This document shows, piece after piece, positions 1-64,000 of a DNA stretch of 64,000 nt. Below the pieces are notes generated by a model. It made no database searches. It saw only the letters and a list, made by a program, of their open reading frames with translations, and had not been told where the DNA came from. Position numbers and translations under genes: made by a program. Source of the DNA: Pandoraea pneumonica. GTDB lineage: Bacteria; Pseudomonadota; Gammaproteobacteria; Burkholderiales; Burkholderiaceae. The stretch lies in NCBI RefSeq assembly GCF_902459645.1, contig NZ_CABPSK010000003.1, positions 248,001 to 312,000 on the forward strand. The letters run 5' to 3'. The stretch's first letter is position 1. Each line of letters starts with the position of its first letter.

Positions 1-45
1 GTGCAAAAGGCGCTCATGGAGTACCTGATGCTCGGCAAGGTTTAA
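1..45 (+). CDS. argF: C-terminal end of a gene, probably ornithine carbamoyltransferase (partial)
   Basis: The window opens inside a reading frame that ends at TAA 43-45. The 14 visible residues read VQKALMEYLMLGKV. This resembles the C-terminal helix of bacterial ornithine carbamoyltransferases, where a segment like 'RLHVQKALMEYL' is typical. The identification rests on these few residues only. An alternative C-terminus with a similar amphipathic helix cannot be excluded. Confidence 0.5.
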   Translation: MQKALMEYLMLGKV

Positions 46-132
46 GGCCTTCGTCCGTCTCAATAGCTCATCGCAGTAAGTAACCCATTCATAGCCACAC
101 GGTCTAGAGCGCGTCACCCGTCAGAACATTTC

Positions 133-161
133 GGAATTTGCACCACTGCGGTGCAAATTCC
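133..161. promoter_or_regulatory. Perfect 12-bp-arm palindrome containing an NtrC-like box
   Basis: GGAATTTGCACC and GGTGCAAATTCC flank the 5-base spacer ACTGC with no mismatches. The core TGCACC-N5-GGTGCA matches the known NtrC (NRI) recognition consensus. A second small palindrome (TTGTGC-ATC-GCACAA) follows at about 163-177. No T-tract follows on the plus strand, so it is a poor intrinsic terminator for the upstream gene, although that role is not excluded. I could not find a convincing sigma-54 -24/-12 element between here and ppnP. Confidence 0.5.
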
Positions 162-311
162 GTTGTGCATCGCACAAATGTCACCCGGGTCGACGCATGA
201 AACGTGCTAGCATGAATTCACACCTGCCTATCGGATGACTTGGGATTCCCAGGAAAGCCCAGGTTTCCGAGCAGCAGGACATTCGACTTCCGATCCAAAC
301 CGCATCCGGTC

Positions 312-635
312 ATGACGCAAAACGCAACGCAGTTCGACAACGTTTCCGTAATCAAGCGCGCTAATACCTATTTCGACGGCAAGTGCGTCTCGCACACCGT
401 GCTGTTCCCGGACGGCACGCGCAAGACGCTCGGCGTGATCTTCCCCGCCACACTGGCTTTCGGCACCGATGCTCCGGAAATCATGGAAGTGACAGGCGGC
501 CGCTGCCGCATTCGTCTGGCCGGTCAAACCGAGTGGCAGGAATACGCCGCCGGCGAGCAGTTCTCCGTGCCGGGCAACAGCAAGTTCGATATCGAGGTCG
601 TCGAGACGCTCGATTACGTTTGCCACTACGGCTAA
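312..635 (+). CDS. ppnP: Pyrimidine/purine nucleoside phosphorylase (DUF1255 cupin)
   Basis: This 107-residue protein matches the PpnP (formerly YaiE, DUF1255) family in length and sequence. The family phosphorolyses several nucleosides to base and ribose-1-phosphate. It is a single small cupin barrel. The [20 protein letters not shown] segment (residues 44-63) is a hallmark, followed by the cupin turn [16 protein letters not shown] (81-96). I chose the ATG at 312, which begins [10 protein letters not shown]; a longer frame from 240 would add a basic tail not seen in the family. It stands alone between the putative argF end and a patatin gene. The NtrC-like palindrome lies about 150 bases upstream. 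Confidence 0.88.
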
Positions 636-721
636 CCGTCGGCCAGCATCGCAACCGCACGGATTGATTCGCGCGGTTGCCCTCTCGGCCGGTTCAGCGC
701 GGCCCGGCGCCGCTACTCACT

Positions 722-2164
722 ATGTCGCGTCTGCCCCCCGAATCTGCCGACGACGCTGCCGGCAACACCCCTTCTGCGGCCACGTCAGGCCCAAACCTCC
801 CAATCGCCTCTACGGGCGCTACCGGGCCTACGCCCGCCACCTCTGCCGCCGCCACGCATGCGAACGGCAACGCCTCCGATCTTGAACCCACCGACGTGCC
901 GTTGCTGCCGCCCGACGGGCTGACGAAATCTGGCAAACCGGCGAAACCCATCAAGGCGAGAACCCGCAAATCCGATCCAGCGACGCCCAATGGTCAGGTC
1001 GACACGAAGGGCAGCACCGATTCAGTCAACGAATCAGCGGCGGCCACGGCCAGCAAAGCCAAGACCACCCGTCCGACACGCAGCCGTCGTGGCAGCGCCA
1101 AGAAGAAAGGCATCGATCTCGGCTTGCAAGGCGGCGGTGCGCATGGCGCGTACACGTGGGGCGTACTGGACAAATTGCTCGAAGACGGGCGTCTCGAGTT
1201 CGAGGGCATCAGTGGTGCCTCGGCAGGCACGATGAACGCGCTGGTGCTCGCGCATGGCCTACTGGATCGTCCGGGTGTCGATCCGCGCGAAAAGGCCCGA
1301 GAATCGCTGCACAGCTTCTGGCTCGGGGTCTCGCAGGCCGGGTCGTCGGCGACGGCATGGGCGCAAACCGTCTTCAGTTGGCTCAACGGTCGGCCGACCG
1401 AATATCCGGTGTGGCACGACTGGATGCAAAGCATGCAGCAGTGGATGATGCCGTTCTCGCAGCCCACGGCCGAAATCAACCCGCTGCGCACGGTACTCGA
1501 AGCACAGGTCGACTTTGAGCGGTTGCGCGAGAGTACGGCCACTCGCTTATTCGTCTCCGCGACGAACATTCGCACGGGCAACATCCGCATCTTCCGCACG
1601 CACGAAATCACGCTCGATGTGGCCATGGCGTCGGCCTGCCTGCCGTGGCTCTTCAAGCCGGTGAAGATCGATGAGGATTATTACTGGGACGGCGGCTATC
1701 TCGGCAACCCGCCGCTCTACCCGTTCTATTACGAGACGCTCACGAGCGACATTCTGATCGTGCACATCAACCCGATCGAGCGCAAAGAGAAGCCTGTGCT
1801 GCCGGGCCAGATCATGAATCGGGTGAACGAGATCACCTTCAACGCATCGCTACAGCGCGAATTCCGCGCCATCTCCTTCGTGCACAAGCTGCTCGACGAA
1901 GGCTGGCTCAAGCCGGAATTCCGCAAGCGTTTGAAATACCCGCTGATCCACTCGATTCGTGCCGATAAGGAGCTCTACGACCTCTCGTCGTCGACGAAAT
2001 TCGTGACCGACTGGCACTTTCTGACGACGCTGCGCGATCGCGGACGCGAAGCAGCGGCCCGGTGGCTCGACGAGCATTACAACGATGTCGGGGTACGCTC
2101 CACGGTCGACTTGCGCCGCGACTATCTCCAGCGGCTGCCCGATGCCACGTCGATCAAAGCATGA
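722..2164 (+). CDS. Patatin-like phospholipase (RssA/YlaK-like serine hydrolase)
   Basis: A 480-residue protein with a patatin domain from about residue 130. Visible motifs are the glycine-rich oxyanion loop [14 protein letters not shown] (about 134-147), the nucleophile elbow GASAG (165-169, Ser167) and the catalytic-dyad DGG (Asp323). The family hydrolyses acyl esters of phospholipids. The first 130 residues are Thr/Ala/Pro-rich and turn Lys/Arg-rich just before the domain, so they are probably disordered. There is no obvious Sec signal. I used the ATG at 722; a TTG at 677 would add 15 residues. Its 3' end overlaps the convergent murB by 11 bases. Confidence 0.85.
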
Positions 2165-3170
2165 GCGGTTCGGGGTCGAGCGAGATACCGAAGCGCTCGT
2201 GCACGCTGGCCTGCACCGCCTTGGCGAGCGCGACGATATCGGCCCCGCTGGCTCCGCCGCGATTGACCAGCACCAGCGCCTGACGCTCATGCACCGCCGC
2301 TTGGCCCAGCGACTTGCCGCGCCAGCCGCACTGATCGATCAGCCAGCCTGCCGCCACCTTCCAAGTGCCGTCCGGCTGCGCATAGCCAACGATCTGCGCA
2401 AAGCGGTCGCGCAAATCGGCGAACGTCTGCGCATCGACCACGGGGTTCTTGAAGAAGCTGCCGGCATTCCCAAGCACAGCCGGATCGGGAAGCTTGCGGC
2501 GGCGAATATCGGCCACGGCTTCGAATATCTGCACCGCGCTCGGCGATTCGATCCCCGCATCGGCAAACGTACGCGAGACATCGGCATATCCGGTCACCGC
2601 GTGCCACGGACGCGGCAGGCGCAACGTGACCGACACGATGATGAAACGCCCCGGTTCACGCTTGAACAGCGAATCGCGATAGCCGAACGCACAATCGTCG
2701 CGCTCAAGCGTGACGAACTCGCCCGTCGTCGTATCGAGCGCACGCAGCGAGGCGAAACGCTCGGCCAATTCAAGCCCATACGCACCGATGTTTTGGATCG
2801 GCGCGGCACCCAGCGTGCCGGGAATCAGGGCGAGGTTCTCGAGCCCCGGACACCCTTGTTCGAGCGTCCAGCCGACGAAGTCGTGCCAGACCTCGCCTGC
2901 CCCGCCGCGCACATAGCTCGCGTGGGCGTCGTCGGCCAGCCGCTCCCGATGGCGAATCGCCATTTTCAGCACCACGCCGTCGAAGTCTTGTGTCAGCACC
3001 ACGTTGCTGCCGCCACCGAGCACCAGACGCGGCAAACCCGCCAATTCCGGCATGGCGAGGGCGTCCACCAGCGCCGCTTCGCTATCGATCGTGACGAGGT
3101 AGCGGGCTGTGGCAGGCAGACCGAAGGTATTGAATTCGCGCAGGCTGACGTCGCGTTGCAACTGGAGCAT
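2154..3170 (-). CDS. murB: UDP-N-acetylenolpyruvoylglucosamine reductase
   Basis: A 338-residue MurB that reduces UDP-GlcNAc-enolpyruvate to UDP-MurNAc, using NADPH and FAD, in cytoplasmic peptidoglycan precursor synthesis. Recognisable elements are the N-terminal [11 protein letters not shown], the FAD-binding [19 protein letters not shown], the [16 protein letters not shown] motif and the YRDSLFK segment. This pattern is type I MurB (E. coli-like). It is transcribed toward the patatin gene and overlaps its stop tail to tail. A 239-base divergent intergenic space separates it from yajQ. Confidence 0.95.
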
Positions 3171-3409
3171 GAAGAGTGGTGGTGTTATTCAGCGGCCGCC
3201 CCGGCCCCGTAGACAGCTACGAGATGGATGCGAGACGGGCGGCTGAATTACAATGTCGGGCGAAAGAATTTTGCGCATTATACCGGCCGTACCGCGGACT
3301 GCCCGGATTGCCCCGCGCCATTGCGCACGGCACCGGCAGGTTCGCCACACGGCACTGCACCGGGGCGAGCCGCCCATTTCACGAACCCTTTGTAATTCAG
3401 GAGAGCCAG

Positions 3410-3895
3410 ATGCCATCGTTTGACGTGGTTAGCGAAGCCAACATGGTAGAGGTCAAGAACGCCATCGAGCAGGCCAACAAGGAAATCTCGACGCGTTTCG
3501 ACTTCAAGGGGTCGGACTCGCGTGTCGAGCACAAGGAGCAGGAGATCACCCTGTTCGCCGACGACAACTTCAAGCTCGAACAGGTCACGCAGGTGCTCAT
3601 CAGCAAGATGGCCAAGCGTAACGTCGACGTGCGCTTTCTCGACTACGGCAAGGTCGAAAAGATCAGTGGCGACAAGGTCAAGCAAGTCGTCAAAGTGAAG
3701 AAGGGCGTGGAAGGCGATCTGGCCAAGAAGATCGTGCGCCTGATCAAGGACAGCAAGATGAAGGTGCAGGCGAGCATTCAGGGCGACAGCGTGCGTATCG
3801 CCGGCGCCAAGCGCGACGATCTGCAAAACGCCATCGCGCTGCTGCGCAAGGACGTGACCGACACGCCGCTGGATTTCAACAACTTCCGCGATTAA
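3410..3895 (+). CDS. yajQ: YajQ family nucleotide-binding protein
   Basis: A 161-residue YajQ homologue made of two ferredoxin-like halves. It starts [21 protein letters not shown] in the family pattern and ends in the conserved [10 protein letters not shown]. Xanthomonas and Pseudomonas members bind cyclic di-GMP and influence transcription factors. The ATG at 3410 is chosen because AGGAGA precedes it at normal spacing and the homology begins there; the longer frame from 3176 is spurious. A bidirectional terminator follows directly. Confidence 0.93.
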
Positions 3896-3915
3896 GTGCT
3901 GTCGTTTCACACAAT

Positions 3916-3947
3916 AAAAAACCCGCAGTTATCGCTGCGGGTTTTTT
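3916..3947. terminator. Bidirectional intrinsic terminator between yajQ and plsY
   Basis: Thirteen bases AAAAAACCCGCAG pair perfectly with CTGCGGGTTTTTT across the loop TTATCG. The A/T flanks give a U-tract on both strands, so it can end yajQ (+) and plsY (-) transcripts. Confidence 0.92.
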
Positions 3948-3976
3948 ATTTGACGAGCATGACGTCTGCGACAGCG

Positions 3977-4579
3977 TTACTTCTTCTGCCCGATGCGGCT
4001 TTCCTTACCGGCGATCAGCTTGCCGATATTCCCGCGGTGGCGATAGATCAGCAGAATCGCCATGACGATGACCGCAGGCGCATACGGCCCGAAGCCGAAC
4101 ATGAACACGTAGTACAGCGGTGCAAACACGGCTGCCACCAGCGCCGCCAGCGACGAATAGCGGAAAAAGACCGCGATGATGAGCCAGGTCGCACCCACCG
4201 CCAGCCCGAGGATCGGGTCGATGGCGATCAGCACGCCCGCTGCGGTCGCCACGCCCTTACCGCCCTTGAAACGCAGGAATACCGGGTAGAGATGGCCGAT
4301 GAACACGGCCAGCGCCACGGCGGCCAGCCCGAAGTCGCCAACGCCCCAGGCATCGGCAAAACGCTCTGCGAGGAAGACGGCGAGCCAGCCCTTGAGCGCG
4401 TCGCCCAACAGCGTGAGCACGGCGGCTTTCTTATTGCCCGAACGCAGTACGTTGGTCGCGCCCGGGTTGCCTGAGCCGTAGCTGCGCGGGTCTGCGAGGC
4501 CCATCGTGCGGCTAACGATCACCGCGAACGGCACCGAGCCGATCAGGTAGGCAAGGACGATAAAAACCAGAGTGGCCAT
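3977..4579 (-). CDS. plsY: Acyl-phosphate:glycerol-3-phosphate acyltransferase
   Basis: A 200-residue polytopic inner-membrane protein of the PlsY family. It makes lysophosphatidic acid from acyl-phosphate and glycerol-3-phosphate. The three conserved cytoplasmic motifs are visible: [11 protein letters not shown] with [14 protein letters not shown], then [10 protein letters not shown], and [19 protein letters not shown]. It runs convergent to yajQ. The kinase gene upstream on the same strand ends 39 bases before its start codon. Confidence 0.95.
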
Positions 4580-4618
4580 GAACTTCGTGCGTGAGGAAGA
4601 TTTGTAATGGCCGCCATT

Positions 4619-7600
4619 CTACTTGACCCGCCCGGTCGCCCCATTCTGGCAAACACGGGGTTGCGCCCGCGCGGGGTGGTCCCCATGCCCATCGGACTCG
4701 TGTGCCGCGCCCTGCGTTGCGTCGAGCAGCCGCCGCACTCCGCCGATGAATTCACGAAGCAACGCCGATGTCGACGCGAGCGCGTGCACCCCACCCTCAC
4801 CGACGCACTGGTCAATGTCTGCGGCACGCTTGGCGAGTGTGGGTTGCGAAAACGCCCCGAGGACGCCCTTCACCGCATGGAGTTGCTCTCGCAGCCGCCG
4901 GATATCCCCCGCGTCGAATGCGGCCTGGATGTCGTCGACCGTCTGCCGGGTGCCAGCCAGAAAGACTTCGCGCACATGGGGCGGCAGCTCACCGCCGCGC
5001 CAAGACGCCGGATGCGCGGGGTGCGTCGGGTGTGCCGCGTGTGCTGGGTGTGCTGGGTGCGTTGCACGCGCAATCGCATCAGTGCCGATTGACGCGACGA
5101 GGGTGCGCAAACCCGTAAGAGAAAGCGGTTTGGTCAGCACCTTATGCATCCCGGCGGCTTCACATCGCCGATGCTCCTCCTGAGTCGCATGCGCCGTGAG
5201 CGCGACCACCGGAATCGTGGGCCATTGCGAACGAATGCTGCGGGCGAGCACATAGCCGTCGATGTGCGGCATGCCGATATCGGTAATCACCAAATCGAAG
5301 CTGGCGCGTGAGAGTGCATCGAGCGCCGCACCGCCATCGCCGACCAAGGTACTGCCGTGGCCCAGCGTCGCCAATTGCTCGGCGAGCAATACGCCATTCG
5401 CCTTGCAGTCTTCCGCAATCAGCACGCGCAGCGGTCTGGCTGTTCTCGAAACGCCGGACTGCGTCGCACTCGGCAACGATTCGGCGCCGACGACATCCCA
5501 TTGCTGAGCGTGCAGGACGAACTTCAATGCGGCGAGCAGCGCGCGAGGGGAGTAACTGGACACGTGCACCGTCCTGCCTTCGCGCACGGGTTGCAACGGC
5601 CCTTGCGCGTGGCAATCGATGATCCAGCCCCCGGAGGCAACGTGCGACGTCGCGTCACGCGTGAGCGCCGCCGCGCGATCGCCGATCACGATGACCACGC
5701 GCACACGCGTGTATGCAGCGTCGTTCAGACTCGCCGCATCACGGCAAGGCAGAACCACCAGCCCCCAGGCTTCGAGCTGGGCTGTCGTATGAAATAACGT
5801 TTGAGATGCGGCATGGGATACCGACCGAGATACCAAGCGCTCCCCCGACTGGCCCTGCTGCGCCACAAGCGCGACGACCTCACCCGAGAAGGGTGCGGTT
5901 GCAGGTCCTTGATGCGGCATGGCCGAGCCCGCCAACGCCAGCTTCACGGTGCAACGCGTACCGCTGCCGAGCCTGCTGCGCATCGAAAGACTCCCACCCA
6001 TCGCATCGACGAGCCGTCGACACAGTGCCAGCCCCAGGCCAGTGCCGCCGTACTGCCGGTGAATCGACGGGTCCGCCTGCGAGAACAGACCAAACACACG
6101 CGTTTGCGCTTCCTCCGAAATCCCGATGCCTGTGTCTTCGACGTGCAGCGCAAGCCACTGCTCAGCGATTTCGATGTGCAGGGTGACGGTACCTTCCGAC
6201 GTGAACTTGACCGCGTTCGAGAGTAGATTGCTCAACACCTGCGACAACCGAGTGGCGTCCCCCACCACTTGCGCCACGACGATATGGTCGGTCTCGAAGC
6301 GCGAGAGCAACGTCAGCCCCTTCGCGTGTGCCATCGGAGCGAAAAGCGCGAGTGACTTCTCGACGATCGGCACGACATCGAAGCACTCGTTCTCGATTGT
6401 CATCTCCCCCGCTTCAATCTTCGAAAAATCGAGGACGTCGGCAATGATGCGCATCAACTGTTCCGACGCCGCGCTAACGGTCGCCACGCGCGCCTGCACC
6501 AACGGCGCAAGCGCCGAATGAGAAAGCAGTTCGAGATTGCCGAGTATCGCGTGCAACGGCGTGCGTATTTCGTGGCTCATCGCGGCGAGGAATGCGGACT
6601 TCGAGGCGTTTGCCGCATCGGCGGCAAGGCGCGCTGCCAGTAAATCTTTTTCCAGACGCTTGCGTGCGGTGACGTCGGTCATGGCCACGACTAGCACGGC
6701 CTCGCCCCGATAGCGTGCCGGTGCCATGCGCACCGACAAATCGACCGCGCCGCCGTCGCGCGTGGCGAGCGTCATGGCGAGTTCGCACACTGCGCCGCCC
6801 GGCGACGAACGCCGCGTGTACTTTTCGACGAGATCGGCAATCCACCATGCCGGACCATCGGCCGCCTGCTCCAGCCACAGCGTCATGCTCGGGCTGCAAC
6901 GCAGCGGCTTGCAAGTACTCAGCGATATCAAGCCCAATCCGACGGGTGCCGTATCGATCATCGTGCTACTGAGATGCTCGCCCTCGAACAGCCGCGCCGA
7001 GCGTTCGAACATCGGGGCAAACACGTGCCGGTTGAACAGTACCAACAGCAGCCACATGAGCCCGACGATGCCGAGCGTGGTCACCGCCGCCGTCACGAAC
7101 GGCGCCATCACGTTGCTCACGGCTTGCCGCCACGGCTGTGCATAAATGACGAACCAGCCCGTGTCGGCGAGCGGCACTGCCAAGGTAAAGACCCCGGCAC
7201 GAAAGGCGTCGCTCACGCCTTGCTGCGCGGCGGCCACCACGCCTGAGGCCAAAACGCGTTGCACGAGCGCTTCGTCCACGCCCAGACGTGAGCCTGTCTG
7301 CACCAACCGTAGTGCGTCGTCGACCAGCAGGAATGTGCCGTCGAAATGCGGCACCGGGAACCACGTATCGAACAACGCGAACGCGCCCTCCTGCGCCTCC
7401 TGTGTCGCTTTCACCGCCTGCCCCGCCTGCACCTGCTGAACGATCGCTCGCGCTTGCGTGGCGCCGATTCGTCCCAGATCCAGCGACAACTCGCGGTACT
7501 CGCGCATCAACTGGTGATGCACCGTCGACACCATGCCGAGGAAAAACGCGCCCACCAGCACCGCCGTAATGACCGCCCCACCGCCGAAGATCAACCGGCG

Positions 7601-7651
7601 GTGATAGCGGCGCAGACGCGTGAGCATGCCCTGCCCTGAGTGATTAACCAT
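4619..7651 (-). CDS. BvgS-like hybrid sensor histidine kinase (HK-REC-HPt)
   Basis: A tripartite phosphorelay sensor of about 1010 residues. From the ATG at 7651 it has TM helix 1 (about 20-40), a periplasmic sensing loop, TM helix 2 (about 183-206), a PAS-like segment, HisKA with phospho-acceptor His360 in SHEIRTPL, a HATPase with DTGIGI and GGTGLGLAL, a degenerate receiver-like stretch, a true receiver (LVITDIGMPHIDG) and a C-terminal HPt (LREQLHAVKGVLGAF). A His-Pro-Ala-rich linker joins REC to HPt. No strong ribosome site marks the start; an ATG at 7627 is an alternative. It diverges from an NarL/RcsB-type regulator next to an alpha-fimbrial operon. The arrangement resembles Burkholderia cable-pilus control by a two-component set. 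Confidence 0.88.
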   Translation of the reverse strand: MVNHSGQGMLTRLRRYHRRLIFGGGAVITAVLVGAFFLGMVSTVHHQLMREYRELSLDLGRIGATQARAIVQQVQAGQAVKATQEAQEGAFALFDTWFPVPHFDGTFLLVDDALRLVQTGSRLGVDEALVQRVLASGVVAAAQQGVSDAFRAGVFTLAVPLADTGWFVIYAQPWRQAVSNVMAPFVTAAVTTLGIVGLMWLLLVLFNRHVFAPMFERSARLFEGEHLSSTMIDTAPVGLGLISLSTCKPLRCSPSMTLWLEQAADGPAWWIADLVEKYTRRSSPGGAVCELAMTLATRDGGAVDLSVRMAPARYRGEAVLVVAMTDVTARKRLEKDLLAARLAADAANASKSAFLAAMSHEIRTPLHAILGNLELLSHSALAPLVQARVATVSAASEQLMRIIADVLDFSKIEAGEMTIENECFDVVPIVEKSLALFAPMAHAKGLTLLSRFETDHIVVAQVVGDATRLSQVLSNLLSNAVKFTSEGTVTLHIEIAEQWLALHVEDTGIGISEEAQTRVFGLFSQADPSIHRQYGGTGLGLALCRRLVDAMGGSLSMRSRLGSGTRCTVKLALAGSAMPHQGPATAPFSGEVVALVAQQGQSGERLVSRSVSHAASQTLFHTTAQLEAWGLVVLPCRDAASLNDAAYTRVRVVIVIGDRAAALTRDATSHVASGGWIIDCHAQGPLQPVREGRTVHVSSYSPRALLAALKFVLHAQQWDVVGAESLPSATQSGVSRTARPLRVLIAEDCKANGVLLAEQLATLGHGSTLVGDGGAALDALSRASFDLVITDIGMPHIDGYVLARSIRSQWPTIPVVALTAHATQEEHRRCEAAGMHKVLTKPLSLTGLRTLVASIGTDAIARATHPAHPAHAAHPTHPAHPASWRGGELPPHVREVFLAGTRQTVDDIQAAFDAGDIRRLREQLHAVKGVLGAFSQPTLAKRAADIDQCVGEGGVHALASTSALLREFIGGVRRLLDATQGAAHESDGHGDHPARAQPRVCQNGATGRVK

Positions 7652-7746
7652 GTCGTGCTTTGCGCTCTCGCGCACCGTCGACGCGACGCCCGCGTCGAGC
7701 GAATTATGTCGTCGGAAATCACCGGGATCGGGCGAATACCCGCTAG

Positions 7747-7764
7747 TTTCTGACTTGTCAGAAA
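7747..7764. promoter_or_regulatory. Palindromic operator between sensor kinase and response regulator
   Basis: TTTCTGAC and GTCAGAAA form a perfect inverted repeat around TT in the divergent kinase/regulator intergenic region. The same core, TCTGAC-N2-GTCAGA, recurs at 14030-14043 upstream of the fimbrial operon. NarL-family regulators bind inverted heptamers, so autoregulation by the adjacent regulator is a reasonable inference. Confidence 0.6.
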
Positions 7765-7899
7765 GAACCCGGGCAAAAGTGGGAAAACACCCGTTTATGG
7801 GTTTAGCGCACGTTACGCCGCGCGTTTGTACGCAATTCGCGGAACCCGTGGCAGGTAGCCGATGCCTCACACGCGCCCCTTTGGCGGAGACATAGGCAC

Positions 7900-8571
7900 A
7901 TGACAAAAATACGCGTTGCCCTGGCCGACGATCACCCGGCCATTCTTGCCGGCTTGCGGTACGAACTGGAAAATCAGCCATCGCTGGCTGTCGTGGGTAC
8001 CGCGCGAAATTCCACGGCGATCGTCGAGTCGATTCTGCGCGCCCCTTGCGACGTCCTCGTCACCGATTACGCAATGCCTGGCGGTCGATATGGTGACGGC
8101 ATGACGCTACTCGGTTACCTGCATCGCACGTTCCCCAAATTGCGTGTCGTCGTCCTCACGTCGATCGAAAACCCGGCGCTCTTGCGGCAAATCGGCGCGT
8201 CGGGCATTCGCGCGGTACTCAACAAGACGGGCGACTTACATCACCTGATCGCCGCCATTCATGCGGTGTATCTGGGGCACGAATTTCGTTGCCCCGCATC
8301 AGGGCCGAGACCAGCGTCGAGCACCGCAGGCAAACCGCTGAGCAAACGTGAGTCCGAGGTTTTACGTCTGTACGTTTCCGGTGTGTCGATCACGGGCATT
8401 GCCGCACGATTGCACCGGACCAAGCAGACCATCAGCGCGCAGAAAGTCAGCGCCATGAAAAAGCTCGGCCTCGAGTGCGATGCCGATCTTTACGGCTTTG
8501 CCTTCCGGGCGGGTTTGTCGACAGCGGCTCTATCAAATCCGTCCGGCATCGACAGTCATCTCGAGCCGTAG
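7900..8571 (+). CDS. NarL/RcsB-type response regulator
   Basis: A 223-residue two-domain regulator. The N-terminal receiver carries the acidic pair in LADDH, the phospho-acceptor Asp in VLVTDYAMPGG and the switch region VVLTS. The C-terminal LuxR-type helix-turn-helix begins LSKRESEVLRLYVSG and contains ARLHRTKQTISAQKVSAMKKLGL, which is closer to RcsB than to NarL. It is the likely output of the divergent hybrid kinase. Its 3' end overlaps the convergent adhesin gene by 39 bases, tying it physically to the fimbrial locus it probably controls. Confidence 0.88.
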   Translation: MTKIRVALADDHPAILAGLRYELENQPSLAVVGTARNSTAIVESILRAPCDVLVTDYAMPGGRYGDGMTLLGYLHRTFPKLRVVVLTSIENPALLRQIGASGIRAVLNKTGDLHHLIAAIHAVYLGHEFRCPASGPRPASSTAGKPLSKRESEVLRLYVSGVSITGIAARLHRTKQTISAQKVSAMKKLGLECDADLYGFAFRAGLSTAALSNPSGIDSHLEP

Positions 8572-9708
8572 CGTGCCCTCGTACTCGCCGTGGCGTTTGG
8601 TCGTCACCACAAATGGCGCGATTTCGAAGTTCAGCCGTGCCGGGGTGCACGCCACCGGCACGGGAATGCCCGGAAGTCTGACCAACCGGATCGGAGATTG
8701 CGACGTCGGCGAAAACGCCATGCCCGCCGCGTCGCCGATCCGCAACCACTGCGTCGCGCCGTCGTAGGTCAACCCGACGCGGTAATCGATTCGGTCGACG
8801 GGCAACAGCCCGGGCGTGCCGCGCGCAGCGATCGAGGCATACCCTGCGGGCTGTTCTGGAAACTGTCCGCCCGGACCAGTGGCGCGCACGCGCAACGCTC
8901 CATCGCTGTTCGATCCGAAGCCGTCGTAGAAGCACAAGTCCAACGCGCGCCCGCCGAAGATCACGGGGACGAACCCAGCCCCCGGACGGCTGCGCAAATC
9001 GAACGCAACGCGCGGGTTAACCGTCGCGAGCGTCGGAAAATAGATTTGCGCGTTGTTGCGGTCGGTCACGTTCAGCGTGATGTCGTACACGTGCGTAGCA
9101 CTGGGGGCGGTCTGTCCGAGTTCGATGACATTGAGCATCAGTTGCGCCCGCCAGATACCGGCCATCGGCACTTTGGCCATCTCTTCCCGGCTCAGGCTCA
9201 AGTCGTAACGCGACGCGTCATAACGTCTGCCACCACACGTCCCGTTGTTCGTATTGTCGTGAAGCTGCCGACGAACGTGGTTGCACGTCGAGCCGCTCAC
9301 CGTCACGATCTTGGCGCCTGTCGCAACGAGGTCCACGGCATGATGCGTTCGGCTTTCGACGAAGCGCAGACGAATCCTCGTACGCGCCCCGGACGGGTCT
9401 GAAGTCGGGCGCACCGCGCAGGCACCCACCGCGCTGTCGGCATTGGAGCGGCAACCATAAGCCGTTCGCGAGCCGCGGATTTCCCCCGGCGTGTAGTGGA
9501 CCTGAAGTGGTTCTCTGAACTGCCAGTCCGCGGCGATGCTCGAACGATCGACCGTTTGCTCGACGCTTTCCCGGTGATCGACCGGAAACGCCTGTGCAAA
9601 TACGTCGTCTGCGATCCAGAGACTCCCCAGCGCGACGGCACCTGCCATCAGATACGGCACCGCCCAACGCGGCACTCCCCTGTTACCGCGTAACTGCATC
9701 AGCGACAT
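8533..9708 (-). CDS. CfaE/CblD-like fimbrial tip adhesin
   Basis: A 391-residue exported protein, last gene of the alternate chaperone-usher operon. A signal-like hydrophobic segment (VPYLMAGAVALGSLWIA) precedes AQAFPVD. The C-terminal half has the LDLCFYDGFGSNSDG motif typical of CS1-family minor pilins/adhesins such as CfaE and CblD. Several cysteines (YGCRSN, VGACAV, STCNH, GTCGG) suggest disulphides in the adhesin domain. I prefer the ATG at 9708, with AGGAG about ten bases upstream, over the GTG at 9738. Either start overlaps the 3' end of the usher gene, implying coupled translation. Receptor specificity cannot be read from the sequence. Confidence 0.82.
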   Translation of the reverse strand: MSLMQLRGNRGVPRWAVPYLMAGAVALGSLWIADDVFAQAFPVDHRESVEQTVDRSSIAADWQFREPLQVHYTPGEIRGSRTAYGCRSNADSAVGACAVRPTSDPSGARTRIRLRFVESRTHHAVDLVATGAKIVTVSGSTCNHVRRQLHDNTNNGTCGGRRYDASRYDLSLSREEMAKVPMAGIWRAQLMLNVIELGQTAPSATHVYDITLNVTDRNNAQIYFPTLATVNPRVAFDLRSRPGAGFVPVIFGGRALDLCFYDGFGSNSDGALRVRATGPGGQFPEQPAGYASIAARGTPGLLPVDRIDYRVGLTYDGATQWLRIGDAAGMAFSPTSQSPIRLVRLPGIPVPVACTPARLNFEIAPFVVTTKRHGEYEGTLRLEMTVDAGRI

Positions 9709-12571
9709 CTCGCCTCGTCTCCTGTACTGACAGTTCACGCTGGCTCAGCAAGCGTTGAACGCGTGCGTCGGCGCGCATCCCTTCGGGCAACGTCTCCTGC
9801 GCGAGCGCCTCGCACTGCGTGGTGCCCGTCACGTGGACCACGTCCTCGCGCCGCGTCACGTCAATCGCGCAGCGAAGCGGTTGCCCTCGACTCAGCAAAT
9901 AGAGTGAACTGAGCTGACGCGGTGACTCGATCATGAACACCCCCTGATCGTCGAGCGGCTGTGCCGGCACGCTGAGTACCTGCGCGTGATCGAGCGACAA
10001 GCCATCGGGGCCCAACGCGCGCCCCACATACGTGTAACTGCGTCCAGCAGAAACCTCATGTGTCACGACGCGTCCCGGCGTCAGAAAATAGTCGCGGCGC
10101 GACGCCCCGCGCACCAGGCTTACCGTGTGGTCGTGCACGCCGGACGTTGCCTCCGAGACCTCGCCAGACTGCAACCGGTAGCCACTGACCGGCACGATCG
10201 CTGCGCCGCCGAAGTCCACCGTCACCGGCCGCCCGCCGACGTCGAGTCTGGCCGCCGCGCCCTGTGTCCGATCGTCTTCATCGGCAACGACAATGGCCAC
10301 CGCAGCCGGTGCTTCGCCTGCGAGAAATGCCGGGCCAAGCAGCACCCGGTCACGCGTGACGGCTAGCGACGAGGCGTATCCGCCCGTGAACGACACCCTG
10401 TCGCCCCCGACGATGCCAGCACGGCGGGCGCTGCCCGAGAGCATCGCGTTGGCGTCGCCATAGCGGCCATCGACGGCACCCCGCACCGTCGCCGACACAT
10501 CGCCGCGCACCTCGCCGGAGACGCCGACAGCAAGCTCCCGGCGCGACGTGTCGTCCCATGTCCAGGCATGCGAAGCCTGATACCCCGTCTGCGCGCCGCT
10601 GCGACGCTCGCCTTCCCCGCTACGCAGTTCCACACCCGCGCTACTGAAGGTTGCCGCTCCCTGCGTGGGAGGCTTCGGACGATGCGCCGTCAACGTCAGA
10701 CTCACGAACGCACCGGTATCGCGACTCGCGGCCCCCGATCCCATCGCGCCACCGCCCCCCGCTGTGGCGCGGCGCTGATACACGCCGACACGCGACGCCA
10801 CCGACAATCGGCGCCAACGGAAGGACCGACTAAGCGTCGCCTGTAGCGTGCGCGAAACCCGGTCGCTGTGGCGGCTGTTGGGAACATCAGCGCCGCCAAG
10901 GGGCCGGGACGCATCGAATACGTCGGCTGCCGAGGGCGAACGTCCCTGTGTCTTGTTGTAGCCGTAGCCCGCACTCGCCTGCCATGGTCCCAACGGCACC
11001 GAGAGCGCAGCGTTGAGCGAGTCGTAACACCCAAAATTGAGTGCCGACTGCCCGAACGCCGCTGTGTTGCGCGTACATGACGCGTCTCGCATCTGATAGC
11101 GATACAGGCTCAAACCGACGCCGTTGGCGAGCGCGACGGATTGCGTGTTGCCGTACGCGCCACCGGTGCCGACAAGCCCACTACCGGCAAGCGTCAGCGT
11201 GCCGAATGAGAACACGTGACGCCAACTCAGTTGGGTCTCGTTGTACAGCGCCGACGGCACCCAGCCGACGCCGCTCGTGAGTAGCACGCCGCCGCCGACC
11301 GGTGTGCGCGCCCCGGCTTGCGCGATGAAACCGCGCGCGTCGCGTTGCCCATAGCGCTCGTCAGCCGCACGTCCGGCTTGTCCAAACCATTGAAACCGCT
11401 GATCGAACGCACCGCCGCCAACTTTGGTGAAGGGCTCCGAAGTCGTGCGCACCAGCGTATCGGCTTCGACAATGCGCAGCGAGACGAGATAGGTGCCTTC
11501 GGGAAAGTAACGTGTATCGATGGTCTGCACGCCAGCGGGCAAATAGGCGCTGCCGAGCAACTCGTTGCCACGATAGGCATCGACACGCGCGTCGCGTGTG
11601 AGCAGTACGGTCAGCGGCGAACCTTGCGCTGCACGGTGCTCGTTCACGTACGCCTGCGACGTGCCCACGCGAACGCCATCGAACCGATGCACCGGCAGCA
11701 ATGAAAAACCGAAGCTGCCCCCGCGCGTGCTGGACAGATCGCGTTGATCCATTCGCCCGAACTGGGTGTAGTGTGTGGCGCCCAAGTCGTGACGATAGTA
11801 GAGGCTGTTCAGCGACGCGTGCAAACGGTCTGCACCGCCATCGCTTTGGCCGTGTTGGCCATGCTGCCCCGTGTGCACAAGCGACCAGTCGAAGCCCGCG
11901 AAGCTCCGCGATGTGATGCCGAGTGCGCCGTTGCCAAGCAGCGTGAGATTACGTTGCGTACTGGACCCAGCAACGTTGAGCACTTGCGAGTGAATCAGCG
12001 CGCGCTCGCTGCCCGCGGGGTTCGCGTAATACGGCTCGTCGGTCGTATCCGGCACCGGCAGCCAAGCCTTCGCAAGAAACAGATCGAGTGCGCCGCGCTG
12101 CTCATCGAAGATGACGTCGGCGGTCTCGGTGTCCAGATATCCGCAATCGATGTCGCACACCAAGTGGCCGTTTCGGGCCATGGGCATGGCGAGGGCAGCC
12201 AGCCTGCTGGCAGCGACGTGCGACGCGTCGGATGCGTTGGCGTCGTCACTCGCCGCCGCTGGCAAACCGATGGCCGCAGCCACCGCTTCCGGCGTTTCCA
12301 ATCGCACGGTGTCCGGGCGGACGAACACGGGAAATATGCCCAGCGTCTTGCCCAGCATGCGAATTTCAATTTGCTCGACTTGGCCGTGCACGATGTCTTC
12401 GAACCCCGGTGGCACCCGTGCCGCGTTCACGGTCGACGCCGCCGCGTTGGCACCGAGTGCCACAGCAAAGCAGACGAATGACGTGTACAGCAGACATCGC
12501 ATGGCGGATGAGTCGAAGGCCGGACCAGCGCGACGCGTCAGCCGATGGCATGCGCGCTGGCCTTCCGACAT
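9683..12571 (-). CDS. CfaC/CblC-type outer membrane fimbrial usher
   Basis: A 962-residue usher of the alternate (CS1/CFA-I) chaperone-usher pathway. It should form the outer-membrane pore that secretes and orders pilin subunits. An N-terminal domain (FEDIVHGQVEQIEIRMLGKTLGIFPVFV) precedes a long beta-barrel region, and a C-terminal domain ends near QPLDDQGVFMIESPR. The signal peptide probably starts at an internal Met (MRCLLYTSFVCFAVALGANA, ATG 12502), so the first 23 residues of the listed frame may not be translated. No ribosome site decides between the starts. The pilin gene ends 12 bases upstream and the adhesin overlaps downstream. Confidence 0.88.
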   Translation of the reverse strand: MSEGQRACHRLTRRAGPAFDSSAMRCLLYTSFVCFAVALGANAAASTVNAARVPPGFEDIVHGQVEQIEIRMLGKTLGIFPVFVRPDTVRLETPEAVAAAIGLPAAASDDANASDASHVAASRLAALAMPMARNGHLVCDIDCGYLDTETADVIFDEQRGALDLFLAKAWLPVPDTTDEPYYANPAGSERALIHSQVLNVAGSSTQRNLTLLGNGALGITSRSFAGFDWSLVHTGQHGQHGQSDGGADRLHASLNSLYYRHDLGATHYTQFGRMDQRDLSSTRGGSFGFSLLPVHRFDGVRVGTSQAYVNEHRAAQGSPLTVLLTRDARVDAYRGNELLGSAYLPAGVQTIDTRYFPEGTYLVSLRIVEADTLVRTTSEPFTKVGGGAFDQRFQWFGQAGRAADERYGQRDARGFIAQAGARTPVGGGVLLTSGVGWVPSALYNETQLSWRHVFSFGTLTLAGSGLVGTGGAYGNTQSVALANGVGLSLYRYQMRDASCTRNTAAFGQSALNFGCYDSLNAALSVPLGPWQASAGYGYNKTQGRSPSAADVFDASRPLGGADVPNSRHSDRVSRTLQATLSRSFRWRRLSVASRVGVYQRRATAGGGGAMGSGAASRDTGAFVSLTLTAHRPKPPTQGAATFSSAGVELRSGEGERRSGAQTGYQASHAWTWDDTSRRELAVGVSGEVRGDVSATVRGAVDGRYGDANAMLSGSARRAGIVGGDRVSFTGGYASSLAVTRDRVLLGPAFLAGEAPAAVAIVVADEDDRTQGAAARLDVGGRPVTVDFGGAAIVPVSGYRLQSGEVSEATSGVHDHTVSLVRGASRRDYFLTPGRVVTHEVSAGRSYTYVGRALGPDGLSLDHAQVLSVPAQPLDDQGVFMIESPRQLSSLYLLSRGQPLRCAIDVTRREDVVHVTGTTQCEALAQETLPEGMRADARVQRLLSQRELSVQETRRDVADAVTR

Positions 12572-12583
12572 GGCGGTGAGTGA

Positions 12584-13093
12584 TTAGCCCGCCGCAGCCG
12601 CGACGAGCAGCACTTCGAGGCGGCCGGTGTAGTTGCCCGCGGCCGGGGTGTTAGTGCCTGCTAGCCCACCCGTGATCGCCAGCGGCAACGTCACAGACTC
12701 ACCCGTGCTCGCCCCCTGCCAGAGCGTTGCCGCGGTAAAGCTGGTATTGGCCGTCGTAATCGGGCGTCCGCCGAGTTGGACCGTGAGCGGGATCGGCGCC
12801 GCCGCGTTGTTGGTGGTGTGCAGCAACTGCGCGGCGCTGCCCAATCGCACGTCGACATTTTGCGAGTCGTCGTTCGTGTGAAGACGCGTTTGCACGACGG
12901 GCGCCGACACCTGCCGCGTTGCCGCGTTGTAGGTCATCACCAAGCTTTGCGGCATAGGGGTGCCATTCGCCTGCAATACCGACAGCGTCGGGTCGATGCT
13001 CGCTGTCAGGTCGATGACGACTTCTGCGGCGCTGACCGAGATCATCGGGAGCGTCATGGCCAGTGCAACGCCCAGGTGCTTGATTCGCTTCAT
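12584..13093 (-). CDS. CS1/CFA-I-type major pilin
   Basis: A 169-residue alpha-fimbrial major subunit. The Sec signal (MKRIKHLGVALAMTLPMISVSA) is followed by the family's mature N-terminus: EVVIDLTASIDPTLSVLQANG aligns in pattern with CfaB/CblA (VTASVDPxIDLLQADG). The TRLHTNDDSQNVDVRL segment and a C-terminal AAGNYTGRLEVLL complete the match. The N-terminal strand acts as donor strand for the neighbouring subunit. AAGGAAA lies at good spacing before the ATG. A hairpin with a T-run precedes the gene, which may separate its expression from the chaperone. Confidence 0.93.
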   Translation of the reverse strand: MKRIKHLGVALAMTLPMISVSAAEVVIDLTASIDPTLSVLQANGTPMPQSLVMTYNAATRQVSAPVVQTRLHTNDDSQNVDVRLGSAAQLLHTTNNAAAPIPLTVQLGGRPITTANTSFTAATLWQGASTGESVTLPLAITGGLAGTNTPAAGNYTGRLEVLLVAAAAG

Positions 13094-13131
13094 GGATAGC
13101 TTTCCTTGGTAAGTGAGGTAAGGGAGGGGGG

Positions 13132-13155
13132 AAAAAGGCCGGTCATGCCACCGGC
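13132..13155 (-). terminator. Possible attenuator between chaperone and pilin genes
   Basis: On the minus strand GCCGGT-GGCATG-ACCGGC is followed by CTTTTT. The stem is only six pairs, so termination would be partial at best. It sits in the 96-base gap between the chaperone stop and the pilin start. Confidence 0.45.
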
Positions 13156-13189
13156 ACGGGAAGGCCAGGGCGCGTTGCCCAGCCAGGGG

Positions 13190-13924
13190 CTACGGCAAGA
13201 CGCTCAGATCGGCAAACCGATCCTCCCGCTCACTGTCGACCCGATACTGGATGCGCGTTGCGTGGGCGCGCATCGGTTCAGGAATGGCGAGGCGCAAACC
13301 GGGATAGACGCTTTGCCCGACGGCTTGCCATTGGCACGCATCGTTCGATATGCCCGCGCATTGCCCCATGGCGAGCACATGCGCACGAACGTTGCCGATG
13401 TTCAGTACGCCCGCGTTGTCGCTGGTGCGTGCCAGCGCAACCACGGCGCGCGAGGGCTGAACGCGCACGAGCGCGCCCCAAACGAAGCTGACCTGCACGT
13501 CGGTGGCGATGTTGTCCTGCGCATCGGCAGGTGGCGCGTCTTCGATGGCCCCGACGGGGCGAATGTAGACGCGGTAGACGGTTTCCTTCTCCGGGCGGCC
13601 GAGGGCCACGACGCGCACCTGTCGCGTTGCGCCGCCAGAGAGGACGAATTTACCGGGGGAGGCGACGAGACCGCCGTCGAGCGCGCTGACTGGCGTCTCG
13701 TGCTCGGCGGGCGTCGCAGGGTCGATGACTTTCCGAACGGTGACTTCGACGTATTGCGTACTCGGCGACTGCGATGTCACGCGAATAATGCTGACGGGCT
13801 GCCCCGTGCCCGCGATCACGCTGGCAATCGGCGACACCGTCACATTGGCCCATGCGGGCACGTGCGGCCACATCGCGCCGAAGGCGACGAGCGTCGCCAT
13901 GACACGACGGTTTCGAATCGACAT
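13190..13924 (-). CDS. CfaA/CblB-type periplasmic fimbrial chaperone
   Basis: A 244-residue protein with a short signal (to PAWANVTVSP) and two immunoglobulin-like domains. Features of alternate-pathway chaperones are visible: the N-terminal strand SPIASVIAGTGQPVSIIRVTSQS, the PGKFVLSGGATRQVRVVAL core and VYRVYIRPVG. It should bind pilin subunits in the periplasm before hand-off to the usher. It is the promoter-proximal gene of the four-gene fimbrial operon. A GGGAGA element precedes the ATG, and the shared palindrome lies about 105 bases upstream. Confidence 0.85.
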   Translation of the reverse strand: MSIRNRRVMATLVAFGAMWPHVPAWANVTVSPIASVIAGTGQPVSIIRVTSQSPSTQYVEVTVRKVIDPATPAEHETPVSALDGGLVASPGKFVLSGGATRQVRVVALGRPEKETVYRVYIRPVGAIEDAPPADAQDNIATDVQVSFVWGALVRVQPSRAVVALARTSDNAGVLNIGNVRAHVLAMGQCAGISNDACQWQAVGQSVYPGLRLAIPEPMRAHATRIQYRVDSEREDRFADLSVLP

Positions 13925-14021
13925 CCCCTGTCTCCCTGCGAATGGCTAGGCCGTGCGCGACGCGTGAACGGCTTTCGTTCAGGCATCTCGTGGCATGACC
14001 ATCGTAGAGAGACGTTGCCCG

Positions 14022-14051
14022 CGTGAACATCTGACGAGTCAGAATTTCACG
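14022..14051. promoter_or_regulatory. Nested palindrome upstream of the fimbrial operon
   Basis: The inner TCTGAC-GA-GTCAGA (14030-14043) is nested in an outer CGTGAA...TTCACG pair with the same centre. The inner element matches the palindrome at 7747-7764 between the kinase and regulator genes; on the minus strand both contain TTCTGAC-TN-GTCAGA. It lies in the 150-base region between the chaperone gene and the deacylase stop codon, so it probably serves the fimbrial operon. Confidence 0.6.
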
Positions 14052-14074
14052 CGGCGTGTGACAGCGTGGGGAGA

Positions 14075-14563
14075 TTAGTCGGCCAGCGCAGCGTTCACGA
14101 GCGTTGGTGAGAGCAAGCGCACAATTTCTGACGGGGCGATCGACACCAGATACCCTCGGCGGCCGCCGTTGATGTAGATCTCCGGCAGATCGAGAATCGT
14201 GGCTTCCATGAACACCGGCATGCGCTTGCGGGTGCCGAAGGGGCTCGTGCCGCCGACGAGATAACCCGAATGCCGCTGCGCCACTTCGGGTTTGCACGTT
14301 TCGATGCGCTTGCGTGCGCTCTGACGCGCCAATGCCTTGGTCGAGACCTGACAGTCGCCATGCATGAGCACGATCAGCGGATTGGCATTCTCGTCTTCCA
14401 TCACCAATGTCTTGATGACGCTGTGCTCGGGCACCCCGAGCGCTTCCGAGGAGACACGCGTGCCGCCGTGCTCTTGATACTCGTAGAAGTGACTGCCGAA
14501 CGTCACGCCAGCACTGGCAAGGGCCTTGGTGGCAGGCGTTTCTGCGGTTGCCTTGGATTTCAT
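14075..14563 (-). CDS. ybaK: YbaK/EbsC-type aminoacyl-tRNA deacylase
   Basis: A 162-residue single-domain protein of the YbaK family. Members hydrolyse mischarged Cys-tRNA(Pro) or related mis-acylated tRNAs. Seen here are HSVIKTLVMED, an active-site region around GDCQVSTKALARQSARKRIE, and the GYLVGGTSPFGTRKRMPVFME stretch that is diagnostic of YbaK. I use the ATG at 14563 (MKSKATAETPATKAL); upstream frame extension is not family-like. It diverges from an acyl-CoA synthetase gene with under 100 bases between starts. Confidence 0.9.
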   Translation of the reverse strand: MKSKATAETPATKALASAGVTFGSHFYEYQEHGGTRVSSEALGVPEHSVIKTLVMEDENANPLIVLMHGDCQVSTKALARQSARKRIETCKPEVAQRHSGYLVGGTSPFGTRKRMPVFMEATILDLPEIYINGGRRGYLVSIAPSEIVRLLSPTLVNAALAD

Positions 14564-14661
14564 ATTGTAAAAATGACAAGCAAGTGAACGCGTCGATTGT
14601 AATGAATCCCTGAGCGCCTGCCTGCATGACGATGCCGCTGGCGACGCATTACAATGCCGCC

Positions 14662-16227
14662 ATGGCCGCCCCCTACGACACCTCGCATCAGGACGCGCTT
14701 GCCGCACAATGGCTGGCGAACCTGCCGCCGCGCATCGACACCCTGCCCGCTCGCATCGCGGCGCAGACCCCCACTCGCATCGCACTGATCGACGATTTCC
14801 GCCGCCTGACCTATGGCGAGCTGGCGCATGCCGTCACTGCTTGCGCGGCGCATTTGCGCGCGCATGGCGTGCGCGGCGGCGATCGCGTGATGATCGTGGG
14901 CGAGAACGGAATCGCTTACGTGGTGCTGCTGCTGGCCGTGGCCTCGCTCGATGCGTGGCCGCTGCTGTGCAATGCGCGGCTATCGGCTACGGAACTCGGC
15001 GTGATTCGCGATCATGCCCGCCCACGCTGTGCGATTTTCACCGTCGATGCTTCGCCTGATGCCGCCGCGCACGCGCGCAGCCAAGGGGCCGCTATCGTCT
15101 GGACGGAATTGGCGCTCGGCGCGCTCGCGGCGACCGACGCCGATCCCGAGAGCGAAGCTGAGCCCGTGCAAGCCGACGCCGCCACGCAGTGCGCCGCGCT
15201 CATCTACACCACAGGCACGACCGGCACGCCCAAAGGGGTGCGTCTCTCGCATCGCAATCTACTGTTTATCGCGGCCATATCGAGCACGCTGCGTCGCGTC
15301 GGTGCCGACGATGTCGCCTATGCCGTGCTGCCGATCTCGCATGTGTATGGACTGACATCGGTGTGTCTGGGCACGTTGTATGCCGGTGGCACGCTGCGTT
15401 TGGCGGCGCGCTTCACGCCCGAAGCCGTGCTCGATTCGCTCGCTCACGATGGACTGACCATCTTGCAGGGCGTGCCCGCGATGCACGCGCGCTTGATGGC
15501 CTATGTCGCGAGCGAGGGCACGCCGCTCGTGGCACCGCGTCTGCGCTTCGTGTATTCGGGGGGCTCGCCACTCGATGCCGCGCTCAAAGCCCGCGTGCAA
15601 GCGTTCTATGGCCTGCCGATTCATAACGGTTATGGGCTAACTGAGAGCAGCCCGACCGTGTCGCAAACGCTGCTCGATGCCCCGCGCGACGACTGCGCCG
15701 TGGGGCCCGCCATTCCCGGCGTCGCCGTGCGCATCGTCGATACACAGGGACGCGACCTGCCCGATAGCGACGTGGGCGAACTCTGGGTGCGAGGGCCGAA
15801 CGTGATGCTCGGCTACTACCGCGCACCGGAACTCACGGCCGCCGCGATCACTCCCGATGGCTGGCTGCGCACAGGCGATCTCGCCCGCCGCGAAGCCGAC
15901 GGCGCGCTCTTTCTCGCGGGACGTGCGAAGGAGTTGATCATCCACTCCGGGTTTAACGTCTATCCGATCGAAGTGGAGCAAGCGCTCGCGAGTCATCCCG
16001 ACGTGCTGCAAGCGGCCGTACTGGGCCGCGAAGCCGACGGCAACGAGGAAGTGATTGCGTTCGTGGAAGCCCGCCCCGGGCACATCGTGGATGTGACGGC
16101 GTTAGCGGCATGGGCGGCGGGCCGATTGGCGCCCTACAAGCGCCCCGCGCAGATTCGCGTGCTCGACGCCTTGCCTGCGGCGTCCACCGGCAAGGTGCTC
16201 AAGCACAAGCTCAAAGCGCTGCTGTAA
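14662..16227 (+). CDS. AMP-forming fatty acyl-CoA synthetase/ligase family protein
   Basis: A 521-residue ANL-superfamily ligase. Motifs in order are the phosphate loop YTTGTTGTPKGV, the adenine-binding GYGLTESSP, the hinge DGWLRTGDL and the catalytic C-terminal lysine in PAASTGKVLKHKL. Such enzymes activate a carboxylate to an acyl-adenylate and then to a CoA thioester. The substrate is not evident; length and motifs fit medium/long-chain or aromatic acyl-CoA ligases. The ATG at 14662 (MAAPYDTSHQ) is chosen; an ATG at 14626 would add 12 residues. It stands alone between the deacylase and xerD. Confidence 0.85.
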   Translation: MAAPYDTSHQDALAAQWLANLPPRIDTLPARIAAQTPTRIALIDDFRRLTYGELAHAVTACAAHLRAHGVRGGDRVMIVGENGIAYVVLLLAVASLDAWPLLCNARLSATELGVIRDHARPRCAIFTVDASPDAAAHARSQGAAIVWTELALGALAATDADPESEAEPVQADAATQCAALIYTTGTTGTPKGVRLSHRNLLFIAAISSTLRRVGADDVAYAVLPISHVYGLTSVCLGTLYAGGTLRLAARFTPEAVLDSLAHDGLTILQGVPAMHARLMAYVASEGTPLVAPRLRFVYSGGSPLDAALKARVQAFYGLPIHNGYGLTESSPTVSQTLLDAPRDDCAVGPAIPGVAVRIVDTQGRDLPDSDVGELWVRGPNVMLGYYRAPELTAAAITPDGWLRTGDLARREADGALFLAGRAKELIIHSGFNVYPIEVEQALASHPDVLQAAVLGREADGNEEVIAFVEARPGHIVDVTALAAWAAGRLAPYKRPAQIRVLDALPAASTGKVLKHKLKALL

Positions 16228-16272
16228 GCGCGGCAGTCTCGCCCACCCGGGCCTATCCGCCCCCACGCGCAC

Positions 16273-17352
16273 CTATCCGCGTGGATGGTGTTGTGCGTGC
16301 AGCGACTTCAAGCGCTCGCGCGCGACGTGCGTGTATATCTGCGTGGTGGAGATATCGGCATGACCGAGCAGCAATTGCACCACGCGCAGGTCGGCCCCGT
16401 GATTGATTAGGTGCGTGGCGAACGCATGCCGCAGCGTGTGCGGCGAGAGCGGTGCGTGAATATCGGCGAGTTGCGCGTAGCGCTTGATCAGATACCAGAA
16501 CGCTTGCCGCGTCATGCCGTCGCCGCGTTGCGTGACGAACAAGACATCGCACGCGCGCCCTGCCAGCAACACGCCGCGACTCTCTGCCAGATAGCGTGTG
16601 AGCCAACCGCTAGCCTCATCGCCGAACGGCACCAGACGCTCTTTCGCGCCCTTGCCGAAGATGCGCAGCACCCCTTCGTTGAGCCCCACTTCGATGGTCT
16701 TGAGCGCGACCAGCTCAGACACACGCAAACCGCTCGCGTACATCAACTCCAGCATGGCGCGATCGCGCAGCCCAAGCGGCTGCGTGAGATCAGGTGCCGC
16801 GAGCAACGCCTCGACCTGCGCTTCGGATAGGGTCGAGGGCAGCCGTTGCGCGCGTTTGGCCGACGCGATGCGCAGGCAAGGATCGAGATGCACGATGTGT
16901 TCGCGCAGTGCCCAGTGATAGAAACGTTTGAATACCGACAGGCGGCGATTCACGCTGCTGGCCAAACTCTCGCGACGCCATGCCAGATAAGCCGAGAGCG
17001 CCGCCTCGTCGACACCGTCGAGCGCCATGTCGTGTTTGGCGGCCAGCCATTCGGCGAACAGTCGCATATCGCGCCGGTAAGCGTCGAGCGTATTGCGAGA
17101 GAGACCGTCTTCGAGCCAGATCGTGTCGCAGAACTGGTCGATGAGCGTGGCACTGCGCACGTAGGCCGCGCCTTGCGCATCGAATTCCAGCGGCGTGTCG
17201 CCGGAGACTTCCCGCGCTGCGCCAGCGTCCGAGTTGTCGTCACTGCCGCTGTCGCTGATATCGTCGATGGCGGCTTGCTCGAACGGCTCGTCGTCGTCAT
17301 CGAAATCGACGGTGCGGTCGACCGCGCCCTTCGTTGTCTTGCGCGCGCTCAA
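16273..17352 (-). CDS. xerD: Tyrosine site-specific recombinase XerD
   Basis: XerD acts with XerC at dif to resolve chromosome dimers. The C-terminal catalytic domain shows the Arg in ASGLRVSEL, the HTLRHAFATH box, the GHADISTTQIYTH box with nucleophile Tyr, and the C-terminal tail LKSLHAQHHPRG. The SAM-like N-terminal core-binding domain precedes it. The best start is a TTG at 17352: GGAAGGAG lies seven bases before it and TTGA couples it to the queG stop. An upstream in-frame ATG at 17382 lacks such a site. The roughly 75-residue acidic N-terminal extension is absent from E. coli XerD. Confidence 0.9.
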   Translation of the reverse strand: MSARKTTKGAVDRTVDFDDDDEPFEQAAIDDISDSGSDDNSDAGAAREVSGDTPLEFDAQGAAYVRSATLIDQFCDTIWLEDGLSRNTLDAYRRDMRLFAEWLAAKHDMALDGVDEAALSAYLAWRRESLASSVNRRLSVFKRFYHWALREHIVHLDPCLRIASAKRAQRLPSTLSEAQVEALLAAPDLTQPLGLRDRAMLELMYASGLRVSELVALKTIEVGLNEGVLRIFGKGAKERLVPFGDEASGWLTRYLAESRGVLLAGRACDVLFVTQRGDGMTRQAFWYLIKRYAQLADIHAPLSPHTLRHAFATHLINHGADLRVVQLLLGHADISTTQIYTHVARERLKSLHAQHHPRG

Positions 17353-18572
17353 AGGGTGGCTCCTTCCTGAGCCAGCGCCCATTTCACGTGTTCGCGCACC
17401 AGAGCACTTGGGTGATCGAGGCGTGCGCTCAGCGCGTCGCGCAGCGGCTTGCGCGTCTCGTCATCCGCGGCCTCACGCAGCGCGTTACCCAACCCGACGG
17501 CCAGATTGCGCAGCCAGCGCTCATGACCGATACGGCGAATCGGGCTGCCTTGCAGGCGATCGAGAAAGTCGGCTTCGGTCCATGCGAACAATTCCACCAG
17601 CGACGCGCGGTCTAGACGGTTGCGCGGCGCGAAATCGGTCAACGGCGACGGCTGGGCAAATTTGTTCCACGGGCAGAAGAGCTGGCAGTCGTCGCAGCCA
17701 TAGATGCGATTGCCCATCTTGGCGCGCAATGGCTCGGGAATCGCGCCTTTGTGTTCGATGGTCAGATACGACACGCACAGCCGTGCATCCACACGAAACG
17801 CTTCGGTGATCGCGCCGGTCGGGCAGACATCACGGCATTTCTGGCACTGGCCGCAGTGTTCACCGCGCGAAGCGCCGTCGTCGACCGGCAGCGGCACGTC
17901 GACAAAAATTTCGCCGAGGAAGAACAGCGACCCCGCGTCGCGCGAAAGCAACAGCGTGTGTTTGCCGCGCCAGCCAAGACCGGCTTTCTGCGCGAGTTCG
18001 ACTTCGAGCACCGGGGCCGAGTCGGTAAAGACGCGATATCCGAACGGTCCGATCGCCTGCGCGATCCGGTCGGCGAGTTGCTGCAAGCGGTTGCGCATCA
18101 CCTTGTGATAGTCGCGACCACGGGCATAGAGCGACACCACGGCCTCGCCCGGCTGGTGCAAACGCGCAGCCTCGTGCTGGCGCCAGCCGCTCGGATCGGT
18201 CTCTTGGGGAAGGTAATTCATGCGCGCGCTGATCACGCGTCGCGTGCCGGGTACGAGTTCAGCGGGGCGAGCCCGCTTCATGCCGTGCGCGGCCATGTAG
18301 TCCATATCGCCGTGACAGCCGTCGTCGAGCCATTGCTGCAAGCCGGGTTCGGCGTGCGAAAGATCGATGTCCGTGATGCCGACTTTACCGAAGCCGAGCT
18401 CACTCGCCCACGTGCGAATTTGCCCGGCGAGCGCGGACAGTTGCGCTTCACTGAGCGAAACAATCGCCGTATTGTCGCGCGAGGGCGACACTTCGAGCCC
18501 ATCTGGCGGTGCCGATGGCTCGACTTGTGCGGCGGGAGCGGGGAAAATCACGGAAGCTTTCATTGACTCCAT
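17349..18572 (-). CDS. queG: Epoxyqueuosine reductase
   Basis: QueG reduces epoxyqueuosine to queuosine in tRNA using cobalamin and two 4Fe-4S clusters. Both ferredoxin-like cluster motifs are present: CGQCQKCRDVCP and CDDCQLFCPWN. The N-terminal cobalamin-binding part contains DMDYMAAH and the C-terminus has the HEAT-like HPSALVREHVKWAL. I use the ATG at 18572 (407 residues); an ATG at 18563 is equally possible. The start lies only 8-17 bases from the divergent tsaE start. xerD overlaps its stop. Confidence 0.92.
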   Translation of the reverse strand: MESMKASVIFPAPAAQVEPSAPPDGLEVSPSRDNTAIVSLSEAQLSALAGQIRTWASELGFGKVGITDIDLSHAEPGLQQWLDDGCHGDMDYMAAHGMKRARPAELVPGTRRVISARMNYLPQETDPSGWRQHEAARLHQPGEAVVSLYARGRDYHKVMRNRLQQLADRIAQAIGPFGYRVFTDSAPVLEVELAQKAGLGWRGKHTLLLSRDAGSLFFLGEIFVDVPLPVDDGASRGEHCGQCQKCRDVCPTGAITEAFRVDARLCVSYLTIEHKGAIPEPLRAKMGNRIYGCDDCQLFCPWNKFAQPSPLTDFAPRNRLDRASLVELFAWTEADFLDRLQGSPIRRIGHERWLRNLAVGLGNALREAADDETRKPLRDALSARLDHPSALVREHVKWALAQEGATL

Positions 18573-18580
18573 TTTACGCA

Positions 18581-19105
18581 ATGCCCGAACACACAGCGTC
18601 CGCGCCACTGGGCGAGCGCGTTTTTGCGCTCCCCGACGAAGCTGCCACCGAAGCCTTCGCAGCGGCACTCGCGCACGCCATCGTCTCGCGCATGGCACAC
18701 ACCGACGCCGCGCATGCCGGCCTGCACGTCCAGCTATCCGGCGATCTCGGGGCTGGCAAGACGACCCTCGTGCGTGCGCTGTTGCGCGCACTGGGCCACA
18801 CCGGGCGCGTCAAAAGCCCGACGTATGCGCTGTGTGAACCGTACAACATCGACACGCCACAGGGCGTACTGCCGGTCTATCATTTCGACCTGTACCGCTT
18901 TGCCGATCCGGCCGAATGGCACGACACGGGCTTTCGCGAGCATTTTGCGGGCGATGCGCTGTGTCTGGTCGAATGGCCCGAAAAAGCCGACGGCCTGCTG
19001 GGCACCCCCGATTTACGCCTGTGGCTGGAACCAGTTGGCGATGGCCGCCGTCTGACGACGAGCGCCTACACGCCGGCCGGCCTTGCTTGCTTGAACTCAT
19101 GCTGA
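18581..19105 (+). CDS. tsaE: tRNA threonylcarbamoyladenosine biosynthesis ATPase
   Basis: A 174-residue P-loop protein that works with TsaB and TsaD to make t6A37 of tRNA. Walker A is SGDLGAGKTTLVRALL, followed by the family signatures KSPTYAL, HFDLYRF and CLVEWPEKAD. The ATG at 18581 is nearly back to back with queG. The stop overlaps the amiC start in ATGCTGA, so tsaE and amiC are translationally coupled, a common arrangement. Confidence 0.94.
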   Translation: MPEHTASAPLGERVFALPDEAATEAFAAALAHAIVSRMAHTDAAHAGLHVQLSGDLGAGKTTLVRALLRALGHTGRVKSPTYALCEPYNIDTPQGVLPVYHFDLYRFADPAEWHDTGFREHFAGDALCLVEWPEKADGLLGTPDLRLWLEPVGDGRRLTTSAYTPAGLACLNSC

Positions 19106-20568
19106 TCAAACGATTCGCCCGAACCGACGACGCCTCCTCGCCCAATGCCGGCCGCCGCCGTGCACTGCGCGCAGGCGCATCGACGCTCATCCTCGCCGTC
19201 ACCGGCACCCGTCTCGCCTTTGCCAATGCCATCGTCGCGGTGCGCGTGTGGCCGGCGAAAGACTACACACGCGTCACGCTCGAGACCGACAACCCGGTCA
19301 AGTTCCAGCAGCAGTTGATGGAGAGCCCAAACCGCTTCGTGATCGACCTCGACGAAGTGGATCTGAGTCCGGCGCTGCGCGACCTCGTCGCCAAGATTCA
19401 ACCGAACGATCCGCAGATCATGCAAGTGCGCGTGGGCCAGTTCAAGCCCGGTGTCGTGCGCATGGTGTTCGATCTGAAAGCCGGTGTGAAGCCGCAATCG
19501 TTCACGCTGCCGCCGGTGGCGGGCTACAAGTACCGCACGGTGTTCGATCTGTATCCTGCGGTGGAACCCGATCCGCTCATGGAGTTGCTCGCGAAGTCGG
19601 GCCACAAAGCCGAAGCGCTCGCCCAACAGGGGGCGTCGTCCGGCGGCACGCCGAGCACCGAAGAGAGCGAAGCGTTTTTCCAGCAATACGCCCAGCGCGA
19701 TGCGGGCAACGCGGCACCGGCACGTCCGCCCACGCCGTCGTCCTCGACACGCCCCACGCGTCCGCCCGCCCCGGATAAAACCCCGCCGCTGGCCCAGAAT
19801 AACGACGGCGACGACGGCCTGAGCATCACACCGCCGCCCTCGCGCGGCCCGAAAACGGCCCGCCTGCTCACCATCGCGCTCGACCCCGGGCACGGCGGCG
19901 AAGACCCGGGCGCTATCGGAAGCAAGGGCTCGTACGAGAAGGTTGTGGTGTTGCAGATCGCCAAGCGCCTGCGCGACAAGATCGATGCGCAGCCCAATAT
20001 GCGCGCGATGATGACGCGCGACGCCGACTTCTTCGTGCCGCTGGGCGTGCGCGTGCAGAAGGCCCGCCGCGTGGATGCCGACCTGTTCATGTCGATTCAC
20101 GCCGACGCCTTCACCTCACCTGCGGCCAACGGCTCGTCGGTGTTTGCGCTCTCCGAGCGGGGTGCCACGAGTGCGACGGCACGGTTGCTCGAAAAAACGC
20201 AGAACGCATCCGACTTGATCGGCGGCGTGAACATCAAGACCAACGACCGCACGGTGGCGCATGCACTGCTCGACATGTCGACCACGGCGCAAATTCGCGA
20301 CAGCAAGGTCTTTGGCGATGCGTTGCTCAAGCAGATCGGCGGGCTGAATCGGCTGCATAGCGGGCGCGTCGAACAAGCCTCGTTCGCCGTGCTCAAGGCA
20401 CCGGACATCCCATCCGTGCTGGTCGAGACGGCCTTCATCAGCAACCCCGATGAAGAGCAGCGCCTCAACGACCCGGCGTATCAGGAGAAACTCGCCAACG
20501 CCCTGCTCACCGGCATCAAGGCGTATTTCGCGAAGAATCCGCCGCTGGCCAAGAACCGCACGGCTTAA
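19099..20568 (+). CDS. amiC: N-acetylmuramoyl-L-alanine amidase AmiC
   Basis: A 489-residue periplasmic cell-separation amidase. A twin-arginine-like signal (GRRRALRAGAS plus hydrophobic stretch to AFA) is followed by an AMIN domain (about 35-135), a Pro/Ser/Thr-rich linker and a C-terminal zinc Amidase_3 domain. Zinc ligands and catalytic residues are seen in DPGHGGEDPGAIG, GSYEKVVVL, SIHADAF and VETAFISNP. It cleaves the lactyl-amide bond between MurNAc and the stem peptide. It overlaps tsaE by seven bases and ends just before an intrinsic terminator. Confidence 0.93.
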   Translation: MLIKRFARTDDASSPNAGRRRALRAGASTLILAVTGTRLAFANAIVAVRVWPAKDYTRVTLETDNPVKFQQQLMESPNRFVIDLDEVDLSPALRDLVAKIQPNDPQIMQVRVGQFKPGVVRMVFDLKAGVKPQSFTLPPVAGYKYRTVFDLYPAVEPDPLMELLAKSGHKAEALAQQGASSGGTPSTEESEAFFQQYAQRDAGNAAPARPPTPSSSTRPTRPPAPDKTPPLAQNNDGDDGLSITPPPSRGPKTARLLTIALDPGHGGEDPGAIGSKGSYEKVVVLQIAKRLRDKIDAQPNMRAMMTRDADFFVPLGVRVQKARRVDADLFMSIHADAFTSPAANGSSVFALSERGATSATARLLEKTQNASDLIGGVNIKTNDRTVAHALLDMSTTAQIRDSKVFGDALLKQIGGLNRLHSGRVEQASFAVLKAPDIPSVLVETAFISNPDEEQRLNDPAYQEKLANALLTGIKAYFAKNPPLAKNRTA

Positions 20569-20604
20569 GCAGATCGAAGGACAGGCGGCACAGACGCCAC
20601 AAAC

Positions 20605-20641
20605 AAAAATGGCGCGCCCCATCAGGACGCGCCATTTTTTT
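20605..20641. terminator. Intrinsic terminator between amiC and dedA
   Basis: AAAAATGGCGCG and CGCGCCATTTTTTT pair across an 11-base loop. A/T flanks on both sides allow it to serve both convergent genes. Confidence 0.9.
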
Positions 20642-20698
20642 CATCTGTTGCTTGCGAAGCCGTAACCCTTGGCGGGTCACAGCCTCGTCACGACACGC

Positions 20699-21367
20699 TT
20701 ACTCGCCTTGGCTTTGCGGCACACGGCGACGACCGCGCGTGAACAGCTTCCACACGGCACCCAGTGCAATCGGCACCACCGCTGCGCTGATACCCACGAG
20801 CACGATCACGTTCAGGTATTGCTTAACGATTGGCATGTTGCCGAACAGGTAACCGCCGCCCACGAGCAGCACCACCCAGATTGCAGCGCCCAACACGTTA
20901 TAGAGCTGGAAGCGCACCCACGACATGGCCGACACGCCCGCCACGAACGGGGCGAACGTGCGCACCACCGGCACGAAACGCGCCATCACGATCGTCTTGC
21001 CGCCGTGGTGTTCGTAGAAGTCGTGGGTCTTGCGAAGGGCATCGCGATCGAGAAAACGCCAGTTCTTCTCGTACACCCGAGGCCCGATCTTCGAACCGAT
21101 CCAGTAGTTGAGCGTGTTGCCCGTCACGGCTGCAATAAAGAGCAGCACGCCGAGCAGCCACGGATCCATCGCTCCGGTCGCGGCAAACGCGCCCCCGATG
21201 AACAACAAGGAATCGCCCGGCAGGAACGGGAAGAGCACCAGCCCCGTCTCGACAAACACGATCAAGAACAGAAACAGGTAGACCCAGTTTCCGTATTGAT
21301 CGATAAACACACCCAAATGCTTATCGATGTGGAGCACCATCTCCAGCAACTGCACCAAAGTATCCAA
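20699..21367 (-). CDS. DedA family membrane protein
   Basis: A 222-residue polytopic protein of the DedA/VTT family (SNARE-associated). The re-entrant-loop signature FLPGDSLLFIGGAFA and the RFVPVVRTFAPFVAG motif are both present. Family members are proposed to flip undecaprenyl phosphate or phospholipids and support membrane homeostasis. The C-terminus is basic (TRGRRRVPQSQGE). It is convergent with amiC and divergent from mutL across about 270 bases. Confidence 0.9.
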   Translation of the reverse strand: MDTLVQLLEMVLHIDKHLGVFIDQYGNWVYLFLFLIVFVETGLVLFPFLPGDSLLFIGGAFAATGAMDPWLLGVLLFIAAVTGNTLNYWIGSKIGPRVYEKNWRFLDRDALRKTHDFYEHHGGKTIVMARFVPVVRTFAPFVAGVSAMSWVRFQLYNVLGAAIWVVLLVGGGYLFGNMPIVKQYLNVIVLVGISAAVVPIALGAVWKLFTRGRRRVPQSQGE

Positions 21368-21625
21368 GTCGATTCCTCAAGATAAAGGACGCCGGCCCGT
21401 CCCCACGGGCGCGCGACGAGTCGCATCATACCAGCGCAAACGTCGGGCGTCGTTAAGTGCCGATGACAACCAAAAATTGCCCATTCACCGGCCGCCGGAC
21501 ACCTTCGGGCCACCCAAACCTGACCCGAACCTTCCCATGACAGGACTATAGCGGGTGTTTGTTAGCTGTTCTTTAGGTATTGCAGGCTGAAACGCTGACC
21601 GATCTATGTCTTTGAGGGCAACCTT

Positions 21626-21631
21626 TATAAT
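21626..21631 (+). promoter_or_regulatory. Consensus -10 hexamer immediately upstream of mutL
   Basis: A perfect TATAAT ends eight bases before the ATG at 21639. No good -35 at 17 +/- 1 bases is visible. If used, transcription would start at or next to the start codon, giving a leaderless message. Confidence 0.4.
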
Positions 21632-21638
21632 GGTTCCC

Positions 21639-23723
21639 ATGTCTGCCACCCCGACCTCCGCTTCCGCTGCTGACGGCCTTGCCGGCGCGCCCGACGACCT
21701 CGCTGGCGCCCCCGCCGACCTTGCCGCCGCAGCCACCCGCCTGCCCGGCCCCATGCCGGCGGCCCTCGCCCCCGCGCGCGCGATCCGCGTGCTTCCCGAC
21801 CAGTTGATCAGCCAGATTGCCGCCGGCGAGGTGGTTGAGCGCCCGGCCTCCGTGGTCAAGGAATTGCTCGAGAACGCGCTCGACGCGGGCGCCCGTGCCC
21901 TCCAGATCAAGCTCGAAGAAGGCGGCGTGCGTCGCATTGCGATCACCGACGACGGTGGCGGCATGTCGGCCGAGCAATTGCCGCTCGCGCTCACGCGCCA
22001 CGCGACCAGCAAGATTCGCACGCTCGACGAACTGGAATCGGTGCTCACCCTCGGGTTTCGCGGGGAAGCGCTGGCCTCCATTGCGTCCGTCGCGCAGCTC
22101 ACGCTGTCGAGCCGTCAGATCGACGCGCCTCACGCCACGGCCATCGACGGCAATACCGGCGCGTTGACGCCTGCGGCGGGGCCGGTCGGCACGACGGTCG
22201 ATGTGCGCGATCTGTACTTCAACACGCCCGCACGTCGCAAATTCCTCAAGACCGAGCAGACCGAATTCGGTCACTGCATGGACGTGATTCGCCGCAGCGC
22301 GCTCGCGCGCCCCGACGTCGGCTTCTCGATTCTGCATAACAACCGGGCCGTGGAGCACTGGAACGTGTCCGACGCCGCCACGCGCGTCTCCCGGGTGCTG
22401 GGCAACGACTTTGCCGATGCTCACCTCGCGCTCGACGAGGGCGCGGCCGAGTTGCGGCTGTCCGGCTTCGTCGGGCTGCCCACGGCCAGCCGTGGACGCG
22501 CCGATCAACAGTTCTTCTTCGTGAACGGCCGGTTTGTGCGCGACAAGCTGCTCACGCACGCCGTGCGCGCCGCCTATGAAGACGTGTTGCATGGCGACCG
22601 TTACCCGGCCTACGTGCTGTATTTCGAATTGCCGCCACAGTTGGTCGACGTGAACGTGCACCCGTCGAAAATCGAAGTGCGTTTTCGCGATGCACGCAGC
22701 GTGCACCAGTTCGTCTTCCACGCCGTGCAACGTGCGCTGGCTCGCGCCGCTGGCAGTGGCGGTGCGACGCACGCGGCACACGTGACCGAAGGCGGTGGGC
22801 TGGCTGCCGGAAGTGCGAACCCCGGCGGTAACGGCTTCGGCATGATGGGCGCGCGGCCTGCGGCAGGCTTCGGCTCGCCGGGTGGCAGCAGTTGGAACCC
22901 GCGTGCGCAGCAAGGCACCCTGCCGGTTGCACAACCGCTCTCGGTCTACGACAACCTGTTTGGCCGCGCAGCGCCGCCTGCGCCGCGCCCGTACGGTCAG
23001 CCCGGCGTCACCGATGCCCCGGCCAACGCTTACGGCTCGCTCGGAGCACTAGGCAATCCCGGAACCGCCGCAGACGGCACCGCCGTGCCGACGACCGACG
23101 GCCTGACGCCGGGTGCCACGCCCGACGCGATGCAACTGGAGCAGCCACTCGGCTTCGCGCTGGGCCAACTTCACGGCATTTACATCCTCGCGCAGAACGC
23201 CTATGGGCTGGTGCTCGTCGATATGCATGCCGCGCACGAGCGCATTCTCTACGAACAGTTCAAGCACGCGCTGATCGAGCAAAGCGTGCCTGTGCAGCCG
23301 CTGCTCATCCCGGTGACCTTCTTCGCCGACCCGGTGGAAATCGGCACGACGGAAGAGCATCAGGAAACGCTAAAGGCGCTCGGCTTCGACCTCGCCGCCA
23401 TGTCGCCGACGACGCTCGCCGTGCGCGCCATCCCAGCGCTGCTCGACGGTGCCGATGCGCAGGCACTGGCCCGCGCCGTGCTCGCGGATCTGCGTCAATT
23501 CGGTGGCTCGCGTGTGCTCACGGAACGTCAGCACGAATTGCTCGGCACACTGGCCTGCCACAGCGCGGTGCGCGCCAACCGTCGTCTCACACACGAGGAA
23601 ATGAACGCACTGCTGCGCCAGATGGAAGCGACCGAGCGCGCCGACCAGTGCAATCATGGCCGCCCCACGTGGTATCAGCTCACGCTGGGCGATCTCGACA
23701 AATTGTTCATGCGCGGCCGTTGA
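21639..23723 (+). CDS. mutL: DNA mismatch repair protein MutL
   Basis: MutL couples MutS mismatch recognition to strand processing. GHKL ATPase motifs are clear: [35 protein letters not shown] and the ATP lid [20 protein letters not shown] Gly/Ala/Pro-rich linker joins the C-terminal dimerisation domain. That domain holds [13 protein letters not shown], close to the DQHAx2Ex4E endonuclease motif but with Met for Gln. I use the ATG at 21639 (694 residues), giving an unusual 45-residue low-complexity N-terminal lead before [10 protein letters not shown]; starts at 21606 or 21750 are possible. miaA follows 44 bases downstream. Confidence 0.94.
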
Positions 23724-23767
23724 GTTGCAGCAGAAGCATCGCAAGGTCACAAGGTATCCGGAAGTTC

Positions 23768-24715
23768 ATGAATCCCCCGCCCCCGATTGTTTGCCTGCTG
23801 GGCCCGACGGCATCCGGTAAGACCGCTGCCGCCCTGGCGCTCGCGCAAGACACGCCGATCGAAATCATCAGTGTCGACTCCGCGCTCGTCTATCGCGAGA
23901 TGGATATCGGCACGGCCAAACCCAGTGCCGAAGAGCTCGCCGCCGTACCGCATCACCTGATCGACATCATCGATCCGCGCGATGCCTATTCTGCCGCGCA
24001 GTTTCGCAATGACACGCTGCGCCTTGTCGACGAAATCACGGCGCGCGGACACCGCCCGTTGCTGGTCGGCGGCACCATGCTCTACTACAAGGCGCTCACG
24101 CAGGGGCTGTCGCCGCTGCCGTCTGCCGATGCCGAAGTTCGCGCGCGACTCGACGAAGAGGCTGCACGCGATGGCTGGCCAGCCATGCATGCACGACTCG
24201 CGGCCGTCGACCCGGTGACGGCGGCACGCCTCGCCCCCAACGATTCGCAACGCGTGCAACGCGCGCTCGAAATTTTCGAGCTGTCGGGCAAGCCGATGTC
24301 GCAATGGCTCGCGGAACAAGCGCAAGCGCCCGCAGAAGATTCACCGCACACGTTCGTGCCTGTCGCGTTGGAGCCCAGCGACCGTTCGGTGCTGCACGCC
24401 CGTATTGCCGAGCGTTTTCGTCTGATGCTGGCCGCCGGTTTCATCGAAGAAGTCGAACGTTTGCGCGCGCGCGGCGATCTCGATCCTGGCCTGCCGTCGA
24501 TGCGCTGCGTCGGCTACCGTCAGGTGTGGGAATACCTCGATGGCGAGACCGACTACGACACGATGCGCGACAAGGGCATCTTCGCCACGCGTCAGTTGTG
24601 CAAGCGTCAACTCACGTGGCTGCGCTCGATGCCCGAGCGCCATATCGTCGACTGCACGGCCAGCGACGCGCCCCAACGCGCACTCGCCACCGTGCGCGAG
24701 TTGTGGCAAATCTAG
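23768..24715 (+). CDS. miaA: tRNA dimethylallyltransferase
   Basis: A 315-residue MiaA that transfers dimethylallyl to N6 of A37 in tRNAs reading UNN codons. The P-loop [12 protein letters not shown], the substrate loop [28 protein letters not shown] and the C-terminal [13 protein letters not shown] and [14 protein letters not shown] are all characteristic. The ATG at 23768 is chosen because the protein begins as the family does. It follows mutL as in many proteobacteria. The C-terminus is complete; 264 bases of regulatory region follow. Confidence 0.95.
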
Positions 24716-24889
24716 CCAGCCCACGCGTTCAATGGCTCGCTGCGAACGCCTAGTCTTGCGCTGACGCAGGCCACCGCAGCGGGCCATTTCCGCCCGCCCC
24801 CGCATCGCCGCGCCACCGCATGTCCCGCCTTGCGGAACACGCACACTCACCTCGTTTCCTCTCCGTTGAAACCCTGACAGCTTTCCGGT

Positions 24890-24949
24890 TTGCATGTCGA
24901 TTTTGATATGCTAATTTGCATATCAACGTTTCGAGCAATTCAAAATTGC
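24890..24949 (+). promoter_or_regulatory. Promoter and palindromic operator of the ABC transporter/hydrolase operon
   Basis: The repeat TTGATATGC-N6-GCATATCAA (24903-24926) is perfect and AT-rich in a GC-rich genome. A possible promoter, TTGCAT (24890) -N16- TAATTT (24912), places its -10 at the centre of the repeat. A second repeat, GCAATT-CAA-AATTGC, follows at 24935-24949. The LysR gene at the end of the operon is the natural candidate binder; this is inferred. Confidence 0.5.
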
Positions 24950-24979
24950 ATCGAATCCACGATACCGGGAAGGGTGCCA

Positions 24980-25876
24980 ATGACGCAGACTTCGATGGAA
25001 CAGAGTGGGGTGCCGGGTGCGCTGCAAGCCGCGCCAAGCGACACGCGGCGCCTGCCCGCAGGCAAACCGCGTAGCTTGCCGGTCGGCAAGTGGCTGGTGC
25101 GCGCAGGGATCACGCTGATCTACCTGTTCATGCTGAGCCCGTTGATTTTCGTGATCTGGCTGAGCTTCTTCAAAGACGCGATCATCACCTTCCCGCCCAG
25201 CGGCTACACCGTGTCGTGGTATCTGAACGCATGGCGCAATGCCGCGTTTGCCAACGGCTTCCTGCTGTCGCTGCAACTCGCCGCCTGTGCAGCCATCGGC
25301 GGGGTAATTCTCGGCGTGGCCGCCTCGCTCGCCCTTGCGCGCTATCGTTTTCCGGGCCGCCGCACGCTTGGCAATGTGCTGCTTCTGCCGCTGGTCGTGC
25401 CCGGCATCGTCGCGGGCATCGCCACTTATCTCTTCTATCTGCGCGCCGAAAACCTGTTCGACGTCGATATTGTCGGCACCTTCGGCGGGCTGGTCGTCGC
25501 ACACATTTGCCTGACGATTCCGTGGACGATGCGCCTCGTAGGCGCGAGCCTCGCGCAAATCGACGGCACCATCGAAGAGGCCGCGCGCAACCTTGGCGCG
25601 GGCCCTTGGCGCACGCTGTGGCGCGTCACGCTGCCGATGCTGCGCCCGGCCATCGTCGCGGCCGTGTTGTTCAGCTTCATCGTGTCGTTCGAGAACCTCG
25701 AACTCACGCTGCCGCTCGTGGGCCCGGGCAAGACCACCTTGCCCATCGCGATCATGCAGTACCTCGAATTCAATCTCGACCCGACGATTGCGGCCGTCTC
25801 CGCCGCGCAGATCGTGTTGCTCGGCATCGTGATGCTGATCACCGACCGCTTCGTCAAACTCAGCCAGGTGATCTGA
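24980..25876 (+). CDS. PotC-like ABC transporter permease
   Basis: A 298-residue inner-membrane permease of the polyamine/putrescine-type binding-protein-dependent family. Six hydrophobic segments are visible. The EAA cytoplasmic loop, EEAARNLGAGPWRTLWRVTL, contacts the ATPase. AAGGGTG precedes the ATG at 24980. It is the first gene of a run in which the ATPase follows by one base, then binding protein, second permease and two hydrolases. The substrate is unproven. Confidence 0.86.
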   Translation: MTQTSMEQSGVPGALQAAPSDTRRLPAGKPRSLPVGKWLVRAGITLIYLFMLSPLIFVIWLSFFKDAIITFPPSGYTVSWYLNAWRNAAFANGFLLSLQLAACAAIGGVILGVAASLALARYRFPGRRTLGNVLLLPLVVPGIVAGIATYLFYLRAENLFDVDIVGTFGGLVVAHICLTIPWTMRLVGASLAQIDGTIEEAARNLGAGPWRTLWRVTLPMLRPAIVAAVLFSFIVSFENLELTLPLVGPGKTTLPIAIMQYLEFNLDPTIAAVSAAQIVLLGIVMLITDRFVKLSQVI

Positions 25877-25877
25877 C

Positions 25878-26930
25878 ATGGCCAACGTCTCCCTGCGCGG
25901 TCTGCGCAAGCAATACGGCAATGCGGCCGCAGTGGCCGACTTCTCGCTGGAGATTGCCGAAGGCGAACTCGTCGCTTTTCTCGGCCCGAGCGGCTGCGGC
26001 AAAACCACCACGCTGCGCATGGTCGCGGGCTTCGTCGAGCCGACCGATGGCGAAATCTGGATCGGCGGCAAAGAGGTCTCGCGCCTGCCACCGCACCGGC
26101 GCAACACCGGCATGGTGTTCCAACGCTACGCGCTCTTTCCGCACATGACCGTGGCGGAAAACGTCGCGTTCGGATTAGAAATGCGCCATGTGTCGAGTGC
26201 CGAGCGCACCACGCGCATTCGCGAAGCGCTCGACATGGTGCGCCTCACGCAACTGGCAGACCGCTACCCGCGCCAACTCTCCGGCGGCCAACAGCAACGC
26301 GTAGCCATTGCCCGCGCGCTGGCCATTCGCCCCGACGTCTTTCTGCTCGACGAACCGCTCTCGAACCTCGACGCGAAGTTGCGCACCGAAGTGCGTGAGG
26401 AAATTCGCGCGCTGCAACGGCGTCTCGGCCTGACGACGATTTTCGTCACGCACGATCAGGAAGAGGCGCTCGCCATTGCCGACCGTCTCGCCGTGATGCA
26501 TGACGGCCGCGTGCAGCAGATCGGCACCGCCGACGCGCTGTACGAACGCCCGGCCAATCCGTTCGTAGCGAACTTCCTCGGCAAGATGAATTTCCTCGCC
26601 GGACGCATGAACGACGGTCATTTCGTCACAGCGAAAGGCGAACGCTTCGCGCTTGCCGACGCTGCCCCCGACGCCACCACACTCGGTATCCGCCCGGAGC
26701 GCCTGCGCCTGACCGACGCCCCCGTCGCCCACGAGAGCGCCGTGCCGGTGACCGTCGATCAGACGATTTATCTCGGCTCCACGCTTGAATTGCGTCTGAA
26801 GAGCCAGCAAGGCGAAACCCTCGTCGCGCATGTGCCGAACACCGCCAGCGACAGCGCAGGACGCTACGCCCCCGGCCAAATGCTCAAGGCGTGTTTCTCG
26901 CCGAGCGACTGCCTGTTGTTCAACGCTTGA
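25878..26930 (+). CDS. PotA-like ABC transporter ATP-binding protein
   Basis: A 350-residue ATPase with Walker A GPSGCGKTT, Q-loop MVFQRYALFPHMTV, signature LSGGQQQRVAIARAL, Walker B VFLLDEPLSNLD, the H-loop in VTHDQ and a C-terminal TOBE-type domain (about 280-350). This architecture is the spermidine/putrescine/iron (PotA/FbpC-like) class. It is preceded by the cognate permease and followed by the binding protein, so it energises import by both permeases of this operon. Confidence 0.9.
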   Translation: MANVSLRGLRKQYGNAAAVADFSLEIAEGELVAFLGPSGCGKTTTLRMVAGFVEPTDGEIWIGGKEVSRLPPHRRNTGMVFQRYALFPHMTVAENVAFGLEMRHVSSAERTTRIREALDMVRLTQLADRYPRQLSGGQQQRVAIARALAIRPDVFLLDEPLSNLDAKLRTEVREEIRALQRRLGLTTIFVTHDQEEALAIADRLAVMHDGRVQQIGTADALYERPANPFVANFLGKMNFLAGRMNDGHFVTAKGERFALADAAPDATTLGIRPERLRLTDAPVAHESAVPVTVDQTIYLGSTLELRLKSQQGETLVAHVPNTASDSAGRYAPGQMLKACFSPSDCLLFNA

Positions 26931-26997
26931 CCGACACACCCTATACCTCTGACTCACCCACTCACCGCTTCGGCCTCACGTTTGGAAGGATGACGAC

Positions 26998-28062
26998 ATG
27001 ACGCACGCCCTGAACCGCCGCACGTTTCTCAAGACCGCCTCCGGCCTCGTGCTGGCCCCGGCGCTCGGCCTCGAAACCCTCTCGGCACATGCGGCCGATG
27101 CCTGCCCGAATGTGGTTGTCGGCACGTGGGGCGGCGACTATCTGAACCTGCTAGAACAGAACATCGGCAAGCCGATCATCGAAGCCGCGGGTGGCAAGGT
27201 GACCTACGACTCGGCCGATCAGGTCGCACGCATGACCAAGCTGCGCGCAGAGAAAGCGTCGCGACGCGGCTCGCTCGACGTGGCGTGTCTGGCCGACCTC
27301 GATATGTACGACATCAACCGCTCGGGCATTCTCGAGCCGGTCGATGCGAAGCTCGTCCCCAATCTCGCCAACACGCTCGAAACGCTGCGCCGCCCCTACT
27401 CCATCCCGCACATCTTCAGCGCGATGGTGATCGTGTACAACCCGGAAAAAATCGGCACGAAACCCGACTCGTTCATGGCCGCGCTCGATCCGAAGCTCAA
27501 GGGCAAAGTGGGTTTCTCCGACATTCTCTACAACTTCAACGTGGTGAGCAGTTCGCTCGCAGCAGGCCACAAAGACGGCGATACGGCCGGTGGTATGCAG
27601 TTCCTGCGCGAGTTGCGCAAGTCGCAGCAGCCGAAGGTCTATCCGTCGAACGAAGCCGTGGCCTCGGCGCTCAAGAGCGGCGACATCTGGTTCACCTGCA
27701 TGTGGAAAGCACGCGCATTGCAATGGAAAAAGGCTGGCGTGCCCATCGACTACGTGGTGCCTAAGGAAGGCGCCGTGCCGGTGACGTTCGAAGCAGCCGT
27801 GCCGAAAAACTCGCAGTCCAAGCCGTGCGGTTTCAACTATCTGAATGCGATGCTCGATGCGCGCGCGCAAATCGGTTTCGCTGAAACGATGGGCTACGCG
27901 CCGACCGTGAAGAACGCCAATTTGCCGCCGTCGCTGCAACAAAGCGTGGGCTTCACGAACGCGGAACTCGACCGCATGGTCAAGCTCGACTACGCCAAGT
28001 TCACCGCCGACAAGCCTGCACTGCTCGACTTCTGGAACAAGGAATTCAAGGTGGGCCTGTGA
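26998..28062 (+). CDS. PotD-like extracellular solute-binding protein
   Basis: A 354-residue periplasmic binding protein of the polyamine/iron-type (SBP family 1/8) class. A Tat-style signal (NRRTFLKTASGLVLAPALG) ends near AHAADAC. The mature N-terminus VVVGTWGGDYLNLLEQNIG is typical of PotD/'ABC transporter substrate-binding protein' members. The ligand is not deducible. The last codons overlap the next permease through GTGA, so the two are coupled. Confidence 0.87.
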   Translation: MTHALNRRTFLKTASGLVLAPALGLETLSAHAADACPNVVVGTWGGDYLNLLEQNIGKPIIEAAGGKVTYDSADQVARMTKLRAEKASRRGSLDVACLADLDMYDINRSGILEPVDAKLVPNLANTLETLRRPYSIPHIFSAMVIVYNPEKIGTKPDSFMAALDPKLKGKVGFSDILYNFNVVSSSLAAGHKDGDTAGGMQFLRELRKSQQPKVYPSNEAVASALKSGDIWFTCMWKARALQWKKAGVPIDYVVPKEGAVPVTFEAAVPKNSQSKPCGFNYLNAMLDARAQIGFAETMGYAPTVKNANLPPSLQQSVGFTNAELDRMVKLDYAKFTADKPALLDFWNKEFKVGL

Positions 28063-29009
28063 ACGCCGCCACTGCGCCAGAGTCCCCCGAGTCGACCATG
28101 CCCTCGCCCACCCGTTTGTCGAACGCGCCCAGAGGCACCACCGCACGCGCGGTGCGCGGTGCCTTCACGGGCGGTGCGCTCATGTTCCCGGCCACGCTCG
28201 TCGTGCTGGTGGTGATCGTGCTGCCCGGGCTGCAATTGCTGCGCTACAGCCTGAATCGGTTCGATCCCGTCGACATGATGCAGGCCGCGTTCACCGCCGA
28301 GAACTACCTCAAGTTCTTCACCGATCCGTATTACCTGTCGGTGCTGTGGACCACGATCAAGGTCGCCACGCTGTGCACAGCACTCGCGCTCGTGCTCGGG
28401 TTTCCCGTCGCCTACGTGCTGGCGCGCACGCAAAGCCGCTTCAAGAGTCTGCTGGTGATTCTGCTGGTGTTCCCGCTGCTCGTGGGGAACGTGGTGCGTG
28501 CGGCGGGCTGGATGGTGATGCTTGGCAACGCGGGCTTCGTGAATTCGCTGCTCGTCTCGCTGGGGATCGTGCCGCAACCCATTCGTTTGCTCTACACGCC
28601 GTTTGCCGTGGTGATCGGTACGACCGCCGTCGTGCTGCCGTACATGATTCTGACGTTGCAAAGCGTGCTCGAAGGGATGGACTTCTCCGTCGAGGAGGCG
28701 GCCCGCAATCTCGGCGCGACGTTCCGGCAGACGCTCACTCGCGTGATTCTGCCGATGGCAGCGCCCGGCATTGCGGCGGGCACGATGCTCGTGTTCATTC
28801 TGTGCATGAACGCGTATGCCACCCCCGTGCTGCTCGGCGGCACCGGCATCACGATGATGACGCCGACCATCTACGACCAGATCGCGAAGGCGAACAACTG
28901 GCCGTTCGGTGCCGTGCTCTCGCTGATATCGATGGTGGTGACGTTTGCCCTCGCGATTGCGTCGCACTGGGTCATTCAGCGCCGCTACGCCAAGACCATG
29001 ATGACCTGA
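28059..29009 (+). CDS. PotB-like ABC transporter permease
   Basis: A 316-residue second permease of the same importer. It begins at a GTG (28059) that overlaps the binding-protein stop by four bases. Hydrophobic helices start at about residue 40, and the EAA loop EEAARNLGATFRQTLTRVILP is present. Pairing a PotB-type and a PotC-type permease with one ATPase and one binding protein is the standard polyamine importer composition. Confidence 0.88.
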   Translation: MNAATAPESPESTMPSPTRLSNAPRGTTARAVRGAFTGGALMFPATLVVLVVIVLPGLQLLRYSLNRFDPVDMMQAAFTAENYLKFFTDPYYLSVLWTTIKVATLCTALALVLGFPVAYVLARTQSRFKSLLVILLVFPLLVGNVVRAAGWMVMLGNAGFVNSLLVSLGIVPQPIRLLYTPFAVVIGTTAVVLPYMILTLQSVLEGMDFSVEEAARNLGATFRQTLTRVILPMAAPGIAAGTMLVFILCMNAYATPVLLGGTGITMMTPTIYDQIAKANNWPFGAVLSLISMVVTFALAIASHWVIQRRYAKTMMT

Positions 29010-29110
29010 TTGAACCGACCCCACCGACTAAACCGACACCCCGGCCACATCGCCCGGTGAGCGCTAACTCGCTCGCGAGCACAGGCCAATTCGCTCGAAA
29101 GGATTTCGCT

Positions 29111-30307
29111 ATGCCGACACTCTCCGATGCCACTCGCCAGTACCGCCGCGATCTGATGAACGATCTGATGGATCACACGCGCGTCGATGCGCTGGTGTTT
29201 ACCGCGGCCGACTTCTTCCAATGGGCGACCAACTTTCACGTCGACGTGCAGACGTGGGAGCGCCCGATCGCGGTGTGCGTGCCACGCGACGGCGAGCCAT
29301 TCGCGGTAATGAACGAGCTCTCCACGCATCACCTGATGATGGCCCGCGAGCGCGGCCATCTGTGGCTCGATCTCGACCGTGTCTCGCTGTATGCCGAACA
29401 TCCGCGCGTGACGCAGCGTCTGCCGCTGCTCGCCGAAGTGCCCGCGCTCGTCGCCGAGCGTCTGCGCGCGGCGGGATTGGCAGGCGCGCGTATCGGCGTG
29501 GATGCGGCGGGCGGGCCGCTCGCGCGCGCTAACGCCATGCTGCCCGATGCGAAGCTCGTGCCGATGCTCGCCGAGATGCGCTCGCTGCGCTGGGTGAAGC
29601 ACGCGGAAGAGATTGCGATCATGCGCGCCGCGTCCGAACTGGCCGACTGGGTGCAAGACCGCTATCGCGAGAACATTCGCCCGGGGCGGCTCGTGCAGGA
29701 ACTCGATTACTCGATGGCGGCATTGATGGTCACCGAAGGGGCAAAGCGCTTCCCCGGTGAAAACCTTGAAGTCATGCGCTGCTGGACGCTGTCCGGTCCC
29801 GCGTCGGCCTCACCGCACGGCGACGGTGCCTCGTGCGGCGCCGTCATCCGCGAGGGCGACGGGCTGGTCAACATCGTGATCCCGCGCTTGAACGGCCTCG
29901 TCATCGAGAACGAACGCACGTGGTTCTGCGGCAAACCGTCGAGCGATCAGGCGAAGTTTTACGAAGTGGCGCGCGCCGCCAACGAAGCGGCGGTGAACGC
30001 AGCGGTCACCGGCAGACCGGTTTCGGGCATCGACGCCGCCGCACAGGCCGTCATCGAAAAGGCCGGTTGCGGCGAATACATCCGCCATCGCACCGGACAC
30101 GGCATGGGCATCATCGGTCACGAATATCCCGACGACATGGCGTTCAACCACCGCCCGCTGCTGGCCAACGAGGTGTATTCCGCCGAGCCAGGCATCTACG
30201 TCTACGGCTTGGGCGGCTTCCGTCTGGACGATTCGGTCGTCACCGGCGATACCCCCGAAATGCTCACGCGCACGCCGCGCACGCTGGCCCACGCGACCAT
30301 CGACTGA
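29111..30307 (+). CDS. M24 'pita-bread' family hydrolase (Xaa-Pro peptidase/creatinase-like)
   Basis: A 398-residue protein with a creatinase N-terminal domain and an M24 catalytic domain. HRTGHGMGIIGHEYP and the AEPGIYVYGLGGFRLDD region are conserved. Around the first two metal positions, however, the sequence reads GDGLVNIVIPRLNGLVIENERTW, where peptidases have Asp in both places; by alignment they appear replaced by Val and Glu. That argues against a standard metallo-dipeptidase and for a creatinase-like hydrolase acting on a small amide. AAAGGA precedes the ATG. It sits between the importer and an amidohydrolase, so it probably degrades the imported compound. Confidence 0.8.
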   Translation: MPTLSDATRQYRRDLMNDLMDHTRVDALVFTAADFFQWATNFHVDVQTWERPIAVCVPRDGEPFAVMNELSTHHLMMARERGHLWLDLDRVSLYAEHPRVTQRLPLLAEVPALVAERLRAAGLAGARIGVDAAGGPLARANAMLPDAKLVPMLAEMRSLRWVKHAEEIAIMRAASELADWVQDRYRENIRPGRLVQELDYSMAALMVTEGAKRFPGENLEVMRCWTLSGPASASPHGDGASCGAVIREGDGLVNIVIPRLNGLVIENERTWFCGKPSSDQAKFYEVARAANEAAVNAAVTGRPVSGIDAAAQAVIEKAGCGEYIRHRTGHGMGIIGHEYPDDMAFNHRPLLANEVYSAEPGIYVYGLGGFRLDDSVVTGDTPEMLTRTPRTLAHATID

Positions 30308-30378
30308 GCACGCCCAATGCAGGCAGCGCGCGCATCGCGTGCGCAGCGATAGAGACACACCTTCTGGGAGGAGAGGTT

Positions 30379-31620
30379 ATGGAGTCGATTCTGTTGTCGA
30401 ACTGCGCGTTGCTCGATCCGGTCAAGGGCGAGTTGCGCGGCGATCACGCCGTGCTGATCGAAAACGGCCGCATCAAAGAGGTCTCGGATAAACCCATTCG
30501 CAGCACCACGGCGCGCGAAATCGACGCGCGCGGCAAGACCGTCATGCCGGGCCTGATTGACTTGCACGTGCATGTGCACGCCACGCAACTCAATTTGTCG
30601 GCGCAGGCGCACTTGCCCAACGTGCTCGTCACGCTCAAATCGGTGCCGATTCTGCAAGGGATGTTACGGCGCGGCTTCACGACCGTGCGCGATGCGGGCG
30701 GTGCCGGACATGCGATCAAGCACGCGGTAGAGAGCGGCCTTGCCGAAGGCCCGCGCCTGTTCGTCTCGGGACGCGCGATCAGCCAGACCGGCGGTCATGG
30801 CGACGGCCGCCCGCGCACCGACTACATCGGCACCGATGGGCCGTGCCCGTGCTGCGTGCGCGTGGGGGCCCTCTCGCGCGTGGCCGACGGCGTGGATGAA
30901 GTGCGCCGTGCCGTGCGCGAAGAACTGCAAATGGGGGCCGACCAGATCAAGATCATGGCCTCGGGCGGTGTCGCCTCGCCGACCGACCCCGTGGGCGCAT
31001 GGGGTTATTCGGAAGACGAGATCCGCGCCATCGTGGCCGAAGCACGCGGGCGTGGCACCTATGTGCTGGCACACGCATACACGGCCGCCGCCATCGAGCG
31101 CGCCGTGCGCTGTGGCGTGCGTACCATCGAACACGGCAATCTCATCGATGCGCCCACCGCGCGTTATATGGCCGAACAAGGCGCGTACGTCGTGCCCACG
31201 CTCGTGACCTACGATGCGCTCGCCAACGAAGGCAAGTCGCTTGGCCTGCCTGACGACAGCGTGGCGAAGATTGCCGACGTGCACGCGGCCGGTATGCGGT
31301 CGCTGGAAATTTTCCGCGATGCTGGCGTGAAGATGGGCTACGGATCGGACTTGCTCGGCGAATCGCAGCGCCTGCAATCGGACGAGTTCCGACTGCGTGC
31401 CGAGGTGCTGACGCCCGCTGAGATTCTGCGCAGCGCGACGGTGGTCGGTGCGGAAGTGCTGGGACAGTCAGGCCAGTTGGGCGAAATCGTGCCGGGCGCG
31501 CATGCCGACGTGCTTATCGTCGACGGCGACCCGCTGCGCTCGCTCGACTGCCTACTGGGCCAGGGCGAACGGATTCCGATGGTGATGAAGGGCGGTAAAA
31601 TCCACGCTTTTGCGCTGTAG
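30379..31620 (+). CDS. Metal-dependent amidohydrolase (prolidase/imidazolonepropionase-like)
   Basis: A 413-residue TIM-barrel amidohydrolase. Metal-binding elements are visible in order: GLIDLHVHVHA (HxH), QIKIMASGGVASP (Lys), AHAYTAAAIERAVRCGVRTIEHGNLID (two His) and GYGSDLLGE (Asp). The closest group I recognise is the amidohydrolases annotated as Xaa-Pro dipeptidase or arginine-carboxypeptidase-like. GGGAGGAGAGG gives a very strong ribosome site before ATG 30379. It likely acts in sequence with the M24 hydrolase. Confidence 0.84.
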   Translation: MESILLSNCALLDPVKGELRGDHAVLIENGRIKEVSDKPIRSTTAREIDARGKTVMPGLIDLHVHVHATQLNLSAQAHLPNVLVTLKSVPILQGMLRRGFTTVRDAGGAGHAIKHAVESGLAEGPRLFVSGRAISQTGGHGDGRPRTDYIGTDGPCPCCVRVGALSRVADGVDEVRRAVREELQMGADQIKIMASGGVASPTDPVGAWGYSEDEIRAIVAEARGRGTYVLAHAYTAAAIERAVRCGVRTIEHGNLIDAPTARYMAEQGAYVVPTLVTYDALANEGKSLGLPDDSVAKIADVHAAGMRSLEIFRDAGVKMGYGSDLLGESQRLQSDEFRLRAEVLTPAEILRSATVVGAEVLGQSGQLGEIVPGAHADVLIVDGDPLRSLDCLLGQGERIPMVMKGGKIHAFAL

Positions 31621-31631
31621 CCAAGCCCGCT

Positions 31632-31651
31632 GGGGCGCGCACGCGCGCCCC
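31632..31651 (+). terminator. Hairpin between amidohydrolase and lysR
   Basis: GGGGCGCG-CACG-CGCGCCCC is a perfect eight-pair stem followed by TTCTTCTCC. The pyrimidine tract is interrupted, so it may only reduce readthrough into the LysR gene. Confidence 0.55.
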
Positions 31652-31671
31652 TTCTTCTCCGTGGAGATCTG

Positions 31672-32586
31672 ATGGATTTTCGGCACGTCGACGCCTTTCG
31701 CGCGCTGATGCTCACACGCACGACCACCAAGGCCGCGCAGGTGCTGGGCACGTCGCAGTCCGCGGTGAGCCGGCTCGTGGCCGATCTCGAACGCTCGACA
31801 CGGCTCACGCTGTTCGATCGCGGGCGTGGACGGCTGGAGCCGACCGCCGAAGCCTATGCGCTGTTCGAAGAAGTGGAGCGGCGCTATGCGGGGCTGGAGA
31901 ACATTCGGGAATTCGCGCTGAATCTACGCAATCCGGACAGGGCCGTCATTCGCGTGGGTTCTGTCGTGTCGTTCGGTCTGGGCTACTTCGCACGCGTGAT
32001 GGCGGGCTACCGCGTGGTGCACCCGAGCGTGCAGCTCGCGTTGATTACCGGGGCGTCCGATTTGATTCGCGATCAGGTCGTGACGCGTCAAATCGCGCTT
32101 GGACTGCTCACGGACACCAAGGACGTGGCCGCCACCGACGCCGTCTCGTTCGCAAAGCTCGATGCCATCTGCGCGCTGCCTGCGGGTCATCCGTTAGCGC
32201 GCAAAAAGGTGGTGCGGCTGGCCGATCTTAAAGGGCAGCCCATCCTCTCGTACGAGCCGACGGATATGGTGCGCTGGGGCATGGATCAACTGTTCACCGA
32301 CGGCCGACTGCACGAGCAAGTGGTCGCCACGGCGCGCTACTCGGTGAACATCGCCACGATGGTCAAAGAGAACGTCGGCATCGGGCTGCTGCATCCGGTG
32401 GCGGCTTACGACTTTCTCGATTCGGATCTCGTGCTGCGCCGCTTCGAGCCATCGATGCCGTTTCACACGCTGCGCGTCACGCCGCGCTCGGCAGCCCCTA
32501 GCGCCCAGATCGACGACCTTGTGCGCGTGATGGAAACCACACTCGACGATGTCATGCGCGCCGTCGAAGACCGCATGAAGCGTTGA
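31672..32586 (+). CDS. LysR-family transcriptional regulator (end of ABC/hydrolase operon)
   Basis: A 304-residue LTTR. The N-terminal winged helix (MDFRHVDAFRALMLTRTTTKAAQVLGTSQSAVSR) is followed by an effector-binding domain from about residue 90. It lies 51 bases downstream of the amidohydrolase on the same strand and so is probably the local regulator. The palindrome at 24903-24926 upstream of the first operon gene is its likely target. Confidence 0.88.
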   Translation: MDFRHVDAFRALMLTRTTTKAAQVLGTSQSAVSRLVADLERSTRLTLFDRGRGRLEPTAEAYALFEEVERRYAGLENIREFALNLRNPDRAVIRVGSVVSFGLGYFARVMAGYRVVHPSVQLALITGASDLIRDQVVTRQIALGLLTDTKDVAATDAVSFAKLDAICALPAGHPLARKKVVRLADLKGQPILSYEPTDMVRWGMDQLFTDGRLHEQVVATARYSVNIATMVKENVGIGLLHPVAAYDFLDSDLVLRRFEPSMPFHTLRVTPRSAAPSAQIDDLVRVMETTLDDVMRAVEDRMKR

Positions 32587-32612
32587 GTCGCGTGAGGCAT
32601 GCGAGGCGGGCG

Positions 32613-33494
32613 CTACAACATGCGCTCGCACATGTAATCCACAAACACGCGCAGCTTCGGTGAGAGATGACGGCTCGACGGCCAGAGCATCCAGAACTGG
32701 CCGGGGTTTTCCAAATAGTCCCCAAGGAACACCTGAAGCTCGCCTGCGGCCAGCGCATCGCGGGCGAGGAAGTCGGGCATGTAGGAAATGCCGAGTCCGT
32801 GTGTGGTCGCGCTGAGCAGCGCTTCCATGTTGTTGCACGTGAGGCTCGTACGTAGCTTCGGCTCGCGCGTCACTTCAGAAACGAACGCCCACGGCTGCAA
32901 TTTTCCGGACGTCGGGAAGCGAAAGCGAATGCAGGCATGCGCTTCCAGATCGTGCGGCGTTTGCGGAATGCCATGCGTTGCGATGTAGTCCGGCGACGCG
33001 CACAGCACGAAGCGAAACGGCCCGGCACGCCGCGACATGAGCGTCGAGTCCGGCAGATCACCGCTGCGAATCGCCACGTCCAGCCCGCTTTTGATCAGAT
33101 CGACGATGCGGTCGTCGAAATCCAGATCGAGTTCGATGTCCGGATACTTCGCAGCGAACCCGGGCAGCAGCGGCATCACAAAGCGGTAGGCCGTCACCGG
33201 CAGCCCGACACGCAACTTACCGCGCGGCGTCTGCGACACCTGCGAGAGCATGGCGCGCGCGTCGGCCAAGTCGTCGAGTACCCGTCGACAGCGCTCGTAA
33301 TACATCTGCCCGGCTTCGGTGAGATTCACCCGTCGCGTGCTGCGCTGAAACAGCCGCACGCCGAGCGTCGCTTCGAGCCGCGCAATTTGTTTGCCGACCG
33401 CCGATGCCGACACCCCCGTCGCCTGCCCCGCCGCCACGAAACTCAACGTTTCCGCCGCCCTCACGAACGCGGTGATTTCCGCCAGATTGTCCAT
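32613..33494 (-). CDS. LysR-family transcriptional regulator divergent from MFS pump
   Basis: A 293-residue LTTR with N-terminal helix-turn-helix MDNLAEITAFVRAAETLSF...ASAVGKQIARLE and an AaeR/CrgA-like effector domain (LRVGLPVTAYRFVMPLLPGF). I use the ATG at 33494; the longer frame to 33587 is not family-like. It diverges from the MFS gene at 33744, the usual layout for an LTTR that controls an efflux pump. Confidence 0.88.
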   Translation of the reverse strand: MDNLAEITAFVRAAETLSFVAAGQATGVSASAVGKQIARLEATLGVRLFQRSTRRVNLTEAGQMYYERCRRVLDDLADARAMLSQVSQTPRGKLRVGLPVTAYRFVMPLLPGFAAKYPDIELDLDFDDRIVDLIKSGLDVAIRSGDLPDSTLMSRRAGPFRFVLCASPDYIATHGIPQTPHDLEAHACIRFRFPTSGKLQPWAFVSEVTREPKLRTSLTCNNMEALLSATTHGLGISYMPDFLARDALAAGELQVFLGDYLENPGQFWMLWPSSRHLSPKLRVFVDYMCERML

Positions 33495-33594
33495 CGTTGC
33501 TCGCTCCCGTCGGGTTTGTTGCTCGCTACTAGCTATTCGCTGTCCGCTATGCGCCGATCGCGGGTCACTGCGGGCCATGATCGCCATTTATTAC

Positions 33595-33607
33595 GGAATT
33601 TTATTCC
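33595..33607. promoter_or_regulatory. Palindrome in the lysR/MFS divergent region
   Basis: GGAAT-TTT-ATTCC lies in an AT-rich stretch (about 33585-33660) between the two divergent starts. Flanking TTA/TAA extends the symmetry. It is a candidate LysR operator; no other regulatory signal is obvious in this 249-base gap. Confidence 0.4.
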
Positions 33608-33743
33608 TTAATCTACGAACCCTCCGCCTGTTTATCCAGCATTAACGATTTTTTAGCATGTATGGCGTGACGTCGGCCGACGTTTCCCTCCGATTCCCCG
33701 GTATTTCGATGCGCGCTGGCGCGTCCCCCTCAGGATTCTTGTC

Positions 33744-35324
33744 ATGTCGATCACGCCTTCCTCTTCCATGGCCCGGCCTCGGCCGCCTGCCGACGCGTCG
33801 CTACGACGACGGCTGCTGGGCTTGTTCTCTGTTTGCCTCGCCGCGCTGCTGCTGCCGATGAGCTTCTCGGGTGGCGCCGTCGCGACACCGGCCATCGGCG
33901 CGGCGTTGCACGGCAGCGCGCTGGAGATGCGCTGGATCACCAGCGCATTCATGCTCGCCTTCGGCGGTTGCCTGATGGCCGCGGGCGCCTGTGCCGATGC
34001 CTTCGGCCGTAAGCGCGTATTTTTGCTGGGGGTCGGCAGCTTGTTGGTGACGTCGTTGGCGCTTGCCCTGTCGAATTCGGCACTTGCGATCGATTGGCTG
34101 CGCGCATTGCAAGGAGTCGCTGCCGCCGCGACGCTCGCTGGCGGCGGCGCATCGCTGGCGCAAGACTTCGATGGCCACGCCCGCGCCCGGGCCTATGGCC
34201 TGCTGGGCACCACGTTTGGCGTAGGGCTGGCGTTCGGTCCGTTGCTGGCGGGCGTGCTCATCGCGCGGTTCGGCTGGCGAGGGGTGTTCGCATCCACCGC
34301 CGTCGTCGCGGCATTCGCGCTTTGCATCGGCGCACGATGCATGCGCGAATCGCGCGACCCGGCCGCCGCAGGGCTCGACTGGCCCGGCACGCTGTCCTTC
34401 ACCGGCGCGCTCGCCTGCTTCACGTACGGCGTGATTCAGGCGCCTGCCGTTGGGGCGACGGCGCCGGAGGTCATCGGCTCGCTCGCGTTAGCGTTAGGAC
34501 TGGCGATCGCGTTTGTCGTCATCGAGCGGCGCGTCGCCCAGCCGATGCTCGACCTGACGCTGTTTCGCTACGTACGCTTCATCGGCGTGCAGATGCTGCC
34601 TATCGCCACGTGTTGCTGCTACATCGTGCTGCTCGTGCTGCTGCCGTTGCGGTTCATCGGCGTGCATGGCGACAGCGAAATCGTCGCCGGATTGCGCATG
34701 ATGGCCATGTCGTTGCCGATGCTCGTCGTGCCGTTCATCGCCACGCAACTGGCGCGGCGCATTCCCGCAGGCGTGCTGTGCAGTGGCGGTTTGGTGCTGG
34801 CGGCGGTGGGGTTGGTTTGGCTTGCGCGCACGGCAGGTGCGCCGAGCGCGATCGGCTCAATTGATGCAACGGACAGCGGCGTATTCAATTCCGCGTTATG
34901 GCCGATGCTGCTGATCGGTGCGGGCAGCGCGGTGCCGTGGGGGCTGATGGACGGGCTGTCGGTGAGCGTCGTACCGACCGATCGCGCGGGCATGGCGATG
35001 GGCATCTTCAATACCACGCGCGTAGCGAGCGAAGGCGTCGCGCTTGCGCTCGTCGGCGCGGTGTTGATCGGGCTGATCGGCACACACTTGCCCGATCTGC
35101 ACGGCGCAGTCACCCCCGATGCTGCACGTGAAGCCATCAACCGACTGGTCGCGGGCGATATGCCGGGCGCCCGGCGTGCCGTGGCCAGCGTGCCCGCGTG
35201 GGGGGAAGCCGCGTTGCGCGATGCTTACGAACAGGCGTTCGCGACGCTGCTCGATCGGCTGGCCGTCGTCACGCTGATCTGCGCCGGGGTTGTCTTTGTC
35301 TGCCTAAAAAGAAAGCCCGCGTAG
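33744..35324 (+). CDS. MFS transporter, DHA2 (14-TM) drug-resistance type
   Basis: A 526-residue transporter. The motif A region (GACADAFGRKRVFLLG) and motif C-like GTTFGVGLAFGPLLAGVL are present, and the length and hydrophobic profile fit 14-helix EmrB/QacA-like proton antiporters. No membrane-fusion partner is nearby. The divergent LysR regulator probably senses the substrate, which cannot be predicted. The gene ends in a purine-rich tail shortly before the purM terminator hairpins. Confidence 0.85.
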   Translation: MSITPSSSMARPRPPADASLRRRLLGLFSVCLAALLLPMSFSGGAVATPAIGAALHGSALEMRWITSAFMLAFGGCLMAAGACADAFGRKRVFLLGVGSLLVTSLALALSNSALAIDWLRALQGVAAAATLAGGGASLAQDFDGHARARAYGLLGTTFGVGLAFGPLLAGVLIARFGWRGVFASTAVVAAFALCIGARCMRESRDPAAAGLDWPGTLSFTGALACFTYGVIQAPAVGATAPEVIGSLALALGLAIAFVVIERRVAQPMLDLTLFRYVRFIGVQMLPIATCCCYIVLLVLLPLRFIGVHGDSEIVAGLRMMAMSLPMLVVPFIATQLARRIPAGVLCSGGLVLAAVGLVWLARTAGAPSAIGSIDATDSGVFNSALWPMLLIGAGSAVPWGLMDGLSVSVVPTDRAGMAMGIFNTTRVASEGVALALVGAVLIGLIGTHLPDLHGAVTPDAAREAINRLVAGDMPGARRAVASVPAWGEAALRDAYEQAFATLLDRLAVVTLICAGVVFVCLKRKPA

Positions 35325-35348
35325 AAGAAGAAAGCCCAGATAAAAGAA

Positions 35349-35376
35349 AGCCCGCCGAGGTTTCCCTCGGCGGGCT
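35349..35376 (-). terminator. Intrinsic terminator downstream of purM
   Basis: AGCCCGCCGAGG pairs with CCTCGGCGGGCT over a four-base loop. Reading on the minus strand it is followed by TTTCTTTTATC, a U-rich tail. Two further hairpins lie between it and the purM stop: CCGGGGAG-GGT-CTCCCCGG (35393-35411) and CGATCGTT-N4-AACGATCG across the stop codon. Confidence 0.75.
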
Positions 35377-35426
35377 GTCCGTGCATTCCTAGCCGGGGAG
35401 GGTCTCCCCGGTGTCCTACCCGATCG

Positions 35427-36473
35427 TTAGGAAACGATCGTCTGGGCTTCGCCTTCCTTGCGCTCGCGAATCGTGCCCAGACGGTAGACCGTCTCGCCCG
35501 ACGCTTCGAGGTGCTTGACGGCGGCGTCGGCGTCAGCGGCCGACACGATCACGGCCATGCCGATACCGCAGTTGAACACGCGGTGCATTTCGGCGTCGGC
35601 CACCTTGCCGTGTTCTTGCAGCCACTGGAACAGCGGCGGCAGCGTCCACGCGTCCTTCGACAGGTCGGCGGTCAGGTTATCGGCCAGCACGCGCGGAATG
35701 TTTTCCACGATACCGCCGCCCGTGATGTGGGCCATGCCCTTGACCGGCAGCGTTTCCATCAGCGCCAGCAGCGGCTTCACGTAGATGCGCGTGGGGGCCA
35801 TCAGCACGTCGCGCAGCGGTTGGCCGTGGAAGTCGGCGTCCAGATCCGGCTTGGCCACTTCGATGATCTTGCGCACGAGCGAGTAACCGTTCGAATGCGC
35901 GCCCGACGAGGCCAGACCCAGCACCACGTCGCCCGGGGTGATGGTCGTGCCGTTGATGATCTTGCTCTTTTCCACCGCGCCGACCGCAAAACCGGCCAGA
36001 TCGTACTCGCCGTCCGGGTACATGCTCGGCATTTCTGCCGTTTCACCGCCGATCAGGGCGCAACCGGCCAGCTCGCAGCCTTGGGCGATGCCCTTGACGA
36101 CGGTCGCGGCCGTGGCCACGTCCAGCTTGCCGCAGGCGAAGTAATCGAGGAAGAACAGCGGCTCGGCGCCTTGCACCAGAATGTCGTTCACGCTCATGGC
36201 GACCAGATCCTGGCCCACGGTGTCGTGCTTGTTCAGGGTGAAAGCGAGTTTGAGCTTGGTGCCAACACCATCGGTGCCCGAAACGAGGACCGGCTCCTTA
36301 TAGCGCTTGGGCACTTCGAACAGCGCGCCGAAGCCGCCAATGCCGCCCAGCACGCCATCGCGCAGGGTTTTCTTGGCAAACGGCTTGATCGCTTCGACCA
36401 GCGCATCGCCTGCTTCGATATCGACGCCGGCGTCGCGATAGGAAAGGCCGGAAGTTTCGTTAGGGTGTGACAT
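35427..36473 (-). CDS. purM: Phosphoribosylformylglycinamidine cyclo-ligase (AIR synthetase)
   Basis: A 348-residue PurM, the ATP-dependent enzyme closing the imidazole ring in purine synthesis. The conserved [58 protein letters not shown] and [13 protein letters not shown] segments are all present. It diverges from hda, with the purM start only 27-150 bases from the possible hda starts, the standard arrangement in Burkholderiaceae. Confidence 0.96.
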
Positions 36474-36620
36474 GACGGGAATGCATCAAGGTTCGGTAAA
36501 ATGCGATTTTACCCGATGCGCGGGCCGGACTGGCACGCAAACGGGATATCGGACGCCGGCGCAGTGCTGGCGTGCCCTGCAAACCGTATGGCGCCGGCAT
36601 TTCGCCGGCTTTCTTCGTTC

Positions 36621-37331
36621 GTGATCCAGCAACTGTATCTCGACCTCGGCACTCCGCCGCCCGCGACGTTCGACAATTTTATTGTCGGGCCCAATCGCGA
36701 GGTGGCGCAGACGCTCGCCGGTCTGCCTGCCGAGCTTTCCGCCGGCCTTGCACGCGACCGCGGTATCTACCTTTGGGGGACCGCGGGGTCCGGGCGCACC
36801 CATTTGATGGAGGCGCTCGTGCACGCCGTCGGCCCGAGCGCGCGCTATCTGCGCCCGAACAGCCCGCTGGCCGCCTTTATGTTCGATGACTCCAGCACGG
36901 TCTACTGCGTGGACGACTGCGACAACCTGTCGCCGAACCAGCAGATCGCCGCATTCAACCTGTTCAACGAGACCCGCGCCCGGCCGCACTGCGCGTTTGT
37001 CGCGGCCGGCTCGCAACCTCCGGTGGACATGCCGCTACGCGAAGATTTGCGTACGCGCTTGGGATGGGGTCTGGTTTTTCATATTGTCGGGCTGGACGAT
37101 GACGGCAAAAAACAGGCGCTGCAAAACGCCGCCCGCGAGCGCGGCTTACAACTGGCGGCCGATGTGCCGGCTTACCTGCTCACCCACTTCCAGCGCGATA
37201 TGTCGAGCCTGATGGCCCTGCTCGACCGGCTGGACCGTTTCTCGATGGAGCAAAAGCGTGCCGTGACCCTGCCGCTGCTGCGCCAGATGTTGACTCACAC
37301 CGACGCCGCTGCCCCCGACGGCAAAAACTGA
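36621..37331 (+). CDS. hda: DnaA-homologue Hda, regulatory inactivation of DnaA
   Basis: Hda is a AAA+ protein that, with the loaded sliding clamp, stimulates DnaA-ATP hydrolysis to prevent re-initiation. The N-terminal clamp-binding segment VIQQLYLDL, Walker A WGTAGSGRTHL (Arg in place of Lys, normal in Hda), Walker B VYCVDDCDNL and the sensor-like DLRTRLGWGLVF are visible. I favour the GTG at 36621, where homology begins; ATGs at 36501 or 36588 would add poorly conserved residues. It heads a run with the HAD gene and pcnB. Confidence 0.9.
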   Translation: MIQQLYLDLGTPPPATFDNFIVGPNREVAQTLAGLPAELSAGLARDRGIYLWGTAGSGRTHLMEALVHAVGPSARYLRPNSPLAAFMFDDSSTVYCVDDCDNLSPNQQIAAFNLFNETRARPHCAFVAAGSQPPVDMPLREDLRTRLGWGLVFHIVGLDDDGKKQALQNAARERGLQLAADVPAYLLTHFQRDMSSLMALLDRLDRFSMEQKRAVTLPLLRQMLTHTDAAAPDGKN

Positions 37332-37371
37332 CTGGCACTGAGTCCAGTCCGCTTCAGGTAAAATTCGCGCA

Positions 37372-38052
37372 ATGACAAATTTAGCTCTCTTCGATCTCGA
37401 CCACACCCTGCTGCCGACTGACAGCGACAAGGAGTGGGGCCGCTTCCTCGTGCGTCAAGGCGCCGTCGACCGCGACACGTACGCACAGGCCAACGAGGCC
37501 TTCTATCAGGATTACCGTGCTGGCCGGCTCGACATGCCAGCCTACCTGCGTTTTTGCCTGGCACCGCTCGCGCGCTATCCGCGCGATCAGCTCGACGCCT
37601 GGCATGCGCAGTACATGGAAGAGTCGATCCTGCCGCACGTGCGCCCCGAAGCCCTCGAACTTCTGGACATCCACCGCAAGGCTGGTGATTTGTGCGCGAT
37701 CGTGACCGCGACCAATACGTTCGTGACGCGCCCGATCGCCAAGGCGTTCGGTATCGACCACCTGATCGGCACCGAGCCGCAGACGGTCGGCGACGATCCG
37801 CAGGCCCGCTACACCGGCGCCTATGTCGGCACGCCGAGCTTCCGCGAAGGCAAGATCACCCGCACCGAAGCCTGGCTCGCGAGCCTGGGCAAGACGTGGA
37901 GCGACTTTGATCACGCCTTCTTCTATAGCGATTCTGCCAACGACGTCCCCCTGATGGAGAAAGTGAACCATCCGGTGGCGACCAATCCCGATGAAGCCCT
38001 GCGCGAAATCGCGCTGGCGCGTCGCTGGCCCATTCTCGAGTTGTTCCAGTGA
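37372..38052 (+). CDS. HAD-superfamily hydrolase, subfamily IB (SerB-like phosphatase)
   Basis: A 226-residue phosphatase. HAD motif I is FDLDHTLLPTDSD, motif II is in CAIVTATNTF, motif III includes GKITRTEAWL and motif IV is FFYSDSANDVPLM. This is the IB group that includes phosphoserine phosphatase-like and phosphatidylglycerophosphatase-C-like enzymes; the real substrate is unknown. Its last four bases overlap the GTG start of pcnB, indicating coupled translation. Confidence 0.88.
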   Translation: MTNLALFDLDHTLLPTDSDKEWGRFLVRQGAVDRDTYAQANEAFYQDYRAGRLDMPAYLRFCLAPLARYPRDQLDAWHAQYMEESILPHVRPEALELLDIHRKAGDLCAIVTATNTFVTRPIAKAFGIDHLIGTEPQTVGDDPQARYTGAYVGTPSFREGKITRTEAWLASLGKTWSDFDHAFFYSDSANDVPLMEKVNHPVATNPDEALREIALARRWPILELFQ

Positions 38053-39623
38053 TCCGCAAACTCATCAAGAAGCTGCTCGGCAAAGAAAGCGGCACCTCCG
38101 GCGCCGCCGACAGCGCCACCCCCGCCGGCACGCCGGTCGTGATTCCGGTGTCGGTGCACGGCATCGATCCGACGCTGCTCTCGAAGAACGCCGTGCGCGT
38201 GACCGACACGCTGCAACAGGCGGGCTTCAAGGCCTTCATCGTCGGCGGTGCGGTGCGCGATCTGTTGCTCGGCATCGCCCCGAAAGACTTCGACGTCGCC
38301 ACGAGCGCCACGCCCGAACAGGTCCAACGCCTGTTCCGCCGCGCGCGCATCATCGGCCGACGTTTTCAGATCGTGCACGTGCAGTTCGGGCAGGAGATCA
38401 TCGAGACCTCCACGTTCCGCGCACTCGTCGACGCGATCGACAGCGAGCAGATTGGCGCGCGCCGCCCCAAGAAAGGCGAACTGGACCGCAAGACGCACGT
38501 GACCGACGAATCGGGCCGTGTGCTGCGCGACAACGTCTGGGGCGAGCAGGATGAAGACGCCGCCCGCCGCGACTTCACCGTCAACGCGATGTATTACGAC
38601 CCCGCCGCGCAAACGGTGCACGACTATCACCACGGCTGGGAAGATATTCAGAAGCGCGTGCTGCGCATGATTGGCGACCCCGCCACGCGCTACCGCGAAG
38701 ACCCGGTGCGCATGCTGCGCGTGGTGCGTTTCGCGGCCAAGCTCGGCTTCAAGATCGACGACGCGACCGCCGCGCCCATTCCGGAACTCGCGCCGCTCAT
38801 CGACAACGTGCCCGCCGCACGTTTGTTCGACGAAATGCTCAAGCTGCTGCTCTCGGGCCACGCATGGGCCTGCGTGCAGCAACTGCGCGAACAGGGTCTG
38901 CATCACGGCCTGCTGCCGTTGCTCGACGTGGTACTGGAACAACCGCTGGGCGAGAAATTCGTCACGCTGGCCCTCGCCAACACCGATGCGCGCATTCGTG
39001 CGGGCAAGCCGGTGTCGCCGGGCTTCCTGTTCGCCGCCCTGCTCTGGCATCTGGTGCTGGAGAAGTGGCAAGCGTATCAACGCGCCGGGGAATATCCGAT
39101 TCCCGCGCTGCACCTCGCCATGGACGACGTGCTCGATGCACAGACCGGCAAGCTGGCCATCCAGCGCCGTTTTGTGGCCGACATGAAGGAAATTTGGGGC
39201 TTGCAGGTGCGTCTGGACAAGCGCGTGGGCCGCACGCCGCTGCGTCTGCTCGAACATCCGCGCCTGCGCGCCGGTTACGACTTCCTGCTGCTGCGTTGCG
39301 AATCGGGTGAAGTGCCCGCCGACGTGGGCCAATGGTGGACCGACTTCCTCGAAGGCGACGCCGCGGCACGCGATGCGCTGCTCTCGCAGGGCGCCGCGTC
39401 GGGCAGCACACCGGCCGCCAAGCGCCGTCGCCGTCGTCGCAAGCCTTCGGGTTCGCGCGGTGGCGAGGGTGGCAATGAGGGCGGTGATGGCGGCCACGGT
39501 GGTGAAGGCGGCGGCAACTCAGGTGGCACAAATTCGGGCGGCGATAGTGGTGAGAACGCTACCAGCGAGAAAAATGGCAAGCGGGTATCATCGCGACAGC
39601 ATGGTTCCGAAGGTGCTTCATGA
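38049..39623 (+). CDS. pcnB: Poly(A) polymerase I
   Basis: A 524-residue class II nucleotidyltransferase. The active site GGAVRDLLLGIAPKDFDVATSATPEQV and RRDFTVNAMYYD are clear, with the RNA-binding domain and DPxxRxxEDPVRMLR motif following. It adds 3' poly(A) tails that promote RNA decay. The C-terminus is a long RRRRRR plus Gly/Glu/Ser-rich low-complexity tail (about residues 465-524). GTG is the start. It overlaps the HAD gene by four bases, and its stop overlaps the folK ATG. Confidence 0.94.
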   Translation: MIRKLIKKLLGKESGTSGAADSATPAGTPVVIPVSVHGIDPTLLSKNAVRVTDTLQQAGFKAFIVGGAVRDLLLGIAPKDFDVATSATPEQVQRLFRRARIIGRRFQIVHVQFGQEIIETSTFRALVDAIDSEQIGARRPKKGELDRKTHVTDESGRVLRDNVWGEQDEDAARRDFTVNAMYYDPAAQTVHDYHHGWEDIQKRVLRMIGDPATRYREDPVRMLRVVRFAAKLGFKIDDATAAPIPELAPLIDNVPAARLFDEMLKLLLSGHAWACVQQLREQGLHHGLLPLLDVVLEQPLGEKFVTLALANTDARIRAGKPVSPGFLFAALLWHLVLEKWQAYQRAGEYPIPALHLAMDDVLDAQTGKLAIQRRFVADMKEIWGLQVRLDKRVGRTPLRLLEHPRLRAGYDFLLLRCESGEVPADVGQWWTDFLEGDAAARDALLSQGAASGSTPAAKRRRRRRKPSGSRGGEGGNEGGDGGHGGEGGGNSGGTNSGGDSGENATSEKNGKRVSSRQHGSEGAS

Positions 39624-40132
39624 CTGTTGCCTACATCGGGCTGGGTGCCAATCTTGGTGATGCCCGTCAATCGGTGAAGGACGCCATCGTCTGTCTCGCG
39701 CAGCAAATTGGCGTCACGATCATCGGCAAATCCGATCTCTATCGCACCGCTCCCATCGAGTCGAGCGGTGACGACTATCTCAATTGCGTCGTCGCGGTAG
39801 AGACGTCGCTCACTGCGCGTCAGTTGCTTACGCTGTGCCTGAAGATCGAGCTTCACTTCGGGCGCGAGCGGCCGTACAAGAACGCGCCGCGCACGCTCGA
39901 TCTCGACGTGCTGCTCTATGGCGACGACCGCATTACGGAGCCCGATCTGATCGTGCCGCATCCGCGTATCGCCGCACGCGCTTTTGTGCTGCGCCCGCTC
40001 GCGGATCTGGCGCCCGAACTCGACATTCCCGGCGTTGGCCGCGTGAGCGCGCTGCTGCCGGGCGTGGCCGATCAGCGCATCGAGCGCGTCGCGCAGTGCT
40101 GCTGCCCGACGAAGCGCGCTTACGCATCATGA
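39620..40132 (+). CDS. folK: 6-hydroxymethyl-7,8-dihydropterin pyrophosphokinase
   Basis: A 170-residue HPPK of folate synthesis. The N-terminal YIGLGANLGD, the YRTAPIE segment, the RTLDLDVLLYGD signature and the PHPRIAARAFVLRPL motif are diagnostic. The C-terminus carries an unusual CCCP segment. It is translationally coupled to pcnB (ATGA overlap), and the deoxynucleoside kinase starts seven bases after its stop. Confidence 0.95.
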   Translation: MTVAYIGLGANLGDARQSVKDAIVCLAQQIGVTIIGKSDLYRTAPIESSGDDYLNCVVAVETSLTARQLLTLCLKIELHFGRERPYKNAPRTLDLDVLLYGDDRITEPDLIVPHPRIAARAFVLRPLADLAPELDIPGVGRVSALLPGVADQRIERVAQCCCPTKRAYAS

Positions 40133-40139
40133 TCGCCCG

Positions 40140-40796
40140 ATGAGATCGCCCGTCCTCGGGCGTTTTCGCTATCTGGCCGTCGAGGGGCCCATCGGCGTTG
40201 GCAAGACATCGCTCGCACGGCGTCTGGCCGACGCGTGCGGTGCCGACCTGATGCTCGAACAGCCCGCGAACAATCCCTTTCTCGAACGTTTCTATCGCGA
40301 CAGCGCGCGTTACGCGTTGCCTGCGCAATTGACGTTTTGTCTGCAACGTGTGGACGAAGCGACTGAGATTGCCCGACGCGATATCGACGGCAAACCGATC
40401 TTCACCGACTTTCTGCCGGAGAAGGATGGGCTGTTCGCGCGGCTCACGCTGGCTGAGGACGAGCTTGCGCTGTATCACCGGCTGGTGGCGCATATCGAGC
40501 GTCCACACCGAGCGCCCGATCTCGTGATTCATTTGCAAGCGAGCCCCGAGACGCTCTTCTCGCGCATTCAGAAGCGGGCGATTCCGATGGAGCAGCAGAT
40601 CCCGGATACGTATCTGCGCGCGCTATGCGACATCTACGGCGAATTCTTCTATCATTACGCCGCAGCGCCGGTATTGACCGTCGATACGGAGCAATTCGAC
40701 CCGGCGCACAATGACAGCGATTTCGCGCTATTGATCGAGCGAATCGATCAGATGCGCGGACGCAAAGAAGTCTTCGTCAAGGGCGCGCGCCCCTGA
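40140..40796 (+). CDS. Deoxynucleoside kinase (deoxyguanosine/deoxyadenosine kinase type)
   Basis: A 218-residue P-loop kinase of the dNK/dGK family. VEGPIGVGKTSLARRLAD is Walker A. The substrate-site LEQPANNPFLERFY, TDFLPEKDGLFARLTL and the lid RIQKRAIPMEQQIPDTYL are seen. It phosphorylates deoxynucleosides in salvage. In Burkholderiaceae it regularly lies between folK and panB, as here. Confidence 0.88.
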   Translation: MRSPVLGRFRYLAVEGPIGVGKTSLARRLADACGADLMLEQPANNPFLERFYRDSARYALPAQLTFCLQRVDEATEIARRDIDGKPIFTDFLPEKDGLFARLTLAEDELALYHRLVAHIERPHRAPDLVIHLQASPETLFSRIQKRAIPMEQQIPDTYLRALCDIYGEFFYHYAAAPVLTVDTEQFDPAHNDSDFALLIERIDQMRGRKEVFVKGARP

Positions 40797-40913
40797 GCCC
40801 ACGAGGCTCGGCGGCGCCTGAGCCTATCCCACCGATCCACGCGTCGTCGCGGGCGTACGACATCACCCGTCCCCGCCCGGCGCGCCAGTGACTCCTCCTG
40901 AACCGAGGCCGAC

Positions 40914-41732
40914 ATGAGTTATCTCCAGGAATCCAATCGCAAGGCCGTGACTGTCCCCGGGCTTGCCGACATGCGTGCACGCGGCGAAAAGATCGCGATG
41001 CTGACCTGCTACGACGCGAGTTTTGCCGCCCTGCTCGACCGCGTGGGCGTCGATGTGATGCTCATCGGCGACTCGCTCGGCAACGTGATTCAGGGCCAGC
41101 GCACCACGCTGCCCGTGACGCTGCGCGACATCTGCTATCACACCGAAACGGTGGCGCGTAACACGAGCAAGGCGCTGGTCGTGGCCGACTTGCCGTTCGG
41201 CACGTACGGCACGAAGGAACAGGCGTATCAAAGCGCAGTGGCCGTGATGCAAGCCGGTGCGCAGATGGTCAAGATCGAAGGCGGCGCATGGCTGGTAGAT
41301 ACGGTCCGCTTTTTGGTCGAGCGCAGCATTCCGGTGTGTGCGCATCTGGGGCTCACGCCGCAATCGGTGCATGCCTTCGGTGGCTTCAAGGTGCAGGCGC
41401 GCGACGAAGCAGCCGGGCAGCAACTGATCGACGACGCGCGTGCGTTGCAAGCTGCGGGCGCGCAATTGGTGGTGCTTGAGGCGATCCCGGCAGCGCTGGC
41501 GACGAAGGTGACGCCCGAGTTGCCGACGATGCCGACCATCGGCATTGGCGCAGGCCCCGACTGCGACGGTCAGGTGCTGGTACTGCACGACATGCTGGGC
41601 GTGTTCCCCGGCAAATCGCCGAAGTTCTCGATGAACTTCATGGACGGTCAGCCGAGCATCGCTGCGGCTGTGGAAGCGTATGTGCAGGCGGTAAAGCACG
41701 GGTCGTTCCCGGCGCCGGAACACTGCTTCTGA
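40914..41732 (+). CDS. panB: 3-methyl-2-oxobutanoate hydroxymethyltransferase
   Basis: A 272-residue PanB that makes ketopantoate from 2-oxoisovalerate and methylene-THF in pantothenate synthesis. The [46 protein letters not shown] and [21 protein letters not shown] segments are characteristic. It closes the hda-to-panB run. A strong bidirectional terminator follows, beyond which the composition and gene content change. Confidence 0.96.
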
Positions 41733-41754
41733 TCGGCGCGATACCGAAATGGTG

Positions 41755-41787
41755 AAAAAGGGGCTGTCCAGTGGACAGCCCCTTTTT
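41755..41787. terminator. Bidirectional terminator between panB and the peptide cluster
   Basis: GGGGCTGTCC pairs with GGACAGCCCC across AGT, extended by five A residues pairing with five T residues. It can end panB (+) and the MFS exporter (-), whose stop codon begins at its edge. Confidence 0.93.
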
Positions 41788-42989
41788 CATTTCACATTAG
41801 CAGAACGTGTAAGTGGCCCCCATATTGCGAAGAGACCAAGGCTTATCGACGTTGCCCCAGAAATCAGAAAAACAAACTCAATGCTGGTGGCATGTGAAAG
41901 CATGCCACCGAGTAATGGGGCCAGAATCATCAGCAGGAGTTGCAGACTTCTGCCGGTTGCCGTCACGGTCCCGAGAGCTTCCCGTGGGCACTCCCGTTGG
42001 AAAGTGATCATGAGTAGCATGACTCCAAGACCGTACCCGAAGCCATTGCCCACCCAAAGCACGAGCATGTGCCACGCAGAGAGCGAAAACCCGAAGTACA
42101 CCGCGATCGCAGGAGTAAGGACTGTAAATCCAAAAAGCACACACGCGGCGAAAAGCAGCGTTGAGGAATCAAATCGCCGAACGACCGCTTTGAAAACAAG
42201 TGCGGCCAACATCGCCCCAGCGGCTGTGCAGCCGACAATCGCTCCAAACGTGCCGTCCGGATATCCGCGTGCCTGCAAGAATAGCGCCAAGAGTGCGTCG
42301 TAGAGTCCAAGAACGAAGGATTGACACGTTGCCACTGCGAACACGCGTCGCAGCAATCGGCTGCGACGAATAGTCTCGTAGAAGGTGGCCCATATCGGAC
42401 GGACGCACTTGCGAGTGTGACGACCATGCTCGCGTTGCAGATTGCACCCTGTCGAAATCAGAACGATACCTATCACGCTCAGCGCTACAGAGATGGCGAA
42501 CCCTGGAAGATGCCATCCAGCGAGAACTGCCGCGACCATTGGTGCGATCAGTTTCGTGATTTGATCTATGAGCGTAACGCGGCTCGCGTTCGCGGGGAGT
42601 TCGTCATCGGAGAGTAGATCGCGGAATAAGCGTTGCTCCGATGGCGCCGGAATGAGGTTCGCGATCCCTTTTAATAAAATACAGCCGATGAATAAGCCCA
42701 GCGTTGGCGCATGCCAAAGTGCGACTGCTGCAATCGCTCTAAAAACATAACTCCAGCGCAGCATGCGCCACGGACACATACGATCCGCGAGCGCACCAAA
42801 CCACGGCCCAGCAACGACGCCCGGTACCCCGTACAGCGCCATCGCTACCCCGATGGTAATCGGGTCGCCTCCCCAACGAAAAGCGAGGCTGCCGAAGATC
42901 AATGTGAAATCAATCCATAGAATGGCAGCGCCGAGCGCACGAGAGAGAAGCACGCGCGTGTAGGGTTGGAATGCAAATATAAATGGCAA
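41787..42989 (-). CDS. MFS transporter, putative exporter of the peptide-modification cluster
   Basis: A 400-residue, roughly 12-helix major facilitator. The motif A-like FGALADRMCPWRMLRWSYV loop follows helix 2. No close functional subgroup is recognised; its tone is that of efflux permeases found in natural-product clusters. It begins eight bases after the carbamoyltransferase stop. The first in-frame start is TTG 42989 without a clear ribosome site, so coupled translation is likely; a GTG at 42953 is the alternative. Composition is visibly less GC-rich than the flanks. Export of the mature product or self-protection is inferred from context. Confidence 0.78.
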   Translation of the reverse strand: MPFIFAFQPYTRVLLSRALGAAILWIDFTLIFGSLAFRWGGDPITIGVAMALYGVPGVVAGPWFGALADRMCPWRMLRWSYVFRAIAAVALWHAPTLGLFIGCILLKGIANLIPAPSEQRLFRDLLSDDELPANASRVTLIDQITKLIAPMVAAVLAGWHLPGFAISVALSVIGIVLISTGCNLQREHGRHTRKCVRPIWATFYETIRRSRLLRRVFAVATCQSFVLGLYDALLALFLQARGYPDGTFGAIVGCTAAGAMLAALVFKAVVRRFDSSTLLFAACVLFGFTVLTPAIAVYFGFSLSAWHMLVLWVGNGFGYGLGVMLLMITFQRECPREALGTVTATGRSLQLLLMILAPLLGGMLSHATSIEFVFLISGATSISLGLFAIWGPLTRSANVK

Positions 42990-42997
42990 GGAGGTCG

Positions 42998-44572
42998 TCA
43001 GCGTAGAGAGTGAAGGAATTGCTTCCGCAGGTAGAGTCGATTCTCAGCGACAAAGCCGTCCAGCCCCGCCTCCAGCGAGAAGCGGGCCAAGTCTGACCGT
43101 CTGTTGATAAAGCCTGCGCCTTTGAAATTCAACGAAGTATTGCAAAGCACACCAACCCCAGAGAGCTTTCTAAATTCAGAAAGAACTTCATGCAGAGCGG
43201 GATTTTCGTTGCGACTCAACGTCTGAACGCGTGCGGAGCCATCAACGTGAGTGATCGCTGGGAGTCGCGAAGTCAATACGCGATGGAAGAAGAGCATATA
43301 AGGGCTCGGCGTGGCGGGCGCAAAGTGCTCAGCAAGCTCCTCCTCTCTACATACTGGCGCGATTGGCCGAAACGACTCGCGTTGTTTGATCTGGTTCAGG
43401 CGATGGAGCGTTGCTGCTTGGAGTGGGCTGGCCAAAATGGATCGGTGACCGAGCGCACGAGGACCGATTTCGGCCTTACCGCACGCCCATCCCAAAATAG
43501 CGCCATCGAGCAGGTGTTTGGCAACATCGCCCGGTGTCGCCGACCCGACGACAAAGTCCGAAGGGCCAAAATCGTCGAGCACTAGCGCTTGACCGGCGTA
43601 GACCGACCAGCGAAGTTTGGCCGACCCTGTGAGCGAGAATTGGACATCGGCTGCAGTTCCGATGGCCGATCCTGTGTCGTTTGGACAAGGTGGGACGAAG
43701 ACGTCGGAAAACAAACCGGTCTCCAGAAGCGACGAGTTCCAGTCGCAGTTCAACGCACAGCCTCCACAAACAAGCAAAGGCGATCGTCCATCAACGAGTG
43801 GGCGGATTCTCTGGATGAAGTACTGAAAAATTGCGTCCGATATTAGACGTGCCCATCGCTTCCCTACATTCGACGTAACGCCACAGTTGTATTGGGGAAA
43901 CGAACGAAAATCAGATTTTGATAACTTTGGGAGTCTCTCCGGATTTGCGAGAAGTGCATCGATCACCTCGCGCTCCGTTGAGGTAGGTGTCTCACTCTCA
44001 TGAAATGCGGCGAGCGCCATCAACTTTCCTGCATCTGCCAATCTTATGGCCCCAGGAGGAAGGCAGAACGACTCGTCCATCAGACCATAGGCAAAGCCGT
44101 ACCGGAGTCCAGGGCCCCACATCACGTTGCTTAATACCGTGATGTTTAATTTCTCATCAATCCGATAAAACCGCCCGATATACCCTTCCCATAAGAGGGC
44201 GTAGCATGGCGTGCCTTGCGGAAATGGCGAGAGCGCATAAGCACATAAAAGATGCGAGCGCTCGTGGGATGACGACATCACTCGTACCTCACGTCCGCAT
44301 ATTGTCTTACGACAAAACGTCGGTGGTTCTAGCCCAAGGTAACCGTGGCCAATTGGTCGCATTAAGTTGCCGCGACTTTCTTCCCAACCGCTAATCGCAA
44401 GCACGTCAGGCACTGACGGTAAGTCTTCCAACGTGTGAATGATCGATGTGATATCAAGCGCAGAGTATCTGGCCCCCGAGTCTTTCTCAGTTTCATGAGA
44501 GAAAACGAGGTTCCCATCAGATACATAAGCGGCAGAACCATCGTGACCTGGTTTGAAAGCGACAATATTCAT
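42998..44572 (-). CDS. NodU/TobZ/CmcH-family O-carbamoyltransferase
   Basis: A 524-residue carbamoyltransferase. The N-terminal Kae1-like domain has HDGSAA (10-15) and an HxxxH pair (His103, His107). The C-terminal YrdC-like part carries GGCALN (270-275), EIGPRALGHRSIL (368-380), FRPIAP (401-406), HVDGSARVQ (442-450) and NTSLNFKG (478-485). Family members make carbamoyl-adenylate from carbamoyl phosphate and ATP and carbamoylate a hydroxyl group. Where most members have Asp-Gly after the HxxxH, this one reads WEGYIG (128-133), so a metal ligand may be Glu. Its ATG overlaps the dehydrogenase stop in ATGA. The substrate is unknown; a Ser, Thr or Tyr of the small peptide is one possibility. Confidence 0.9.
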   Translation of the reverse strand: MNIVAFKPGHDGSAAYVSDGNLVFSHETEKDSGARYSALDITSIIHTLEDLPSVPDVLAISGWEESRGNLMRPIGHGYLGLEPPTFCRKTICGREVRVMSSSHERSHLLCAYALSPFPQGTPCYALLWEGYIGRFYRIDEKLNITVLSNVMWGPGLRYGFAYGLMDESFCLPPGAIRLADAGKLMALAAFHESETPTSTEREVIDALLANPERLPKLSKSDFRSFPQYNCGVTSNVGKRWARLISDAIFQYFIQRIRPLVDGRSPLLVCGGCALNCDWNSSLLETGLFSDVFVPPCPNDTGSAIGTAADVQFSLTGSAKLRWSVYAGQALVLDDFGPSDFVVGSATPGDVAKHLLDGAILGWACGKAEIGPRALGHRSILASPLQAATLHRLNQIKQRESFRPIAPVCREEELAEHFAPATPSPYMLFFHRVLTSRLPAITHVDGSARVQTLSRNENPALHEVLSEFRKLSGVGVLCNTSLNFKGAGFINRRSDLARFSLEAGLDGFVAENRLYLRKQFLHSLR

Positions 44573-45627
44573 AGACGTTCAATTTGGCCCAAGAAGTGCT
44601 TCATCGCGACGATTGCATCACGTGCCACAGATCCATCGCCATAACCCGCGCCGAGAAAGAAAAGTGTCGACTCTCGTACACCATCAACCTTGAGTAGTGC
44701 GTCCGCTTCCGCATCGACGAAATATCCCGTAGGCCAAGATTGGATCCCTTGCGCAGTGCAAACCAACTGGAAGGTTTGTAAGAGACAGCCAACATCCATC
44801 AGGGCAACACGATAGGCTCTGGAGTGCGGATACTTCCACCAAAGTTTGTCGAAACGTGAAGTGATAAACACGCCGAAGGCGAGATCCTTAGCTATCGTCT
44901 GATTGCACAACACCTTGCAAATTGAGTCAGCGCTCGGCATCGGCGCGACGTACGACAATTCGTGTCGAATGGATCGATAGTGATAGATCGCTGGAGGTAG
45001 GTCCGTGACGTTGAGTGCAACTAAGTACGGCTCACTCGACTGCATCGATCCTCCAGAAGGGGACGTTCTGCGATATCCCACCGACTGCATGCCATGCTCA
45101 ACCAGATCTTGGCGTGAGCTTCCGTGCACGGCACCAAATGTTGTCCAAAGTGTGTTGGCGACTTGTTGGAGCGAGATCGCATGTCCGTCAAAAGCGCGAC
45201 AAGTTGCCCGCTTGGACAATGTCGTGTTGAAGTCTATGTCGTCAATTGGCTCGGGGGACGGGAGGGACATCACGCGACCGTCAAGAAGAAGTTCGTCCTG
45301 CGGAATGCGTTCAGAAACCGAGGCGCAATGATTTATATACCCAAGATACGGAATAGCTTCTTCCTTCGCGTCAGATCGTGGAACCCGCGTTCCGACGTGG
45401 AACATTCGAGACAAGCAATCCCATCCCCAATCGGGAGGATCGCCCTCAGCTAACAATTTGGCATTAAGCAAGTCACCATCTGCTTTACTCATGCCGCCTG
45501 TCTCGCCAGAGGAAAGGCACAGTAATCGACGTAGATGTTCCGGCTCGATTTCATACTGCTTGTGTTGCCGGTAGTCCCAGAGGATTAACTTTCCTCCAAT
45601 TATCTTTACGAAAGCAGTCGGACTCAT
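44569..45627 (-). CDS. SagB/McbC-type FMN-dependent dehydrogenase
   Basis: A 352-residue SagB-family oxidoreductase. An N-terminal domain of about 100 residues (LILWDYRQHKQYEIEPEHLRRLL) resembles the winged-helix, peptide-recognition-like part seen in ThcOx/SagB proteins. The nitroreductase fold follows, with SKRATCRAF (138-146), RRTSPSGGSMQSSEPY (186-201) and KYPHSRAYRVALMDVG (265-280). Relatives oxidise azolines to azoles in RiPPs, but no YcaO cyclodehydratase is encoded here, so the reaction must differ or partners lie elsewhere. I use the ATG at 45627, preceded by GGGGAA; a GTG at 45648 would begin inside the upstream hairpin. Confidence 0.86.
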   Translation of the reverse strand: MSPTAFVKIIGGKLILWDYRQHKQYEIEPEHLRRLLCLSSGETGGMSKADGDLLNAKLLAEGDPPDWGWDCLSRMFHVGTRVPRSDAKEEAIPYLGYINHCASVSERIPQDELLLDGRVMSLPSPEPIDDIDFNTTLSKRATCRAFDGHAISLQQVANTLWTTFGAVHGSSRQDLVEHGMQSVGYRRTSPSGGSMQSSEPYLVALNVTDLPPAIYHYRSIRHELSYVAPMPSADSICKVLCNQTIAKDLAFGVFITSRFDKLWWKYPHSRAYRVALMDVGCLLQTFQLVCTAQGIQSWPTGYFVDAEADALLKVDGVRESTLFFLGAGYGDGSVARDAIVAMKHFLGQIERL

Positions 45628-45645
45628 GCGTTCCCCGTTAAGTAG

Positions 45646-45675
45646 CACAAGGGCACTGATGCCAGCGCCCCTGTG
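45646..45675 (-). promoter_or_regulatory. Hairpin between peptide gene and dehydrogenase gene
   Basis: On the minus strand CACAGGGGCGCT pairs with AGTGCCCTTGTG around GGCATC: twelve pairs, two of them G-T. No U-tract follows. It lies between the peptide stop (45688) and the dehydrogenase start. Such hairpins between a peptide gene and its tailoring genes commonly protect the short message or lower downstream expression. Confidence 0.6.
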
Positions 45676-45687
45676 TCAGCTCGTGGA

Positions 45688-45777
45688 TTACTTTGCGTTT
45701 ACCGGTGCGGTATGAGGTGTGTTGTATGCGTCATTGGATTGATTCGAAAGCGGCGGCTCGAGTCGGATTTGCTTCAT
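45688..45777 (-). CDS. 29-residue peptide, candidate RiPP-like precursor
   Basis: A short frame, ATG 45777 to TAA 45688, encodes 29 residues: MKQIRLEPPLSN, then QSNDAYNTP, then HTAPVNAK. Its ribosome site is strong: TAAGGAG sits seven bases before the ATG. It contains no Cys; modifiable residues are Ser11, Ser14, Tyr18, Thr20 and Thr23, with prolines at 8, 9, 21 and 25. It is the first gene of a four-gene minus-strand cassette (peptide, SagB-type dehydrogenase, carbamoyltransferase, MFS exporter) and follows a terminator. I recognise no family for it. Precursor function is inferred from position, size and ribosome site. Confidence 0.68.
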   Translation of the reverse strand: MKQIRLEPPLSNQSNDAYNTPHTAPVNAK

Positions 45778-45885
45778 TTTGTTTCTCCTTAGATTGGGTT
45801 GCTTGCCTCCAGACATCGGGTCCGTTGGCGCCCCCATACTCGTCCGTCAAATAGTTGGCGGCTGTCCGATTTCGACGCGTTGTTT

Positions 45886-45891
45886 TGTCAA
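45886..45891 (-). promoter_or_regulatory. Possible -35 element upstream of the peptide gene
   Basis: A perfect TTGACA occurs on the minus strand about 110 bases upstream of the peptide start, just past the kinase terminator. The matching -10 at 16-18 bases is poor (around CGGACA), so the promoter call is tentative. Confidence 0.25.
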
Positions 45892-45910
45892 TGCAACTAG
45901 GCGGTTCGAA

Positions 45911-45953
45911 AACAAAAAGGGCCAAGTTCTGTGCAATACAGAACTTGGCCCTT
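45911..45953 (-). terminator. Intrinsic terminator of the sensor kinase gene
   Basis: A perfect 16-pair stem (AAGGGCCAAGTTCTGT with ACAGAACTTGGCCCTT, loop of five) is followed on the minus strand by TTTTTGTTTT. It ends the kinase transcript and insulates the peptide cluster from it. Confidence 0.93.
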
Positions 45954-46031
45954 CATGGCACGGTCTACAGGTCTCACTTCAGCAAGTCAGTTCATCCGGA
46001 TTGCCCACTGTACTTTCATTGCCGAGTTCGC

Positions 46032-47417
46032 TCACGCCGCCTTCGGCAACATCAACACCACCGCAAACCCTTCTCCGTCGATGCGCTCGAACGCCATTTG
46101 TCCGCCGTGAGCACGCATCACTTCAGCGACCATCGCCAACCCCAGACTCGCGCCTTCCCGGCCATCTGCACGCGATGAAAACGGGGTGCGTACGCGCTGC
46201 CATTCCGTCTCTGGAATGCCCGGGCCATCGTCGAAGAAGCGCAGACGCCACTGTTCGTCATGGCTCGTCACGTCGACATACAGACGACGCGGCGCACCGT
46301 AAGCAAGCGCATTGACCAGCACATTCTTGACCGCCTCGCGCAAGCTGAGCGCATCGCCGACGATCATCGCCGGAACGGTCTCGCCGCTCGACGTCTCGGG
46401 TAATTGCAGCGAGAAATCGATATCGCGATCCGCATACGACAACGTCTCGCGCATCGCATCCTGCAACAACTCCCCCAGATCGACCGGCGTCGGTGCCACG
46501 CTGTCGGCGCGGTGTTGCACCATCGCGTGATTAATCAACTGATGAATGAGTCCGCCCAGCCCTTTCGCCTGCTTTTGAATGCGCGCGATGTGCGATTGGC
46601 GTGCGGTCTCGTCGGTGGTTTGCGTCAGCATTTCCGCTTGTGCAGTGAGCGCGGTCACCGGCGTGCGTAACTGATGCGCAGCATCGCCAATCACACGCCG
46701 CATGAGTGCGCGCGACGTCGCCAGTCGCTGCATGAAGTCGTTGATCGCTCCGACCAATGCGAGTGTTTCCGCAGGCGCTGTCACTGCGAGTGGGACAAGA
46801 TCGTTCGAATCCCGCGCACGAATCGCAGTCTCAATCTGCTTGAGCGGTGCGAGCGCTTGACGCAGTGTCCATAGCGCCGCAAGCAGCGTCAGCACGCCAG
46901 TGGCGATCGTGATAAGCAGCGTGTTATCCGCCAAATTCCGCGTAAATCGCACGCGCGCGTTTTGCGTGTGTGCCATCGCCACGACCGCCCACGGATGCGC
47001 TGCCGCGACCGGCATACGACGCCCAACAATGGCGATACGGATCGGCATTTCCTGATACGTGCCGTCGATCACGATGGGCCCATCGGCCAGCTTGTCCCAC
47101 GGAATCGGCGGGCGAAACTCGGAGTCGCCCGCTACCGAGCGTCCGTTCGGATCGAGCACGGTGTAGAAAATCTGATCGCCGGGCGCGAGCGCCGAAAACG
47201 CTGCGAGCGGCACATCGACGTTCACTTCGCCGTTCTGATACCACGTGTTTTCCGCGACCTGAAGCGCGCTGCCAAGCAGCCATCGGTCGTACGCGCGATC
47301 GACGGCCGCACGCGTGGAAAACCAGATGCCGAGCAACACCGCCGCGACGGCGATAGCCAGCACCACGCCCATGCGAACGACGAGCCGTAGATAAAGCGAC
47401 CGGCCGGGAACGATCAT
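46032..47417 (-). CDS. Two-component sensor histidine kinase (TctE/QseC-like)
   Basis: A 461-residue membrane kinase. TM1 (LVVRMGVVLAIAVAAVLLGIW) and TM2 (LLITIATGVLTLLAALWTL) flank a periplasmic TctE-type sensor domain. HAMP-like residues, then HisKA with GDAAHQLRTPVTALTAQAE, and a HATPase with NVLVNALAYGAP and FDDGPGIP follow. TctE/QseC relatives sense carboxylates or other small molecules. The ATG at 47417 overlaps the regulator stop (ATGA). The pair is divergent from a NitT/TauT-type ABC importer that may be its target. Confidence 0.9.
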   Translation of the reverse strand: MIVPGRSLYLRLVVRMGVVLAIAVAAVLLGIWFSTRAAVDRAYDRWLLGSALQVAENTWYQNGEVNVDVPLAAFSALAPGDQIFYTVLDPNGRSVAGDSEFRPPIPWDKLADGPIVIDGTYQEMPIRIAIVGRRMPVAAAHPWAVVAMAHTQNARVRFTRNLADNTLLITIATGVLTLLAALWTLRQALAPLKQIETAIRARDSNDLVPLAVTAPAETLALVGAINDFMQRLATSRALMRRVIGDAAHQLRTPVTALTAQAEMLTQTTDETARQSHIARIQKQAKGLGGLIHQLINHAMVQHRADSVAPTPVDLGELLQDAMRETLSYADRDIDFSLQLPETSSGETVPAMIVGDALSLREAVKNVLVNALAYGAPRRLYVDVTSHDEQWRLRFFDDGPGIPETEWQRVRTPFSSRADGREGASLGLAMVAEVMRAHGGQMAFERIDGEGFAVVLMLPKAA

Positions 47418-48076
47418 GACAGCACGAGTTGATAGCCCAGTCCGCGCAACGTGCGAATCTGGAATTGCGCGGCAGCAAGCTTCTTTCGCAAGCGTGCGAC
47501 GTACTGTTCGAGCGCGTTCGCATTCGGCGGCGATTCGTCGCCATAGAGACGATCCATCAATTCGTCTTTGCCGAAGATACGGCCCGGGCGTGCCGCGAGA
47601 ATTTCGAGCAGCGTAACTTCGCGGCGCGTGAGTTCGACCGGCAAGCCATCGATTTCCACGCCGCGGCTCTTGCGATCGAGTGTCAGGTTCGCGCAGGCGA
47701 GTTGATTGGTCGCATCTTGACCCGTGCGGCGCATGAGCGCGCGCACGCGGGCTTCCAGTTCGCGAAAATCGAAGGGTTTCGTCAGGTAGTCGTCGGCACC
47801 GAGATCGAGCGCACGCACGCGCTCTTCGATTTCGGCGCAGGCCGTGAGCATCAGCACACGCGTCGACAAACCACGCTCGCGCACGCGCCTGAGCAGTTCC
47901 AATCCGTCGATGTGCGGCAGCATCACATCGAGAATCAGCAGGTCGTAATCGTCGCCGATGCGCGCTGCCGCCGATGCGCCATCCGTCTCGCAATCGAGCG
48001 CGTGGCCGAGCCGCCGCAACTGTGTGGCAATGGCTTCGGCCACATCGACGGTGTCTTCCACCAGCATGATGCGCAT
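47414..48076 (-). CDS. OmpR-family response regulator (TctD/QseB-like)
   Basis: A 220-residue regulator with receiver (LVEDTVD, phospho-acceptor in LLILDVMLPHIDG, switch MLTA, YLTKPF) and C-terminal winged helix (LTRREVTLLEILAARPGRIFGKDEL...NALEQYVARLRKKL). It is translationally coupled to the kinase. A direct repeat with an 11-base period lies in the intergenic region shared with the divergent ABC genes, as expected of OmpR-type binding sites. Confidence 0.92.
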   Translation of the reverse strand: MRIMLVEDTVDVAEAIATQLRRLGHALDCETDGASAAARIGDDYDLLILDVMLPHIDGLELLRRVRERGLSTRVLMLTACAEIEERVRALDLGADDYLTKPFDFRELEARVRALMRRTGQDATNQLACANLTLDRKSRGVEIDGLPVELTRREVTLLEILAARPGRIFGKDELMDRLYGDESPPNANALEQYVARLRKKLAAAQFQIRTLRGLGYQLVLS

Positions 48077-48151
48077 GATTACAGGTCTCCTTTTGCCGAC
48101 TTGAGCACGATGAGCACAGGGTTTGTCCTACCCCCGCCTGACCACGCCTGT

Positions 48152-48168
48152 CAGCTTCGTTACAGCTT
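48152..48168. promoter_or_regulatory. Direct repeat, probable OmpR-type regulator box
   Basis: CAGCTT occurs at 48152-48157 and again at 48163-48168, an exact 11-base period, with a degraded CTGCTT nearby. OmpR/QseB-type regulators bind tandem half-sites one helical turn apart. It lies between the two-component genes and the ABC importer. Confidence 0.5.
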
Positions 48169-48219
48169 TGCTGCTTAGTATCGGAGCCGATTATAAGAGC
48201 ATCAATCAGGAGACAGGCA

Positions 48220-49017
48220 ATGCCCAACAACCCCCATCCGGCCGCCGGGCCGGTGCCGGCTGCCGCACAGCCGTTGCTGGAAATCGATCAGGTCACGCTT
48301 CAGTACAAGACCGACGACTACCTCGTGACCGCCGCCCAGCAGGTCAGCTTCAATGTGTACCCCGGCGACCGGTTCGTGTTGCTCGGGCCGTCCGGTTGCG
48401 GCAAATCGACCCTGCTCAAGGCCATCGGCGGCTATCTGCCGCCCGTGCACGGTGAAATTCGCCTCAAAGGCCGCACAGTCACCGAGCCCGGCCCCGACCG
48501 CATGATGGTGTTTCAGGAGTTCGACCAGTTGCTGCCGTGGAAAACGGTGCGCCAGAACGTCGAATTCGCGCTGATCGCCAGCGGCCGCCTGAAAGGCCGC
48601 GAAGCCGCCGATCGCGCCGCACACTACATCGAGAAAGTCGGGCTGGCCAAGTTCATCGACAGCTATCCGCACACGCTCTCGGGCGGTATGAAGCAGCGCG
48701 TGTCCATCGCGCGCGGCATGGCCATGGAGCCGGACGTGCTGCTCATGGACGAGCCCTTCGCCGCACTCGACGCCCTCACCCGCCGCAAGATGCAAGACGA
48801 GTTGCTGCGCCTGTGGGACGACACGCGCTTCACCGTGCTGTTCGTCACGCACGGCATCGACGAAGCCATTCGCATCGGCACGCGCATTTTGCTGCTCTCG
48901 CCGCATCCGGGCCAAGTGAAAGCGGAGCTCAACAGCATCTCGCCGGAACAACTGGGCACCGCCCACCAGAGCGCGCTCGAGACGCGCATCGACCAACTGC
49001 TGTTCGCGGCGCACTGA
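48220..49017 (+). CDS. NitT/TauT-type ABC transporter ATP-binding protein
   Basis: A 265-residue ATPase of the nitrate/sulfonate/taurine class. Walker A is GPSGCGKSTLLKAIGG, Q-loop MMVFQEFDQLLPWKTV, signature LSGGMKQRVSIARGM and Walker B VLLMDEPFAALDAL. It is preceded by AGGAGA and followed 13 bases later by its permease. It energises import of an unknown small anionic or aromatic compound. Confidence 0.9.
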   Translation: MPNNPHPAAGPVPAAAQPLLEIDQVTLQYKTDDYLVTAAQQVSFNVYPGDRFVLLGPSGCGKSTLLKAIGGYLPPVHGEIRLKGRTVTEPGPDRMMVFQEFDQLLPWKTVRQNVEFALIASGRLKGREAADRAAHYIEKVGLAKFIDSYPHTLSGGMKQRVSIARGMAMEPDVLLMDEPFAALDALTRRKMQDELLRLWDDTRFTVLFVTHGIDEAIRIGTRILLLSPHPGQVKAELNSISPEQLGTAHQSALETRIDQLLFAAH

Positions 49018-49030
49018 GGAGACTCCCCCA

Positions 49031-49945
49031 ATGAACACCCTGCAATCCGCGCAAGCTGCGCCTTCGGCCTCCGCCGTCCCGCCGATCGAACCCGTGTTCC
49101 GCCCGGAGATCGTGCTGGAGCCGGTGCCCGCCGAACTCTCGTCGATCCAACGCCCGCTCTCGACGTTCGAAACGCTCTATCGCCTGAGCTGGCTGCGCAA
49201 AACCGTCATCCTGCTCGTGCTGGCGCTAGTCTGGGAAATTTATGGACGCTGGCTCGATAACGCCCTGCTGTTCCCGAGCTTCACCGACACGCTCGAAGCC
49301 TTCGTCGGCGGCATCACCAGCGGCGTGTTGCTGCTGCGTGCGGTCATCTCGCTCAAGACGCTGCTGATCGGCTATGGCATCGGTATCGCGCTGGCCGCTG
49401 TGCTGACCACCGTCGCCATCAGTTCGAAGATCGGTAACGACCTGCTCGAAACGCTCACGGCGATGTTCAATCCGTTGCCTGCGATTGCGCTGCTGCCGCT
49501 CGCACTCATCTGGTTCGGTCTGGGCAATGGCAGCGTGATCTTCGTGCTCGTGCACTCGGTGCTGTGGGCCGTGGCACTCAACACGCACAGCGGCTTTCGC
49601 GGTGTATCGAAGACGCTGCGTATGGTGGGTCAGAACTACGGGCTCAAGCGCTTTGCGCTGGTGCAGCACGTGTTGATTCCGGCCGCATTCCCGAGCATTC
49701 TCACGGGCCTGAAAGTGGGCTGGGCCTTCGCATGGCGCACGCTGATCGCCGCGGAACTCGTGTTCGGCGTGTCGTCGGGCTCGGGCGGTCTGGGCTGGTA
49801 CATCTTCGAGAACCGCAACTCGCTGGAGACGGCCAATGTGTTCGCGGGCCTGTTCTTCGTGATTTTGATTGGCTTGGCCGTAGAAAACCTGCTGTTCGCG
49901 CGCATCGAAAAGCGCACGCTGCACCGCTGGGGCATGCAGCACTAA
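49031..49945 (+). CDS. NitT/TauT-type ABC transporter permease
   Basis: A 304-residue permease with a Pro/Ala-rich cytoplasmic N-terminus and about six hydrophobic helices from residue 55. The EAA-like loop is degenerate (TLRMVGQNYGLKRFALVQHVLIPAAFPSI) but in the right place, as typical of SsuC/TauC relatives. It lies between the ATPase and binding protein of the same importer. Confidence 0.9.
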   Translation: MNTLQSAQAAPSASAVPPIEPVFRPEIVLEPVPAELSSIQRPLSTFETLYRLSWLRKTVILLVLALVWEIYGRWLDNALLFPSFTDTLEAFVGGITSGVLLLRAVISLKTLLIGYGIGIALAAVLTTVAISSKIGNDLLETLTAMFNPLPAIALLPLALIWFGLGNGSVIFVLVHSVLWAVALNTHSGFRGVSKTLRMVGQNYGLKRFALVQHVLIPAAFPSILTGLKVGWAFAWRTLIAAELVFGVSSGSGGLGWYIFENRNSLETANVFAGLFFVILIGLAVENLLFARIEKRTLHRWGMQH

Positions 49946-49979
49946 TTCATAATTCCAACGATACGGAGACAACAACACC

Positions 49980-51008
49980 ATGAATCGACGTCATTTCACC
50001 CGCTGGGCAAGCACCCTTGCACTGGCCGCCACTACGGCACTCTCCACGCTCGGTAACGTGGCCCACGCCGAAGCCAGCACCGTGCGCCTGTCGCACGGCT
50101 ACGGCATTCTCTATCTGCCGCTGATGGTCATGCGTGACCAGCATCTGGTTGAGAAGCACGCGAAGGCTTTGGGGCTGGGCGATGTGAAGACCACGTGGAC
50201 GATTCTCGACGGCGGCAACGTCATCAACGACGCCATGCTCGCTGGCAATCTCGATGTCGCCGGTACGGGCGCGCCGGGCTTCGTCACGCTGTGGTCGAAG
50301 GCCCACGGCATTCCGCGCTCGGAAGTGATCGGCCTGTCGGCACTGTCGACCGGACCGCTTTGGCTCAATACGAATAACCCGAACATCAAGTCGCTCAAGG
50401 ACTTCACCGCGAAGGATAAGATCGCGATTCCGGGGATCAAGACGTCGCTCTCGGCTGTGCTGCTGCAAATGGCCGTGGCCAAGACGTTCGGTATCGAGAA
50501 CTACGCCAAGCTCGATCCGCAAACGGTCAGCCTGAGCCATCCGGAAGCCGTGAGCGCGTTGCTCTCAGGCAAGACGGAAATCACCGCGCACTTTACGTCG
50601 CCGCCATTCTCGTATCAGGAACTGAAAGACCCGCGCATCAAGCGCGTGCTCAATTCGACCGACGTGCTCGGCAACATCACCATCGACGTGGTGTTCGCGC
50701 CGAAGCAGTTCACGGTGCAGAACCCGAAGCTGGTGCAAGCGATTCTCGACGCTCAGGAAGAAGCCGCCGCGTACATCGCGAAGGATCACGTGGGCGCCGC
50801 GCAGACCTTCCTGCGCGTGTCGAAGATGAATCTGCCGCAAGCCGAGATCGAACAGATGATCAACGACCCGGGCCTGCAATTCACCACGACGCCCAATGGC
50901 TTGATGCAGTACGTCGAGTTTATGGGCCGTGCGGGCACGATCAAGACGCGTCCGGCAAAGTGGAGCGATCTGTTCGTGCCGCAGATGGCGGCGCGTCAGG
51001 GTAGCTGA
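49980..51008 (+). CDS. NMT1/SsuA-like periplasmic substrate-binding protein
   Basis: A 342-residue binding protein with an N-terminal export signal (MNRRHFTRWASTLALAATTAL) ending near VAHAEA. The mature sequence RLSHGYGILYLPLMVMRD and GGNVINDAMLAGNLDVAGTG fit the NMT1/THI5/SsuA-like family of aliphatic sulfonate, nitrate or thiamine-precursor binders. The ligand is not evident. Its stop overlaps the convergent pabBC stop by 13 bases. Confidence 0.88.
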   Translation: MNRRHFTRWASTLALAATTALSTLGNVAHAEASTVRLSHGYGILYLPLMVMRDQHLVEKHAKALGLGDVKTTWTILDGGNVINDAMLAGNLDVAGTGAPGFVTLWSKAHGIPRSEVIGLSALSTGPLWLNTNNPNIKSLKDFTAKDKIAIPGIKTSLSAVLLQMAVAKTFGIENYAKLDPQTVSLSHPEAVSALLSGKTEITAHFTSPPFSYQELKDPRIKRVLNSTDVLGNITIDVVFAPKQFTVQNPKLVQAILDAQEEAAAYIAKDHVGAAQTFLRVSKMNLPQAEIEQMINDPGLQFTTTPNGLMQYVEFMGRAGTIKTRPAKWSDLFVPQMAARQGS

Positions 51009-52924
51009 AGCGTCGCGGGCACCGCGCCCCGCAACGCATTGCACACGACGATGGCCTGCGCAGTCAGCAGGTCGTCGCGTGTGACGACCGCTTCGACGGC
51101 ATGCCACGTCCGGTCTTCGAGCAACACACTTCGCATCACACCGGGTAGCACGCCGCACGCGAGCGGCGGTGTTACCCACTGCCCACCCAGCTTGACGAAC
51201 ACACTGCTTCGTCCGCCCTCGGTGAGTTCTCCCCGGTCGTTGAAGAACAACGTGTCGAATGCGCCATGCACTTCGGCGTGCTTCCACGCGGCGTCGTAGC
51301 GCTCGCGCACCGTTGTTTTGTGACGCAGGAAAAGATCGTCGGCTCGCGTGGCGCTGGCGTCATCGGCAAGCAGCACTTTCACAGGACCTTTCAACGCTGT
51401 GAGCACACCGTGCGTGATCGTAGGCGTGCCGTCGTGCGAGATCGCCAGACGCACGCGATGCATATCGTCTTCGGATAAGGTCAACACGAGCGCGTCGAGC
51501 TGTGCGCACAAGGTGGCTTCGTCGAAGCGGAAACCGAAGTACTTCGCTGACTTTTCCAGACGCGCCAGATGACGGTCCAGATGCGCAATGCCCGCAGCTT
51601 GCGTGGCCTGCATGGTCTCGAAGATCGCGAAGCCGGGATCGAGCGCCGTCAGAAAGCGCGCTTTGAGCTTGCACTCCTCCCACTCTTCGTCTGCCTTGCT
51701 ATCGAGCACGATACCTGCCCCGACGCCCAGGCGGCCACGACGCAAACCGTCCGCACGCGGCGATTCGAGTTCGAGCGTGCGAATGGCCACGGAGAGGCAG
51801 AAGTCGCCCAATTCGTCCGATGCATCGTCGCGGGCATCGAGCCATCCGATAGCCCCGGTGTACAAACCGCGTGGCGACGACTCCAGTTCACCGATCAGTT
51901 GCATCGTGCGATGCTTCGGCGCACCAGTGATCGAGCCGCACGGATACAGCGCGCGCAATACGGCGTGTAACGGTGTCTGGTCGGGCAGCGTGGCCGTGAC
52001 CGTCGAGGTCATCTGCAACACGCTGGCAAAACGGGTGACTTCGAACAGCTTTGGCACTTTCACCGTGCCAGGCACAGCGATACGGCCCAGATCGTTGCGC
52101 AGCAAGTCCACGATCATCAGGTTCTCGGCGCGATTCTTCTCGTCGGCGGCGAGCGCGGCGCTGCGTTCGGCATCGACCGTCGCATCGCCCGATGCCGGGG
52201 CGGTGCCCTTCATCGGCTTGGCTTCGAGTTGACCGCGCGAGTGCCGCAGGAACAACTCCGGCGACAGCGAAAGAATGGCGCGGCCCGCAACGTCACGCGC
52301 GCCGGGCAGCATCACCAGTGCGCCATACGGCACTGGCTGACGCGCGCGCAAGCGGCGATACAACGCGATCGGTGAGCCGAAGGCGTCGAAGTTCAGGCGA
52401 TACGTGTAGTTGATCTGGTAGCACTCGCCTTGCGCGAGCCAGTCGTGAATGCGCGCGATGGCGTCGTCGAAGGCGGGTTCGCTCACGTCGCGCTGTAGCG
52501 CAGCGACACCGGCGATGCTGGGGGATGCCGCGTGGCTCGCGACAGTTGAGTTGTCGCCGCTGGCAGCATTTCCCGCTTCGGCGGCCAAGCTAGCGACTTC
52601 CTGCGCCGCCAACCAAGCCTGCGTTTGCGCAGCGTCGAGCTTGCGCAATTCGCTAAACAGCAACGCCCGAAACTGCCCGGGGGCGCGGCGCGTCGCCACG
52701 GTATGCACCCCAGCCAAGCGCACACCAAATTCGTAATCTGCCAGCAGCACGGCGTGCAGGCCGTGGCGCGTGGCGTCTTCCACTTCGCGCAGCGCGTCGG
52801 AAAGCACACCGGGCTCGTCGCAAGTCACCTCGCGTACGAGCCCGGTATACAGACGCGCCCCGCCGGCCGGGTCCGCACTGTCGTCCAACAGCGCAAACGC
52901 GGCCAAGGGCGCTTCAATAGGCAT
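50996..52924 (-). CDS. pabBC: Fused aminodeoxychorismate synthase component I and lyase (PabB-PabC)
   Basis: A 642-residue bifunctional protein. The N-terminal ~430 residues are a chorismate-binding PabB (QCEYQINYTYR-like GECYQINYTYR, LFLRHSRGQLEAKPMKGT, DLLRNDLGRIA, YPCGSITGAPK). The C-terminal ~210 residues are a fold-IV PLP lyase (FAIFETMQAT, FFNDRGELTEG). It converts chorismate to 4-aminobenzoate for folate, the amidotransferase PabA being elsewhere. It starts four bases after the dnaJ stop on the same strand, so it may be co-transcribed with the chaperone genes. Confidence 0.92.
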   Translation of the reverse strand: MPIEAPLAAFALLDDSADPAGGARLYTGLVREVTCDEPGVLSDALREVEDATRHGLHAVLLADYEFGVRLAGVHTVATRRAPGQFRALLFSELRKLDAAQTQAWLAAQEVASLAAEAGNAASGDNSTVASHAASPSIAGVAALQRDVSEPAFDDAIARIHDWLAQGECYQINYTYRLNFDAFGSPIALYRRLRARQPVPYGALVMLPGARDVAGRAILSLSPELFLRHSRGQLEAKPMKGTAPASGDATVDAERSAALAADEKNRAENLMIVDLLRNDLGRIAVPGTVKVPKLFEVTRFASVLQMTSTVTATLPDQTPLHAVLRALYPCGSITGAPKHRTMQLIGELESSPRGLYTGAIGWLDARDDASDELGDFCLSVAIRTLELESPRADGLRRGRLGVGAGIVLDSKADEEWEECKLKARFLTALDPGFAIFETMQATQAAGIAHLDRHLARLEKSAKYFGFRFDEATLCAQLDALVLTLSEDDMHRVRLAISHDGTPTITHGVLTALKGPVKVLLADDASATRADDLFLRHKTTVRERYDAAWKHAEVHGAFDTLFFNDRGELTEGGRSSVFVKLGGQWVTPPLACGVLPGVMRSVLLEDRTWHAVEAVVTRDDLLTAQAIVVCNALRGAVPATLQLP

Positions 52925-52928
52925 GAAA

Positions 52929-54077
52929 TTACTCGAAGAACTGCTTCACACGGTCGAACCAGCCCTTGGTCTGCGGGCTGTGACGTGCGCCGCCTGCCTT
53001 GAGCGACGTGTCGAAGTCGCGCAGCATCTGCTTTTGCTTGTCGTCGAGCTTGACCGGCGTTTCCACCTGCACATGCACGTACAGATCGCCCGGATAGCTC
53101 GCGCGCAGCCCCTTGATGCCCTTGCCGCGCAGTCGGAACGTCTTGCCCGTCTGCGTACCTTCGGGCACTTCGAACGTCGCCTTGCCGTGCAGTGTCGGGG
53201 CGTCGATATCGCCGCCCAGTGCCGCCGTCGCAAACGAAATCGGCATCTGGCAGTGCAGATCGTCGCCGTCGCGCTCGAACACGTTGTGCGCCTTGATGTG
53301 GATTTCCACATACAAATCGCCCGCCGGACCGCCGTTCACGCCCGGTTCGCCGTTGCCCGACGAACGGATACGCATCCCGTCTTCGATTCCCGCCGGAATC
53401 TTGATTTCCAGCGTCTTGGTCTTCTTCAACTTGCCCGAGCCGTGGCAGTTGGTGCAAGGCTCAGGAATGTACGAGCCCGTGCCGTGGCACTTCGGGCAGG
53501 TCTGCTGAATGCTGAAGAAACCTTGCGACATGCGCACCGAACCCGAACCGTTACAGGTCGGGCAGGTCTCGGGCTTGGTGCCCGGCTTGGCGCCGTTGCC
53601 GTGGCAGACTTCGCACTCTTCCCAGCTCGGCACGCGAATCTGCGTGTCGAAGCCGTTGGCGGCCTGCTCCAGCGTAATTTCCATGTTGTAGCGCAGGTCG
53701 GCACCGCGATACACCTGCGGACCGCCGCGGCCACCGCCACGGCCGCCACCGGGGCCGCCCTGACCGAAGATGTCGCCAAAGATGTCGCCGAAGGCGTCGG
53801 CAAAGCCGCCGAAGCCCTGACCGCCCGCACCGCCGAAGCCGCCCATGTTCGGGTCGACGCCCGCGTGACCGTACTGGTCGTACGCAGCACGCTTCTCCGG
53901 CTCGGAGAGCATTTCGTAGGCCTCTTTGACTTCCTTGAACTTCTCTTCGGCGTCCTTGCTGTCCGGATTGCGGTCCGGATGGTACTTCATCGCCAGCTTG
54001 CGATATGCCTTCTTGATTTCGTCGCCGTCAGCGTTCTTGGCGACGCCAAGGACTTCGTAGTAATCACGTTTGGCCAT
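52929..54077 (-). CDS. dnaJ: Chaperone protein DnaJ
   Basis: A 382-residue full-length DnaJ. The J domain ([15 protein letters not shown] with HPD in YHPDRNPD), a Gly/Phe-rich region, four CxxCxGxG zinc repeats ([32 protein letters not shown]) and the C-terminal substrate domain are complete. It stimulates DnaK ATPase. I use the ATG at 54077; four residues upstream in frame are not conserved. Confidence 0.97.
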
Positions 54078-54118
54078 AACTCTTTCCAATGTTGGCGCAT
54101 GTCGCCATCAGGCAAAAA

Positions 54119-54160
54119 GCCGGGTCGAGATTCTCCGCACGGAGAACTTCGATACCCGGC
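54119..54160 (-). terminator. Hairpin with U-run between dnaK and dnaJ
   Basis: On the minus strand a 10-base outer arm (GCCGGGT plus CGA, one unpaired base) and a perfect inner TTCTCCG/CGGAGAA stem form a long hairpin followed by TTTTT. It probably attenuates readthrough from dnaK into dnaJ. Confidence 0.65.
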
Positions 54161-54212
54161 CCATACGCACGGCGCTGACAGACCCCTGCCCGCGCCGCGC
54201 GCCATGCACGCT

Positions 54213-56138
54213 TTACTTCTTGTCGTTCACTTCCTTCACTTCGGCGTCAACGACGTTGTCGTCATGCGGCTTGCCTTGCTCAGCACCGGCAGCACCAGCG
54301 GCGCCTGCCTGAGCCTGCATGTCGGCGTACATCTTTTCGCCGAGCTTCTGGCTCACAGTACTCAACGCTTCGACCTTGGCATCGATATCTGCCTTGTCCG
54401 AACCGCGCAGTGCGCCTTCAAGTGCCGTGATGGCCGATTCGATCGCTTCTTTTTCCGAAGCCTCGATCTTGTCGCCGTACTCGGTCAGTGCCTTGCGGGT
54501 GCTATGCACCAGTGCGTCACCCTGGTTACGAGAGTCGGCCAGCTCGCGCGCCTTGTTGTCTTCCTCGGCGTTGATTTCGGCGTCCTTGACCATCTGCTCG
54601 ATTTCAGCGTCCGACAGACCCGAGTTCGCCTTGATGACGATCTTGTTTTCCTTGCCGGTGGCCTTGTCCTTCGCGCCCACGTGCAGAATGCCGTTGGCAT
54701 CGATGTCGAAGGTCACTTCGATCTGCGGCGTGCCGCGTGCGGCCGGCGGGATGCCCTCGAGGTTGAACTCGCCAAGCGACTTGTTGCCGGCGGCCATCTG
54801 GCGCTCACCCTGGAACACCTTGATCGTCACGGCCGGCTGGTTGTCGTCGGCCGTCGAGAACACTTGCGAGTGCTTCGTCGGGATCGTGGTGTTCTTCGAG
54901 ATCATCTTGGTCATCACACCGCCCATCGTCTCGATACCCAGCGACAGCGGGGTCACGTCGAGCAGCAGCACGTCCTTGCGATCGCCCGAGAGCACCGACC
55001 CTTGAATCGAGGCACCAGCGGCCACGGCTTCGTCCGGGTTCACGTCCTTACGCGGGTCTTTGCCGAAGAACTCCTTCACCTTCTCTTGCACCTTCGGCAT
55101 ACGCGTCATACCGCCGACCAGAATCACGTCGTCGATATCGCTCACCTTCACGCCGGCATCCTTGATGGCCATGCGGCAAGGTTCGATCGTGCGCTCGATC
55201 AGGTCTTCGACCAAAGCTTCGAGCTTGGCGCGCGTGATCTTCAGGTTCAAGTGCTTCGGGCCCGAGGCGTCGGCCGTGATGTACGGCAGATTGATTTCGG
55301 TCTGCTGGCTCGACGACAGTTCGATCTTGGCCTTTTCAGCGGCTTCCTTCAGGCGTTGCAGCGCCAGAACGTCCTTCGACAGGTCGACGCCTTGTTCCTT
55401 CTTGAACTCGCCGATGATGTAGTCGATGATGCGCTGGTCGAAGTCTTCACCGCCCAGGAACGTGTCACCGTTGGTCGACAGCACTTCGAACTGGTGCTCG
55501 CCATCCACGTCGGCGATTTCGATGATCGAGATGTCGAACGTGCCGCCACCCAGGTCATACACGGCAATCTTGCGGTCGCCGCCTTCTTTCTTGTCCAGAC
55601 CGAAAGCCAGTGCGGCAGCGGTCGGCTCGTTGATGATGCGCTTGACTTCCAGACCGGCGATGCGGCCTGCGTCCTTGGTAGCTTGGCGCTGGCTGTCGTT
55701 GAAGTACGCCGGCACCGTGATCACGGCTTCCGTGACCGGCTCGCCCAGGTAGTCTTCGGCGGTCTTCTTCATCTTGCGCAGCACTTCGGCGGAAACTTGC
55801 GGCGGGGCCAGTTTCTGGTCGCGCGCTTCCACCCAGGCGTCGCCGTTGTCGGCCTTGACGATCTTGTAGGGCATCAGGCCGATGTCCTTCTGCACTTCTT
55901 TTTCTTCGAAGCGGCGGCCGATCAGGCGCTTGACCGCGTACAGCGTGTTGCGCGGGTTGGTCACTGCCTGGCGCTTGGCCGGGGCGCCCACCAGGATCTC
56001 GCCGTCTTCCACGTAAGCGATGATCGACGGGGTGGTGCGTGCACCTTCCGCGTTTTCAATGATCTTGACCTGATTGCCTTCCATCACGGCCACGCACGAG
56101 TTCGTGGTGCCCAAGTCGATACCGATAATCTTGCCCAT
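54213..56138 (-). CDS. dnaK: Chaperone protein DnaK (Hsp70)
   Basis: A 641-residue Hsp70 with the N-terminal [15 protein letters not shown], ATPase motifs ([23 protein letters not shown]), the interdomain linker [15 protein letters not shown] and the lid ending in a Lys/Glu/Asp-rich tail ([11 protein letters not shown]). TAGGAG lies ahead of the ATG. It sits between the thioredoxin-like gene and dnaJ. Confidence 0.98.
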
Positions 56139-56233
56139 AAAATTTCTCCTAGCGTCCTTTGCGTCTTTCCGTCAGGCCTGTGGCCCGTTCAATTCATTGA
56201 TCTGCACGACATATGGGTGCCGCGCGGTGCTTT

Positions 56234-56662
56234 TCAAGACCCTTCTTGCGGTCCGGTTTTGCCCCCCGCCGCCGCGATTTTCTCGCGGGCGGCGGCCACC
56301 GCCAGCCGGAACTGGGGCAGGCCCTGCCAGCCGGTCGCCCGGCCCAGCTTCTTACCGTGATGAAAGAAGAAGAGCGTCGGCACCCCGTGCAGCGCAAACC
56401 GCTTGCCCAGCGCCATATCGGCGTAGACGTTGGCGTGAAACCAGCACAAATCCAGCGCCTCGATGGCCTCGCGCTGCGCCACCATGGTCTTCTTGGCAAC
56501 TTCGCAGTTAAAGCAATCGACACCCCAGAAAAACACCACGGCGAGTCCGTTGCCCGCCGCCAGCAAGCCCTCGTCGAACGTGGCAGACGTCAGCTCGCGC
56601 ATCGAGAATGCCTCGAATGCCGTGCCATCCACGCCGCTCATGCCCGGAAGATCGCTTGCCAT
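56234..56662 (-). CDS. Thioredoxin-fold protein
   Basis: A 142-residue cytoplasmic thioredoxin-like protein. The redox motif is DCFNCE (CxxC with Phe-Asn) after VVFFWGVDC, and the cis-Pro loop is GVPTLFFFHHGKKLGR. No signal peptide is seen. It lies between grpE and dnaK on their strand, a placement common in Burkholderiaceae, suggesting heat-shock-linked redox function. The ATG at 56662 is chosen because upstream frame lacks family features. Confidence 0.85.
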   Translation of the reverse strand: MASDLPGMSGVDGTAFEAFSMRELTSATFDEGLLAAGNGLAVVFFWGVDCFNCEVAKKTMVAQREAIEALDLCWFHANVYADMALGKRFALHGVPTLFFFHHGKKLGRATGWQGLPQFRLAVAAAREKIAAAGGKTGPQEGS

Positions 56663-56795
56663 AGTGTCGTTTTCCAGCGAATTCGCCGCCCATCCTGAAA
56701 AAACCAAAGCTTGCCATGATGTCATGACAAGCTTCGTGACTGCTTACACCGGCATTGCCCGTTTTTTAGGCAGATTTTGCCGACATATTTCCGGC

Positions 56796-57341
56796 TTACT
56801 TGCCTGCGGCAACGGTCACCAGCGCCGGGCGCAGCACGCGATCGGCAATCAGGTAACCCTTTTGCAGCACTTGCACGACGGTGTTCGGCTCTTGCTCGGC
56901 CGGCACCATCGAGATGGCCTGATGTTGATGCGGGTCGAACTTGGCACCTGCCGGGTCGATCACGCTGACGCGGCCGCGCTCGAGCGCCGACAGCAGTTGG
57001 CGCAGCGTGAGTTCCACGCCTTCGTGCAGCTTGGTCACGTCGCCGCTCTTGTCGGCGGCGGCGGCTTCGAGGCTGTCGATCACCGGCAGCAGGTTCTCGG
57101 CAAAGCTCTCGACGGCGAATTTGTGCGCTTTGGTCACATCGTCTTGCGACCGGCGGCGGATGTTCTCGGTCTCGGCACGAGCACGCAGGAGCTGGTCACG
57201 CAGATCGGCGGCTTCGGCCTGTGCCGCAAGCAGCAGCGTTTCGACCGAGGGCAGCGCGTCGGTCGCGCCCGCAGCATCGGTCGGGGCCGCGTCGGCCTGG
57301 GACGGAATCGGCTGATCGGGAGTGTTTTGCTGTTCAGTCAT
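56796..57341 (-). CDS. grpE: Nucleotide exchange factor GrpE
   Basis: A 181-residue GrpE, the exchange factor for DnaK. A long coiled-coil ([33 protein letters not shown]) precedes the beta-wing region with [13 protein letters not shown] and the signature [13 protein letters not shown]...[21 protein letters not shown]. It is the first heat-shock gene of this run, with a sigma-32-like promoter about 70-100 bases upstream of its start. Confidence 0.97.
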
Positions 57342-57411
57342 GAGAATGAGTCGTCAAAAGGTTCTTGCAGCGCACCACGACGATGCGCCGCCGGTTCAAA
57401 TCCCTTTGGAT

Positions 57412-57438
57412 AGTAGGGGCGTTCACACCGATTTCAAG
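57412..57438 (-). promoter_or_regulatory. grpE: Sigma-32 (heat-shock) promoter of grpE
   Basis: On the minus strand CTTGAA, a 13-base spacer and CCCCTACT match the sigma-32 consensus CTTGAA-N13-15-CCCCATnT with the -35 exact and the -10 off at two bases. It is the main signal in the gene-free stretch 57342-57649; no CIRCE element (HrcA site) is present there. Confidence 0.7.
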
Positions 57439-57649
57439 AGTGGGTGGGCATTCTGTGCCCCGTGTCGGTGCGCGCCGCGTGCCGAAAAATATCCGGTTAC
57501 ACGCGTTACGAGTCCTCTATTGTATCGGCCGTTGCTGCGACCTAACATGAATTACGGTCCAGCCAGAAGTTGTGCCGAACCTGGACCCGGTCGCTCGCCG
57601 GACTCCCCCCGTTGTCCAGTCGAGTGTTTTGTAGCGTTAGGAGCGCATC

Positions 57650-57838
57650 ATGAAGCTGCCACTGGCTGTCGTCTTCATCCTTGCGTTGGTGACGATGGTA
57701 ACGATCACGATCTGCCTGTCCGGTGCAGTGACCCGGCGCGACACCGAATACGGTGGCGTGCGCGCGGTGCTGAATCACTACGTCGACATGCCGGGCGTGC
57801 CGGCCCATCAGTCCTCCAACGGGTTGCCCACACGCTGA
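57650..57838 (+). CDS. Small single-pass membrane protein
   Basis: A 62-residue frame with TAGGAG at ideal spacing before ATG 57650. Residues 4-25 (LPLAVVFILALVTMVTITICL) form one transmembrane helix or uncleaved signal. A 37-residue polar tail with TRRDTEYGG follows, which would face the periplasm or cytoplasm. I do not recognise a family. It diverges from grpE and is convergent with hslR, ending at a hairpin. Confidence 0.6.
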   Translation: MKLPLAVVFILALVTMVTITICLSGAVTRRDTEYGGVRAVLNHYVDMPGVPAHQSSNGLPTR

Positions 57839-57868
57839 TTCTGGTTCATTTCCGCTCCCCCAAAACGT

Positions 57869-57896
57869 CCGCCGCCGTGCAATTTGCCGGCGGCGG
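57869..57896. terminator. Hairpin between the small membrane protein gene and hslR
   Basis: CCGCCGCCG and CGGCGGCGG are nine perfect pairs around TGCAATTTGC. The minus strand then reads GACGTTTT, so it is more likely a terminator for hslR than for the plus-strand gene. Confidence 0.55.
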
Positions 57897-57943
57897 CGTT
57901 CGTTCGGGTGGAGAACACGGATGATTCCCCGCTTTTTCGTGGA

Positions 57944-58345
57944 TTATTCGCCCAAACCGCCCATGCGGCGGCGGTCGCGCTTGGTCGGGCGGCCGTGAAT
58001 CTGGGCGGCGGGCTCCTGAAACAGTTGTCGCCGCTCACTTTCCTCGGCACGGGCACGAATACTCGCTTCCGTCTCTTCATAGAGCGATTGAGCGATGGGC
58101 GCAGAGCCTCGCACTTCGGCAATCGCCTTGATGCGCACTTCCCAGCGCGTGCTGCCGTTGTCGACGCTCAGCACGTCGCCCGGACGCACATCGCGCGCCG
58201 GTTTGACTTTCGCCTCGTTACACGTCACGCGGCCTCGATCCACGGCTTGCGTGGCCAGCGAACGCGTCTTGAAAAAACGGGCGGCCCACAGCCATTTGTC
58301 GATACGCGTGGCGGCGTGGGGGGAATCATCGACCTTCACCGTCAT
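57944..58345 (-). CDS. hslR: S4-domain RNA-binding heat-shock protein Hsp15
   Basis: A 133-residue protein. The S4 RNA-binding motif [30 protein letters not shown] is followed by a basic C-terminal tail ([13 protein letters not shown]). Hsp15 binds stalled 50S-peptidyl-tRNA complexes. The ATG at 58345 overlaps the hemH stop by four bases, so the two genes are translationally coupled. Confidence 0.92.
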
Positions 58346-59499
58346 GCACGTGCTCCCGGGTTGGCCGCCGCGTTCGCTTCGTCGAACGCCGCCACCGCCG
58401 CCACCTGACGCGCCCGAGTGGACGCCGCAGCCGCCGCAGCAGCATCGGCCTGCCCTTCGGGCGACAGCACCGGCCAGCCTTGCAGGTTGCGCGCCGCGAT
58501 CTCGCCGAGCGCGGTAATCCACGCGCTTGCGCCGTTCAGACACGGAATGAAGTGGAACGCCTTGCCGCCCGCCGAAAGATACGCGTGGCGGCCTTCCATG
58601 TTGATTTCCTCGAGCGTCTCGAGGCAGTCGGACGTAAAACCCGGGCAGAACACGTCCACGCGCGGGGTGCCGCCACGGCCCAACTCTTCGAGCGTGGGGG
58701 CCGTGTAAGGCTGAAGCCATTCCGCTTTGCCGAAGCGCGATTGGAACGTGAGACGGCAAGTGGTCTCATCCAGGCCGAGCGCCGCCGCCAGCAGCCGCGC
58801 AGTCTTCACGCACTGGTCGTGATACGGATCGCCCAAATCGAGCGTACGGCGCGGTACACCGTGGAAACTCAGCAACAGACGTTCGCCAGCCGCAAAATCG
58901 GGACGGCCGTGTTGCAGCCAATAGCCTTCGACTTGCTGGCGCAGGGCTTCGATGTAGGCGGGATGGTCGTGATAATCGCGCACCGTGCGCACGTCGGGCT
59001 GGTTGCGCAGGCGCGCCAGCACGCGGTAGACGGCATCGGTGGCGGTGGCCGTGGTGCTGCTCGAATACTGCGGGTAAAGCGGCAGCAGCAGAATTCGCTC
59101 GACGCCGCTCTGACGCAGCGCGCGAATACGGTCCGGAATCGACGGATTGCCGTAGCGCATCGCGTAATCGACGATCACGTCGTAATCGTTGGCGTGCAGC
59201 AGGTTGCGCAGCGCGGTCGTCTGATGCTCGGTGTTGACCTTGAGCGGCGAGCCTTCGCGCGTCCAGACGGTGGCGTACTTCTGCGCCGACTGACGCGAGC
59301 GGAACGGCAGAATCACCAACCGCAGCAGCGGTTGCCAGATAAGCGGGGGAATTTCAACGACGCGCGGGTCGGACAAAAACTCGCGCAGGTATCGGCGCAC
59401 GGCCGCCGGACGCGGCTCGTCGGGGGTGCCGAGGTTGATCAGCAGAACGGCGGTCTTGCCGGACTGGCCATGCGAAATAGGTTCGGGATCGAAGCGCAT
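58342..59499 (-). CDS. hemH: Ferrochelatase
   Basis: A 385-residue ferrochelatase inserting iron into protoporphyrin IX. The [20 protein letters not shown] start, the RYGNPSI segment, [13 protein letters not shown], the metal/porphyrin-site [22 protein letters not shown] and the [17 protein letters not shown] motif are visible. A roughly 30-residue Ala-rich tail extends the usual C-terminus. I use the ATG at 59499 (MRFDPEP). It is followed directly by hslR. Confidence 0.95.
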
Positions 59500-59598
59500 G
59501 AAGCGTACTTTACCGCAAACCGGGACGAAATCCGGCGGCGTCGCGGGCACCCGCCACCGCCCGCAGGCAAGCGGGGCGGTGACGAGCGGCGATCGATG

Positions 59599-62124
59599 TC
59601 AGCCGTGCGAGTGCTCATCCTCACGCGCCGGGCGATGTTCCGCCGACGGCTGCTGCGCCTCGCGGGCGGGGGCGTGTGCCTCAGGCTTGTTCTCCCTCGG
59701 CGCCGATTGCGGATGCGGTGCAGGCTGCGGACGCTCTTGCGGTTGCGGACGCGGTGCCGGTTGCGGGCGTTCCTGAGGTTGAGGTTGAGGATGCGGTTGC
59801 GGTGCCGCCTGCGGGCGCTCTTGCGGCTGCGCACGTTCCTGAGGTTGCGGGCGCGGTGCGGCCTGCGGATGCTCCTGAGGTTGCGGTTGCGGACGCGGAT
59901 GCACGCGCTCTTGCGGCTGCGCCTGCGGTTGGAACGGCTGCGGTTCCGGGCGCTGCATCGCCGGATTCGACTGATATTGCTGCGGACGACGTGCAGGTTC
60001 TGCCTCGTTCTGCTCCGGACGCTGCGACTGCACGGCCGGGTTCTGACGGCGCGTCTGCATGTCGCGCTGCGCCGCATCGTGCCCCGGTTGGTTGGGTTGT
60101 CCCTGCTGCGCAGGGGCGACCGGCTGACCGCCTTCTCCACGGACGGCAGGTTGTTCCGGACGGCCCATTTGTCCTGTTGGCTCCGAACGGCCCGGCGGAT
60201 GCGGCACGCCCTGCGGCGTCGCCTGCCCCACCGCCCCGGCGGGTGGCATCACGCGTTGATTCGGCTGCCCCAGATAGCCAGGGTGTCCCGGCACACCGGG
60301 TTCGCCTGCACGGTTAGGCACGCCGGGCTGCCCGGGTACGCCGGGTTCGCCCGCACGATTCGGAACCCCCGGCTGTCCGGGTACGCCGGGTTGACCGGGC
60401 ACGCCCGGTTGTCCCGGAATGCCCGGCTGCCCAGGCGCACCAAATTGTCCCCGCTCTCCCGGCACGCCATGCATCGCCGGAACCGCCCCGGTAGCCGATT
60501 GCGCGCCGGTCGCGCCGATCGGTGCACCGACCGGTCCACGGGTCCCGACCACCGTTACATGCGGCTGAGTCCGCGCTTGCGGCGCAGCCCCCGGCCCCGG
60601 TCGGTTGTTCGGCGTGAAGGCCAGCGGCGTACCGCCCGCATTGGGGACGGCATGCAGATTACTGGTCAATTCACGCGACGCCACCGGACGCTGCACCGGC
60701 GCACGCGTGGCGAGCACAGGGCGGTTGAAAGCAGCCATCGGCGGCACACCGGCGGCCGGACGGCTATTCCCGACCAAACTCTGCTGTACCGGCGCGACGC
60801 CCGGGGTATTACCCACGCGCCAATTCTGCCCAGCGCGCGGCGCAGCCAATGCCGTCGGCGCACCCACCGGGCGGCCCTGCACGAAGGCTTGTGCAGGCAT
60901 CGTCGACACGGCACCCCGCACGTTGCGGTTCACGTAGATGTTGTTGATGTTCGTGACGTTATGGACGTTGTTGATGTTGTTGATGTTGGTCGTGCTGATC
61001 ACCGTCGAGCGATTGATGTTGGTGACGTACGACGAGCTGGCGTGATAAGCCGGGCGATACGGATCGTGCGGTCCGAGCGCGAACCACGCCAAACCGACAC
61101 CACCGGCGGCGAACGCCACGCCCCATTGATTCCCGCCGCTGCTGCCGCCGACCCAGCCGACGAGCGCTGGCGCATACACCGGACGCACCGCCACGGGCCC
61201 CGGCACCCAGCACCAGCGCGTATCGACATAGGCCCAGCGGCCATAGTGATAAGGCGCGAAGCCCCACGGCGCTTCGTCCACCCAAGTCCAGCCCCACGGG
61301 TCGACCCAGACCCAGTGCCCCGTGCGATACGGTGCCCAGCCAGCGGGCACGCTCGACGGCACCCAAACGGCGCCATAGGTCGGCGTGTCCTGCCACGAGC
61401 CATAGTCGTCGAGGCTTTCAAAGCCGGTCATGTCGCGCGGTACGTAGCGCGCCGACACCGACGCGTCTTCACGCGCGTCGCGCTCGCGCACCCACTGATC
61501 GAACGTGTCGGCCGCGAGCGGTCCGGTCGGCTGCTGCAAGAGATTCTGTCCGGTGAAAGCCACGCGCTGTCCCCGGCCCAGCGGCACCGAGGCCCCCTGT
61601 CCGTACACGGTGCCCGCGCCTTGCCACACGCTGACCGTCGTTACGCCGTTCGGATCCACGTCGATGCGATACTCGCCAGCCTGCTGCGGCACGAACGCAA
61701 GATTAGGGGTATCGATTTCGTAAGGCTGGTTGGGATCGTAGCTTCGCAGACGCAAGCCGACCGTGCCTTGCGTTACGTTCAGTTGCACATTCTGGTCGGT
61801 CACCGCCGACAGGGTGACGCTGGTCGACGCGCCGATGCGCACGGCCGTGCCGCCCACGTGCATTTCGGCACGGCTGTTGCGATCGACCCAGACGGCATCG
61901 CCGGTCGTGAGCGGCCGGTTGCGGTCGGCGTAGCGCCAGTCGTCGGTCCCGGCGGGCGCGTAGGTCACCGTGCCGTCGAACTCGCCGAGACGGGCCACAC
62001 GCCCAGGCGGGTCGGCGCTCTGCGCTTGCGCCAGCGCTGGTGCGACCAGCGCACCGAGGGCGCCGAACATCAGTCCGGTGCCGAGAAAGCGAACCATCGT
62101 CCGCCATGAATTCAGGGGTTTCAT
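59599..62124 (-). CDS. FecR/DUF6600-type exported protein with collagen-like and Pro-Gln repeats
   Basis: An 841-residue secreted protein. The signal peptide (GTGLMFGALGALVAPALAQAQ) is followed by a FecR-like beta domain (VARLGEFDGTVTY...EMHVGGTAVRIGAST) and a Trp/Tyr-rich DUF6600 region (WAPYRTGHWVWVDPWGWTWVDEAPWG). Then come an Asn-rich patch (NINNINNVHNVTNINN), a Gly-x-Pro collagen-like tract at about 60270-60480, and a Pro-Gln/Arg-rich tail at about 59680-59950 ending in a His-rich terminus. Function is unknown; cell-envelope or extracellular localisation is inferred. GGGAG precedes the ATG. Its 3' end lies 100 bases upstream of hemH on the same strand. Confidence 0.82.
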   Translation of the reverse strand: MKPLNSWRTMVRFLGTGLMFGALGALVAPALAQAQSADPPGRVARLGEFDGTVTYAPAGTDDWRYADRNRPLTTGDAVWVDRNSRAEMHVGGTAVRIGASTSVTLSAVTDQNVQLNVTQGTVGLRLRSYDPNQPYEIDTPNLAFVPQQAGEYRIDVDPNGVTTVSVWQGAGTVYGQGASVPLGRGQRVAFTGQNLLQQPTGPLAADTFDQWVRERDAREDASVSARYVPRDMTGFESLDDYGSWQDTPTYGAVWVPSSVPAGWAPYRTGHWVWVDPWGWTWVDEAPWGFAPYHYGRWAYVDTRWCWVPGPVAVRPVYAPALVGWVGGSSGGNQWGVAFAAGGVGLAWFALGPHDPYRPAYHASSSYVTNINRSTVISTTNINNINNVHNVTNINNIYVNRNVRGAVSTMPAQAFVQGRPVGAPTALAAPRAGQNWRVGNTPGVAPVQQSLVGNSRPAAGVPPMAAFNRPVLATRAPVQRPVASRELTSNLHAVPNAGGTPLAFTPNNRPGPGAAPQARTQPHVTVVGTRGPVGAPIGATGAQSATGAVPAMHGVPGERGQFGAPGQPGIPGQPGVPGQPGVPGQPGVPNRAGEPGVPGQPGVPNRAGEPGVPGHPGYLGQPNQRVMPPAGAVGQATPQGVPHPPGRSEPTGQMGRPEQPAVRGEGGQPVAPAQQGQPNQPGHDAAQRDMQTRRQNPAVQSQRPEQNEAEPARRPQQYQSNPAMQRPEPQPFQPQAQPQERVHPRPQPQPQEHPQAAPRPQPQERAQPQERPQAAPQPHPQPQPQERPQPAPRPQPQERPQPAPHPQSAPRENKPEAHAPAREAQQPSAEHRPAREDEHSHG

Positions 62125-62401
62125 ACCGACTCCCGGCCCATCCGGCGGGCCTAGTCAAGCTAGCGTGTGCTGCGTGCCGCCTTGTTGTTCTGTCCGAATC
62201 CTTTGGCGAGTCCATCCACCCACTTCCGCCCAGTCACCCCGCCATAAGGGACACCTTGAGCGTAAGCCCGCCGTCTGTGACAGCGTGTAAAGGAATGCTA
62301 CGGGTTTGTAACGCGAAAGCGCCAGGCGTGCACGGGAAATGCCGAACGCGGCGGAAAGTAGCGGGATCGACGCGGGGCAATCGAACCACCGCCCCCTGCG
62401 T

Positions 62402-63433
62402 TCAATGCTGGCTAAGCGCGTTCGAGAGCAGCTTGGCCGTGATGTCGACGATCGGAATCACGCGTTCGTACGCCATGCGTGTCGGGCCGATCACGCCCAG
62501 CGTGCCGACCACTTCGCCGTCCACCTCGTAAGGGGCGGTCACCACGGTCATCTCTTCGATCGGCACCAGGCTCGATTCGCCGCCGATAAAGATCTGCACC
62601 CCTTGCGCCCGGCTCGATACGTCGAGCAGTTGCAGCAGACCGGTCTTCGACTCGAACACATCGAACAGCTTGCGCAGCCGCTCCATATTGGAGGAGAGAT
62701 CTTCCACGCCGAGCAGATTTCGCTCGCCGGAGATGAGCACACTCTCTTCGCGCGTGGTGTCCGCCATGGCGTCGCTGCCCGCGTCGACGGCGGCTTGCAT
62801 CAGGGCGCTCATGTCAGAGCGCAATGCGTCGAGTTCGCCACGCAAGTAAGCGCGCACATCGTCAAAGCTTTGACCGCCGAAGTGGGCATTCAGGTAATTG
62901 CCCGCTTCGACCAGTTGCGCTGGCGAATAGTCTTTTTCGGTCAGGATGATGCGGTTCTGCACATCGCCATCGGGCGTCACGATGATGAGCAGCACCCGCT
63001 TTTCGGACAAACGCAGAAATTCGATCTGGCGGAAAACTTGGCTGCGCCGCGGCGTGAGTACCACGCCCGCGAATTGCGACAAGTTCGACAGCACTTGCGC
63101 AGCGGAGGCCACCAGTTGCTGCGGCCCGGCCGGTTGCAGGCGGTTTTGCACTTGCGACGCCAGGCGGTGCACGGCGTCTTCGAGCGGACGCACCGAAAGC
63201 ATAGTGTCGACGAAGAGCCGGTAGGCGCGTGGCGTGGGAATGCGTCCGGCGGACGTATGAGGGCTGGCGACGAAGCCTAGCGCCTCGAGGTCGGCCATCA
63301 CGTTGCGGATGGTCGCCGGGGAGAGATCGAGTCCTGAGTAACGGGAGAGCGTGCGCGAACCGACCGGCTGGCCATCGGCGATGTACCGTTCGATCAGGGT
63401 TTTGAGGAGAGTCTGCGCACGTTGATCTAGCAT
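62402..63433 (-). CDS. hrcA: Heat-inducible transcription repressor HrcA
   Basis: A 343-residue HrcA. The N-terminal winged helix ([50 protein letters not shown]) and [15 protein letters not shown] are diagnostic, with a GAF-like C-terminal domain ending in [18 protein letters not shown]. It represses CIRCE-bearing heat-shock genes. No CIRCE inverted repeat was found in this window, so its targets (typically groESL) lie elsewhere. I use the ATG at 63433. It diverges from nadK, as in many betaproteobacteria. Confidence 0.95.
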
Positions 63434-63562
63434 GGCAAAAATTGTAACGCGAAAAGAGAGCACGCGGCGTCTGGCGCGCACGCCTGTCGGGCCAATGGCA
63501 CAGCCAGACATTGCGCGGGGAACGCGTTGGTTGCTGTCATCGACTTATGGTGTAATGGCGGC

Positions 63563-64000
63563 ATGAAAACAGGGAGCCCTTTCAAGACCGTAGCGCTCGT
63601 CGGGAAGTATCACGCCGACGGCGTTGCCGAACCTTTGCTCACGCTAGCGGCATGCATTGCCCAGCGGGGCCATCACGTTGTCTTCGAGCGCGATACGGCG
63701 CACAACATCGGCGCCGCTGCCGACCCGTACGGCACGCTCGACATTCAGGAAATCGGTACGCAGGCAGATGTCGCCGTCGTGGTGGGTGGCGACGGCACGA
63801 TGCTCGGCGTCGGCCGTCAACTCGCCGCCTCGGGCGTGCCGCTCATCGGCGTGAACCACGGCCGCGTGGGTTTTATCACGGATATTCCGCTCGACGACAT
63901 GCGTCAGGTGGTGCCCGCGATGCTCGAAGGCCATTTCGAAGCCGAGCAGCGCACGCTGCTCGCCGCACGCATCGATCGCGATGGCCAGACGCTGTTCGAG
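63563..64000 (+). CDS. nadK: NAD kinase (5' part, cut by window end)
   Basis: The first 146 codons of NAD kinase, in frame to the last base of the window. Starting [16 protein letters not shown], it shows the catalytic GGDGTML motif in [16 protein letters not shown] and the conserved [15 protein letters not shown]. It phosphorylates NAD to NADP. The start is set by the family-like N-terminus; the divergent hrcA start is 130 bases away. Confidence 0.95.

Follow-up and report, generated by a model that had tools for sequence, protein, structure and literature searches.

The window, meaning the whole stretch of 64,000 nucleotides of Pandoraea pneumonica DNA that was analysed, carries a cassette of four minus-strand genes encoding, in this order, a tiny open reading frame (ORF), a SagB-type dehydrogenase, a carbamoyltransferase (CT) and an MFS protein (Table 1). 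The layout described in the earlier note, with a 60-base gap, an ATGA overlap and an 8-base gap, was recovered in full, as were the two flanking terminators, of which the upstream one was found by the terminator scan and the downstream one is visible in the sequence. An alternative in-frame GTG start of SagB lies upstream at 45648 but within a hairpin, so that the ATG at 45627 is the likely start, and the 60-base gap after the peptide gene follows from it. A purine-rich ribosome site also precedes the listed homologous ORFs. The interval between the sensor kinase gene and panB holds no fifth gene, including no TIGR04510 cyclase-like protein, and the cassette has no peptidase gene. The promoter scan returned 0 sites and the Rfam scan of the 64,000-nt window, at gathering scores, no family. 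An ORF on the minus strand at 40863-41723 is antisense to panB and is not panB itself.

Table 1. Features of the cassette and its borders (positions of the window).
Feature	Position	Strand	Basis or remark
Terminator upstream of the cassette	45954-45916		Belongs to the preceding kinase gene; terminator scan
Strong ribosome-binding site, AAGGAG, ahead of the peptide gene	45785..45790	-	Read from the sequence
Putative precursor peptide gene, ATG start, 29 aa	45688..45777	-	MKQIRLEPPLSNQSNDAYNTPHTAPVNAK
Stem-loop 3' of the peptide stop codon	45646..45675	-	Folding across loci
SagB-type FMN dehydrogenase, nitroreductase fold, 352 aa	44569..45627	-	TIGR03605, PF00881
NodU/TobZ-type CT, 524 aa	42998..44572	-	PF16861, PF02543
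MFS exporter (predicted), 400 aa, TTG start	41787..42989	-	PF07690
Palindromic terminator common to the cassette and convergent panB	41755..41787	.	Read from the sequence; not listed by the terminator scan
panB	40914-41732	+	Convergent with the cassette

The three larger proteins belong to recognizable families. The dehydrogenase is of the SagB/McbC type found in azol(in)e peptide (TOMM) pathways: it scores 103 bits against TIGR03605 (cut-off 78.4) and 57 bits against PF00881, it matches CyaGox (5lq4) and McbC, and the K265-Y266 pair of its WKY motif is invariant in 37/37 aligned SagB homologues. A profile comparison of its N-terminal 95 residues with 22 stretches assigned to PqqD-type recognition domains, including a visibly misread one (L250) that was kept in, gave no match (probability 0.0). 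NodU/TobZ enzymes carbamoylate hydroxyls of natural products, and the CT has both Pfam halves of this family over cut-off (PF16861, 179 bits; PF02543, 88 bits), matches GdmN, novobiocin carbamoyltransferase and TobZ, and carries the conserved motifs of the family, with the H103, H107, GPRAL and CNTSL residues invariant in 11/11 homologues. The last protein matches PF07690 (MFS_1) with 96 bits.

In 26 other Pandoraea the kinase gene and panB are adjacent and no cassette lies between them, and the G+C content falls at the cassette; from these empty sites and this drop, the four-gene unit is recognized as an insertion in the kinase-panB interval, and it is probably a horizontally moved one. Its relatives amount to about a hundred loci and are spread over many Pseudomonas and many bacteria of the Burkholderia family. 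Among plasmid records, 71 have a match, all below 60% identity, and the 15 listed reach at most 32.5%.

The peptide of the window begins with the motif MKxIxLE(P), conserved in homologues, and continues with a putative core, LSxQSNDAY, beyond which residues vary; the leader deviates in L038 and L039 (MRKANLQ). With identical scoring, a leader-type tiny ORF was found upstream of 82 of 90 SagB-homologue genes and in 0/997 control ORFs, so the frame is there more often than by chance; the leader score was devised after the first peptides had been seen, and the control run measures its false hits, while the 90 genes include those of two YcaO clusters (L032, L033) and of L094. The earlier note had made its proposal depend on a conserved small frame upstream of the dehydrogenase in homologous loci, and such a frame is present in all 21 counted CT loci. 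Identity at the three codon positions of the peptide is 0.77/0.86/0.44, against 0.39-0.44 in the flanks, and pN/pS among six Pandoraea sequences is 0.22. Moreover, in two Burkholderiaceae loci, L187 and L188, the precursor consists of two tandem leader-core units that differ mainly at silent sites (pS 0.96 and 0.78, pN 0.08 and 0.08, respectively). These comparisons show a peptide that evolves at the protein level, a conserved product inherited with SagB.

The core, furthermore, changes with the tailoring gene. All 21 CT loci have an SN[DN]AY core, whereas all 72 loci in which an AurF-type diiron enzyme takes the place of the CT have AN[LMW], and the N-terminal half of the peptide is conserved even where core and tailoring gene change. 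Peptides were chosen by leader and ribosome-site features only, and the motif classes were written after the peptides had been seen. The first count gave 18/18 CT loci with SN[DN]AY, 67/67 AurF loci with AN[LMW] and 4/6 MFS-only loci with AAF; L190 and L191 also fit but were inspected before the classes were fixed, so that the sole out-of-sample set is the six loci fetched later (3 CT, 3 AurF), all of which fit. Dropped before the first count were L022-L024 (the same loci as L034-L036), L032 and L033, and L094, whose SagB ORF call starts deep inside the gene and where no peptide reached the score. L238 and L239, whose contigs equal those of L113 and L062 in length, were not counted as new, and L036 was omitted from the 21 because its contig ends there, though a piece of CT follows SagB. 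Five of the 21 (L030, L186, L188, L234 and L236) have a CT gene that is interrupted or spread over several frames, by decay or assembly error; these loci, among them the tandem-precursor locus L188, were retained. SagB itself is split over two frames in L236 and L240. Two sister genomes, L028 and L029, fall among the CT loci on the SagB tree, yet their peptides keep the leader and lack SNDAY, and a search of their whole genomes gave no CT match; this is a single loss in one genus. One locus with an ANW core, L031, has no AurF homologue within the fetched region. The match partly tracks phylogeny, as all classes need just five changes on the tree. Identities of SagB and CT across 15 loci correlate with r = 0.96, a value reached in 0/2000 permutations. 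The comparison thus shows a core that is, at the level of sequence, matched to the tailoring enzyme. Since the small frame is conserved, with a core that tracks the tailoring gene and with tandem duplication in two precursors, the role that the earlier note had given to the peptide, that of the substrate of the pathway, is well supported.

A different role for the tiny ORF would be that of a regulatory leader peptide, a nascent-chain sensor or attenuator, with SagB, CT and MFS acting on a free small molecule. The ORF does lie 60 bases upstream of SagB and is followed by a strong stem-loop, which folds with z < -2 in 40 of 42 loci and would be compatible with attenuation too; arrest peptides, which can likewise conserve amino acids, could also track the product class. 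However, a T-rich tail follows the stem-loop in just 2/42 loci, and across the 19 loci measured 8-31 nt separate the end of the structure from the SagB ATG (18 nt in the window; 9 and 8 nt in L025 and L037, where it could touch the ribosome site). Such a leader also fits poorly with an N-terminal half that is kept while core and tailoring gene change, or with leader and core being duplicated together, in frame, as one unit whose two copies are each under protein-level constraint. For these reasons a purely regulatory peptide is considered unlikely.

Equally improbable in our judgement is that the peptide serves as a scaffold or carrier and gives off just one or two modified residues as a small molecule, in place of a longer modified peptide, as happens in the PQQ, mycofactocin and pearlin pathways. 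An MFS exporter in a cassette that encodes no peptidase would suit such a product, and the cores are very short, with few invariant residues and variable residues after them; yet L10, S14, N15, A17 and Y18 are invariant in 19/19 CT-class peptides, which exceeds the needs of a one-residue product, and the cassette has no amide-forming gene.

The remaining question concerns the chemistry of the dehydrogenase. SagB/McbC enzymes are usually classed as azoline oxidases acting after YcaO cyclodehydratases, whose azolines they ordinarily oxidise. As the earlier note had stated for the cassette, YcaO is missing: there are 0 matches in the window's genome, and none was found in 9 of the 13 genomes searched, the window's included. 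The window's peptide has Ser and Thr, but a Cys, Ser or Thr in the core is not a family-wide feature, since 12 of 95 family peptides have none beyond residue 7 and the precursors of L087, L090 and L106 have none anywhere. Because of these three related precursors, azoline oxidation cannot be the only reaction of this SagB family, and because YcaO is absent the reaction of the window's SagB cannot be azoline oxidation. A conventional TOMM pathway with a YcaO encoded elsewhere, as a standard SagB with its WKY motif might suggest, is therefore rejected as scarcely credible, given that YcaO is missing from the window's genome and 8 of the 12 others searched, that 82 of 95 peptides lack Cys and that the genuine YcaO-cluster SagBs of two other Pandoraea genomes (L032, L033) branch far away.

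The cassette has the genomic marks of a RiPP pathway, an encoded precursor whose recognition part is conserved and whose core is matched to the enzymes, and it is probably a compact, horizontally moved pathway of this type in which the core of the 29-residue precursor is oxidised, carbamoylated and exported. These three steps are predicted from the enzyme families; the exact modified residues and the order of the reactions are a guess. Residues 1 to about 9 (MKQIRLEPP) would form the recognition segment, which the SagB-type enzyme would bind, probably through its N-terminal part of roughly 120 residues, and residues about 10-19 (LSNQSNDAYN) the core, from which the flavin enzyme would take two hydrogens. 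The most likely chemistry is an alpha,beta-desaturation of a large hydrophobic or aromatic residue, by analogy with flavin-dependent cyclodipeptide oxidases: this would be Tyr18 in the window's peptide, while the sister classes have Leu, Trp or Phe. The CT would next carbamoylate the core, most likely at the hydroxyl of Ser14 or Tyr18, two residues that are invariant in the CT class. The leader would then be trimmed by host proteases and the product exported by the MFS protein. The hairpin 3' of the precursor gene may hold precursor mRNA above enzyme mRNA, and so possibly sets their ratio.

The best reading of the whole family is an apparently undescribed group of RiPPs in which a SagB dehydrogenase acts as the primary enzyme without YcaO and the tailoring enzymes are interchangeable. 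A more far-reaching version, to which we give slightly less than an even chance, is a new class of RiPPs that horizontal transfer has distributed among Burkholderiaceae and Pseudomonas: the YcaO-independent SagB would be its primary enzyme, define the class and desaturate one residue of a precursor of mostly 20-33 residues. One kind of leader would feed interchangeable second enzymes, be it a CT, an AurF-type diiron oxygenase or, as an addition, a methyltransferase, or else no second enzyme at all, each with a matched core.

The earlier note knew of no named RiPP class with exactly this gene set, and the open-licence papers of PubMed Central agree, as no paper on this SagB/CT/tiny-peptide system was found among them. 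The TOMM/LAP dehydrogenases (SagB, McbC, CyaGox/ThcOx) share the nitroreductase fold, the FMN-enzyme family and the Lys-Tyr motif; in contrast to them, the present family has no YcaO partner and very small precursors, and azoline chemistry is impossible in some members. The top NCBIfam model for the window's SagB is TIGR04511, named peptide maturation dehydrogenase, of the TIGR04510/TIGR04511 peptide modification system, which has a larger precursor. With 124 bits against a cut-off of 240, the window's SagB is a relative that falls outside this family, whereas a true member (L196) scores 548 and is accompanied by the cyclase-like partner, absent from the window's cassette.

Carbamoyltransferases act in other RiPP pathways. 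In the std cluster of Streptomyces thermodiastaticus, the NodU-like StdF, a CT fused to a peptidase, carbamoylates Lys, and YcaO-TfuA, MNIO enzymes and an MFS permease are also encoded, with no SagB in the gene list given there (PMC13174530, 2026 preprint). The likeness lies in the NodU-like CT acting on a ribosomal peptide and in the MFS permease; the core of the window's family has no conserved Lys. Crocagin is likewise a very small product of a ribosomal peptide and a carbamoyltransferase, CgnI, whose cluster includes a dioxygenase and the peptide-binding CgnB/CgnE, with no SagB mentioned in the available text (PMC10070186). Cluster OS3 of Pseudomonas sp. Os17 places a SagB-like enzyme by a small precursor (85 aa, folded), with an acetyltransferase and a putative peptidase and no sagC/sagD homologue (PMC7726476), and one graspetide group has a SagB-like nitroreductase near a small precursor and ATP-grasp enzymes (PMC8939145); in the accessible parts of these papers neither is mentioned with a CT or AurF gene. 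Cyclodipeptide oxidases such as AlbAB are filament-forming flavin enzymes that, as described in the passages available, carry out alpha,beta-dehydrogenation of amino-acid residues in cyclic dipeptides (PMC11055893, PMC11760959); the analogy proposed for the window's SagB is one of enzyme type.

A SagB subfamily of about 100 loci thus has its own tiny precursors, and most of the genomes searched lack a YcaO; since some members also lack any residue that might form an azole, the subfamily must do other chemistry. Gene callers easily miss precursors this short, so that the family may be largely unannotated. If the reading as a new class is true, it would offer a natural plug-in system yielding carbamoylated or N-oxygenated dehydropeptides. 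The cassette is also minimal and easily expressed, and its relatives supply built-in comparative controls, in the form of CT, AurF and no-tailoring versions and of one- and two-unit precursors, so that reaction and specificity are directly testable.

The cassette had been claimed, in an earlier note, as four minus-strand genes lacking YcaO, the cyclodehydratase that is the usual SagB partner in azoline peptides (TOMMs). Both points were borne out: the gene positions were confirmed exactly, with the three large proteins supported by family models, and no YcaO was found anywhere in the Pandoraea pneumonica genome. The 29-residue peptide matched no Pfam or NCBIfam family. Across the cassette, G+C falls to 0.50-0.59 from about 0.62 around it.

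Genes of the cassette in the window.
Gene product	Position	Strand	Family model
Tiny peptide, 29 aa	45777-45688	minus	
SagB-like	45627-44569	minus	above cut-off
Carbamoyltransferase (CT)	44572-42998	minus	above cut-off
MFS	42989-41787	minus	above cut-off

By sequence criteria, the tiny ORF upstream of SagB is a real gene. Small ORFs at most 500 bases upstream of SagB homologues were scored by the N-terminal leader (MKxIxLE) and ribosome-site features only, a score devised after the first peptides had been seen; the top value was reached at 82 of 90 SagB loci, against none of 997 mechanical ORFs of at least 300 aa from the same loci. Moreover, mean DNA identity among five Pandoraea sequences (gaps counted as differences) is 0.70 in the peptide gene and 0.39-0.44 in its flanks, with values of 0.77, 0.86 and 0.44 at the three codon positions, so the peptide evolves as a protein. 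Ratios of pN/pS are 0.22 for six Pandoraea sequences, 0.39 for 54 of the Pseudomonas AurF class (defined below) and 0.23 for four of a third class.

A strong stem-loop, whose sequence varies among loci, lies 3' of the peptide stop codon (z < -2 in 40/42 loci, each against 30 mononucleotide shuffles) and, in the 19 loci measured, its end is 8-31 nt upstream of the SagB ATG. The preferred reading is that it lifts the precursor mRNA above the enzyme mRNA, with attenuation as a possible alternative. A T-rich tail follows the stem in only 2 of the 42. Among Pseudomonas loci of the AurF class, TGCCGGC is often kept in the loop on differing stems, by eye in 9/17 folded AurF-class loci (L042, L043, L061, L084, L085, L098, L101, L104 and L107), and is possibly a recognition site for a protein or RNase.

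The idea that the tiny ORF is itself a regulatory leader peptide is hard to reconcile with L187 and L188, which belong to two further genera of the family. In each, a single ORF encodes two full leader-core units in tandem (KIKLEPTLSFQSNDAYNKPVG and KIALEPALSFQSNDAYNKPVG; QKINIEPTLSFQSNDAYNSL and QKIAIEPTLSFQSNDAYNTL). Most differences between the units are silent (pS 0.96 and 0.78; pN 0.08 in both), and cores repeated inside one precursor are a familiar feature of RiPPs.

Peptide, SagB and MFS exporter are common to three kinds of locus, where the second enzyme is the CT, a diiron protein of the AurF type (one representative scores 72 bits with PF11583), or missing. CT loci were found in the window, other Burkholderiaceae, one unclassified proteobacterial bin and some Pseudomonas, and AurF-type loci make up most fetched Pseudomonas loci and some from Burkholderiaceae. 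The core of the peptide follows the enzyme: in the first count it was SN[DN]AY in 18/18 CT loci and AN[LMW] in 67/67 AurF loci, and among six loci with no second enzyme it was AAF in four and neither motif in two. Six loci fetched later agree (L233, L234 and L236 with CT; L235, L237 and L240 with AurF), as do L190 and L191, observed before the motif classes were fixed. The totals, 21/21 for CT and 72/72 for AurF, do not count independent events, since the classes cluster on the SagB tree (44 rows), where all groups together need five changes. In L036 the core is SNDAY, with a fragment of a CT after SagB at a contig end; in L031 it is MANW, with no AurF within the fetched region. L10, S14, N15, A17 and Y18 are invariant in the CT class (19/19, the 18 loci and L036), as are E7, A12 and N13 in the AurF class (69/69).

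Two classes can share a contig: in Pseudomonas lactis DSM 29167, about 100 kb separate a CT-class locus from an AurF-class locus (L041 and L111), and each has a peptide that fits its class. Two Pseudomonas CT cassettes could represent a further tailoring variant; L039 carries a 605-aa TPR-methyltransferase fusion between SagB and CT, L038 an ORF of the same cluster at that place, and in both the leader deviates (MRKANLQ).

Pairwise identities of SagB and CT are correlated (r = 0.96, 15 loci; 0/2000 permutations as high). Inside the CT clade of the SagB tree stand L028 and L029, found in two members of a single genus. Their whole genomes gave no CT match, and their peptides (MKQVKLEPIHTSYSFVARQV and MTQVNLEATHSLFENILAVHPA) have kept the leader and lost SNDAY. 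This pattern, a single event in which the MFS changed too, is what would be expected of a leader that works with SagB and a core that works with the CT. Five of the 21 CT loci (L030, L186, L188, L234 and L236) have a CT gene that is interrupted or in several frames, and these copies may therefore be decaying or misassembled. For the overall reading of the cassette, the CT absence in L028 and L029, in favour, and the five frame breaks, against, carry about equal weight.

The CT contains both Pfam halves, with H103, H107 and the GPRAL and CNTSL residues invariant, and shows similarity to TobZ, GdmN and novobiocin carbamoyltransferase. In one RiPP pathway, an enzyme of the NodU type carbamoylates a Lys (PMC13174530); no Lys is conserved, in contrast, in the core here, so Ser14 or Tyr18 would be the likelier acceptor.

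As for SagB, which aligns with CyaGox and McbC, K265-Y266 (WKY) and RRxxPSxG are kept in 37/37 sequences, and this Lys-Tyr pair is catalytic in azoline dehydrogenases. YcaO is absent from 9 of 13 genomes searched; lacking it, the cassette is not a TOMM. Cys, Ser and Thr are all missing from three Pseudomonas precursors, so that, if these are substrates, the chemistry of the SagB family cannot be azoline oxidation alone. The preferred guess is alpha,beta-desaturation of a hydrophobic residue, by analogy with flavin-dependent cyclodipeptide oxidases (PMC11055893, PMC11760959). Leader binding by the N-terminal SagB segment is proposed from its position, and a sequence-profile test of that segment against PqqD was negative. 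Membership in the TIGR04510/04511 system was rejected (124 bits, cut-off 240); L196, which does belong to it, reaches 548 bits and has a cyclase-like partner. Two other Pandoraea genomes hold YcaO-SagB clusters (L032 in G022, with ABC transporter genes, and L033 in G016) that likely make azole peptides, their SagB branch being far from the cassette family.

The cassette itself, judged by comparison with empty sites, is an inserted unit between a kinase gene and panB. The kinase was matched over its full length in 27 of the 31 other genomes searched in the genus, and in 26 of these the two genes are convergent neighbours 63-771 bases apart; in the remaining one (L223) the region fetched does not include panB. 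Compared with the three nearest relatives, homology breaks off at 46032, the stop codon of the kinase gene, and at 41730-41732, where panB ends. These relatives (L199-L201) hold about 570 different bases there, resembling another small gene; an insertion hotspot is possible at this junction. Genomes of the genus that carry the SagB-CT-MFS set are the window's own (G000), G002, G006, G011 and G030; the set is split across two contig ends in G028 and interrupted in G007, where insertion-sequence transposases (ISL3-type, IS21-type and integrase-core genes, locus L030) break up the cassette genes and leave the peptide ORF intact. Antisense to panB, a 286-aa ORF (40863-41723, minus strand) is open, with 50-81% tblastn identity to relatives, and probably arises from the codon usage of panB.
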